Below, piece after piece: positions 1-35,983 of a stretch of DNA of 35,983 nt. Numbering within the stretch: the stretch's first letter is position 1; each line of letters starts with the position of its first letter. Origin of the DNA: Patescibacteria group bacterium. Lineage in GTDB: Bacteria > Patescibacteriota > Microgenomatia > UBA1406 > GWC2-37-13. The translations under genes were made by a program, and so were the position numbers. The DNA is taken from contig JAMCTE010000036.1 of assembly GCA_023381015.1 (NCBI GenBank), positions 1 to 35,983 of the forward strand, written 5' to 3'. A model generated the notes under the pieces. It worked only from the letters and a program-made list of their open reading frames with translations, did no database searches and was not told the origin of the DNA.

Positions 1-302
1 CCTTCGTCGACCTTTATGCCCGGAAGAACTCCGGCTTTTTTCAAAACGTCGACGATCATCTTCCCGTTTGGCAACGGATTTCTTAAAGTCTCATCAAATA
101 AAATAATTCCGCTGATCGCTTTTTCAAATCCTTTCGCAGTCACCATAATCTGTCGCCACATCGACCGGTTTTCCAAAGTCGATTCCACGCCGATCGAATC
201 TAACCTCTTCGTCATCGTTTTCAAACTTTCATCGGCGGCCAAAATTCCCTTCCTGGGAGCAACCATTTTCTTGGCGACTTGACTCAAAGCATTTTTGTCC
301 AT
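1..302 (-). CDS. Class I fructose-bisphosphate aldolase, 5' part (runs off window)
   Basis: The minus strand opens with ATG at 302 and stays open to the window edge, giving the first 100 residues. The N-terminus carries the signature of classical Schiff-base (class I) aldolases: KGILAADES at about residues 18-26, followed by KRLDSIGVEST, ENR, and SGIILFDETLRN at about 65-76. These match the muscle-type family, which interconverts fructose-1,6-bisphosphate with DHAP and glyceraldehyde-3-phosphate. The Schiff-base lysine lies beyond the edge and cannot be checked. The gene is divergent from glpX, and the two share a palindromic promoter core (341-358), which suggests coordinated expression of this sugar-phosphate cluster. 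Confidence 0.9.
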   Translation of the reverse strand, partial: MDKNALSQVAKKMVAPRKGILAADESLKTMTKRLDSIGVESTLENRSMWRQIMVTAKGFEKAISGIILFDETLRNPLPNGKMIVDVLKKAGVLPGIKVDE

Positions 303-329
303 ATTAAAAATGTAAATTTTAACTATAAA

Positions 330-369
330 AGTTTATTATCTTGACAAAAGATTGTCAAATCTGTAAATT
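330..369. promoter_or_regulatory. Divergent aldolase/glpX promoters with shared palindromic -35 core
   Basis: On the plus strand TTGACA (341-346) is followed after 17 bp by TAAATT (364-369), 11 bases before the glpX ATG. On the minus strand TTGACA (353-358) is followed after 17 bp by TAAACT (330-335), serving the aldolase. The two -35 boxes form one inverted repeat, TTGACAA-AAGA-TTGTCAA (341-358). The -35 boxes are perfect and the -10 boxes are 4/6. Confidence 0.6.
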
Positions 370-380
370 ATAGACAACTT

Positions 381-1325
381 ATGGACAGAAACCTTGCTTT
401 AGAATTCGTCCGGGTTACCGAAGCCGCTGCCATTGCTTCTGCCCACTGGGTAGGCCGCGGAGAAAAAAACAAAGCCGACGGTGCCGCAGTTGAGGCGATG
501 AGAAAAAGATTCAATCTGGTTGATTTCAAAGGTACGGTCGTCATCGGGGAGGGTGAAAAAGACGAAGCACCGATGCTTTTTACCGGAGAAAAAGTCGGTA
601 CGGGTAAAGGGCCGGAAATGGATCTGGCCATCGATCCATTGGAGTGTACCGACAGCGTCGCCAATGGCAGATATAATGCCATGGCGGTCATCGCCGCCGG
701 ACGAAAAGGCTCGCTCCTCCACGCACCCGACACCTATATGGAAAAAATTGCCGTCGGTAAGTTGGCGCGAAAAGTCATTGATCTTGACGCTCCCGTCAAG
801 GACAACCTGAAAAAAATCGCCAAAGCCATAGACAAAAAAATTTCCGACGTCGTCGTCATGGTCCTCGACCGCGACCGCCACGAAGAATTGATCAAACAAA
901 TAAGACAGGCCGGGGCAAGAGTAAGATTGATAACCGACGGGGACGTTTCCTCGGCAATCGCCACTTGTTTTCCCGATTCCGGAGTTGACGTCGCCATGGG
1001 AATTGGTGGTTCGACCGAAGGAGTTTTGGCAGCCGTTGCTATCAAAGTCTTGGGCGGAGAAATCCTTTGCCGTTTCAAGCCAAAAAAAGACAGTGACATC
1101 GTAAAAATAAAAGATGCCGGCGTCAAAGATCTGAAAAAAATTTTCACTTCCGAGGACCTCGCCAAAGGCGAAGAACTGAGTTTTACCGCTACCGGAGTCA
1201 TTGAAGGTCCTTTACTCCAAGGAGTCGTCTTCGAAGAAAACAAAATCATCACTCACTCTGTCGTCACCAGAGGAATTTCTGGTACGATTAGATATATAAC
1301 AACTCACCATCACTTTTATAAATAA
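381..1325 (+). CDS. glpX: Class II fructose-1,6-bisphosphatase (GlpX)
   Basis: The 314-residue product fits the usual GlpX length. This cytoplasmic enzyme hydrolyses fructose-1,6-bisphosphate to fructose-6-phosphate, the committed step of gluconeogenesis. Visible family motifs are IGEGEKDEAPML (55-66), the metal/phosphate site DLAIDPLECT (81-90), MVLDRDRH near 160, and IGGSTEGV near 208. Most GlpX proteins read DPLEGT and GGSPEGV, so the Gly-to-Cys and Pro-to-Thr changes are small local oddities. It is the first gene of a glpX-gap-pgk run on the plus strand, with a TTGACA promoter upstream. No Shine-Dalgarno sequence precedes the ATG. The 3' end overlaps an intercistronic hairpin. Confidence 0.93.
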   Translation: MDRNLALEFVRVTEAAAIASAHWVGRGEKNKADGAAVEAMRKRFNLVDFKGTVVIGEGEKDEAPMLFTGEKVGTGKGPEMDLAIDPLECTDSVANGRYNAMAVIAAGRKGSLLHAPDTYMEKIAVGKLARKVIDLDAPVKDNLKKIAKAIDKKISDVVVMVLDRDRHEELIKQIRQAGARVRLITDGDVSSAIATCFPDSGVDVAMGIGGSTEGVLAAVAIKVLGGEILCRFKPKKDSDIVKIKDAGVKDLKKIFTSEDLAKGEELSFTATGVIEGPLLQGVVFEENKIITHSVVTRGISGTIRYITTHHHFYK

Positions 1326-1336
1326 TTTATGGTGAG
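1303..1336 (+). other. Intercistronic hairpin between glpX and gap
   Basis: CTCACCAT (1303-1310) pairs perfectly with ATGGTGAG (1329-1336) across an 18-base AT-rich loop that includes the glpX stop codon. The 3' arm holds GGTGAG, the only Shine-Dalgarno-like sequence before gap (ATG at 1349). There is no U-tract, so it is more likely a processing, stability or translation-control hairpin than a terminator. Confidence 0.5.
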
Positions 1337-1348
1337 CAAAGTCTAACC

Positions 1349-2362
1349 ATGAAAAAAATCAAAGTCGGTCTTAATGGTTTTGGACGGATTGGTAGAGCTT
1401 TTACCCGCATCGCACTGACAAGAGGAGCGTTTGATGTCGTTGCCATTAATACCAGAAAAACCGCCAATAAAATGATGGCATACCTTCTTCAACATGATTC
1501 CGTCTACAGAACTTTCGGCAAAAAAATCGAGGCGAAGACTGACGGCATCGTCGTCGACGGAAAGATCATTCCTTGCCTTTTGAACGACAAGCCGGAAAAC
1601 ATACCCTGGGACAAGTACGGCGTCGACGTCGTCGTTGACGCCACCGGAGCTTTTCCAAGGAAACCGGACTTGGAAAAACACCTGAAAGGCACCGTCAAAA
1701 AAGTAGTCTTGTCTGCTCCGGCCAAAGATGAAGAAACGCCACTGGTAGTTCTTGGAGTGAACGACGATACCTTCGATTTTAAAAAAGAAACCATCATCTC
1801 GATGGCGTCTTGTACCACTAACTGTTCGGCGCCGATGTTCAAGATCATCAACGACAATTTCAAGGTCGTTTCTGGTTTTCTAACGACGACCCATGCCATT
1901 ACCATTAGCCAAAGTTTGCTGGACGACGCCGGAAAAAAAGAAGACAGATCGAGAGCGGCTTTCGTCAACATTGTCCCGTCGACGACCGGCGCCGCCAAAG
2001 CGGTCGCCAAAGTCATTCCTTCGCTCACCGGAAAAGTCGACGGCATGTCGCTTCGCGTCCCGGTAGCTACCGGATCGATTACCGATATCGGTGCCGTTGT
2101 CGAAAAACCGACTACGGTTGAAGAAATCAACGCCCTTTTCGAGCAAGCGTCAAAAACGTCGATGAAAAAAGTTTTAGGTTACGAAAAAGAAGTATTGGTG
2201 TCATCTGATTTCATCCAATCCTCCTATTCGTGTATATTCGACGCCAACTACACCAAAGTCATCAACGGGAACTTTGTCAAAATCTTCGGCTGGTACGACA
2301 ATGAATGGGGTTACAGCACCAGGCTTGTTGATTTGGTTGAAAAGTTATCCGAGTTTGTTTAA
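1349..2362 (+). CDS. gap: Type I glyceraldehyde-3-phosphate dehydrogenase
   Basis: The 337-residue product matches type I GAPDH end to end. It interconverts glyceraldehyde-3-phosphate and 1,3-bisphosphoglycerate. The Rossmann motif NGFGRIGR is at 9-16, the catalytic cysteine is C155 in SCTTNC, the partner histidine is H182 in THAIT, and SWYDNE-like WYDNEWGYS lies near the C-terminus. After the second beta strand, the NAD-specific Asp of the usual AIND is replaced: the sequence reads AINTRK (32-37). Loss of that Asp plus a nearby Arg is what NADP-using, gluconeogenic GAPDHs show, so NADPH use is inferred. It lies between glpX and pgk. Confidence 0.95.
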   Translation: MKKIKVGLNGFGRIGRAFTRIALTRGAFDVVAINTRKTANKMMAYLLQHDSVYRTFGKKIEAKTDGIVVDGKIIPCLLNDKPENIPWDKYGVDVVVDATGAFPRKPDLEKHLKGTVKKVVLSAPAKDEETPLVVLGVNDDTFDFKKETIISMASCTTNCSAPMFKIINDNFKVVSGFLTTTHAITISQSLLDDAGKKEDRSRAAFVNIVPSTTGAAKAVAKVIPSLTGKVDGMSLRVPVATGSITDIGAVVEKPTTVEEINALFEQASKTSMKKVLGYEKEVLVSSDFIQSSYSCIFDANYTKVINGNFVKIFGWYDNEWGYSTRLVDLVEKLSEFV

Positions 2363-2365
2363 AAA

Positions 2366-2385
2366 CTCGTTAATATGTTAACGAG
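2366..2385 (+). other. Intercistronic hairpin between gap and pgk
   Basis: CTCGTTAA (2366-2373) and TTAACGAG (2378-2385) form a perfect 8-bp stem with a 4-base TATG loop, starting 3 bases after the gap stop. No U-run follows and pgk starts 14 bases later, so readthrough with processing or partial attenuation is more likely than full termination. A weak AGGT (2392-2395) precedes the pgk ATG. Confidence 0.55.
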
Positions 2386-2399
2386 CTGACTAGGTAAAC

Positions 2400-3581
2400 A
2401 TGAAAAAAGTCACCTATATTGACGAGGCGGATATAGAAAATAAGCGAGTTCTTGTCCGGGTCGATTTTGATGTTTCCCTCAATCCGGATTACACGATCGC
2501 CAATGACGTCAGAATCAAACAAAACCTACCGACCTTAGAATATCTTTTAAAAAACGGCAACCGCCTGATCTGTGTCGCCAAACTCAACCGACCGAAAACA
2601 AGAAACCCCGAACATTCTCTAAAACCGGTCGTAAAAAGACTGCAGGAATATTTACCAAATTATAAAATTAGATTGGTCGACGATTTCCTGACTTGCGACA
2701 AAAAAATCTTCAGCGAACAAAAACCCGACGAGATTATCGTCCTGGAAAACATCCGCTTCTATCCCCAGGAAAAAGATTACTCGACCATATTTGCCAAAAA
2801 ACTGGCCTCTCTTGCCGATGTTTTCGTCAACGACGGCTTCGCCGTTTCCCACCGGACCGACACTTCGGTAATCGGCCCGCCGAAATTCATTCCCGGCTAC
2901 GGGGGCCTTCTCCTCAAAAAGGAACTTGAGATGATTGATAAGGCGACCAAAAATCCGCAAAAACCGATTGTCGCCATAATCGGAGGCGCCAAGGTATCGA
3001 CCAAAATCGGGCTCGTCAACCGTCTGGTCAAGATCGTCGACTACCTAATCATCGGAGGAGGTTTAGCCAATACTTTCGTCTGCGCCCAAGGCCACAACGT
3101 CGGAAACAGCTTCTGCGAATACGAGTCGGTCCAGATGGCGCGGAAGTTGCTGGCTCTCGCGAAAAATAACCGGGCCTTTATCGTTTTGCCCGTCGACGCC
3201 CTCGTCGCCGCTAACAAAAACGACAAAGAAACGGAAGTGGCAAAAATAGAAAATATTCCCGCCAACAAATCGATCTTTGATATCGGTCCGGAAACCAAAG
3301 CGCAAATCGGCAACATCATCGCCAAGGCAAAAACAATTATCTGGAACGGGCCGGTTGGCTATTTTGAAAACCCGGTTTTTAAACAAGGAACCGACTTCAT
3401 CTACTACTCGATCGCCCAAAACGATCAAGCCGTCTCGATAGTCGGCGGCGGAGACACTCTGGCGGCAATCTCCAAGAAAGAATATCTCGACAAAATCACC
3501 CATATTTCGACTGGCGGTGGCGCCATGCTCGAGTACATCGAAAAAGGCACCCTTCCGGGAATCGAGGCTTTAAAAAGGTAG
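2400..3581 (+). CDS. pgk: Phosphoglycerate kinase
   Basis: The 393-residue product is normal length for PGK, which transfers phosphate between 1,3-bisphosphoglycerate and ADP. Visible family features are RVDFDVSLN (20-28), ENIRFYP near 117, FVNDGFAVSHR near 142, AIIGGAKVSTKI near 195, WNGPVGYFE near 315, and the C-terminal GGGDT and STGGGA nucleotide/phosphate loops. Two substrate-side motifs differ from textbook PGK: RVDFNVPL reads RVDFDVSL, and SHLGRP reads AKLNRP (60-65). The last genes of the run, gap and pgk, would act together either in glycolysis or, with glpX and aldolase, in gluconeogenesis. Confidence 0.95.
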   Translation: MKKVTYIDEADIENKRVLVRVDFDVSLNPDYTIANDVRIKQNLPTLEYLLKNGNRLICVAKLNRPKTRNPEHSLKPVVKRLQEYLPNYKIRLVDDFLTCDKKIFSEQKPDEIIVLENIRFYPQEKDYSTIFAKKLASLADVFVNDGFAVSHRTDTSVIGPPKFIPGYGGLLLKKELEMIDKATKNPQKPIVAIIGGAKVSTKIGLVNRLVKIVDYLIIGGGLANTFVCAQGHNVGNSFCEYESVQMARKLLALAKNNRAFIVLPVDALVAANKNDKETEVAKIENIPANKSIFDIGPETKAQIGNIIAKAKTIIWNGPVGYFENPVFKQGTDFIYYSIAQNDQAVSIVGGGDTLAAISKKEYLDKITHISTGGGAMLEYIEKGTLPGIEALKR

Positions 3582-3595
3582 TCGTCATCTGACGA
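3582..3595. terminator. Weak hairpin at the convergent pgk / DUF192 end
   Basis: TCGTC (3582-3586) and GACGA (3591-3595) form a 5-bp stem with an ATCT loop, directly after the pgk stop and overlapping the end of the converging DUF192 gene. It is followed by TTTCT, a short U-rich stretch. The stem is short, so the terminator call is tentative. Confidence 0.3.
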
Positions 3596-3977
3596 TTTCT
3601 ATCACTTTATCGGCCATGCCGGGAGAGTCGATTGTCATCGGTTGCTTAGTCTTGGTGATACTGGGAAGATAAGTCTTACCCAAAATTTTGTCGCCGGCCA
3701 ACCAATAAACGTCCAGATCCAAATAGGTATTCTCGTTCCAAAAAGCCCGCCAATCCTTGTTTGGAAAAAGAAAAATCATTCCGTCGGCTCCTTTCAATTC
3801 TTTTTTGCTTTTATAAAACATCAGCCCTTTTTCCCATTCCGGCATGGTTGTGGCAGTCAACAGCCGATACGTCTTGTTGCCGATCCGGTAGGCGAAAAAT
3901 GTCGACCTGCTCCTTAAGTACAACAGTAAACCGACAACTACGGACAAAACCAAAGCTCCGATCAGAATTTTTTTCAT
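3585..3977 (-). CDS. DUF192 family protein, membrane-anchored
   Basis: This 130-residue protein has one N-terminal membrane segment (about residues 4-21) and then a DUF192 domain. Visible features are EWEKGLMFY near 48, a central GMIFLFPNKDWRAFWNENT stretch, and LDVYWLAGDKIL. DUF192 proteins are small extracytoplasmic or membrane-tethered beta-barrels whose role is not established. The start codon overlaps the stop of the upstream GT87-like gene by 4 bases (ATGA), so the two are translationally coupled and probably co-transcribed with tRNA-Pro. No Shine-Dalgarno sequence is visible. Confidence 0.85.
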   Translation of the reverse strand: MKKILIGALVLSVVVGLLLYLRSRSTFFAYRIGNKTYRLLTATTMPEWEKGLMFYKSKKELKGADGMIFLFPNKDWRAFWNENTYLDLDVYWLAGDKILGKTYLPSITKTKQPMTIDSPGMADKVIEIVR

Positions 3978-5077
3978 TGGTTGTTTTTTAATTTTAACTC
4001 ATTAAGATATATAAACGTTATCATAAAAAACAGTATTAGCGCAGCAAAAAACTGACTGCTGTCGGCGGCGGCTTTGACAAACCCGCTGCTGACAATCCTG
4101 TTTCCGTCAACGCTCATCAGACAAAGGGGTAAAAGAAAATAATAATTCCCAGAGGCGATTTTAATAACCAGATAAGGCAATAATGTCGCAAAATAATACT
4201 GCCAAGGATAAGGATGAATCAACAACATCGCACTAAGGGCAAGCATTGATAAGTCCAACGAATCGATTCTAATTTTTTTGCCAGCGATGAAAACTACCCA
4301 TGTGAAAATCAACAAAATAAAAAAAATAAAGACATAGTAGTAATTTGGAGAAAATTCCGTCAGTCCAGAAAACCTGGCCAAGGTTGACGGAAAAGATTGA
4401 TTATAAATTGAAGGATTGATGATCCTTTTGCTGAGTGGATCTATCCTAATCAACCAATCCAAATAATGCGGCCAGATTCTAACCGGAAGGATGATAGTGC
4501 TTAGCAACAGGCCGATAAAGAAACTGGCAAATCCAAGAATTATCTCTTTCTGCCTGAAACCTGCCAGAATTGACAACGGAAATATCTTTAAAAGAGATGA
4601 CACGGCCAACAAAAAACCTTTTAAAAATTTATTTTTGAAAACAAAAAATCCGTAAATACCCAAAGTTACCACGCCAAGAGGATTGCCCATGCCAAGCGAG
4701 TAGACGATCGGAAAAGAATAAGCCATTGCCGCCATCAAAAACCAAAACAGGGCGCTGGTTTTTTTGCGGTTTATCTTCCAAAGCAGATAAAACGATACCA
4801 AATAACCAAACAGACTCAGCAAAGTAATGGTAACCTCGGCCAACCAGAACGGCCAATGGACAAAAATCAAAAACGGCACATATATAAACGGCGGACCGTA
4901 TGAAGACTTGACGATCAGATCAAAATTCGGTTTCGGCAAAAAAAGATTGTTGACCGCACGATAAAACAGATAAAAATCCGGCAACACGCCGGTTTTGATC
5001 GAAGATAATATTTTTATCACCCTGACCAACCAAACGACGACGAAAGTCAAAAAAGCTGCTGGCTTGAAAAGTTTCAT
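3974..5077 (-). CDS. GT87/DUF2029-like polytopic membrane glycosyltransferase
   Basis: The 367-residue protein has about nine hydrophobic segments. It has the pattern of GT-C type mannosyltransferases of the DUF2029/GT87 group: an early PDFYLFYRA stretch with an acidic residue after the first membrane segment, GMGNPLGVVTLGIYG, a LLKIFPLSILAGF segment, and the lumenal YNQSFPSTLARF. Such enzymes add a sugar from a polyprenyl carrier on the outer face of the membrane; the exact substrate is unknown. An in-frame start further upstream would lie inside the tRNA, so ATG 5077 is chosen. That ATG is only 4 bases after the tRNA-Pro 3' end, so tRNA 3' processing would leave an almost leaderless mRNA. 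Confidence 0.75.
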   Translation of the reverse strand: MKLFKPAAFLTFVVVWLVRVIKILSSIKTGVLPDFYLFYRAVNNLFLPKPNFDLIVKSSYGPPFIYVPFLIFVHWPFWLAEVTITLLSLFGYLVSFYLLWKINRKKTSALFWFLMAAMAYSFPIVYSLGMGNPLGVVTLGIYGFFVFKNKFLKGFLLAVSSLLKIFPLSILAGFRQKEIILGFASFFIGLLLSTIILPVRIWPHYLDWLIRIDPLSKRIINPSIYNQSFPSTLARFSGLTEFSPNYYYVFIFFILLIFTWVVFIAGKKIRIDSLDLSMLALSAMLLIHPYPWQYYFATLLPYLVIKIASGNYYFLLPLCLMSVDGNRIVSSGFVKAAADSSQFFAALILFFMITFIYLNELKLKNNQ

Positions 5078-5081
5078 TATG

Positions 5082-5155
5082 TCGGAGCGGGCAGACTTGA
5101 ACTGCCGACCTTGCGCTCCCAAAGCGCACGTTCTGGCCATCTGAACTACGCTCCG
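5082..5155 (-). tRNA. tRNA-Pro (anticodon TGG)
   Basis: All arms fold on the minus strand. The acceptor stem CGGAGCG/CGCTCCG is perfect (5149-5155 with 5083-5089). The D stem is GTTC/GAAC, the anticodon stem TGCGC/GCGCA with loop TTTGGGA, the variable loop AGGTC, and the T stem GGCAG/CTGCC with loop TTCAAGT. Anticodon TGG occupies 5119-5121. The unusual C1-G72 first pair is typical of bacterial tRNA-Pro, and the discriminator is A. No CCA is encoded, so it must be added after transcription. The GT87-like gene starts 4 bases downstream. Confidence 0.95.
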
Positions 5156-5162
5156 TGCAAAT

Positions 5163-5185
5163 GGGAAAACCTACAGGTTCTTCCC
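5163..5185 (-). other. Hairpin in the tRNA-Pro 5' leader
   Basis: On the minus strand GGGAAGAACC (5185-5176) pairs with GGTTTTCCC (5171-5163) around a TGTA loop, with one bulged G. It ends 7 bases before the mature tRNA 5' end, where RNase P would cut. It may help leader processing or simply be part of the precursor. Confidence 0.4.
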
Positions 5186-5254
5186 CAACGATTCCCCTTA
5201 GTTGAGCCGCGACTACAAAAACTTTATAGAGGTCGCGATATTTTGTCTTCGTTT

Positions 5255-5263
5255 ATTATATCA
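5255..5263 (-). promoter_or_regulatory. Extended -10 promoter for tRNA-Pro and the GT87/DUF192 operon
   Basis: The minus strand reads TGATATAAT: a perfect TATAAT (5260-5255) preceded by the TGn of an extended -10 element. It lies 100 bases upstream of the tRNA. No good -35 is visible, which fits an extended -10 promoter. Confidence 0.55.
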
Positions 5264-5321
5264 TCTCAACTGTTATTATCGAACGAAGTGAGATAAAAAT
5301 ACTAAAATAATACCTTAAGTA

Positions 5322-5357
5322 ATTTCGGCAGAAATATATGCCGAAATGTCTTATAAT
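5322..5357 (+). promoter_or_regulatory. Inverted repeat and -10 box upstream of the MFS exporter
   Basis: ATTTCGGCA (5322-5330) and TGCCGAAAT (5339-5347) form a perfect 9-bp inverted repeat with an 8-base spacer. It is followed by TATAAT (5352-5357), and the repeat covers the -35 position of that promoter. The layout suits a repressor operator (for example TetR or MarR type) controlling the exporter. The gene ATG is 28 bases after the -10. The repeat could alternatively fold in RNA made from the minus strand. Confidence 0.5.
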
Positions 5358-5385
5358 TACTTTTTCTTACTATTACTAAATCAGT

Positions 5386-6567
5386 ATGAATAAAAACAGA
5401 AACCTTTTTATCATTGTTCTTATCGCTCTCGTCAACATGCTCGGATACGGCATCGTCATCCCTATCCTTTATGCCTATTCGAAGAAATTCGGCATGAGCG
5501 ATTTCCAAAACGGTCTGCTGTTTTCTATTTATTCCGTCTGCCAATTCATTTCGACACCGGTAATCGGCCGTCTTTCCGACCGCTACGGAAGAAGGCCGAT
5601 GCTTTTAATCTCGATTATCGGCACGGCCGTTTCGTTTTTTACCATGGCGTTTGCGCCAAGCGCCGCCTTTCTTTTTATTGCCAGGGCGGTTGACGGCTTG
5701 ACTGCCGGCAACATTCCGGTCGCCTTCGCCGTTATCTCCGACTCGACCAAACCGGATGAACGGGCCAAATCTTTTGGCTACATTTGGGCAGCATTGAACT
5801 TCGGTTTCGTTTTCGGACCCGCGATCGCGGCTTTTACCGTCGGCCTTGGATTATCTCTTCCATTTATGATCGCAGGAATCATCACCGTCGTCGCCGTTAT
5901 TTTGACGGCCCTCTATTTACCGGAAACCAACAAACACATGAGTGAAGTCGAGCACAAAAAACTTTTTGACCTGACAAGACTCTGGCATACTCTATTTGAT
6001 CCCGATTTGGGAGAAGTCTTTGTCATCACTTTCGTATTTTTTCTCGCTTTCTCATGCGCTTTGATCTATGGCTTCCAGCCGTTTACCATGAAAATACTCA
6101 AGGTAAGCCAAACGGAAAACGCCATACTGTTTACCATATTCGGGGCGATCGGCCTTTTCTCCCAAACCTTCTTGGTCGGCCGGGTCTCCGAAACTTTTGG
6201 CCTAAAAAAAGCTTTTTCCATATCGATCCTGCTGACAGCCATTGCCATGATTGTCATGTTTTTCTCAAAGACAGTTACTCTGTTTGTTTTTGGAATGATC
6301 ATTCTTGGACTATTCAATAACATCGTGCAGACCTTAATCCCGACGATCCTCTCCCAGGAAACAGACGACCGGTCTCAAGGATCGATCATGGGCGTCAATG
6401 CTTCTTACCAAAGCATCGGCATGATCGTCGGCCCGATTTTGGGAGGAGCGGTAGCGACGATTGCCATTCCCCTTCCTTTCATCGTCGGTGCGGCTTTGAC
6501 GATAGTATGTTTTTTTATTTCTTTCAAGGTCCTTCGCCCCGGCCTGAAAAAAGAGTCGGCTTTTTGA
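5386..6567 (+). CDS. MFS transporter, TetA-like drug:H+ antiporter group
   Basis: The 393-residue protein has the twelve hydrophobic segments of a major facilitator. MFS motif A is visible as GRLSDRYGRRPM (about 63-74) in the loop between helices 2 and 3. The N-terminal GYGIVIPILYAY and the later ARAVDGLTAGNIPVAFA and FGPAIAAF (antiporter motif C region) place it with the DHA1/TetA-type exporters. A proton-driven efflux role in the cytoplasmic membrane is likely; the substrate is unknown. The upstream inverted repeat suggests specific control. The PAP2 gene follows at 13 bases. Confidence 0.85.
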   Translation: MNKNRNLFIIVLIALVNMLGYGIVIPILYAYSKKFGMSDFQNGLLFSIYSVCQFISTPVIGRLSDRYGRRPMLLISIIGTAVSFFTMAFAPSAAFLFIARAVDGLTAGNIPVAFAVISDSTKPDERAKSFGYIWAALNFGFVFGPAIAAFTVGLGLSLPFMIAGIITVVAVILTALYLPETNKHMSEVEHKKLFDLTRLWHTLFDPDLGEVFVITFVFFLAFSCALIYGFQPFTMKILKVSQTENAILFTIFGAIGLFSQTFLVGRVSETFGLKKAFSISILLTAIAMIVMFFSKTVTLFVFGMIILGLFNNIVQTLIPTILSQETDDRSQGSIMGVNASYQSIGMIVGPILGGAVATIAIPLPFIVGAALTIVCFFISFKVLRPGLKKESAF

Positions 6568-6573
6568 TAAAAT
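6568..6573 (+). promoter_or_regulatory. -10 box of PAP2 gene, leaderless spacing
   Basis: TAAAAT begins right after the MFS stop (TGA 6565-6567) and ends 6 bases before ATG 6580. The spacing implies transcription starting at the start codon, although co-transcription with the MFS gene is also possible. Confidence 0.4.
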
Positions 6574-6579
6574 TAAGTG

Positions 6580-7203
6580 ATGAAAAACAGGCTTTGGTAT
6601 ATTTTTTTCGGCTCGGTTTTTTTAGGGGTCTTTTTCGCATTCACCTATGTTGCCCGTGGTTCTGCCTTCAAACAATTTGATTTCGACACCACCGTCAAAC
6701 TGCAAAACCATATTCCGATCAGTTTTGATACCTTGTTTTCATTTTTCAGTTTGGTCGGCAGTTTTGAAGTCATTACCGTAGTTTTTTTGGCAATCATTAT
6801 CATCAACAAAAAGCTCGTTTCCTTTCTCGCCTTTATTCCTTTTTTAGGAGCTCACCTCATCGAGACCATCGGCAAAGCGATCTTCCATCATCCGGGTCCA
6901 CCCCACATGTTTTTCCGCTATAATATCGGTTTTTATTTTCCTTCGACCTATGTCCAACCAGGATATTCCTATCCATCAGGTCATAGCCTAAGAACGATCT
7001 TCATTTCTTTGATATTTTTTTACTTCCTCAAAAAGTCAAAACTCAATTTGGCAAGCAAAATTACCGTCGGCATTTTTATATTTGCCGTCGATACCCTGAT
7101 TCTTGTTTCCCGCGTCAGTTTGGGAGAACACTGGACGACCGACGTCATCGGCGGCGCCATCTTGGGAGCTTCAACGGCGTTTTTTTCCTATTTGTTTTTG
7201 TAA
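6580..7203 (+). CDS. PAP2-family membrane phosphatase
   Basis: The 207-residue protein has about six hydrophobic segments and the three PAP2 motifs in order: KAIFHHPGPP (motif 1), PSGHS (motif 2, near residue 132), and SRVSLGEHWTTD (motif 3, SRx5HxxxD). The family removes phosphate from lipid phosphates such as phosphatidate or undecaprenyl diphosphate at the membrane surface. Motif 1 is normally Kx6RP; here the Arg position is Gly (HHPGPP), which may alter phosphate binding. ATG 6580 is preferred to GTG 6577 because of the -10 spacing. The 3' end overlaps the converging Nif3-like gene by 16 bases. Confidence 0.85.
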   Translation: MKNRLWYIFFGSVFLGVFFAFTYVARGSAFKQFDFDTTVKLQNHIPISFDTLFSFFSLVGSFEVITVVFLAIIIINKKLVSFLAFIPFLGAHLIETIGKAIFHHPGPPHMFFRYNIGFYFPSTYVQPGYSYPSGHSLRTIFISLIFFYFLKKSKLNLASKITVGIFIFAVDTLILVSRVSLGEHWTTDVIGGAILGASTAFFSYLFL

Positions 7204-7538
7204 GTCGTTTCGTGAGGATTCAATACTAGCGGGTAGACGTCGATGGCCACTTCCTCGTATGGGTGGACCTTTTTGATCGCGGCGATGATTTTTTCCAAAT
7301 CCCTCCTGTAGCAAACCGTCTCGATTCTCTCCTCGATGACTTCCTCGAGCTTACCGACCTTACCGATAGTCGGGTGGGCCGTCGGCAACGGAATAAACCG
7401 ACCAGTGCCCTTTACCGAAAAACTATTGTATACATAATCGCCGATGACGCCGGCTCCGGCATCGGCCATCGCTTTGCGGACGACGTTGCCATGGGTTTCC
7501 GGGACAAACACGACTAGTTTCACGGTCTCGTTTTTCAT
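7188..7538 (-). CDS. Nif3/YqfO central-domain-like protein (PII/CutA-like fold)
   Basis: The 116-residue protein matches the stand-alone form of the insert domain of YqfO/Nif3. Visible features are KLVVFVPETHGNVVRKA, GAGVIGDYVYNSFSVKGTG, GKVGKLEEVIEERIETV, and the C-terminal HPYEEVAIDVYPL. This domain forms PII/CutA-like trimers. Its role is unclear, and metal or small-ligand sensing is only a guess. It starts one base after the S66 carboxypeptidase stop, so the two form an operon. No separate promoter or Shine-Dalgarno sequence is seen. Confidence 0.8.
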   Translation of the reverse strand: MKNETVKLVVFVPETHGNVVRKAMADAGAGVIGDYVYNSFSVKGTGRFIPLPTAHPTIGKVGKLEEVIEERIETVCYRRDLEKIIAAIKKVHPYEEVAIDVYPLVLNPHETTYKNK

Positions 7539-7539
7539 G

Positions 7540-8526
7540 TTAGTGTTTCAAAATAGTAATTGTCGCTTCCCTCTCACCGGCGATTATCTCCGCTTCGCCG
7601 CCGATAGGAAAGGTAATCTTAGGATCGGTATGGCCGAAATCGATACCGGAGACGACGGGAATATCATTCAACTCTTTTTTCGTTTTGACGATTTTTGCCA
7701 ACAACTCTTTAGTCAGCCCACTCGCTTTTTGGAAACGGCCGATGAGAATGCCTTTGACTTTTCCAAAGTCCGGCAAATGGATCAGGGATTGCAGATCCCG
7801 GTCGAAAATTACCGGATTGGTACCGGCGTCGTCCTCGATAAACAGCAAAGAATCGTTGATTTCCGGGAAAAACTCCGTCCCCTGGAGAAGGTTAAAAGTA
7901 TTGATGTTGCCGCCGACGACCGTTCCTTTAGCCCGGCCTTCATTGATGACGATTGTGCCCTGGTTGTCCTCAAGGATTCTATTATCCTGGTCCTCAAACC
8001 AAGAGTCATCGCTCCATTTACTGCTGACTTTTATCTCAAAAGGATCATCGGAAAACAAACACTTCTTAAAGTACTCCAGAGTATAATCAAAATACAGTTT
8101 CTGGCCGAAGGTCGAATAGTGCGGTCCGTAATAATTAACCAAGCCGGTTTTGGCAAGAATAGCATCGTTCAAAACGGTAATGTCTGAATATCCGCAAAAT
8201 ATTTTAGGATTGTTTTTGATCAAGTCCCAATCCAAGTACTTCAGCAGTTGATTGGAATTGAATCCGCCGATTACGGTGATGACCGCTCTCACATTCTTAT
8301 TGGAAAAAGCGTCGTGCAAGTCCTTGATCCTCGATTCGATGCTCGACGAAGAAAAATCATCGACCTCTTCAACGTGTTTTCCGAAAGACAACCGTAAACC
8401 CAAATCTACAAACCGACCGTCGGCAATCCGGCGGTTCTGCAGACTCATGATGGACAGCGACCGGGACGGAGCAACAATTCTTACTTCCATGCCTGGCTCA
8501 AGCTTCTCCGGATATATCATCTTCAT
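7540..8526 (-). CDS. S66 family LD-carboxypeptidase / MccF-like serine peptidase
   Basis: The 328-residue protein has the S66 layout: N-terminal MEVRIVAPSRS, then AVITVIGGFNSNQLL (about 81-95), the nucleophile S114 in CGYSDIT, and the Glu/His partners at E231 (FIEDDAGT) and H299 (DFGHTDPK). S66 enzymes act in the cytoplasm. LdcA cuts the terminal D-Ala from tetrapeptide muropeptides, and MccF-type members cut acyl-adenylate toxins. The single-domain form and the GGFNSNQLL motif lean towards the MccF-like branch. A perfect TATAAT ends 6 bases before its ATG. Confidence 0.88.
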   Translation of the reverse strand: MKMIYPEKLEPGMEVRIVAPSRSLSIMSLQNRRIADGRFVDLGLRLSFGKHVEEVDDFSSSSIESRIKDLHDAFSNKNVRAVITVIGGFNSNQLLKYLDWDLIKNNPKIFCGYSDITVLNDAILAKTGLVNYYGPHYSTFGQKLYFDYTLEYFKKCLFSDDPFEIKVSSKWSDDSWFEDQDNRILEDNQGTIVINEGRAKGTVVGGNINTFNLLQGTEFFPEINDSLLFIEDDAGTNPVIFDRDLQSLIHLPDFGKVKGILIGRFQKASGLTKELLAKIVKTKKELNDIPVVSGIDFGHTDPKITFPIGGEAEIIAGEREATITILKH

Positions 8527-8532
8527 TAATTA

Positions 8533-8547
8533 ATTATACGTTATAAT
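8533..8547. promoter_or_regulatory. Back-to-back leaderless -10 boxes (S66 peptidase and FMN protein)
   Basis: Only 27 bases separate two divergent ATG codons (8526 minus, 8554 plus). The minus-strand TATAAT (8538-8533) ends 6 bases before its ATG, and the plus-strand TATAAT (8542-8547) ends 6 bases before its own. The two hexamers are 3 bases apart, so polymerase cannot occupy both at once. Each -35 position would fall at or inside the opposite gene. Confidence 0.6.
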
Positions 8548-8553
8548 ACCAGT

Positions 8554-9033
8554 ATGAGTAAAAAGCCTGTCTTGACAAAAAAAGACGTCCTTGAATTTTT
8601 GAAAGACAAAAAATTGATGGTGTTGGCTACTCACGGAGATTACCCTTGGATTGCCAGCGTTTTTTATTCTTTTGATAAAGACTTGAGTATCTATTTCATC
8701 AGCGCTCCGTCAACGCTCCATGGCAAACAAATGGAAAATAATAAAAAAGTCGCCGCCGCGATCGTTGATTCCCATCAGAAACCATCCGACGCTAAAAAAG
8801 GTTTGCAGATCTATGGCACGGTCGAACAGATTTCCGGAATTAACAAGATAAGTTATGCCATTCGGTTATGGAAAGATTTTTTGAATGTACAAAGACCTGA
8901 CATCAGTTTCGAAAATATGAAAAAAGGTTTGTATAAAGGAAGGATCTATAAATTGACTCCGAAAAAGATCAAGCTCTTCGACCAAGACAAATTCAAAGTC
9001 CCGGACGGCGAGGAGCCGATCCTGGAACTATAA
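8554..9033 (+). CDS. Pyridoxamine 5'-phosphate oxidase-like FMN-binding split-barrel protein
   Basis: The 159-residue product has the split-barrel signature of PNPOx-like proteins: LKDKKLMVLATHGDYPWIASVFY (an edge strand that usually contacts FMN), IYFISAPSTLHGKQMENNKKVAAAI, a Gly-rich KGLQIYGTVEQI, and a basic C-terminal strand RIYKLTPKKIKLFD. It resembles the YhbP-type family. The substrate is unknown; flavin- or F420-type reductase and haem-related roles occur in the superfamily. The next gene starts 2 bases after its stop. Confidence 0.8.
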   Translation: MSKKPVLTKKDVLEFLKDKKLMVLATHGDYPWIASVFYSFDKDLSIYFISAPSTLHGKQMENNKKVAAAIVDSHQKPSDAKKGLQIYGTVEQISGINKISYAIRLWKDFLNVQRPDISFENMKKGLYKGRIYKLTPKKIKLFDQDKFKVPDGEEPILEL

Positions 9034-9034
9034 T

Positions 9035-9295
9035 ATGAATTCTACGTTACAGATGATCTTTGGTTATTCGGGATCAATTTGCGCTTCATTATTGTTCTTT
9101 CCCCAGGTCTGGACGTCTTATAAAACCAAACAAACCAAAAGCCTTTCCTGGTTGAGTATCATCATTGGCCTATTGAACGGACTGTCTTGGGTCGGCTACG
9201 GACTACTCAAAAACGACCCGATCATCTGGGTGACAAATTCGTTGGTTTTTACCGGGGTATTTCTTTTGATGCTCTTAAAGAAGAAATACGGATGA
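9035..9295 (+). CDS. SemiSWEET-type sugar transporter (PQ-loop)
   Basis: The 86-residue protein has three hydrophobic segments and a PQ motif, FFPQVW (about 22-27), in the first helix. This is the pattern of bacterial SemiSWEETs, which work as dimers to move sugars across the membrane down their gradient. Other family-like pieces are QTKSLSWLSI after helix 1 and a Trp/Asn-bearing helix 2 and 3 (GLLNGLSWVGYGLL, VTNSLVF). It is coupled to the FMN-barrel gene and abuts the converging SDR gene with no spacer. Confidence 0.85.
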   Translation: MNSTLQMIFGYSGSICASLLFFPQVWTSYKTKQTKSLSWLSIIIGLLNGLSWVGYGLLKNDPIIWVTNSLVFTGVFLLMLLKKKYG

Positions 9296-10006
9296 TTATT
9301 TGTAGTTGACCCTTACTTCTTCGAGCCAAATCCCTTTCGGTCGAGCAAGCATAAAAACTATAACCGCGGCCAAGTCTTTAGGTTCCATGAATTTTTCAAA
9401 GACACCGGGAGCGAACTTTTCTCCTGTTTTGAAAAACAATCCGGTTTTCATCCCTGCTTGATAGATTCCGGAGACTTTGACATTAGTTTCCCGAAGGTCT
9501 TCCCTGATCACTTCGGTAAAACCCCTGACTCCCCACTTGCTCGCCGAGTAGACCGATTGACCGGGAGGAATCTTGTAACCTGAAGTCGAGGAGACATTGA
9601 TGACGGCCGCTTCGTCCTGTTTTTTTAAAACCGGCAAAACCAACCTGGTGATTTGTATCAAGCCGGTTAAGTTAGTAGCAATGACATCGCTGATGATCTG
9701 CTCCTCTATTTCCTCAACCGGCATTTTTTTCTGCCAGATGCCGGCAATATTCAGGAGCACGTCAACATTAATGAAATCGACGATTATCCTTTTGACGGTT
9801 TGCTTAATTTGATGAATGTCCTTAAGATCGCAAGGATAAACTTCAACTTTGACTCCCTTAATTTGTTTTTTTATTTTAGCCAGTCTATCTCTCCTTCTCG
9901 CAATCAATGCCAGATTGACTCCTTCCCGACTCAATCCAAAAGCAACCGCTTCACCTAAGCCGTCGCTTGCTCCGGTGATGATGGCCGTCTTCCCTTTTAA
10001 AATCAT
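9296..10006 (-). CDS. Short-chain dehydrogenase/reductase
   Basis: The 236-residue classical SDR shows the NAD(P) motif TGASDGLG (11-18), the basic ALIARRRDR after strand 2 (suggesting NADP preference), NIAG near 86, and the catalytic triad S140, Y153, K157 (YSASK). It reduces or oxidises a carbonyl/alcohol substrate in the cytoplasm. The substrate cannot be read from the sequence. It follows the 55-residue membrane protein by 20 bases on the same strand and may share its transcript. Confidence 0.88.
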   Translation of the reverse strand: MILKGKTAIITGASDGLGEAVAFGLSREGVNLALIARRRDRLAKIKKQIKGVKVEVYPCDLKDIHQIKQTVKRIIVDFINVDVLLNIAGIWQKKMPVEEIEEQIISDVIATNLTGLIQITRLVLPVLKKQDEAAVINVSSTSGYKIPPGQSVYSASKWGVRGFTEVIREDLRETNVKVSGIYQAGMKTGLFFKTGEKFAPGVFEKFMEPKDLAAVIVFMLARPKGIWLEEVRVNYK

Positions 10007-10026
10007 ATTGGCAGATAAATAACAAA

Positions 10027-10194
10027 CTATTTAATTTTACTACAGATACCCGTCGGTTTCGGCAGGTTTGGCCGGCCATGTTTTACCCAATTGCCGTTGA
10101 CGCAAATCCAGTCATCTTCTGGACCGCCGACGATAAACCTGAAAATAAAAATTGCCGCTCCAAATAGCAACAGAATAATGATGATTTTTCTCAC
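10027..10194 (-). CDS. Small CPR-type membrane protein with GGPEDDWIC...C motif
   Basis: A GTG start at 10194 opens a 55-residue reading frame ending in TAG at 10027. It has an N-terminal hydrophobic segment (about residues 3-22) and then GGPEDDWICVNGNWVKHG, PNLPKPTG and IC. The W-x-C-x-x-G-x-W-V-x-H-G...P-x-P...C pattern recurs in small proteins I recall from Patescibacteria, so it is called a real gene despite its size and GTG start. Two cysteines (31 and 51) would lie outside the membrane and may pair. The function is unknown. The 18-bp AT palindrome covers its start. Confidence 0.7.
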   Translation of the reverse strand: MRKIIIILLLFGAAIFIFRFIVGGPEDDWICVNGNWVKHGRPNLPKPTGICSKIK

Positions 10195-10210
10195 TTTAAT
10201 TAATTAAAGT
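10193..10210. repeat. 18-bp perfect AT-rich palindrome
   Basis: ACTTTAATT/AATTAAAGT is a perfect palindrome with no spacer. It lies between the Nudix stop (10225) and the GTG start of the small membrane protein, overlapping that start. It may be an operator or a weak hairpin; no regulator is identified. Confidence 0.5.
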
Positions 10211-10224
10211 TACACTTTTCCGTC

Positions 10225-10662
10225 TTAAAGATATTTTTTGAATTCATCTGGATAGTGTTTCAAAGTATACACCGCCCCTGTGTGCATTGGATGCGGAAGC
10301 TGATTTAAGTTAAACCAACCCAGTTCTGACATTTTTTCGGGAACGCCAATGACGACTTTGCTTCTATCAACTTTGACGATGAAAGTAATGATCAACCAAT
10401 GGGTCCTGGTTCTCTTTTCTTGCCTTAAAAGAGAATGGGCCGGTAACTGTTTTTCAATAAAGCCTTTGACGCCATACTCCTCCATCACTTCCCTCAATAC
10501 CGCTTTTTCCAAAGTTTCGCCAATCTCCAGTCTGCCGCCGCCGAAATCCCAATGTCCCCGTTCGTCTCGACATTTGTCTGATCTTTTATGAAGAAGAAAT
10601 TCTTTACCGTCATGACAGAAGAAAGAAACAGAAACTCCAATGAAATCTATTCCTGGCCTCAT
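10225..10662 (-). CDS. Nudix hydrolase
   Basis: The 145-residue product carries a complete Nudix box (Gx5Ex7REUxEExGU) at about residues 42-65: GRLEIGETLEKAVLREVMEE with GV following. This loop binds Mg2+ and cleaves nucleoside-diphosphate-linked compounds, for example MutT-type sanitation. HKRSDKCRDERGHWDFGGG upstream of the box is typical of the wide-specificity NUDIX branch. ATG 10662 (MRPGIDF) is chosen over a GTG at 10671, which would lie within the palindrome. A minus-strand TATAAT (10680-10675) inside the palindrome lies 12 bases upstream of this ATG. Confidence 0.9.
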   Translation of the reverse strand: MRPGIDFIGVSVSFFCHDGKEFLLHKRSDKCRDERGHWDFGGGRLEIGETLEKAVLREVMEEYGVKGFIEKQLPAHSLLRQEKRTRTHWLIITFIVKVDRSKVVIGVPEKMSELGWFNLNQLPHPMHTGAVYTLKHYPDEFKKYL

Positions 10663-10666
10663 AATT

Positions 10667-10698
10667 ATCACTTTATTATATTAATATAATAAAGTGAT
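10667..10698. repeat. 32-bp perfect palindrome between divergent Nudix and cupin genes
   Basis: The 16 bases 10667-10682 are the exact reverse complement of 10683-10698, with no central spacer. Each half contains a TATAAT, minus at 10680-10675 and plus at 10685-10690, so the palindrome presents a -10-like hexamer in both directions. It is almost all A+T except for one C and one G pair near each edge. It may be an operator with symmetric promoters. Confidence 0.65.
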
Positions 10699-10711
10699 TA
10701 CCATAATAAAT

Positions 10712-10717
10712 TATAAT
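10712..10717 (+). promoter_or_regulatory. -10 box of cupin gene, leaderless spacing
   Basis: A perfect TATAAT ends 6 bases before ATG 10724, so transcription should begin at or next to the start codon. GAAGG lies between the two but is too close to the ATG to act as a ribosome site. The 32-bp palindrome ends 13 bases upstream, covering the -35 position. Confidence 0.55.
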
Positions 10718-10723
10718 TGAAGG

Positions 10724-11086
10724 ATGAAGTATATTTCTGCCGGCGGAGGACGAGAGGTTGTTAAAAAAGATTATAAAAAAAGGATTATCTTTGAGCTAGA
10801 AGACTTCAAAGAGCCGGGACACTTACTCCAAATCGTTAATAATTTCGCAAAAACTAAACAATCATATCACCATCATAAAAAACAAACTGAAGTTTGGTAT
10901 ATTTTGGAAGGTGACGCAATCTGGAGGATAAATGGAGTTGAATATAGAGTAAAGCCCGGTGATGCTTTTATCATCAATCCAGGAGACAAACATCAAGCCG
11001 ACAATCAAAGTAATAAGGACATGAAAGTTTTAGTCTTGAAGATTAATTTTCCAAAAGACGATGAAGATTTTTATCTTGACGAATAA
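10724..11086 (+). CDS. Single-domain cupin
   Basis: The 120-residue cupin has both conserved motifs. Motif 1 is YHHHKKQTEVWYILEG (HxHx4Ex6G) near 49-63, and motif 2 is GDAFIINPGDKHQADN near 82-97. Together they supply the His/His/Glu/His metal set. The spacing resembles mannose-6-phosphate isomerase-type and related sugar-binding cupins, but the substrate cannot be assigned. It is divergent from the Nudix gene across a 32-bp palindrome and has its own -10 box. The converging TIM-like gene ends 3 bases after its stop. Confidence 0.88.
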   Translation: MKYISAGGGREVVKKDYKKRIIFELEDFKEPGHLLQIVNNFAKTKQSYHHHKKQTEVWYILEGDAIWRINGVEYRVKPGDAFIINPGDKHQADNQSNKDMKVLVLKINFPKDDEDFYLDE

Positions 11087-11089
11087 TGA

Positions 11090-11737
11090 TTATTGTTTAA
11101 AACCTCCTGCTAATTCACGAAGTTTCGCTCCAGGGTCAGGAGCGGTGACGAAATAGGTCGCCATTAAAACGCCGATCGCTCCGGCGGCTTTCGATTTTTT
11201 TGTGTCTTCGCCGTCATTGATGCCGGCACCTATTATCAAAGGATGCTTTAGTTTTTTGACTAGTTCTCTAATGGCCATTTCCTGTTGATCAATCATGGAG
11301 GTCGTACTGGCAATCAGGTCTTCTTTCTCGTAAGAAACAAGGTCCGCGTCAAGTTGGTCGTACTTTAAAACCATTTCCGGAGTCTGGCCGATAATCATTG
11401 TTTTTAAACCGTATTGTTTAGCTTTTTCAACGGTTTTTAAGACGGCATCCCCGGATAATTTGTGTTCGGAATGGTTGATTAAAACGCCGCTGGCTCCGGC
11501 CGACTTAACAGAATAAGGAGAAACCCAACCGGTGTTTTTGCCTGGATCGATCGGGTCAACGTGTTGAGCCCAGACTTCAATACCAAGTTCTTTTTTGATT
11601 TTATAGATATCGGTTGCCTGGGCAACGGCAATAATCGGCACTCCTGTTTCGCTCGAAACCGTTTTCACAGAAGAAAGAAGTTTCAAGACCGCGTCTCCGG
11701 TCGCCTGTTTATAGGTTTTCAAAGCCAGAAAAATCAT
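11090..11737 (-). CDS. Archaeal-type triosephosphate isomerase-like protein
   Basis: The 215-residue protein matches the short archaeal form of TIM: MIFLALKTY at the start, VWAQHVDPIDPGKNTGW, GVLINHSEH (catalytic His89), a Tyr-Glu pair at the catalytic Glu137 (SYEKED), and GAGINDGED near the phosphate loop. Lys7 is present. Two features differ. The oxyanion Asn of the usual NFKTY is Ala5 (LALKTY), and loop 6, normally YEPPELIGTG, reads YEKEDLIAST. It may be an active but altered TIM (DHAP/G3P interconversion) or a relative with another substrate. A TAAAAT ends 7 bases before its ATG. Confidence 0.8.
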   Translation of the reverse strand: MIFLALKTYKQATGDAVLKLLSSVKTVSSETGVPIIAVAQATDIYKIKKELGIEVWAQHVDPIDPGKNTGWVSPYSVKSAGASGVLINHSEHKLSGDAVLKTVEKAKQYGLKTMIIGQTPEMVLKYDQLDADLVSYEKEDLIASTTSMIDQQEMAIRELVKKLKHPLIIGAGINDGEDTKKSKAAGAIGVLMATYFVTAPDPGAKLRELAGGFKQ

Positions 11738-11744
11738 AGTCTTT

Positions 11745-11754
11745 ATTTTATAAT
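11745..11754. promoter_or_regulatory. Overlapping divergent -10 boxes (TIM-like and MFS genes)
   Basis: The starts of the TIM-like gene (11737, minus) and the MFS gene (11762, plus) are 24 bases apart. The minus strand has TAAAAT (11750-11745) 7 bases before its ATG. The plus strand has TATAAT (11749-11754) 7 bases before a GTG. The hexamers overlap by two bases, so the two promoters should exclude each other. Confidence 0.5.
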
Positions 11755-11761
11755 ATTTTAA

Positions 11762-12946
11762 GTGAAAAAAATTCCCAAAAACGTCGTCATCCTCGGAATC
11801 GTCAGTTTCTTCAACGACCTGTCTTCGGAAATGGTTTATCCGATCATACCGATTTTCCTCACCTCGGTCCTTAAAGCTTCCGTCCCAATTGTCGGATTGG
11901 TCGAAGGCGTCGCCGAGGCAACCTCAAGCATCTCCAAATATGTTTTTGGTGCCTTGGCCGACTATTTCAAAACCCGTAAACCTTTCGTATCCGCCGGATA
12001 TTTTTTGACGGCTTTTTCCAAGGTCATCATCGGCCTAGCAAAAAGTTGGCATTTGGTTCTTTTGGGTCGCTTTCTCGACCGGACCGGCAAAGGCGTGAGG
12101 ACCGCTCCTCGCGACAGCATTCTTCTTGAAAGCACCCAGCCTCACAACAAGGGATTTATCTTCGGATTTCACCGGGCTTTAGACAGCATCGGCGCTGTCT
12201 TCGGCCCGATACTCGCCCTTGTTTTTCTTTATCTGTTGAAAGAGAATATGCGTTGGATTTTTTTCATTGCTTTTATACCATCAATAATCGGGGTCCTGCT
12301 CTTGCTATTATTCGTCAACGAGAAAAAACAGACAACAAAAAACAAAAAAAAGTTTATCAAGATCAACTTCAAAACCCTTCACCCTTCGCTAAAGCTTTTC
12401 TTGATCGCCAGTTTTATCTTTTCTTTAGGCAACAGTTCAGATGCGTTTCTGATATTAAGGGCAAAAAATCTCGGCTTCTCCGTTCTTTTGACGACTTTGA
12501 CCTATGTCGTTTACAACATTTTTTATACGGTCTTCTCGACGCCGGCGGGCAGCCTAGCTGATAAAATCGGCGCCAAAAAAGTCTTTGGGATCGGACTATT
12601 GGCATTTGCCCTCGTCTACTTCTTTTTTGGTTTCATAAAAAATCCTGTCTTCCTCTGGATTTTGTTTCCCATATATGGAATATATATCGCCTTTACCGAC
12701 GGGGTTTCAAAAGCTTATGTGGCCGAGTTCATAAAAAAAGAAGAATCCGGCAGTTATTTCGGTCTCCATCAAACTCTTCTTGGCGTTGGAGCTTTTATCG
12801 CCTCAATTGTCGGCGGCATCATCTGGAGCGCTATCCATCCCGATGCCACCTTCTATTACGGAAGCGTCATGGCTATCCTGGCGCTTCTGATTTTTATTTT
12901 CAGTCGCAGATTCCTGTCAGGATTGTTGATGGAAAAGAATCAGTAG
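11762..12946 (+). CDS. MFS transporter
   Basis: The 394-residue protein starts with GTG and has about twelve hydrophobic segments. It begins VSFFNDLSSEMVYPIIPIFL and contains ISKYVFGALADYFKTRKPFV and the conserved LGRFLDRTGKGVRTAPRDSIL. This combination marks a widespread but poorly studied MFS branch annotated only as MFS transporter. The RTGKGxRxAPRD stretch lies between helices 4 and 5 of the first half. Its substrate is unknown. The end overlaps the converging YSWC-motif gene by 47 bases. Confidence 0.88.
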   Translation: MKKIPKNVVILGIVSFFNDLSSEMVYPIIPIFLTSVLKASVPIVGLVEGVAEATSSISKYVFGALADYFKTRKPFVSAGYFLTAFSKVIIGLAKSWHLVLLGRFLDRTGKGVRTAPRDSILLESTQPHNKGFIFGFHRALDSIGAVFGPILALVFLYLLKENMRWIFFIAFIPSIIGVLLLLLFVNEKKQTTKNKKKFIKINFKTLHPSLKLFLIASFIFSLGNSSDAFLILRAKNLGFSVLLTTLTYVVYNIFYTVFSTPAGSLADKIGAKKVFGIGLLAFALVYFFFGFIKNPVFLWILFPIYGIYIAFTDGVSKAYVAEFIKKEESGSYFGLHQTLLGVGAFIASIVGGIIWSAIHPDATFYYGSVMAILALLIFIFSRRFLSGLLMEKNQ

Positions 12947-13430
12947 TCTTTAATTTATTGCAATCGGGGATACCGTTGCCGTCAAAAACCAACTGCCATT
13001 GACCGTTGACTCTCATGGCTAACCAAATTCCCCCACCGCCCTGTTCAGAGGCTGTCCCTCTGGCAAAATCCGTTTCCACCTTGGTCACCGATACCGTCAA
13101 ACTATTGGCGCTCTGACCGTGTTCCAAGACCAGTTGTTGCTTGACGGCTGATTGAATGACGGCCGTCTCGTCGACTGTTGGCGTCGGGGAAGTCGCTTGA
13201 CAGGGTTCTTCCCAAGTGCGCAGACATTTTTGTTTTAAGTCACACCAGCTGTAACCGGCCGAAATGACACAGCCATGACTATCGCGGTCATTTCCCACGA
13301 CAGGTTGTGGCGTCGGAGTAAGAGCGATTATGGATTGCTTCGGTTGCAAACTGATACTGTATTTTTGCGAAAAAAAATAACCGCCGGCAAAAGCGATCAT
13401 GAGTCCAAGGATAATAAATATATATTTCAT
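12900..13430 (-). CDS. Membrane-anchored protein with DxHGC...YSWC...C motif
   Basis: The 176-residue protein has an N-terminal membrane segment (about residues 3-19) and a Pro/Thr-rich linker. A four-cysteine module follows at about 49-76 (DSHGCVISAGYSWC, then KC and EEPC), and the C-terminal half is globular, with VKQQLVLEHG and a GIWLAMRVNGQWQLVFDGNG strand pair. The cysteine module recurs in small exported proteins of CPR and other bacteria, and its function is not established. The two WQLVFDG-type strands resemble the secretory beta-sandwich of lipoprotein-like domains. It overlaps the MFS gene tail-to-tail. Confidence 0.65.
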   Translation of the reverse strand: MKYIFIILGLMIAFAGGYFFSQKYSISLQPKQSIIALTPTPQPVVGNDRDSHGCVISAGYSWCDLKQKCLRTWEEPCQATSPTPTVDETAVIQSAVKQQLVLEHGQSANSLTVSVTKVETDFARGTASEQGGGGIWLAMRVNGQWQLVFDGNGIPDCNKLKTTDSFPSTILTGICD

Positions 13431-13467
13431 ATTCTTACCAACTGATAATACTCATTTTACCCCTTAG

Positions 13468-13496
13468 TTGACAAAAACAAAAGAAAAGGTTAGCAT
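13468..13496 (+). promoter_or_regulatory. Promoter of the 13525 membrane-anchored protein
   Basis: TTGACA (13468-13473) is followed after 17 bp by TAGCAT (13491-13496, 4/6). The ATG at 13525 lies 28 bases further on, so this gene would have a short untranslated leader. Confidence 0.5.
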
Positions 13497-13524
13497 TCTT
13501 TTATTACAAATTACTTTCTCATTT

Positions 13525-14178
13525 ATGAAAAACTTTCTGACCGTCGTTATCATTTTAGTATTGCTTGGCGTCGGCGGCTACTTTTATCTCAAATCAAAAG
13601 GCATGGTGCCTAAAGCGCCGATAGCAATGACAGGCACTAGCTCCGCCGGTAGCGTTTTCACTTCGATCAAGGATGCCCTTTCCAAATCGTTAAGTTTGAA
13701 ATGCACCTATAAGGACGAAAAAGGCGTCGAGACGACTACCTACCTGAAAAACGGCGCCATCAGGGTAGTGATGACCAATACCGAAACCAACCAACCTAAT
13801 AACGTCATCATGAAAGACAAAAAAATGTACATGTGGGACGACGCGACAAAAGCCGGTTTTGTCTATGCCGTCACTACTCCCGAGAATGTTTCCCCTGTTC
13901 CGACCGAGGCAATCAGCGGCACGGCTCAACCGGAAAAGTCTACCGGAGACCAGCAGCAAGAATCCCTCTTGACGCAAATCAACAAATTCAAGAATGCCTG
14001 CAAGCCCGACGTGATTGCCGATTCCATGTTTGCCGTTCCGACCGACGTCAAATTCCAGGACATGAATGCTTTGCAGAACGAAATGATCAAAAACCTGCCT
14101 AAAGTTCCCCAAGGGACCAGCGGGCAAAACTATCAAGACTATATCAACCAGATGAAACAGCAAGGTGCCGGACAATAA
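13525..14178 (+). CDS. Membrane-anchored exported protein of unknown function
   Basis: The chosen ATG (13525) gives a 217-residue protein that begins with MKNFLTVVIILVLLGVGGYFYL, a typical single anchor or uncleaved signal. A start further upstream would lie inside the promoter. The outer part has a two-Cys pattern, LSLKCTYKDEKG and KFKNACKPDVIADSMF, which could form a disulfide. Between them are strands KNGAIRVVMTN and DKKMYMWDDATKAGF, reminiscent of beta-rich DUF4412-type domains. The tail is Gln/Gly-rich. The function is unknown. Confidence 0.7.
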   Translation: MKNFLTVVIILVLLGVGGYFYLKSKGMVPKAPIAMTGTSSAGSVFTSIKDALSKSLSLKCTYKDEKGVETTTYLKNGAIRVVMTNTETNQPNNVIMKDKKMYMWDDATKAGFVYAVTTPENVSPVPTEAISGTAQPEKSTGDQQQESLLTQINKFKNACKPDVIADSMFAVPTDVKFQDMNALQNEMIKNLPKVPQGTSGQNYQDYINQMKQQGAGQ

Positions 14179-14190
14179 ACAAAGAATCAC

Positions 14191-14220
14191 TTGACAAAGT
14201 AAACAATCGTTCACTAAAAT
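14191..14220 (+). promoter_or_regulatory. Promoter of the Y-family polymerase operon with LexA-like box
   Basis: TTGACA (14191-14196) and TAAAAT (14215-14220) are 18 bp apart, with the first ATG 9 bases later. Between them lies TAAAC-AATC-GTTCA (14200-14213), close to the Gram-positive-type LexA box CGAAC-N4-GTTCG (AAC and GTTC conserved). A repressor there would block polymerase, as expected for an SOS gene. Confidence 0.45.
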
Positions 14221-14229
14221 ATTCTCTAT

Positions 14230-14490
14230 ATGCTAGAGAAGGTCTTTGAAAAAGTGAGCGTCTTGAGTCTATATAACCACGAAAAAAACCGGTTCATCCC
14301 CTACAAGATGCGTTGGCGCCTCCGTGATTATTTCATCAAACGCCTTGCTTACCACCACAAAATCCGCGAAGGCAGGAATCTTTTCCATATCTTTTATGTC
14401 AGCGACGGCAACCTCGATTTCAAAATCCGCTTCGACGCGGAAAGTTTAAATTGGATTCTCGAGGAAATTTCCGATGGATCTGCCAATTAA
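14230..14490 (+). CDS. Small protein of unknown function preceding dinB
   Basis: The 86-residue product is basic in its first half (KNRFIPYKMRWRLRDYFIKRLAYHHK) and strand-rich later (NLFHIFYVSDGNLDFKIRFD). No membrane segment or known motif is visible. Its end overlaps dinB by 17 bases, so the two are translationally coupled and under the same putative LexA-controlled promoter. By position it could be a polymerase accessory or SOS-related factor, but this is inference from context only. Confidence 0.65.
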   Translation: MLEKVFEKVSVLSLYNHEKNRFIPYKMRWRLRDYFIKRLAYHHKIREGRNLFHIFYVSDGNLDFKIRFDAESLNWILEEISDGSAN

Positions 14491-15706
14491 TCAATCGCCG
14501 CCGCACCTGATGCACATCGACCTAAACTCCTGCTTTGCTACCGTCATTCAACAAGCCAATCCCCACCTGCGTGGCAAGCCATTGGTGATTGCCGCCTATC
14601 CGACGCCGGGCGGCTGCATCCTGGCGCCGTCGATCGAAGCGAAAAGATTCGGGATCAAAACCGGTATGCGCGTCAAAGACGCTCAAATTCTCTGTCCCGA
14701 AGTCGTCGTCCGAGAAAACGACGTCGACCTGGTCCGCGACGCCAGCAACCAATTCATAAAAATCTGCCGTGACTATTCGCCGGACGTGACGCCCAAATCG
14801 ATCGACGAGGTGGTAATCGACTTTTCCTCGACAAAAACCTACTGGAAAAAAACCCTGGAGGAAATCGGCTTAGAAATAAAAAAAAGGTTCCGCGCCGAAA
14901 TCGGAGACTGGATCTCCTGTAACGTCGGCATCTCGACCAACCGGACTTTGGCAAAACTGGCCTCATCCCTCCATAAACCGGACGGCCTTGACGTCATTGA
15001 TTTTCATAACATGGGAAGCGTCTATTCGTCAATCACTCTGACCGACTTTCCCGGCATCAACGTCAGATATGAGATGCGGCTCAACGTGGCCGGCATCTTC
15101 ACGGCCAATGATTTTTTTTCGGCCAGCGAAAATACGTTGAGAAAAATCGTTTTCAAGAGCATCAACGGCCACTACTGGTATCTCAGGCTGCGGGGCTATG
15201 AAGTCGACGACTATAAGAATGAAAGAAAAAGTTTCGGCCAAGAATACAGTTTAAAAGAGAAAACTGCCGATCAGGAAAAACTGGCGGCTTTGCTGATGAT
15301 GTTGACGGAAAAAATGGGAAGAAGGTTGCGCGCCAGCGGACAAACCGCCTCCGGCATCCACCTCGGCCTTCTTTACGATGGCTGGAGCTTTTGGCATCAG
15401 GGAAAAAAATTTAAGGAGCATCTCTATGCCACCGGCGAGCTTTTTAAAAAAGCGATGATTCTTTTCAAAAATCAACCCGGTCAAAAAGTTGTCAAAAAAA
15501 TATCAATCACCTGTTTTGATTTAAACCCTGTGAATAATATTAATCTTGGCTTGTTCGAAACAGATTATGAAAAAAGGATAAAAATTTCAAAAGCCGTTGA
15601 CAAAATCAATGATCGTTATGGAGAATACGTAATTTCACCTGCCCTAATGATACGAAGTAAAAAGGTCGTCCTTGATCGGATCGCTTTCGGAGGTCTAAAA
15701 TCCTAA
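14474..15706 (+). CDS. dinB: Y-family translesion DNA polymerase (DinB/Pol IV-like)
   Basis: The 410-residue product has the Y-family palm and finger signatures: HIDLNSCFATV (metal ligand D16, steric-gate aromatic F21), CILAPSIEAKRFGIKTGM, and KSIDEVVIDFS with the catalytic pair D111/E112. A little-finger domain makes up the last third (GHYWYLRLRGYEVDDY onwards). It extends primers past damaged bases at the cost of accuracy. A Shine-Dalgarno GAGGA (14461-14465) lies 8 bases before ATG 14474, supporting this start. It is second in a two-gene operon and overlaps the converging LUD gene by 12 bases. No C-terminal clamp-binding motif was clearly recognised. Confidence 0.92.
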   Translation: MDLPINQSPPHLMHIDLNSCFATVIQQANPHLRGKPLVIAAYPTPGGCILAPSIEAKRFGIKTGMRVKDAQILCPEVVVRENDVDLVRDASNQFIKICRDYSPDVTPKSIDEVVIDFSSTKTYWKKTLEEIGLEIKKRFRAEIGDWISCNVGISTNRTLAKLASSLHKPDGLDVIDFHNMGSVYSSITLTDFPGINVRYEMRLNVAGIFTANDFFSASENTLRKIVFKSINGHYWYLRLRGYEVDDYKNERKSFGQEYSLKEKTADQEKLAALLMMLTEKMGRRLRASGQTASGIHLGLLYDGWSFWHQGKKFKEHLYATGELFKKAMILFKNQPGQKVVKKISITCFDLNPVNNINLGLFETDYEKRIKISKAVDKINDRYGEYVISPALMIRSKKVVLDRIAFGGLKS

Positions 15707-16351
15707 GACTTCGTTGACGAAAATCAAAGTCGTCCTTCCTTTTAGAGGCAAAGCTTCTTTAGCAAAAATCAAAATCTTATTGACCGAACTACTCGGCCAG
15801 CCATAGGCTTTTTTGACCCTTTCCGTTTCCAAAGGCAGGCTGTGTTCATAGATTCGCTTGATCCCGGCATCGATATCTTTGACGATTTTTTGCGTACCGA
15901 CTACCCAGATGACGTGATTGGCTCCGTAAGCGTAAGCCGGCAGTTGGCTTCCGGAAGCCGAGGCAATCAACACCTGTCCCTGCTCGGTCACGGCGTGGAC
16001 GCTGCCGATGGCGAAATCAGGAACGCTCCTTAACAGTTTCATTTCTTTTCCCTGGGTATTTTTGTCAAGAGAAAAAACTTTTTTCCTGATCGAAACGTAT
16101 TTGCCCGATTCGTCTATCTCCGCCAGCAAACCGACCGATTGTAGTGTCATTGAAGAAGACACCATCACTTCCGATCCTTGAGGGACTAACTCTAGAACCT
16201 TGTTTTTCGCTTCGGCGCCGCTGGCGACAAAGTGGGTATCGATGTTATTATTTTTTAACGCGGCGATCGTCGCCTCGACGCTTCCTTTGTCGGCCAGTTT
16301 TGACCATTGATCCTCCAATTGATTTTCCATAAGATTAAATATCTTACTCAT
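15695..16351 (-). CDS. LUD-domain protein (LutC/YkgG-like)
   Basis: The 218-residue protein matches the LUD (DUF162) family. It has AALKNNNIDTHFVASGAEAKNKVLELVP, the SSSMTLQSVGLL segment, DFAIGSVHAVTEQGQVLIAS, and GANHVIWVVGTQKIVKDID. The family includes LutC of the lactate utilisation complex, but LutA and LutB are absent here and many stand-alone members have no known role. ATG 16351 gives MSKIFN; an alternative is ATG 16330 (MENQLED). The 3' end overlaps dinB by 12 bases. Confidence 0.85.
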   Translation of the reverse strand: MSKIFNLMENQLEDQWSKLADKGSVEATIAALKNNNIDTHFVASGAEAKNKVLELVPQGSEVMVSSSMTLQSVGLLAEIDESGKYVSIRKKVFSLDKNTQGKEMKLLRSVPDFAIGSVHAVTEQGQVLIASASGSQLPAYAYGANHVIWVVGTQKIVKDIDAGIKRIYEHSLPLETERVKKAYGWPSSSVNKILIFAKEALPLKGRTTLIFVNEVLGF

Positions 16352-16401
16352 TGACAAATAAAAAATCAACTATTACTATATAAGTATAAGTTATTCATAT
16401 T

Positions 16402-16884
16402 ATGGAGGATAAAAACAAACAATACGGTTACGGAAAAAAGTCTTTTTGGCAGTGGTTAGTTATTTATATAATAATCGGAGGAATTATCTACGGATTGGTT
16501 TATTACTTTGTTACCGTAAAGAGGGGTGGCAGTTACAGCTACGCACCAAGCAGTGGTTCATCCATGGGTAGTTCTCAAGCTCAGACGTCAAACCAAACTC
16601 AATCGCCTGTTAAAAATCAATCCAGTATTATTTTGACAAGTGCTGGCTTTTCGCCGGCTGTTTTGACTATAAAAGCAGGCGCGACCGTAACATGGACAAA
16701 CAAAAGCGGCAGTGATGCTGCGGTTAATTCTAATCCTCACCCTATACATACTGATTATCCTCCGCTTAATTTGGGCAGTTTTTCAGACGGCGGCACTCTT
16801 AGTTTGAAGTTTGACAAGCCTGGTACTTACGGCTACCATAATCATCTGGATCCAAGTGAAAAAGGAACAATCGTTGTTCAATGA
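16402..16884 (+). CDS. Membrane-anchored cupredoxin-like protein lacking type 1 copper ligands
   Basis: The 160-residue protein has one membrane segment (about 17-37), a Ser/Gln-rich linker (about 42-74) and a C-terminal cupredoxin beta-sandwich (about 75-160). Visible pieces are FSPAVLTIKAGATVTWTN, HPIH (113-116), and the C-terminal loop GTYGYHNHLDPSEKGTIVV. In ordinary plastocyanin-like proteins that loop supplies Cys, His and Met. Here the aligned positions look like N147, D150 and E153, so a standard blue copper site is unlikely. H113, H116, H146 and H148 remain and could bind metal another way. No Shine-Dalgarno sequence precedes the ATG. Confidence 0.82.
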   Translation: MEDKNKQYGYGKKSFWQWLVIYIIIGGIIYGLVYYFVTVKRGGSYSYAPSSGSSMGSSQAQTSNQTQSPVKNQSSIILTSAGFSPAVLTIKAGATVTWTNKSGSDAAVNSNPHPIHTDYPPLNLGSFSDGGTLSLKFDKPGTYGYHNHLDPSEKGTIVVQ

Positions 16885-16885
16885 G

Positions 16886-17194
16886 TCATCTTTTCCATAA
16901 AGATTGACTCAAATCGACTTTTCCCTTAGCAAACATTACTCCTTCTTCGACGAGCATTATTCTTTTTTTGGCTATCCCACCAACAGCCGAATAGCCTGTC
17001 AGCGACCCGTCGCTCGCCACCACCCGATGGCACGGGGTTCGCGGCGCATCAGGATTAACACGCATCAATCCTCCGACCGCGCGGGCGGCTTTTTTGTTTC
17101 CCGATAACTTCGCCAATTGACCATAAGTGACTACTTTGCCTTTCGGCACCTGACGGAGAATTTTATAGACGGTTTCCCGAAATGAATTTTTCAT
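16886..17194 (-). CDS. MGMT-family alkyltransferase-like protein (C-terminal domain only)
   Basis: The 102-residue protein is the DNA-binding and active-site domain of O6-alkylguanine-DNA alkyltransferases without the N-terminal domain. It shows VPKGKVVTYGQLAKLSG, AARAVGGLMRVNP (recognition helix region) and PRTPCHRVV with acceptor C55. Because the Cys is kept, it is not of the Cys-less ATL type. It could repair alkylated guanine by transferring the alkyl group to itself. Its start overlaps the quinone oxidoreductase stop by 4 bases (ATGA), so the two are coupled. Confidence 0.9.
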   Translation of the reverse strand: MKNSFRETVYKILRQVPKGKVVTYGQLAKLSGNKKAARAVGGLMRVNPDAPRTPCHRVVASDGSLTGYSAVGGIAKKRIMLVEEGVMFAKGKVDLSQSLWKR

Positions 17195-18129
17195 TTGATG
17201 GCAACGATAACTTTCCCTCTCGGGTGGCCTTGTTGTTTATAAAGATAGGCTTCCTTTACTTGGTCGACGTCAAAGACTCTGTCGACTTCGGGTCTGACGA
17301 TTCCTGACTCGGCCAATTGGCGGACCCGGTCCAGATGAGTAGTATCCGTCTTGGTGTTGATGGCGATACCAATGATTCCGTACTGTTTTGCCAAGCCCTG
17401 ATCCGGTTGACCTTTCATCGAAGCTAGAACTCCGTTTTTCTTTAAGACCAGGAAAGATTTCTCCATCACTGGCCCGCCGATCGTGTCGTAGACGGCGTCG
17501 TAACTTTTTAGCTTTTCCTCGAACTTTTCCTTGTTGTAGTCAACAATTTCATCGGCTCCCAAATTTTTGACGAACTCGATGTCTTTTTCCGAAACCGTCG
17601 TCGCCACATAAGCGCCGATCGACTTGGCCAACTGGATAGAAAAACTGCCGATGCCTCCGGCGCCGCCATGGATCAGGATTTTTTGGCCCTTTTTTAATTT
17701 TATTTCATCCTCCAAGGCTTGCACCGCACTCGAACCGACTAATGGCAATGAGGCGGCCTGGATAAAATCGAGATTTTTCGGCGCCGGCGCCGTGCTGGAA
17801 ACCGTGACGCTCGCTCTTTGAGCCAAAGCACCGGAGTTGCCGTTGAGGATTATGGCCGTACCAAAAACTCTATCGCCCTCCTTATACTGATTGACTCCTT
17901 CTCCCAATCTGGCAACTACTCCGGAAAAATCACCACCCATGGTCAAAGGAAAGTTTTGTTTTATGTAATCTTTGACCAAACCTTTCAAGATAAAAAAATC
18001 AAACGGGTTGATGCCAACGGCTTCAATGCCGACTAAAATTTGACCCGGCTTCAACTGCGGTTCGGCCGCAGAACTGTTGACTTCTAAAACTTCAGGATCC
18101 CCATAACGATTGATCTGAACAGCTTTCAT
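17191..18129 (-). CDS. NADP-dependent quinone oxidoreductase-like MDR protein
   Basis: The 312-residue medium-chain dehydrogenase/reductase has the zinc-free quinone-reductase layout. It has an N-terminal GroES-like domain (VGINPFDFFILKG, GGDFSGVVARLGEGV, YKEGDRVFG) and a Rossmann domain with the glycine motif HGGAGGIGSFSIQLAK. GADEIVDYNKE and a C-terminal HPRGKVIVAIK follow. No catalytic or structural zinc cysteine cluster is visible. Such enzymes reduce quinones or enones with NADPH in the cytoplasm. It is the upstream partner of the MGMT-like gene, with the two genes overlapping by 4 bases. Confidence 0.9.
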   Translation of the reverse strand: MKAVQINRYGDPEVLEVNSSAAEPQLKPGQILVGIEAVGINPFDFFILKGLVKDYIKQNFPLTMGGDFSGVVARLGEGVNQYKEGDRVFGTAIILNGNSGALAQRASVTVSSTAPAPKNLDFIQAASLPLVGSSAVQALEDEIKLKKGQKILIHGGAGGIGSFSIQLAKSIGAYVATTVSEKDIEFVKNLGADEIVDYNKEKFEEKLKSYDAVYDTIGGPVMEKSFLVLKKNGVLASMKGQPDQGLAKQYGIIGIAINTKTDTTHLDRVRQLAESGIVRPEVDRVFDVDQVKEAYLYKQQGHPRGKVIVAIK

Positions 18130-18254
18130 ATTAATTCGAATAAACTTTTAATTTTTTTAACTAACTAATACTAAGAGTATAGCAGTTAAATATACTCCAA
18201 ATCAAGATAATTATCGTGTATAAATATAATTAGTTAATAATTTCCAAATTTATT

Positions 18255-18638
18255 ATGACGGGTTACGTCGACAATATTGAAAAACTTACCGAAGACAACG
18301 GTTTTTTCCGGCAAGTGTTATTTACCGGACAGCATCAACAGTTGGTCGTCATGTCGCTCCTTCCCAACGAAGAGATCGGCATGGAAGTCCACGAAATCAC
18401 CGACCAATTTCTGAGAATAGAGACGGGCGAAGGAAAACTGATCATGAACGGTGAAGAAAAGATCGTCAAGGCAGGCGACGCCATCATCGTCCCGGCCGGA
18501 ACCCAGCACAACGTCATCAATACCTCATCGTCGATGCCGCTAAAGCTTTATACGGTCTATTCGCCGCCGCATCATAAGGACAAAACCGTCCACAAAACAA
18601 AAGCCGATGCCATGGCTGACAAAGAAGACCATTTATGA
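18255..18638 (+). CDS. Cupin-domain protein
   Basis: The 127-residue cupin has motif 1 as GMEVHEITDQFLRIETGEG and motif 2 as GDAIIVPAGTQHNVIN. In motif 1 the usual first His of HxHx4E is Glu (EVHxxxxQ), so the probable metal set is Glu/His/Gln/His. This EVHxxTDQFxRxExGxG form is a recognisable, widespread subfamily of unknown substrate. A TATAAT (18225-18230) lies 24 bases before the ATG. The end YSPPHHKDKTVHKTKADA is typical for the subfamily. Confidence 0.88.
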   Translation: MTGYVDNIEKLTEDNGFFRQVLFTGQHQQLVVMSLLPNEEIGMEVHEITDQFLRIETGEGKLIMNGEEKIVKAGDAIIVPAGTQHNVINTSSSMPLKLYTVYSPPHHKDKTVHKTKADAMADKEDHL

Positions 18639-18690
18639 TCTGGCTCAAATAAGATTGCTATTTACCGGTAAGACTGGCCGTCAACAACGA

Positions 18691-18885
18691 TTACATTTTC
18701 AACATTGTCAATACCTTATAAAGCAACAACGCCGGCCAGACAACGGCCTTTAAAATCGCCAGCACGAAACCTTGGAAACCATGGGCGTGTTGCAAATAGT
18801 AGACGGCGGCGCCTACGAAACCCAATCCATATACGGCGCTCGACGAACCGCCGCAACCTTTTTTCCATTCTTTGTGACCAAACAT
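18691..18885 (-). CDS. Small CPR-type membrane protein (CGGSSSAVYGLG family)
   Basis: The 64-residue protein has a short basic head (GHKEWKKGCGG), a central hydrophobic stretch (SSAVYGLGFVGAAVYYLQHA), and a second one (FVLAILKAVVWPALLLYKVL). The CGGSSSAVYGLGxxGAAVYY core followed by VVWPAxLxY recurs, as far as I recall, in Patescibacteria genomes, so I take it as a real gene. Two membrane helices are likely; the function is unknown. It starts 14 bases after the NDT-like stop and probably shares its transcript. Confidence 0.75.
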   Translation of the reverse strand: MFGHKEWKKGCGGSSSAVYGLGFVGAAVYYLQHAHGFQGFVLAILKAVVWPALLLYKVLTMLKM

Positions 18886-18899
18886 ATTTTTTGGCTGCT

Positions 18900-19361
18900 T
18901 TATTGCAAGCTTTTTTTAATGTTTAACAACCTGTCCTCTAATTTTTTCAGTGCTTTATCGATCGTCGAATAAGCAATAATATCGATTACGGCCGGGTTGC
19001 CCCTCAAAAGGCGGGAAACCTTCCTTTTCTCCAATTTTTCCTTTTCGCACATTATAATGACCGGAATATTGCTTTGATTGGCCATCTCGACTTCGATCCC
19101 TCCTCCCCAGGACGGCTTTATGGCAACGGCGATTAAAAGCGATGTCAGATCGCAAAGCTGGTGTCTTTCCGCCTGATCGACCTCTTGAGGAGTATATGAC
19201 GCATTCTTGATCGGGTCGTAGTGTTCGTGAGGAACGAACGCTCGCTGTCCAAGCACTTTGCCACAGACGTCGGCAATTTGTCCATAAAAAAGTTTCGTCT
19301 TCTCCTGTTCTTCCGGCAAAAGTTCGGTCAGAGGGCCGCAGAGATAAGGTGTTTTTTTCAT
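18900..19361 (-). CDS. Nucleoside 2-deoxyribosyltransferase-like protein
   Basis: The 153-residue protein has the NDT-superfamily layout: N-terminal PYLCGPLTELLPEEQEK, then RAFVPHEHYDP, DLTSLLIAVAIKPSWGGGIEVEMA with the Glu typical of the active-site helix, and a C-terminal IPVIIMCEKEK strand. The superfamily cleaves or transfers N-glycosidic bonds of deoxynucleosides and nucleotides. Whether this one salvages nucleosides or sanitises modified nucleotides is not visible. A TATAAA ends 6 bases before its ATG, inside the end of the upstream DMT gene. Confidence 0.75.
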   Translation of the reverse strand: MKKTPYLCGPLTELLPEEQEKTKLFYGQIADVCGKVLGQRAFVPHEHYDPIKNASYTPQEVDQAERHQLCDLTSLLIAVAIKPSWGGGIEVEMANQSNIPVIIMCEKEKLEKRKVSRLLRGNPAVIDIIAYSTIDKALKKLEDRLLNIKKSLQ

Positions 19362-19367
19362 CTTACT

Positions 19368-19373
19368 TTTATA
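19368..19373 (-). promoter_or_regulatory. -10 box of NDT-like gene, leaderless spacing
   Basis: The minus strand reads TATAAA (19373-19368), ending 6 bases before ATG 19361. It overlaps the stop codon of the DMT transporter gene. Confidence 0.45.
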
Positions 19374-20229
19374 AAGAAATCATGATTAATCCGGCGATGA
19401 TGCCGGCGATGCCCAGATACTGGTTTCGTTTTATTTTATCTTTCAAAAATACTTTCGCCAAGATGATCGTCACCAAAGCATAAGCGCTGCCGATCGGAGC
19501 GACGATTGAAGCATAAGATCCAGAAGTGCCGATAGAAAAAGTGAAAAAAGCTCCCATGTCGAAAAAACCAATCAGCAATAGCAATCCCCAAGGAAACTCC
19601 GTTTTTGCCGGTACGAACTTTTTCTTGGAAAACAAAATAAAAATCGACAAAAATATCAAGAGAAACAGTCGGAAAAGGAAAGCCGGCAGGAACCAGCCGA
19701 TCTCCTTTGTCAACGAGGCCAGAAAAAACAGTGCCACTCCCCAACTGAACATCGCTATCAATCCTTCCTGGACTCCGACCAACAATTTTAATTTTCTGTT
19801 AGAAATCAGCTCCTTGATGTTGACCGATACCAAAACAATACCGAGGGCTATTAAAACGATCGCTAAAATCTGGTTTAACTTCAAGACTTCGTTGAGAAAA
19901 ATCACTCCAAGGATCGCCGTCAACAAACCCCAGGAAGCGCCGATGGCACTGACCATCGATACCTGACCTTTGGCTAAGCCCCGGTAAAAAGACAGATAGG
20001 CAACGATTTGCAATAGGGCTATCAATATCAACTGGGGAAGATAATGAAAAATGGAAGCTAGAGGAAATGGCACCGGTTTGATCAACAGATAAATGATTCC
20101 AAGTATAAACCCGAAAATCTGCATCCAAAAAAGAACGACGACGTTCTCCAATTTTTTGTTGGCAACGGCAGCCAAAAAAATCGCCACTCCCCAAAGGCCC
20201 ATCGTCGCCAATCCCATCAAAATTCCCAT
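19369..20229 (-). CDS. EamA/DMT-superfamily transporter
   Basis: The 286-residue protein has ten hydrophobic segments in two EamA-like halves. Half one includes SFYRGLAKGQVSMVSAIGASWGLLTAILGVIFLNEVLKLNQ, and half two includes YASIVAPIGSAYALVTIILAKVFLKDKIKRNQYLGI. Both end in the family pattern of a Pro/Gly-rich helix, an acidic residue and a short basic loop. These exporters or importers handle small metabolites; the substrate is unknown. A perfect TATAAT lies 6 bases before its ATG. Confidence 0.85.
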   Translation of the reverse strand: MGILMGLATMGLWGVAIFLAAVANKKLENVVVLFWMQIFGFILGIIYLLIKPVPFPLASIFHYLPQLILIALLQIVAYLSFYRGLAKGQVSMVSAIGASWGLLTAILGVIFLNEVLKLNQILAIVLIALGIVLVSVNIKELISNRKLKLLVGVQEGLIAMFSWGVALFFLASLTKEIGWFLPAFLFRLFLLIFLSIFILFSKKKFVPAKTEFPWGLLLLIGFFDMGAFFTFSIGTSGSYASIVAPIGSAYALVTIILAKVFLKDKIKRNQYLGIAGIIAGLIMISL

Positions 20230-20235
20230 ATGATT

Positions 20236-20241
20236 ATTATA
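20236..20241 (-). promoter_or_regulatory. -10 box of DMT transporter gene, leaderless spacing
   Basis: The minus strand TATAAT (20241-20236) ends 6 bases before ATG 20229. It overlaps the stop codon of the AHSA1 fragment. Confidence 0.5.
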
Positions 20242-20350
20242 CTCTTATCGCTCTTTCAAATATTTTTTTAGTGGTCCAAATCTTCCAACCCTCATTAATT
20301 TCATCGCCGACATCGTCGGGAACGTTGGTATGAAACAAGGTGACTATCAA
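20237..20350 (-). pseudogene. Remnant of an AHSA1/SRPBCC gene (C-terminal end only)
   Basis: Between the MFS and DMT genes the minus strand encodes 37 residues ending in TAA: LIVTLFHTNVPDDVGDEI, then NEGWKIW and a short tail. Leu-Val-x-HTNVPD...GW is the C-terminal strand and helix of activator-of-Hsp90-ATPase-like (SRPBCC) proteins. An intact relative lies at 28127. The roughly 100 upstream residues of the domain are absent, because the MFS gene occupies that place in another frame. The start shown is just the first in-frame TTG. A deletion remnant is the likely reading. Confidence 0.6.
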
Positions 20351-20357
20351 GGGTAGT

Positions 20358-21650
20358 TTACTTGTTTTTGTTCTCGCCGGCGGCAAATTCAGCAGCAGCA
20401 ATAATTTTATCCGATGGTTTTTTCCTTATCTCGGTAACCGTCAGATAACCGATCAATGAGGCAATGATCGCCGCAGTTCCCTGGATTCCCAGACTCCATC
20501 TTGGACTCAAGTATTCGCCAATCGCCCCGATGATCGGACCGCCGATCGCGGTTGACCCCAAAAACGCCATCGACCAGTAAGCCATCACCCGTCCCCTCAT
20601 GTTAATGTCTGACTCGAGCTGCAAAATCGCATTGCCCAAAGACAGGAAAAAAATCGAAAAAAATCCGACGATGAAAATCAGCGTCATCGCCAAATACAGC
20701 TGCGGCATCAAGGCGGTCAACAAGGTAAACAGGCCGAAAGCAAAAGCCGAGGCCGCCAGAATTTTCGTCGAGGCTTTTTTTTGACCGGCCAATAATATGC
20801 CACCGATCACCGATCCGATTCCCTGGGCCGACATGATGAGGGCAAAGGTATTGGCGTCGCCGTGAAAAGTAAACTTAGCCAAAAGCGGTAAGCTGACTTG
20901 AAACTCATAGGTAAAGGTGCCAATGATCGCCATCATCAAAAGAGTGTTCCTAAGAATCGGCGTATTGAAAACATATTTCAGACCTTCTTTCATCTGGCCC
21001 TTGATGACTTTGATCCGCTCGGCGCGATGGAGCTGGTTGCCGTCAATCATGGTGAGCAATATGATAATTACTATATAAGATAATCCGTTGACGATAAAGC
21101 AGACGCCGAGTCCGGCTTTGGCGATGAGGAGAGCCGCCAACAACGGGCCCAAGACCCGCGCCAGGTTAACAAGCGCGCTATACAAAGTCACGGCATTCCT
21201 TAAATTGTCGTTGCCTACCATTTCCGGCACAAAGGTTTGGTTGGTCGGCGTATCAACGAGATTAATTAAACCGTAAATGAAAGCCAAAACTGCTACCATC
21301 CACAAACGTACCAAACCGCCGACAACCAGAAATCCTAGTAGTAGTGCTTGGATCCCAAAAATCGTCTGGGTCACGTAAAGAATCCGGCGCTTCCTAAACC
21401 GATCGGTTATTACTCCTCCCCACGGCCCCAAAATCAACATCGGCAAAAACTGCAACGCCGTCACCAGGCCGAGAGCCGCGCCAGAGTTTGTGATTTTTAA
21501 GACTAACCAAGATTGGGCGACCGCCTGCATAAAAGTACCGGAGACGGAAATGGCTTGACCGATAAAATAAAGACGGAAATTCTTCACCCGCAACGAAGAA
21601 AAAGTGTTGTCAAAATAACTGGATAAAAAATTTCCGACGTCTGAAAACAT
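20358..21650 (-). CDS. MFS transporter, EntS/MFS_3-like
   Basis: The 430-residue protein has the MFS_3 pattern: FSSLRVKNFRLYFIGQAISVSGTFMQAVAQSWLVL at the start, then LILGPWGGVITDRFRKRRIL (motif A), GLINLVDTPTNQTFVPEMV, and a second half with GNAILQLESDINMRGRVMAYWSMAF. Relatives include enterobactin exporter EntS and macrolide-type exporters, so export of a small molecule is likely. The C-terminus is a charged tail (AEFAAGENKNK). The start is unusual: the bases directly before ATG (21657-21651) read ACCTCCT, the complement of a Shine-Dalgarno sequence. Confidence 0.88.
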   Translation of the reverse strand: MFSDVGNFLSSYFDNTFSSLRVKNFRLYFIGQAISVSGTFMQAVAQSWLVLKITNSGAALGLVTALQFLPMLILGPWGGVITDRFRKRRILYVTQTIFGIQALLLGFLVVGGLVRLWMVAVLAFIYGLINLVDTPTNQTFVPEMVGNDNLRNAVTLYSALVNLARVLGPLLAALLIAKAGLGVCFIVNGLSYIVIIILLTMIDGNQLHRAERIKVIKGQMKEGLKYVFNTPILRNTLLMMAIIGTFTYEFQVSLPLLAKFTFHGDANTFALIMSAQGIGSVIGGILLAGQKKASTKILAASAFAFGLFTLLTALMPQLYLAMTLIFIVGFFSIFFLSLGNAILQLESDINMRGRVMAYWSMAFLGSTAIGGPIIGAIGEYLSPRWSLGIQGTAAIIASLIGYLTVTEIRKKPSDKIIAAAEFAAGENKNK

Positions 21651-21766
21651 AGGAGGTAATTATATACCCAATGACCTGCTCATACCAACTAACATCCATT
21701 ATTTATCGAAATCTTGGATATTTATTGTATTTTCGTGTTTTAGTAGAGCCCAAATCAAAAAACGAT

Positions 21767-21795
21767 TTGACAATAATTTTTTAAACTGTTACTAT
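21767..21795 (+). promoter_or_regulatory. Complete leaderless promoter of the 21802 secreted protein
   Basis: TTGACA (21767-21772) and TACTAT (21790-21795) are exactly 17 bp apart, and ATG 21802 follows 6 bases after the -10. Transcription should start at or beside the A of the ATG. This and 29375-29404 are the clearest two-box examples in the window. Confidence 0.6.
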
Positions 21796-21801
21796 TTTAA
21801 T

Positions 21802-23490
21802 ATGAGTTTTAGATTGATAAGAAGCCTTTTGTCTTATTTATTCTTCATCATTCTTATACTATCTTTCAAATTCGTCCAGCCCGTATACGCCACCGGCACC
21901 GTTAGCGGCACAATCACCGGTCCACATGGAGAGACGGCGGCGGTTTCCTACGCGTTCACGAACGGCGGCACGACTATCAACGGTACTACCGGATCGGACG
22001 GAACCTTTAACCAATCTTTATCCGACGGAACTTGGAAACTGACTTTTACGCCTCCGAACTCGTTTACTTACGCCCAGTCATTTTCCATCCCGACTATACC
22101 GGTGTCGAGCGGTTCCAGTTTTAATTTGGGTACTTTGGTGTTCAACTTCCAGGTGCCAACCGGATCCGATTCAGACCTGCAGCAGTTCGCAACCATACCG
22201 CCTGCCTGTAGCACGACGGGTACGCCGGTAATCATCCGCGCCTATTACGAGGACCAAACTAAAGGTAGTTTTCTTTATCAAGGTAGAAATGCGAATGTCA
22301 TCGTAGACACCGACAAAAGCACTTATACCGTCACCGTCGACTATTCCATTTTGGAAGGAAATTCTATCGGCACGAATGTCGTCAGCGCGGTTTCTCAGGG
22401 CAACGGAGTTTATAAAGCCACTTACGTAATCACCAACAGCCACCAAGGAGGCGGGATGCCCATAATCTCGGTAACCGACGGTTCATCAACGACAAAAACC
22501 TGTCTCGACCCCGGACCGGTCAATCTCGACATCCGCAGCTTTTTCACCGGATCGGCGACGACTGATTTCACGACGGTTTCCGACTTCCGCTCGATCACCG
22601 ACTTTACCATGGATGAAGCCAATATTGTAAAAGTCGTTTTCACCAAAGCGGTCGACATGCTGGATCCGACTGTACAAAGATTCATGAAAAGTATCGCCAA
22701 TAAGATGACGGACAAAAATGGTTTTTTATCACTCGACGCCAAAGCCGTCCTCGAACTAAAAAATGACGGAGCTCAGATCACCTTCTATAACATTACCTTA
22801 AACAACCCGACTATACTTGTCGATGGTTCGTCAGACACCGGAGGAGTGACTTCGGCCGTCGTCTATGACCGGACCAACCACACCCTCACTTTCAACGCCG
22901 CCCACTTTACCACTTTTCAGGCTGTCGAAGCCAGCAGCAATTCTTCGGCATCGACCGCACCCGGCTGTAGTGACGTCGCACCCGATCATGCCCCGAATCT
23001 TTTCCAAATCGACACTACCGCCGACACCGCCAAACTTTATCTGACGCCCGTCAACAACGCCGTTTCCTACTATTTCGTCAGCTACGGATATTCCTCAGGC
23101 GACGAACGATTCGGCGCCAGCTTCAATCAAGGACCGTACGACGGAGCCTTGAGTTTTACCGTCAACGACTTATCACCAAAAACAACCTATTACTTCAAAG
23201 TCAGGGCTGGCAACGGTTGCGCCAGTGGTGATTGGTCAAATGTTTTGTCGGCTAGAACCAATTCGAATTCTGTCGGCCAATCATCATCTCCTTCTGAACC
23301 GACGACATCGTCATCTTCTAATGAACCTGTATTGACTCCAACCATTGCTCCCCAACCGACTCTAACGGAAAACACCAGCGCCATGAGCGCTCCTTCACCG
23401 ACCCCGGTATCTGCCCCGACAAATAATCAAAAACAGGAATCGCTTTGGCAGATGATCCTTAATTTCTTCAAACGAATTTTTATTCATTAA
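21802..23490 (+). CDS. Secreted multidomain protein with fibronectin type III domain
   Basis: The 562-residue protein begins with a signal peptide (hydrophobic residues about 8-27, then VYATGT). A carboxypeptidase-regulatory-like beta-sandwich follows (about 32-115, GTVSGTITGPHGETAAVSY...). A long beta-rich middle has paired Cys and an aspartate-rich VVFTKAVDMLDPTVQRFM segment. A fibronectin III domain lies at about 395-485 (TAKLYLTPVNNAVSYYFVSYG...LSPKTTYYFKVRAGNGCASGDWSN). A Ser/Thr/Pro-rich linker follows, then an amphipathic end (WQMILNFFKRIFIH). It is probably displayed on or released from the cell surface. The M23-like gene follows 6 bases after its stop. Confidence 0.8.
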   Translation: MSFRLIRSLLSYLFFIILILSFKFVQPVYATGTVSGTITGPHGETAAVSYAFTNGGTTINGTTGSDGTFNQSLSDGTWKLTFTPPNSFTYAQSFSIPTIPVSSGSSFNLGTLVFNFQVPTGSDSDLQQFATIPPACSTTGTPVIIRAYYEDQTKGSFLYQGRNANVIVDTDKSTYTVTVDYSILEGNSIGTNVVSAVSQGNGVYKATYVITNSHQGGGMPIISVTDGSSTTKTCLDPGPVNLDIRSFFTGSATTDFTTVSDFRSITDFTMDEANIVKVVFTKAVDMLDPTVQRFMKSIANKMTDKNGFLSLDAKAVLELKNDGAQITFYNITLNNPTILVDGSSDTGGVTSAVVYDRTNHTLTFNAAHFTTFQAVEASSNSSASTAPGCSDVAPDHAPNLFQIDTTADTAKLYLTPVNNAVSYYFVSYGYSSGDERFGASFNQGPYDGALSFTVNDLSPKTTYYFKVRAGNGCASGDWSNVLSARTNSNSVGQSSSPSEPTTSSSSNEPVLTPTIAPQPTLTENTSAMSAPSPTPVSAPTNNQKQESLWQMILNFFKRIFIH

Positions 23491-23496
23491 GTTTTT

Positions 23497-24318
23497 ATGA
23501 CGAAAAAAAAGAATCATTGGCTCGGACCAATTCTTTTAACCATCGTCCTTATTATTTTAGGAATAGCAACTTTCGCATATTTGACATTCCACCCGATCAT
23601 ATCTTTTAACCCAGCCGACGTCCCCCCGATCACCGCTAATCCGATCGACGCCAACCGGCTGTTTGCCGTTTCGAAATTCCGTTCCGACGACGGCCACGAT
23701 TATTCGGTCAACGCTTGGGACGGCGAAACCTGCCGGAGCATGAAACATTATCTGAACTGGAATCAAAATCAAGTCAATAACCAACCGGTCCGTTCTCAAC
23801 CGAGTCCGGATCACCCCAACATCAACGTTTATGCGCCCTTCGACGGGACAATCGTTGACATCCAACAAGAGCACACCCCGATCGGCCATCAGGTCCATAT
23901 CGCCTCTAACAAAAATCCCTCCTATTTTGTAATCCTTTTTCACATTGATCTTTTGCCTGGCTTAAAGGTCGGCAGCCGAGTTTCTTCGGGAGAACGCATC
24001 GCCACGGTCGGACCGATGGACGGCATCGACGTTGCCTACGAAGCGCTGATGATGACAGGAAAAACGGTTTACCTATCGATTTTCCAATACATGACCCCTC
24101 AAGCTTTTGCCCCTTATGCCAAGTTGGGATTCAGGCCGGATGACTTTATCTTGAGTCGTGCCCAGGCCGACGCCTTGGGATACAGCTGCAACGGTGAACA
24201 GTTTGTTCATCCGATGAGTTTCTATACGAGCGGCGCCTACATGACCGAAGGGCAGGTCTCACTCGGCAAAAATCCCTACCAATACCTCTACAATCAACAA
24301 AACCAGCAATCCTATTGA
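23497..24318 (+). CDS. Membrane-anchored degenerate LytM/M23-like protein
   Basis: The 273-residue protein has one N-terminal membrane segment (about 8-32) and an extracellular domain resembling LytM. The beta-hairpin NVYAPFDGTIVDIQQEHTP, then HQVHIAS, YFVILFHIDLLPGLKVGSRVSSGERIATVGP copy the M23 core with the lipoyl-like VKVGDxVxxGqxI pattern. The catalytic zinc set looks incomplete: the usual HxxxD entry and the final HLHF are not seen (VAYEALM occupies that place). It may bind peptidoglycan or a partner without cutting. It shares a transcript with the secreted FN3 protein. Confidence 0.65.
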   Translation: MTKKKNHWLGPILLTIVLIILGIATFAYLTFHPIISFNPADVPPITANPIDANRLFAVSKFRSDDGHDYSVNAWDGETCRSMKHYLNWNQNQVNNQPVRSQPSPDHPNINVYAPFDGTIVDIQQEHTPIGHQVHIASNKNPSYFVILFHIDLLPGLKVGSRVSSGERIATVGPMDGIDVAYEALMMTGKTVYLSIFQYMTPQAFAPYAKLGFRPDDFILSRAQADALGYSCNGEQFVHPMSFYTSGAYMTEGQVSLGKNPYQYLYNQQNQQSY

Positions 24319-24355
24319 GCCTGTTTATTTTAAATATTGATTCCAACCGGTGCGG

Positions 24356-24394
24356 TTGACAAATTGGTTTAACTATATTAAACTTACATATAGT
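24356..24394 (+). promoter_or_regulatory. Promoter and inverted repeat before the padR-grx pair
   Basis: TTGACA (24356-24361) is followed after 17 bp by TAAACT (24379-24384). The -10 is bracketed by ACTATAT (24372-24378) and ATATAGT (24388-24394), a perfect 7-bp inverted repeat with a 9-base spacer. The ATG is at 24402. PadR proteins often repress their own genes, so this repeat is a candidate PadR operator. Confidence 0.5.
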
Positions 24395-24401
24395 AAAATA
24401 T

Positions 24402-24743
24402 ATGAGAAAATTCTGCCAACCGGTAATTGTCGAAAATTTTTTTGAACCCTGCCTTCTCTATCTGCTTCTGAAAAACCCCAGTTATGGCTACGAATTAAAC
24501 AAGGATCTCAAAAATAACTGTGAATGCCAGGTCAACATCGGCAACCTTTATCGGGGATTGGACCGATTGGTAAAGACCGGTTGCGTGACGAAAAAAAAAT
24601 CGGACAGCGACCTCGGCCCGGCAAAAATCATCTACAAAATCACCCCTAAAGGAAAAACTCATTTGGCAACCTGGATCAAAAACCTGGAAAAACAGAACCA
24701 GATCATCGGCAAGTTAGTTACAAATTACAAAAAAATCTTATGA
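24402..24743 (+). CDS. PadR-family transcriptional regulator
   Basis: The 113-residue protein is a PadR-type winged helix. It has EPCLLYLLLKNPSYGYELNKDL, then INIGNLYRGLDRLVKTGCVTKK (the recognition helix region with the usual xLYRxLxRLxxxG), and AKIIYKITPKGKTHL forming the wing. Most PadR proteins repress nearby genes and respond to small molecules or stress. Its stop overlaps the glutaredoxin start by 4 bases, so it co-regulates that gene and possibly itself through the upstream inverted repeat. Confidence 0.9.
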   Translation: MRKFCQPVIVENFFEPCLLYLLLKNPSYGYELNKDLKNNCECQVNIGNLYRGLDRLVKTGCVTKKKSDSDLGPAKIIYKITPKGKTHLATWIKNLEKQNQIIGKLVTNYKKIL

Positions 24744-24982
24744 AAAAACAAAAAAAGGTCAAAGTGTTCTCGACCCCGACTTGTCCATATTGCTTTATGG
24801 TCAAAGCGTACTTGAAGGAAAAAAACGTCGCTTACGAAGATGTTGACGTTTCCGTCGACCAAAACGAGGCCATCGCCATGGTACAAAAATCAGGACAGAT
24901 GGGAGTCCCCCAACTTTGGATAGAAGATGACATCGTCGTCGGCTTCAACAAACCGGTAATAGACCAACTACTGAATCTTTGA
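24740..24982 (+). CDS. Glutaredoxin-like thiol-disulfide protein (NrdH/YruB type)
   Basis: The 80-residue protein is a minimal thioredoxin fold with active site CPYC (C15, C18) in STPTCPYCFM, the cis-Pro loop GVPQLWI, and a closing VVGF...LL helix. It reduces disulfides or carries electrons, for example to a ribonucleotide reductase, in the cytoplasm. The CPYC dipeptide and short form fit the glutaredoxin/NrdH group. It is coupled to padR (ATGA overlap). A promoter for the next gene starts within its last codons. Confidence 0.92.
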   Translation: MKKQKKVKVFSTPTCPYCFMVKAYLKEKNVAYEDVDVSVDQNEAIAMVQKSGQMGVPQLWIEDDIVVGFNKPVIDQLLNL

Positions 24983-25072
24983 TTGTAAGAAAGATTCTGT
25001 TATGATTTGCGAAGACGCCCCGAAATTTATTTTTTAACCGTTAATTTTTTTGGGGGCTGTTTTATATAACAG
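24979..25072 (+). promoter_or_regulatory. Promoter and structured 5' leader of the YcaO-TPR gene
   Basis: TTGATT (24979-24984) and TATGAT (25001-25006) are 16 bp apart. The predicted leader of about 66 bases has two possible stems: GCCCC (25017-25021) with GGGGC (25053-25057), and CTGTT (25057-25061) with AACAG (25068-25072), just before ATG 25079. A TATAAC at 25065-25070 could instead give a second, nearly leaderless start. Confidence 0.45.
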
Positions 25073-25078
25073 ATTTCA

Positions 25079-26992
25079 ATGATAATCAGGGATAGCTTTA
25101 AAACATTCAGTCAAGGAATCGGCAAAGTCGTCTCTCCTAAAAAAACCGCCAAAGCCGTCCTAAAAAAACTTCGCCTGATAACCCCGCCAATCCTTGCCGG
25201 TTTTTACGAAGTCCGCCGTCCCAGCCGAATTCCCCAGTACCGTTTTATCGGCACCGCCCGTTTTCAGCAGATTGTTCACGGCAAAGGAACTAATGGCAAA
25301 GGACATTTCCGCGAACAAGCTCAGGCGAGCGGTAGTGTGGAATTTGCCGAAAGATACTCTTGCTTCCGGTACCTGCGTGACCCTAAATCACAAAAGATAA
25401 TGTCTTTTAGCGAGCTAAAAAATAACGCTTTTAAGACTGACGATTTGTTTGCCGATTTTATCGATCCTTCCGAAGCAGCCATACTTAAAAATAAAGAAAT
25501 CGAATCGGCAAAAATCCGATTTATTGCCGGCTATACTCTATCGGGCAAAAAAGTGTTTATCCCCATGAATCTAATCGCCTACCTGATCGAAGGAACCAAC
25601 GGAATGGCCGCCGGCAACTCTCTTGAAGAAGCGCTGCTTCACGCCATCTGTGAGGTAATGGAAAGGCACTGTCTTTCGCTCATCGACGTCAATAGATTGA
25701 CGACTCCTCTTATTGATCAGTCAACGATAAAATTCCCCATCGTAAAATCGTTGCTCAAGAAATTCCAAAGACTCCATCAACCGGTTTTCATCAAAGATTT
25801 TTCTTTGGGAATAGGACTGCCGACAATCGGGGCAATCAGGATGATAAACCGCACCAGTTGCATGATAACGGCCGGGGTGGCAACCAGCCGTGAAGAAGCA
25901 TTGATCAGGGCTTTGACCGAAAACTCCCAGTGCGAAGATAAAAGTAACTTCATCAAAATCAAATCCGCCAAATATTATTTGGCCAATAAGAAAACCGTTT
26001 CCATCAACGACATTTCCGACATCGACAACGACAATATAAAATTGGAGCTCGACAAGATCTATAAGATACTAAAGAAAAATGCCATGGAAGTATTTTTTGT
26101 TGACTCGACAGACAAGGTTTTAAAAATTCCAAGCGTCGTTGTCTATATATCGGGTGCCAAGTACTTCGTCAAAACCATTGCGTTTAGAAATATCATCACG
26201 GGTTTGATCGAAGAGAGTCTGGCAACGGAGAATTATCGTGATGCCAGAAAACATTTGAGGAAAGCAACTGAATCGGACAAAAAAAACCAGCTCGTTTACC
26301 TCTACTACCAAGGAGTGATTAACAAGCGTTTTTCCCGTTATGAACTAGCTAAAAAATATTTTAGCAAAAGTAAATCGACGACTATCAGGGAACTTCGCCG
26401 TTCAAGCTTGATCAATCTCGGGCATTGTTATCAAGCAACAAACAACATCGATCAAGCGATAGACTATTGCCTGGAAGTGATCGACCGGTTTCCAGAATTC
26501 AGCATTGAATATCTACAATCAAACTATGACACGATTTCCTTATTGGCCAAAGACAAAACACTCTTCTCAATTTTTAAAAAATTATTCTACCAAGTTAAAC
26601 TCGTCAGAGGTTATTATCCAAAAGTTGGCGCTTTCCAGTTCAAACTTAAGTTTTTTGAATATATGAAAAGCGAAAAAACCATACCGGTTCTTCTCAATGA
26701 GGCAAAAAATTATTACGCCGACCGCGATTACCTGCAATCGATCGATCGGCTAAAAAAAATCCTAAATTCCAGTCAAGTCGCCTCACGAATTCATAACGTC
26801 TACCTTCTTATTGGTTTTTGTTTAGAAAAAACCGGCCAGTACCGTCGAGCCATATTTTATTTCAAAAAGGCCTTAACAATCGACCCGGGAAGATCACAAA
26901 TATTATTTTCACTTTCGCAGTGCTATCGGAAAATCGGCGATGACAAATTGGCAAATGAAACAATGGACCGAGGAATCAAGTCATCTGGTTGA
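25079..26992 (+). CDS. YcaO-domain protein fused to C-terminal TPR repeats
   Basis: The 637-residue protein has a YcaO domain (about 45-370). ATP-site motifs are HGKGTNGKG (68-75), QASGSVEFAERYSC (82-95), GTNGMAAGNSLEEALLHAI (172-190) with EVMERH, and GVATSREEALIRALTENSQ (266-284). YcaO enzymes phosphorylate a backbone amide to make azolines, thioamides or other peptide changes; the E. coli protein assists RimO methylthiolation of ribosomal protein S12. The C-terminal part (about 375-637) is a run of helical TPR-like repeats, including NVYLLIGFCLEKTGQYRRAIFYFKKAL, that may hold a partner or substrate. A C-terminal PxPxP end is absent. No precursor peptide or E1-like partner was recognised nearby. 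Confidence 0.8.
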   Translation: MIIRDSFKTFSQGIGKVVSPKKTAKAVLKKLRLITPPILAGFYEVRRPSRIPQYRFIGTARFQQIVHGKGTNGKGHFREQAQASGSVEFAERYSCFRYLRDPKSQKIMSFSELKNNAFKTDDLFADFIDPSEAAILKNKEIESAKIRFIAGYTLSGKKVFIPMNLIAYLIEGTNGMAAGNSLEEALLHAICEVMERHCLSLIDVNRLTTPLIDQSTIKFPIVKSLLKKFQRLHQPVFIKDFSLGIGLPTIGAIRMINRTSCMITAGVATSREEALIRALTENSQCEDKSNFIKIKSAKYYLANKKTVSINDISDIDNDNIKLELDKIYKILKKNAMEVFFVDSTDKVLKIPSVVVYISGAKYFVKTIAFRNIITGLIEESLATENYRDARKHLRKATESDKKNQLVYLYYQGVINKRFSRYELAKKYFSKSKSTTIRELRRSSLINLGHCYQATNNIDQAIDYCLEVIDRFPEFSIEYLQSNYDTISLLAKDKTLFSIFKKLFYQVKLVRGYYPKVGAFQFKLKFFEYMKSEKTIPVLLNEAKNYYADRDYLQSIDRLKKILNSSQVASRIHNVYLLIGFCLEKTGQYRRAIFYFKKALTIDPGRSQILFSLSQCYRKIGDDKLANETMDRGIKSSG

Positions 26993-27044
26993 CCGCAGTC
27001 AAACCCGACCGTGCCGATTTTTTTCCTGGATTGATTTTGTCAAT

Positions 27045-27446
27045 TTATCTCATTCCTTGTAGCAGACTGACTTTGTTGCCTTCGCTGTCCTGGAAAACCG
27101 CCCAAAGGCCGACTCCGGGAATCTGCTGCGGCTTGCTCAAAATTTTACCCCCCGCTTTCTCGACGGCGGCCATGGCTTTTTTAAGATCGGCAACGGAAAT
27201 GACAAACGACGGATAAGGATTGGTCGATTTTGATTTTTTGTAAAAACCGCCGTTGATCGCTCCCGGTGTTTTCGGCATCCTGTTTTTGTCGACTTCTGCT
27301 GTTATGGCGACCACGTAGTGTCCCATACCGACGCCAGCGTCGCTCATCCCCCAACCGAAAGCCGAACTGTAAAACCGACTGACTCGTTTCTGGTCTACGT
27401 ACGGCATCTCGAAGTGGACGACTGGATTTTGTTTACTCATAAGCAT
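27045..27446 (-). CDS. VOC-family (glyoxalase/bleomycin-resistance-like) protein
   Basis: The 133-residue protein has the VOC fold: VVHFEMPYVDQKRVSRFYSSAFGWGM, then GINGGFYKK, SFVISVADLKKAMAAVEKAGGKIL, and the C-terminal VFQDSEGNKVSLLQ with the metal-site Glu/Asn region. These proteins bind metals or small hydrophobic molecules. The PhnB-like end suggests an environmental defence or unknown-substrate role. A second start at 27440 (MSKQNP) is equally possible. It closes the minus-strand cassette that begins with the ArsR gene. Confidence 0.85.
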   Translation of the reverse strand: MLMSKQNPVVHFEMPYVDQKRVSRFYSSAFGWGMSDAGVGMGHYVVAITAEVDKNRMPKTPGAINGGFYKKSKSTNPYPSFVISVADLKKAMAAVEKAGGKILSKPQQIPGVGLWAVFQDSEGNKVSLLQGMR

Positions 27447-27482
27447 TGAGATTAAATTTTTAATTTATAAAACCATTTTTTA

Positions 27483-28082
27483 TTAGCTAAAAGATCCCGT
27501 TTTTATTCTTCCGCTCCGCCGGTAATTTGCAAAAATGACGCCCGATGGGGAAACTTTACTCCCAATTAGTTCAAACGCCGCAGGAGTTGCTCCATTACCA
27601 AATAAGTGCTTCCCTTTCCCTAATATAAGGGGAAATATTTTGAGCCAAAACTCATCGACTAGGTCATGTTTCAATAAAGTCTGAACAAGGTCACCACTCC
27701 CATAGACTTGTAAATCCGGTCCTTTCTTCTTCTTGAGCTTTTTGATTTCTTCAACAACATTTTTATTTATAAGTGTTGTGTTTTTCCAGGTGATTTTTTT
27801 TAATTTCTTCGAGACAGCGTATTTTTCCGCTTCATTTACTCCCGGCCAGCCTTGTTCGTGTTGAGGCCAATATGAAGAAAATATTTCAAACGTTTTCCTA
27901 CCAAGCAGCAAACTGAAAGGTTGCTTCATCTGTTCGCCCATCATTTTCCCCGAAAATTCATCAAAGTACGGGAAAGTCCAGCCGCCGTATTTGAACCCTC
28001 CCGAAGTATCCTCCTTCGGCCCACCCGGAGCCTGCATGACACCATCGAGTGAAATGAATGTAATAACCACTAACTTTCTCAT
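27483..28082 (-). CDS. Dihydrofolate reductase-family protein (RibD C-terminal-like)
   Basis: The 199-residue protein matches the RibD_C/DHFR-like family. It has MRKLVVITFISLDGVMQAPGG, a nucleotide-binding LLGRKTFEIFSSYWP, WKNTTLINKNVVEEIKKLKKKKG, and LQVYGSGDLVQTLLKHDLVDEFWLKIFPLILGKGKHLF. The YGSG motif binds the NADPH phosphates. It probably reduces a pterin- or flavin-like substrate. Stand-alone copies are common in environmental bacteria, often near AHSA1 and VOC genes as here. Confidence 0.9.
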   Translation of the reverse strand: MRKLVVITFISLDGVMQAPGGPKEDTSGGFKYGGWTFPYFDEFSGKMMGEQMKQPFSLLLGRKTFEIFSSYWPQHEQGWPGVNEAEKYAVSKKLKKITWKNTTLINKNVVEEIKKLKKKKGPDLQVYGSGDLVQTLLKHDLVDEFWLKIFPLILGKGKHLFGNGATPAAFELIGSKVSPSGVIFANYRRSGRIKTGSFS

Positions 28083-28126
28083 ACTAAAAAGGTAACAGAT
28101 TGAAAGAATTAGTCAAGCACAAAAAA

Positions 28127-28615
28127 TCAATCTTTTGCCAAGAACTTTCCCAGTTTGTCGAACTGTGAGTTCCAACCCTGTTCCATGCCGGCAACGGCAA
28201 ACTCCGAGCCGGCGACCATTTTGGTGACAAAAACGTGGACAACCATTTCTGTTTTGCCGTCCTTTTCCGTAAGTATTACCGTCGTCCTGGATTGGAAGAG
28301 TTGTTTTTCCCCGTCGATGGCATTTGAGGTAAAAACAATTTTCTCCGGTTCTATAATCTCTTCAAATCTGCCGTTCATCGGCCATCTCGTCCCTTTGAAT
28401 TTACCCAATGCTTCGCCCGCCTCCATGACGATGTTGATCAACCCGCCCGGCCTAGGATCGATTTCGCAAACAGGAGTGAAGACGCCTTCTGGCCCCCACC
28501 AAAGGCCAACTAACTTTGAGTCCGTCCAGGCCTTGAAAACCTTTTCCCTTGGTGCATTAAACTCCCTGATGATCGTGAATTCTTTGTGTATTTCCGCCAT
28601 TTTTGTTTTATTCAT
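28127..28615 (-). CDS. AHSA1/SRPBCC-domain protein
   Basis: The 162-residue protein begins with the helix-grip pattern FTIIREFNAPREKVFKAWTDSKLVGLWWGPEG and continues with PGGLINIVMEA, NGRFEEIIEPEKIVFTS and ends GMEQGWNSQFDKLGKFL. SRPBCC proteins bind hydrophobic ligands in a deep pocket; their roles in such cassettes are unproven. An in-frame ATG at 28600 (MAEIHKE) is an alternative start. A truncated relative lies at 20237. Confidence 0.88.
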   Translation of the reverse strand: MNKTKMAEIHKEFTIIREFNAPREKVFKAWTDSKLVGLWWGPEGVFTPVCEIDPRPGGLINIVMEAGEALGKFKGTRWPMNGRFEEIIEPEKIVFTSNAIDGEKQLFQSRTTVILTEKDGKTEMVVHVFVTKMVAGSEFAVAGMEQGWNSQFDKLGKFLAKD

Positions 28616-28630
28616 TGAATTAATTAATCT

Positions 28631-29053
28631 TCACTTGACTGCTTTTTTAACGAGCCTGACGATCATGGCTTCTTCGGCAGCCGTCAGTTTGGTGATGGCA
28701 AAACTAGTTGGCCACATGGTGCCTTCGTCTAGTTTGGCTTTGTCGCTGAAACCGAAAGTCGCATATCTGGCTTTGAACTTGCCCGCATTCTGGAAAAAAC
28801 AAACGACCTGACCATCCTTATTGGCATAAGCCGGCATTCCATACCACGTCTTCGGCATCAATTCAGGCGCGCTTTTCCTGATGAGCGTGTGTAATCTTTT
28901 GGCCAAAGAACGGTCCGGTTCCGGCATCGCCGCTATTTTCGCAAGAACGGCGCTTTCTCCGTCGGCTTTGCCCGACAGTTCATGAATCCGTTCTTTCATT
29001 GCCTCTTTTTCAAAATCGGAAAATCCCGTTGCTTTCCTGGTGGTTTTTGTCAT
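28631..29053 (-). CDS. DUF1801/YdhG-like protein
   Basis: The 140-residue protein matches the DUF1801 family of unknown function: [75 protein letters not shown], and [18 protein letters not shown]. Some relatives were proposed to bind iron in Bacillus frataxin-like proteins, but that does not transfer safely. It has the best Shine-Dalgarno sequence in the window (29061-29070). It overlaps the upstream ArsR reading frame by 4 bases and is expected to be its partner. Confidence 0.88.
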
Positions 29054-29367
29054 GATGAATTCACCTCCTTTTTCAACAATTCATCCAACCTATCGAATCT
29101 TTTTTTCCAAAGGTTACGGTATCTGTTGAGCCAGCCATCTATCTCTTTAAATTTTTTAGACGACAGTTCATAGATCCTTTTATTAGCTCGAGGGCGGGTT
29201 GATCAAATTTTAGCGTCGGCCAGTACCTTAAGGTGTTTTGACGCTTGAGGTTGACGAAGACGTAATTTCCTGGCAATCTCTCCCACCGGATAGGAACTGT
29301 TTCGAAGTAATTCCACGATATTAAACCTGTTTGGTTCGGCCAAAGCATTGAGCGTCGCTGGATCCAT
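29050..29367 (-). pseudogene. ArsR-family regulator interrupted by in-frame TGA
   Basis: From ATG 29367 the minus strand encodes a typical ArsR winged helix: DPATLNALAEPNRFNIVELL, then YPVGEIARKLRLRQPQASKHLKVLADAKI. At codon 55 there is TGA (29205-29203). The same frame then continues perfectly with STRPRANKRIYELSSKKFKEID, WLNRYRNLWKKRF and a stop overlapping the DUF1801 start (ATGA). So one base change (for example CGA or TGG to TGA) breaks an otherwise intact 105-residue gene. TGA is a normal stop elsewhere in the window. The broken part still includes most of the helix-turn-helix. Recoding, readthrough or sequencing error are alternatives. Confidence 0.8.
29061..29070 (-). promoter_or_regulatory. 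Strong Shine-Dalgarno for DUF1801 gene
   Basis: The minus strand reads AAGGAGGTGA, a near-perfect ribosome site, 7 bases before ATG 29053. It lies inside the last codons of the ArsR frame. It shows the host ribosome can use a canonical anti-Shine-Dalgarno. Confidence 0.8.
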
Positions 29368-29374
29368 GATAGAT

Positions 29375-29412
29375 AATATACTACATTGGGAATATTCTTG
29401 TCAAGGAATATT
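29375..29412 (-). promoter_or_regulatory. ArsR promoter with overlapping near-palindrome, leaderless spacing
   Basis: On the minus strand TTGACA (29404-29399) is followed after 18 bp by TATATT (29380-29375), and the ATG 29367 starts 7 bases later. Around the -35 lies a near-palindrome (29391-29412): AATATTCTTG, a central T, then CAAGGAATATT, with one extra base in the right arm. ArsR proteins usually repress their own operon from such a site. Confidence 0.6.
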
Positions 29413-29500
29413 TAGACCCGCAACTTTTTCCCGACATTTGTATATATATAGGAGTAATATAATAATAATTGAATAACAGAGCTATTAAAAAGATATTGAT

Positions 29501-29533
29501 AAAGAGGAGAAAGAAAACCGGTTTCTCATCTTT
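29501..29533 (+). other. Long hairpin abutting the CorC start codon
   Basis: AAAGAGGAGAAA (29501-29512) pairs with TTTCTCATCTTT (29522-29533) over 12 positions with one G-A mismatch, around a 9-base loop. The 3' arm ends at the base before ATG 29534, and the 5' arm contains the only Shine-Dalgarno-like GAGGAG. When folded, GAGGAG lies beside the start codon but is buried in the stem. Confidence 0.55.
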
Positions 29534-30850
29534 ATGAATATAATATCGCAAATAATAATTGTCAGTCTTCTTATCCTCCTCAATTCTTTTTTTGCCGCTT
29601 CAGAATATGTCGTTATTTCTTTCAGAAAATCACGGTTGAACGAACTTTTGAAAAAAGGCGATTTGCTTGCTTCTTTAATCAATAAGGCACAAGCCGAAAA
29701 AGACCGGTTCGTCACCGCAACCCAGATAGGAACGGCGATCGTCAGCCTACTGCTGGGTCTACTTGGAGAACCGTTAGTCGCCAAGATCATTGAATCAATA
29801 TTTTTCTTTATCCCTAAAGGGAATTTTTTGATCCTCATCCATAGTCTGTCAATCATTGTTTCCATACTGATTCTCGCTTTCGTATTGCTCGTATTTGGGG
29901 AACTTATCCCAAAGACCATCGCTCTAAACAAAACCGAATTGATCGGGTTTATCATCATCGCTCCTCTGGTCGTTTTTGTCAAGATTGTCAATCCGTTGAT
30001 CGAACTTTTAAAGACGATAAACGAACACGTTCTGGAATATTTCGGTTTCGAAAACTCTTCCGACGCTCCCCAAGTTTATTCCAAAGATGAAGTAAAAATC
30101 ATCCTCAACGAAATCCAGCAAAACGGCGGCGTAAAAAAAGACGAACTGGAAATCATGCAAAACGTTTTCAAACTCGCCGATACGTCGATCAAACAATTGA
30201 TGACCCCGAAAAACGAAGTCGTTGGCATCGAAGCAAATACGCTGGTAAAAAATTTTTTGAGCAAGGATGGTGAAAACCACAGCCGTTTCCCCGTATACAA
30301 AAAAACATTTGATCAAATCATAGGTTATATCCACATAAAGGACGTCTATAAACAAACCTCCACGATCGACGACAAAAAAAGATTTTCCGACCTGAATCTG
30401 GTTAGAAATGTCATGAATATACCGGAAACGAAAAAAGCCGACGAGGTCCTCATCGACATGAGGAAAAAACACACCCACTTGGCCATTGTCTACGACGAGT
30501 TTGGCATCATGGTCGGAGTGGTTACTCTCGAAGACATCATCGAAAGCCTTATAGGCGACATCCAGGATGAATTTGACCGTCCGATCAAAGGCATAAAAAG
30601 AAATCGCGACGGCAGCTACCTGATCAACGGCAACATCAATCCTGACATCATCAGGAAAAAATTTCGCTTACCGATCAAGGGGCAAACTTATGCGACGATC
30701 GGCGGACTGATTTTTGGCATCCTGGGCCGCGAACCGAGGATCGGTGACGAGTTGGCAATAGGCCATCTGTTTTTCGAAATCAAAAAAACCAAAGGAAAAA
30801 GGATTGACCTGTTGATTTTAAAAAGGGAGTCGAAAAAACTAACCGAATAA
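29534..30850 (+). CDS. CNNM/CorC-type membrane CBS transporter-associated protein
   Basis: The 438-residue protein has the full HlyC/CorC (UPF0053) layout. A CNNM transmembrane domain (about 1-175) contains NSFFAASEYVVISFRKSRL and VFGELIPKTIAL. A paired CBS domain spans about 195-335 (LMTPKNEVVGIEA, HSRFPVYKKTFDQIIGYIHIKD, THLAIVYDEFGIMVGVVTLEDIIE). A CorC_HlyC domain ends the protein. The family is linked to Mg2+/Co2+ efflux or homeostasis, with the CBS pair sensing nucleotides or metal. The mRNA leader forms a hairpin right up to its start codon. Confidence 0.9.
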   Translation: MNIISQIIIVSLLILLNSFFAASEYVVISFRKSRLNELLKKGDLLASLINKAQAEKDRFVTATQIGTAIVSLLLGLLGEPLVAKIIESIFFFIPKGNFLILIHSLSIIVSILILAFVLLVFGELIPKTIALNKTELIGFIIIAPLVVFVKIVNPLIELLKTINEHVLEYFGFENSSDAPQVYSKDEVKIILNEIQQNGGVKKDELEIMQNVFKLADTSIKQLMTPKNEVVGIEANTLVKNFLSKDGENHSRFPVYKKTFDQIIGYIHIKDVYKQTSTIDDKKRFSDLNLVRNVMNIPETKKADEVLIDMRKKHTHLAIVYDEFGIMVGVVTLEDIIESLIGDIQDEFDRPIKGIKRNRDGSYLINGNINPDIIRKKFRLPIKGQTYATIGGLIFGILGREPRIGDELAIGHLFFEIKKTKGKRIDLLILKRESKKLTE

Positions 30851-30920
30851 CTTCATTTTCCAGATCTCCGCTCGATAGATTTTTTTTAACCATGGATCAT
30901 TCTAACAAAAAATTGGTCTT

Positions 30921-31400
30921 CTATATCGCCTTCCCTTCTTCCATTTTTTTTATCACTTTTTCCACCGTCTTCCACGTCCTTGTCGTAATTTCCTTACCAT
31001 GTTCTTTTTCGAGAGATGACATTATCTTGGTCGTTCCCGTACCGATTGTGTCGATGAGGCTAAAAATTTCTTTACCTTTCTTTAAAAAAGTGACGTTAAA
31101 TCTTGACGTCGGAAGGTCACTTTTGCCTTTAAACGGATCGGAACTAAACATTGTCTTTAGTTCGCCGTAATTTCGTACGATTGTCGTCCTGCTGAATTTA
31201 AGAATTTTGGGTAGGTTTTTTTCGATAAGTTTTTCCAATGAGCTATTGTTTTTTACGTTGCTTTCGAATATGACGTTTCCACTAGAGAGTAAGGTTTTGA
31301 CATTCTTAAATCCAAGTTTTTCGAAAAACCATTTCAATTTATCCCCGTGCATGTTGGGGTTTTCCGGGCCTACCCCCCTTATGAAAGCGGCATATTTCAT
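30921..31400 (-). CDS. DUF1697 family protein
   Basis: The 159-residue protein from ATG 31400 matches DUF1697: KYAAFIRGVGPENPNMHGDKLKWFFEKLGFKNVKTLLSSGNVIFES, then FKGKSDLPTSRFNVTFLKK and a C-terminal ITTRTWKTVEKV. Family members are small cytoplasmic proteins of unknown function, with an N-terminal strand-helix unit and TRNWxTVxK near the end. An AAGGAGG lies 18 bases upstream of this ATG, further than usual for ribosome binding. A TAAAAC 6 bases upstream could give a leaderless start. Confidence 0.85.
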   Translation of the reverse strand: MKYAAFIRGVGPENPNMHGDKLKWFFEKLGFKNVKTLLSSGNVIFESNVKNNSSLEKLIEKNLPKILKFSRTTIVRNYGELKTMFSSDPFKGKSDLPTSRFNVTFLKKGKEIFSLIDTIGTGTTKIMSSLEKEHGKEITTRTWKTVEKVIKKMEEGKAI

Positions 31401-31410
31401 AAAAAAAGTT

Positions 31411-31863
31411 TTACCGTGACCTCCTTTTTGACAAAAATTTGGCGACGGCGTAAAAATATGCCGAAGCCGTGACTGCCCCGGTAACAATCAGTCCATACCA
31501 TGCCGGAATAGTCAATCGGTGTCCTAAGATGAACATCAAATTCATGAAAGAATTGGCGATCGGCCAAAAAATGACTGCTGCAGTTAGGATAATTTTCTCA
31601 AAAATACCTTCTTCGATATCAAATTTTTTAAAGACTCTAACCGCTAATTTTGTTAAGCCGATGATAATGAAATAAACGATGACTGTTTGTACAGGAATCA
31701 AAACAAAGTATAGTAGTGGATACTTCTCTACCGCGAAGGCAATCAGTAAGTCCGCCTCTTTTCCACGCATCCGGGTCACGGCGATATAGGAAACGACGTT
31801 ATCAAAAATAAAAAATAATATCAAAAACAACCAGGAAATTTTTTTAGGAAGAACAAGTTTCAT
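31411..31863 (-). CDS. Four-helix membrane protein of unknown function
   Basis: The 150-residue protein has four hydrophobic segments (about 10-28, 48-70, 87-110, 118-140) and a basic end (FLSKRRSR). Segment one contains FIFDNVVSYIAVTRMRGKEADLL, and segment four WYGLIVTGAVTASAYFYAVA. The loops are short. I do not recognise the family. It starts 4 bases inside the end of the GNAT gene (ATGA overlap), so the two are coupled. Confidence 0.7.
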   Translation of the reverse strand: MKLVLPKKISWLFLILFFIFDNVVSYIAVTRMRGKEADLLIAFAVEKYPLLYFVLIPVQTVIVYFIIIGLTKLAVRVFKKFDIEEGIFEKIILTAAVIFWPIANSFMNLMFILGHRLTIPAWYGLIVTGAVTASAYFYAVAKFLSKRRSR

Positions 31864-32348
31864 GATAATTCTTTCTTATACCAGATAACTTCAAAAGTTT
31901 TACCGCCGCCTTCTTCGTAATATTCTTTTTTGTCCGTTGTCATTTTTGCATATCCGTTTTTCTCGTAGAAGTTTTGCGCCATTTTCTGTTGAGTCGACGT
32001 CTTGAGCCGGAGTTCTTTGATCTGATTTCTTTTGGCTGTTTCTTCTAATTTTTTGATTATTTGTTGAGCATATCCTTTTCTCCTGTGACCAGGGTGCGTT
32101 CTCATCCGCCTTATCTGCCCGACAACGCCCGATACTTTTCTATAACCGCCCATGACAACAATTTCATCGTTTATCAAACCGACCAGAAATTCTCCGTCTT
32201 TTAAAAAGTGGCCTTCGATATCATCAAAATCAGCCTCCCACGGGCCGCTCCTGTATCCTATTTCCGAATTAACCGACGCCAGTTTGTAGAGATCTTTTAT
32301 CTTTTGCTTGTCTGAGGATTCATATCTTCTTATCGTCAACAAATCCAT
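31860..32348 (-). CDS. GNAT family N-acetyltransferase
   Basis: The 162-residue protein has the GNAT fold: LTIRRYESSDKQKIKDLY at the start, GEFLVGLINDEIVVMGGYRK, and the acetyl-CoA loop with RRMRTHPGHRRKGYAQQIIKKLEE (QxxGxG/A-type R-x-x-x-G-Y-A). QNFYEKNGYAKMT closes the fold. It transfers acetyl from acetyl-CoA to a small-molecule or protein amine; the substrate is unknown. A TATACT ends 6 bases before its ATG, inside the gap after the PhzF-like stop. Confidence 0.9.
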   Translation of the reverse strand: MDLLTIRRYESSDKQKIKDLYKLASVNSEIGYRSGPWEADFDDIEGHFLKDGEFLVGLINDEIVVMGGYRKVSGVVGQIRRMRTHPGHRRKGYAQQIIKKLEETAKRNQIKELRLKTSTQQKMAQNFYEKNGYAKMTTDKKEYYEEGGGKTFEVIWYKKELS

Positions 32349-32354
32349 AACTGA

Positions 32355-32360
32355 AGTATA
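32355..32360 (-). promoter_or_regulatory. -10 box of GNAT gene, leaderless spacing
   Basis: The minus strand TATACT (32360-32355) ends 6 bases before ATG 32348, just after the PhzF-like stop codon (32361). No -35 is clear. Confidence 0.5.
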
Positions 32361-33035
32361 TCAAAAGCTCAATCTATCGACACCAACTCTTCCCCCGACA
32401 CGGGCTGAATTTTTTCCCGCCGGGCTGGCATATATCACCGACCCTTTCCCTTGATGGATTTCTATTCTCCTCTTCAAAACCCTGGCCAACTGCATCGAAC
32501 CCGATCCGTTACCTTGATCTTCAAGAGTCCCCCAGTCCGGCAAAAACGTCCTTGATCTGATCACTCCTTTTTCCTTGTCGATCCACGCCCAGACCATGGA
32601 GTGTTCAAACTTTAAAGCTTCCTTCATGGTAATTTTTTCCACTGTCACCGGATCGTCCAGTTGAAGATGGTTCCATGAAGGACTCCCTTTCAGGTCCGAT
32701 TCGATCCAGGTTAATTCCTTTTCTTTCCAAGTTTTGACTTTCCCTCCTTTGCAATTTAGCGACCAAACTTCTTTTCCTAAAACGTCATTTATAAAATACG
32801 AGGTGCTTATGAGAGCGTCTCCGGCAAATTTGGTCTCCTGTTGGGGATTAAAAAAGCTAATATTTACGGGCTCAAGATTATTGATAAACACCGTGTCCGT
32901 ATATCTTAATTTACTGGCAATTTTTTGTCTGTCAATGCTGTTTAGTTTTTGCCTTTCATCAATGACAATGCCTGTCGGATTACCGAATTCCCCATCTTGA
33001 TTGACAAACGCCCGAAGGATGTTGATTTTAACCAT
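32361..33035 (-). CDS. Shortened PhzF-like protein with altered active site
   Basis: The product is 224 residues from ATG 33035, shorter than usual PhzF proteins (about 260-300). It keeps the PhzF opening AFVNQDGEFGNPTGIVI, FNPQQETKFAGDALISTSY and a C-terminal GSVIYASPAG region. PhzF enzymes isomerise or epimerise by proton transfer, using a Glu in SETxF and a His in AGHxT. Here those positions read TDTVF (D47) and AGDAL (D73), so both key residues look replaced by Asp. It may have a changed or lost catalytic role. The start at 33062 is less likely than 33035. Confidence 0.75.
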   Translation of the reverse strand: MVKINILRAFVNQDGEFGNPTGIVIDERQKLNSIDRQKIASKLRYTDTVFINNLEPVNISFFNPQQETKFAGDALISTSYFINDVLGKEVWSLNCKGGKVKTWKEKELTWIESDLKGSPSWNHLQLDDPVTVEKITMKEALKFEHSMVWAWIDKEKGVIRSRTFLPDWGTLEDQGNGSGSMQLARVLKRRIEIHQGKGSVIYASPAGKNSARVGGRVGVDRLSF

Positions 33036-33119
33036 ACGATATTGAAGTATAACAAGAAGCAAATCTTCATTAAACTTGTGTAAAAATAGGAAAACCCGAT
33101 GTTTGAATATGGCCTGGAG

Positions 33120-33125
33120 TATAAT
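33120..33125 (+). promoter_or_regulatory. -10 box of small membrane protein, leaderless spacing
   Basis: A perfect TATAAT (33120-33125) ends 6 bases before ATG 33132, arguing that the in-frame ATG at 33099 is not the real start. A -35 is not obvious. Confidence 0.5.
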
Positions 33126-33131
33126 GAATCT

Positions 33132-33287
33132 ATGGTACGAGGAAATTTTATCGGTGCCGCGATCGTCGCGATAATTTACACTGTCTATATTCTGATAAAA
33201 CCTCTTCCGACGAAAACGCAGGAAGTGATAGCGCTCGTCATCCTCAATGTCCTGACCATCGTTCTTCTCTCCCTTGCTTTTAAATAA
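33132..33287 (+). CDS. Small two-helix membrane protein
   Basis: The 51-residue product has two hydrophobic segments (FIGAAIVAIIYTVYILI and VIALVILNVLTIVLLSLAF) joined by a short PLPTKTQE loop. No family is recognised. ATG 33132 is preferred to ATG 33099 because of the TATAAT spacing and because the upstream 11 residues are not membrane-like. It is the only plus-strand gene between long minus-strand runs. Confidence 0.55.
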   Translation: MVRGNFIGAAIVAIIYTVYILIKPLPTKTQEVIALVILNVLTIVLLSLAFK

Positions 33288-33308
33288 GGATCGAAACCTA
33301 ATTTATGA

Positions 33309-33686
33309 TCATTTGAAGCTTTTCCAGGCCGGTCTTATTGCCAAATATAGGATGCCTAAGACGATAAGGTTGACGATTAAAACCATCAACAAGCTAATAA
33401 CCATTTGATTGACGTTTGATACGATGCTAAGTTCATTGATAGCCGTCGCCAGTAATATAACAATCGCTGAAGATATATAAAGCGTAACTCCTGTCTTTTT
33501 CCATCTCAGCAGTTGGATTATCGACCACACTTCCACAAAACCGGCAGCGATACCGAAAAGACTGAAATAGCTTTTGGTAAGAAAAATAAAATGAAGGTAA
33601 GTTAGGGAATCTATTGTCATGGCCAAAGACAATAACAGCATAACGACTAGCCATATCGTCAAGAAAATTGGTCTTTTCATTTTCAT
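33309..33686 (-). CDS. Small polytopic membrane protein of unknown function
   Basis: The product from ATG 33686 has about 125 residues and four hydrophobic segments: PIFLTIWLVVMLLLSLAMTI, FSLFGIAAGFVEVWSIIQLL, LYISSAIVILLATAI, and VISLLMVLIVNLIVLGILYLA. A WKKTGV loop is basic. No family is recognised. It starts 13 bases after the amidotransferase stop on the same strand and may share its transcript. Confidence 0.65.
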   Translation of the reverse strand: MKMKRPIFLTIWLVVMLLLSLAMTIDSLTYLHFIFLTKSYFSLFGIAAGFVEVWSIIQLLRWKKTGVTLYISSAIVILLATAINELSIVSNVNQMVISLLMVLIVNLIVLGILYLAIRPAWKSFK

Positions 33687-33699
33687 AATAAAATTAATA

Positions 33700-34410
33700 T
33701 TATTTAAAACTCTCCATGAAATCAAGGAACTTGAACAACAAATTATTCATTTGGGTGAAATCGTGTTTTCTCAATTCATCTTCATTTTCGACAAAAGGCA
33801 GGTTCTTGTAACGGTTCAGTTCGGGCCCGCTATTTCGAATCATGCCTTCCATTGATTCTTTCGTAAATTCAAAATGACATTGGAAACCGTAGATCCCGGG
33901 CTTATATCTGACAATCTGTCTTGGGCAGCCGGCGCTCGCCGCCAATATTTTTGTGTCGGGCGTCAATCCCGGCATATCGCCGTGCCAATGGCCGACCGGG
34001 AAAGTGTCCGGAAAAATCGAGAATATCGGGTCAACTTTTGCGTCCTGAGTCATAACTATATCGAATACCCCTATCTCCCGGTTCGGGCTGTGTTCGAAAC
34101 GAGCTCCCATTGCTTCTCCGATCAGTTGGGCGCCTAGACAGATTCCCAATATTTTTTTATCTTGACCGACCGCTTTTTTGATAAATTCGATCTCTTCTTT
34201 AGCGTGGAAGTGCACGCACTCCTCTTCTGAAGTGGTCGGGCACTGCGGCCCGCCCATGATTACCAAGAAATCTATTTCGTCAACGTTGCCGGGAAGCTGG
34301 TCGTTTTGGTAAAAACGGGTATAACTCAGGGCATGATTGTGATTCTTCGCCCAAACCTCAATCGCGCCTGGAGCTTCAAAACTCTCGTGCATCAAAACGT
34401 GGATTCTCAT
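33700..34410 (-). CDS. Class I glutamine amidotransferase-like protein (GMP synthase-type domain)
   Basis: The 236-residue protein has the class I GATase set: nucleophile C91 in GICLGAQ, and the His/Glu pair H179 and E181 in QCHFEFTKE. VIMGGPQCPTTSEEE lies upstream. The stand-alone form resembles YfeJ/GuaA-like amidotransferases that use glutamine or act on other small gamma-glutamyl substrates. No synthetase domain is fused. A weak -10 (TACACT) lies 6 bases before its ATG. Confidence 0.9.
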   Translation of the reverse strand: MRIHVLMHESFEAPGAIEVWAKNHNHALSYTRFYQNDQLPGNVDEIDFLVIMGGPQCPTTSEEECVHFHAKEEIEFIKKAVGQDKKILGICLGAQLIGEAMGARFEHSPNREIGVFDIVMTQDAKVDPIFSIFPDTFPVGHWHGDMPGLTPDTKILAASAGCPRQIVRYKPGIYGFQCHFEFTKESMEGMIRNSGPELNRYKNLPFVENEDELRKHDFTQMNNLLFKFLDFMESFK

Positions 34411-34416
34411 ACCAAT

Positions 34417-34422
34417 AGTGTA
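34417..34422 (-). promoter_or_regulatory. Possible -10 box of amidotransferase gene
   Basis: The minus strand TACACT (34422-34417) ends 6 bases before ATG 34410. It is a 4/6 match, so support comes mostly from the spacing. Confidence 0.3.
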
Positions 34423-34571
34423 GCAGACAGATCCTGGTTATTTCATTTAACTCTTAGGTCGTGCCGCGTCCTGTGTAAAGTGGTCTAACTTAGCCCAAAC
34501 TTGTAATATTTGAAAGTTTGTAAGAATACTACTAAACTGATTTAAATTTGAGATTGGGGGTGAGATTCAAT

Positions 34572-35177
34572 TTGAAAAAAATATTTTTTATCTCAATTTT
34601 AATTTTCCTTTCCGCTTTTATTCTCCTCCGACCGGTCAAAGCCGCCGATGAACTGATCTTTGACACCACTAACCATTATTTGGGCGGTTGTCAGTTGACT
34701 AATAAAAGCGAGTTTGAATTAAAAGAGAACCTCAGTGTTAGCACCTTTCAACTTTGGTATAACTGGAATCAGGATGAAACAAGTCTACCTGTTGCCGTTA
34801 CGTTTAATGGAGAAAAATTCGCCAACTTTGATGCCAAACGAAGTGCGTGTGATCCTTATCAGCATCAGTGGTGCAATGCAGACTATTCGATCAACCGGGT
34901 TTTTCGAAAAGGGAAATATTCGGTTGAGATTCCAAACAATAGGATGTGCTTGAAGCCGAACGAGACGGGTACTGTCCGATTATACGGTAGTAAAGACACG
35001 GTGAGTTCTTTCCCCCCAACTGGAGCGATCACTAATCCGCCGGGAAATAAAGAACAACCGACTATCACAGCCGCTCGAATACCCGGCTGTTCCTGTAAGC
35101 AGTCAACAATAATTTTGTCTGCTGTCGTCACATCAATTGCGACATCGGCACTGGTAGCATTATTACTACGGAGGTAA
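34572..35177 (+). CDS. Secreted protein with C-terminal membrane anchor, unknown function
   Basis: TTG 34572 is preceded by GGGTGA (34558-34563) with 8-base spacing. It starts a signal-like segment (KKIFFISILIFLSAFILL), followed by VKAADE; an upstream TTG at 34548 gives only extra charged residues. The mature part is beta-rich with several cysteines (GGCQL, SACDPYQHQWCN, NRMCLK, PGCSCKQ). The end STIILSAVVTSIATSALVALLLRR is a membrane helix with two arginines, so the protein is probably surface-displayed and held at its C-terminus. No family is recognised. Confidence 0.65.
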   Translation: MKKIFFISILIFLSAFILLRPVKAADELIFDTTNHYLGGCQLTNKSEFELKENLSVSTFQLWYNWNQDETSLPVAVTFNGEKFANFDAKRSACDPYQHQWCNADYSINRVFRKGKYSVEIPNNRMCLKPNETGTVRLYGSKDTVSSFPPTGAITNPPGNKEQPTITAARIPGCSCKQSTIILSAVVTSIATSALVALLLRR

Positions 35178-35198
35178 AAGCTAATTAAAAAAGCTGGA

Positions 35199-35220
35199 CT
35201 CCATTTTCACGATGATGGAG
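35199..35220. terminator. Weak hairpin between convergent genes
   Basis: CTCCAT (35199-35204) and ATGGAG (35215-35220) form a 6-bp stem with a 10-base loop, between the converging secreted-protein and kinase genes. It is followed by CAAATTTATTTT, a loose U-rich stretch. The call is tentative. Confidence 0.3.
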
Positions 35221-35225
35221 CAAAT

Positions 35226-35711
35226 TTATTTTGCCTCTATAAATTCTTCCTCTTTCTCTGGCGGTTGCCAAAATTCTAGATAACTATCGAACATTTCCCC
35301 GCTTATTTCAAAAGAATCAACAGACGGAATTTTACTACGAGTAACAGCTCTTTCTCTCATTTTTCCAACTGAACACTTAACATAATATAAAATCGGTTTT
35401 GCTCCTATACCTAATATTTTCTTTTTTATGCCATCTCTTTGCGGCTTAGTCCAAAAGCCCTCATCAATTATTACATCCCCGCCGGATTTTAAAATCTTCA
35501 AAGCGGTTTCCCTTGCCAATTCGGTTATCTTTTTGTCATACACAACGAAATTCTTATCCGAAGTTATTTTATTTCCAAATATATTAATTATCCATTCATC
35601 TTTTGTTATTCTTACGGCACCTGTTTCTTTTTCCAGTTTCCTGGCAAAAGTAGTTTTTCCCGAACCGATGAATCCACAGATGACATAAGCGGCCGGATAC
35701 CTATTTTTCAT
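35226..35711 (-). CDS. P-loop kinase-like ATP-binding protein
   Basis: The 161-residue protein starts with a Walker A motif, CGFIGSGKTTFAR, followed by RITKDEWI (an acidic position typical of AAA_33-type kinases). VIIDEGFW is the Walker B-like strand, and a lid-like RERAVTRSKI supplies arginines. It resembles small kinases of the AAA_33/zeta-like group that phosphorylate small molecules or nucleotides. The substrate is unknown. A perfect TATAAT lies 6 bases before its ATG. Confidence 0.8.
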   Translation of the reverse strand: MKNRYPAAYVICGFIGSGKTTFARKLEKETGAVRITKDEWIINIFGNKITSDKNFVVYDKKITELARETALKILKSGGDVIIDEGFWTKPQRDGIKKKILGIGAKPILYYVKCSVGKMRERAVTRSKIPSVDSFEISGEMFDSYLEFWQPPEKEEEFIEAK

Positions 35712-35717
35712 GAGAGG

Positions 35718-35723
35718 ATTATA
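35718..35723 (-). promoter_or_regulatory. -10 box of P-loop kinase gene, leaderless spacing
   Basis: The minus strand TATAAT (35723-35718) ends 6 bases before ATG 35711. The bases between read CCTCTC, which cannot serve as a Shine-Dalgarno sequence. Confidence 0.55.
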
Positions 35724-35756
35724 ACAAGCCTAACTTGCCAAAGCTCGGTCTAATTT

Positions 35757-35983
35757 TTAATGACGGAGCAATTTGCGCTTCCTTTTTCCCATATTCTTCT
35801 TGCGCCGGTTCCTTGGCTTGATATTTTTTTTCAATCGAATCGATCTTAATCTTTCGGCCTTTTTATTATCTTCGTTCACTTTTTTTTGGCATTCCCGATC
35901 CGGGCAAGCATACTCGATCGTAGTCACGGTAGATTCGCCCAATTTTTCCTTCCATGATTTGACGCGATTAGCTATTAAAGGCA
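35757..35983 (-). CDS. Small basic CPDxECQ protein, 5' end beyond window
   Basis: The minus-strand frame is open from the window edge to its stop at 35757. It reads LIANRVKSWKEKLGES, then TIEYACPDRECQKKVNEDNKK and a strongly basic tail (RSIRLKKNIKPRNRRKKN, KRKRKLLRH). An internal TTG (35942) is not needed because the family-like VKSWKEKLG lies upstream, so the true start is probably just outside the window. The CPDxECQ two-cysteine unit recurs in short CPR proteins I recall. The tail suggests nucleic-acid or ribosome binding. Function unknown. Confidence 0.6.
   Translation of the reverse strand, partial: PLIANRVKSWKEKLGESTVTTIEYACPDRECQKKVNEDNKKAERLRSIRLKKNIKPRNRRKKNMGKRKRKLLRH

Follow-up and report, generated by a model that had tools for sequence, protein, structure and literature searches.

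The genome of a Patescibacteria group bacterium (assembly GCA_023381015.1) harbors an intact gene for a YcaO enzyme with a C-terminal TPR region, which belongs to a known but uncharacterised family represented by DVU2210 of Desulfovibrio (Nitratidesulfovibrio) vulgaris Hildenborough and was probably borrowed. The gene lies on contig JAMCTE010000036.1, whose entire 35,983 nucleotides constitute the window analysed here. The best explanation, to which as a whole we give slightly more credence than doubt, is that an intact DVU2210-type enzyme was horizontally acquired and would thioamidate a trans-encoded peptide with the aid of its TPR arm. The architecture of the enzyme is ordinary, and it is the gene neighborhoods of its relatives that are informative. 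The suspicion voiced in the original prediction that this is a CPR genome fits the size of the assembly (1.06 Mb, 84% complete) and of its relatives (0.5–1.8 Mb).

The Pfam YcaO profile matched residues 72–360 of the 637-aa window protein with 164.3 bits against a cut-off of 25.7 (E 5.7e-48), and several Pfam TPR models matched within residues 381–632, giving a C-terminal TPR region of ∼270 residues (Table 1). The fusion of YcaO and TPR parts predicted from the bare sequence was hence confirmed in an intact ORF, the start codon of which matches those of its relatives L064 and L065, as both alignments start at residue 1. The general YcaO kinase-domain model of NCBIfam, TIGR00702, was passed (95 versus 75.65), and the more specific models scored below their cut-offs, namely, the S12/uL16-type model NF040716 (69.5 versus 700 bits) and the SagD model TIGR03604 (64.7 versus 219.25 bits). 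The protein was aligned with 49 relatives chosen from the loci kept after the collection scan described below, and in this 50-row alignment the residues K74, E88, E91, R92, N180, E184, E192, E195, R196, R277, E281, and Q284 were identical in all 50 rows, in keeping with the predicted intactness of the ATP motifs. The second ATP-site stretch contains the invariant positions G175, G179, N180, E184, E192, E195, R196, and H197 (50/50 rows), and its position 188 is Q in 48 rows and H in two. All three stretches align with the corresponding ones of E. coli YcaO, the first with NGKG...ExxER. With the profile score over the cut-off and the ATP/Mg-binding residues conserved, the window protein is a member of the YcaO superfamily (PF02624), for which ATP-dependent activation of the amide (backbone carbonyl) is established. 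A C-terminal PxPxP is a feature of the TOMM cyclodehydratases; it is absent from the window protein, which ends in DRGIKSSG, as had been noticed at the outset.

Table 1. Features of the YcaO-TPR gene and its upstream region (positions in the window)
Feature	Position	Strand	Basis or remark
PadR-family regulator, neighbor outside the system	24402..24743	+	Pfam PadR
YruB-family glutaredoxin-like protein, neighbor outside the system	24740..24982	+	TIGR02196, 88.8 bits versus cut-off 88.55
Promoter-like TTGATT-16-TATGAT	24979..25006	+	9/12 matches; probably the promoter of the original prediction
TATAAC, possible −10 element of a leaderless transcript	25065..25070	+	Ends 8 nt before ATG
YcaO-TPR gene, 637 aa	25079..26992	+	Uninterrupted ORF; Pfam YcaO and TPR
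YcaO catalytic domain, residues 1–366 (Pfam core 72–360)	25079..26176	+	Pfam, AlphaFold model, structural match
ATP-site stretch 1, residues 73–92 (GKG...Q80, S84...E88xxE91R92)	25295..25354	+	Invariant positions, 50/50 rows
ATP-site stretch 2, residues 175–197 (GMAAGNSLEEALLHAICEVMERH)	25601..25669	+	50-row alignment
ATP-site stretch 3, residues 277–284 (RALTENSQ)	25907..25930	+	R277, E281, Q284 invariant, 50/50 rows
C-terminal TPR region, residues 367–637	26177..26989	+	Pfam TPR models, modelled hairpins, TPR structure matches

The 50-row alignment also served as input for an AlphaFold model, which had a mean pLDDT of 83.4, with residues 481–540 poorly modelled, and showed helical hairpins at residues 369–636. 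The top VIA-align match to the model was MJ1094 (6peu; Z 37.9, 330 residues, rmsd 2.5), followed by M. kandleri YcaO (Z 33.6) and LynD (Z 33.2), the two being tied, and by E. coli YcaO (30.8). The last of these (4q86_E) aligned with the model over 444 residues covering both domains, with an rmsd of 6.6, and the C-terminal region resembled TPR structures with Z up to ∼16. The closest solved folds are those of the archaeal McrA YcaOs (MJ1094 and M. kandleri), whose chemistry is that of thioamides; unlike the window protein, they have no TPR region, and the score of the window protein with the McrA-type model TIGR03266 was 107.7 bits, below the cut-off of 365.

The architecture is not new, as it is known from DVU2210, annotated as a "YcaO-like, TPR domain protein" of unknown function (PMC7774982). 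Like the window protein, DVU2210 consists of a YcaO domain followed by TPR and carries the same ATP-site signature. The window protein shows the same domain order, can be aligned with the DVU2210-type family end to end, and groups with it in the tree; proteins resembling DVU2210 orthologues (L126, L132, and L137) fall into its sister clade and are ∼25–28% identical to it. Loss of DVU2210 alters molybdate sensitivity, the mutant being resistant in a delta-sat background (PMC7774982), and the gene is among those mutated in evolved syntrophic cultures (PMC8319347).

To place the gene, a species-genome collection was scanned with patterns of the window protein and the published DVU2210 motif, which gave at least 406 confirmed relatives among 587 stretches, a number that under-samples the family, and the best 80 loci were kept. 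Among these best 80 of at least 406 relatives, 51 aligned to query residue 412 or beyond, and the full-length relatives among the matches listed were mostly named Deltaproteobacteria or Desulfobacterota, the enzyme type occurring chiefly in sulfate reducers. The closest of the matches listed were L064 and L065, both from Deltaproteobacteria MAGs, with an identity of 35–40%; L064 is 35% identical over 622 aa and thus alignable over nearly the full length. Close relatives were absent from a first viral-contig scan and a first genome-contig scan. When viral contigs were scanned again, now with the DVU2210 motif, 13 YcaO loci emerged, all distant, and phage and plasmid collections held distant YcaOs, none of which covered 80% of the query.

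The phylogenetic tree was built from 104 of 116 YcaO domain sequences, E. coli YcaO included, and contains long branches; 12 sequences were left out as fragmentary, near-duplicate, or poorly matching (L119, L125, L131, L121, two of L062, L060, L061, L042, L043, L040, and the short second copy in L009). The window protein grouped with L064 and L065 (support 100/99), and these three grouped with three Elusimicrobia copies (98/91). The sister group is a clade of 61 rows, mostly Thermodesulfobacteriota/Deltaproteobacteria and including Nitratidesulfovibrio proteins, and the DVU2210-type group as a whole comprises 67 rows (97/88), apart from the E. coli, TOMM, and CPR YcaOs. Tandem YcaO-TPR genes occur in an Elusimicrobia contig (L073 1328–5409), and a third copy is present on another contig (L128). 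In the phylogeny against other YcaOs for which the original prediction had called, E. coli YcaO was distant, and what the window protein joined was the DVU2210-type group. The two grounds on which the original prediction could have fallen, missing ATP ligands and grouping with known degraded YcaOs, did not overturn it: the protein has the ligands in place, and the whole group joined by it keeps them.

The distribution among kin was examined in three overlapping samples, one comprising 57 relatives and the others 373 genomes from the class and 379 from the phylum. No full-length relative was found in any of them, and matches outside the own genome ended by residue 359. Of the 72 genomes scanned in the family, 15 contained a YcaO, the own genome among them; of the 20 within the genus, it was the only one. 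The four longest of these CPR YcaOs, similar in length to the window protein (G069:C3, G076, G075, and G069:C4), were considered as YcaO-TPR candidates and discarded, as Pfam does not detect TPR in any of the four; two of them, G069:C3 and G076, gave weak matches to SagC/leader-binding models. In two CPR genomes, YcaOs with a SagC-like N-terminal part (L028 1360–10846 and L030 9538–17558) are flanked by repeated gene pairs coding for proteins of ∼460 aa and 505–525 aa.

Forcing the window protein into one clade with the YcaOs of its own kin was rejected in a 38-row test (lnL difference 123, p-AU 4e-79). The window gene is best read as horizontally acquired and since ameliorated; its codon usage is like that of the rest of the contig (z −0.3), hence the transfer is not recent. 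A DVU2210-type YcaO-TPR gene would have passed from a Desulfobacterota-like bacterium to the CPR-like lineage, the direction being taken from the distribution only. The CPR copy illustrates that a minimal genome can take up an enzyme of this kind and preserve it intact. It also cautions against taking every CPR YcaO for a McrA helper, a reading suggested in PMC12153355, where five YcaO proteins in CPR clusters are tied to McrA.

The gene neighborhoods were counted in 74 of the 80 kept loci, those with the YcaO ORF at E below 1e-20, as raw counts uncorrected for kinship. LarE is located directly upstream in 6/74 loci, all six over the LarE cut-off; these belong to one clade, and the linkage could be hitchhiking. 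DsrC/TusE occurs within two genes in 7/74 loci from two clades, and all five of these that were scanned with NCBIfam were over the cut-off. TsaE is found up to four genes upstream in 13/74 loci, which is probably hitchhiking, and a DUF2934/DUF5335 protein lies directly upstream in 7/74. An Elusimicrobia copy is followed by two PP-loop proteins and preceded by two radical SAM proteins. TfuA had no match among the scanned neighbors or in the 84%-complete own genome, with a control that responded in 1 of 14. Among the papers listed from the open-licence PMC literature, a link of YcaO-TPR proteins to LarE or DsrC was not recognised, and TPR passages were not found in PMC5589413 and PMC4603692. The recurrent LarE, DsrC, and peptide-leader neighbors provide named candidates for the sulfur donor and the substrate, testable in the culturable Desulfovibrio.

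Both of the nearest listed relatives are tied to peptide maturation. In L064, the YcaO gene is preceded by a radical SAM/SPASM maturase and a Gly-Gly-leader ORF of 72 aa (53 if an inner start is used), and L065 has, besides three leader ORFs, a peptide-maturation protein resembling TIGR04500 (51.7 of 180 bits). A 26-residue leader query matched at 10 places in the genome of L064 and at six in that of L065, of which three lie on the contig with the YcaO gene; it matched nowhere in the 84%-complete genome of the window or in the Elusimicrobia genome. At another site of the L064 genome, B12-type radical SAM proteins and a further YcaO are found near a leader ORF. Within the leader-peptide clusters, several larger proteins that open with a leader-peptide-like MA[RK]I.IKDL stretch, one of them a YcaO, were observed at L065 833–2169 and 4499–6298 and at L174 7340–13587. 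Although L064 and L065 are of the same clade as the window protein, the window gene does not stand beside such leader ORFs and peptide-maturation genes and is itself an orphan: in agreement with the original prediction, the ORF lists and a leader-motif scan of the window revealed no precursor-like short ORF beside it, and the proposed genome search for precursors yielded no Gly-Gly-leader gene in the window or in the 84%-complete genome. Of the two targets first suggested, the evidence lies nearer to a putative host-directed peptide, as both of these relatives are situated in Gly-Gly-leader clusters.

The mechanism can be outlined as follows. With its intact site and YcaO fold, the window protein probably binds ATP and phosphorylates a peptide-bond carbonyl. 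A sulfur nucleophile would most likely attack next and leave a backbone thioamide, a chemistry that is our best guess for the enzyme and is preferred because archaeal thioamidases provide the best folds, E. coli YcaO is a uL16 thioamidase, and the relatives have sulfur-carrier genes. Instead of an RRE partner, it is most likely the TPR region that binds the substrate, joins two subunits, or does both; the TPR domain of E. coli YcaO serves as the model for this arm. The enzyme would probably act on a small protein or peptide whose gene lies at another site in the genome and which resembles those matured by L064 and L065. Against the thioamide step counts the structural match to LynD, which forms azolines rather than thioamides; this match is about as close as that to M. 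kandleri YcaO and closer than that to E. coli YcaO. Against the explanation as a whole counts that no adjacent sulfur donor is encoded in the window and that neither TfuA nor a leader like those of L064/L065 was found in the 84%-complete genome. The substrate and chemistry may also have changed, as the identity to the nearest listed relatives is only 35–43%. A wider proposal, which we offer tentatively and consider rather doubtful, is that the family constitutes a separate branch of thioamidases that takes sulfur of the LarE or DsrC type rather than via TfuA and uses the TPR arm instead of a peptide-binding partner, with one sub-branch recruited for Gly-Gly-leader peptides and a CPR epibiont using such an enzyme on a peptide of its own or of its host.

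It is unlikely that the window protein is instead a RiPP maturase that forms azolines or another backbone heterocycle, rather than thioamides, on a trans-encoded peptide. The peptide clusters of L064 and L065 would suit this role, and the same genome holds a TOMM-like second YcaO accompanied by a SagB dehydrogenase and by an ORF of 55 aa that ends in Cys/Thr residues. However, the SagD score and the missing PxPxP separate the window protein from the TOMM cyclodehydratases, the adjacent C protein/RRE and precursor that accompany these are absent at the window locus, and the second YcaO has a candidate precursor of its own.

A role like that of E. coli YcaO, i.e., a thioamidase of the ribosomal protein uL16, or as a helper for S12, is quite improbable, which weakens the ribosomal target contemplated in the original prediction. 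In PMC13063428, E. coli YcaO is described as a uL16 thioamidase with a C-terminal TPR domain of 150 residues that mediates dimers and may help to bind uL16. The two proteins share the YcaO domain, the C-terminal TPR domain, and the lack of an RRE, E. coli YcaO, whose branch is long, falls on the DVU2210-type side of the tree, and the own genome encodes uL16 with the loop Met-Gly kept (VTMGAGKG). However, they are only ∼24% identical and distant in the tree, the S12/uL16-type model is far from its cut-off, and the window protein is basic (pI 9.67, in a window proteome whose median is 9.26), whereas E. coli YcaO is acidic (pI 4.38), as is the uL16 YcaO group (pI 4.4) according to PMC13063428. 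A uL16 role is unlikely owing to this difference in pI and to the patchy occurrence of the gene. The protein uL16 is universal, yet YcaO-TPR is absent from all other sampled kin genomes. Help in S12 modification is unlikely as the rimO search that had been proposed gave no RimO over the cut-off in the 84%-complete genome, its two best proteins (185.2 bits; the other in two pieces) being methylthiotransferase-like. Just as improbable is that the gene is a passenger kept after the loss of its substrate and now subject to decay or repurposing, which would suit an orphan in the only YcaO-bearing genome of 20 in its genus, with no leader peptide found, but is opposed by the open frame, full catalytic residues, and contig-like codon usage, which argue for selection over a long time.

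The upstream region does not bear out the claim of a separate promoter and a leader with two hairpins, which would set the gene apart from leaderless neighbors. Promoter-like sites were as frequent as in shuffled sequences (10 versus 8.1 ± 2.6), and no Rfam family reached the gathering score in the leader region. Folds of 69 nt and 96 nt had z of about −2.4 and −2.5, and a 117-nt stretch reaching into the gene had a z of −0.38. A structured leader or riboswitch is therefore unsupported, and a special leader was not accepted, because the promoter-like site does not exceed the chance level and the fold signal is lost once the gene start is included. The layout of the TATAAC element is the same as that of TATAAT at the neighboring genes of the window, hence the YcaO-TPR gene may be leaderless too. 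A TATAAT with five or six of six matches, ending 4–14 nt upstream, was found for 15 of the 31 genes that lack same-strand contact, a modest excess over shuffles (8.7 ± 2.4, maximum 17).

The neighbors of the YcaO-TPR gene in the window are the genes for the PadR regulator, the glutaredoxin, and a glyoxalase-like protein. The padR-glutaredoxin pair recurs in another genome of the genus, G014 (57.5% and 71% identity), with no YcaO following; it was hence ruled out as a YcaO partner, and its recurrence ties the contig to the genus. A search of the genus with the RibD_C-like flanking gene gave best matches of 34% and no synteny.

The second YcaO locus of the genome (L007, G000:C16:47001-67000, 9691–12543) is likely an azole-peptide cluster; its SagB dehydrogenase scores 149.2 bits versus 78.4, and its 55-aa ORF ends in SNCDTTACDT. 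Short ORFs from two family genomes, at L007 12376–12543 and L028 3406–3588, one of which ends in CRDGGGCNVCWP, have KxYQKP....KIKVS in common. Such ORFs were present in two of 20 sources scanned, the window included, and are a possible CPR family of precursor peptides near YcaOs. The window also contains, at 381–3581, the genes for a GlpX-type fructose-1,6-bisphosphatase, GAPDH, and PGK in a row.
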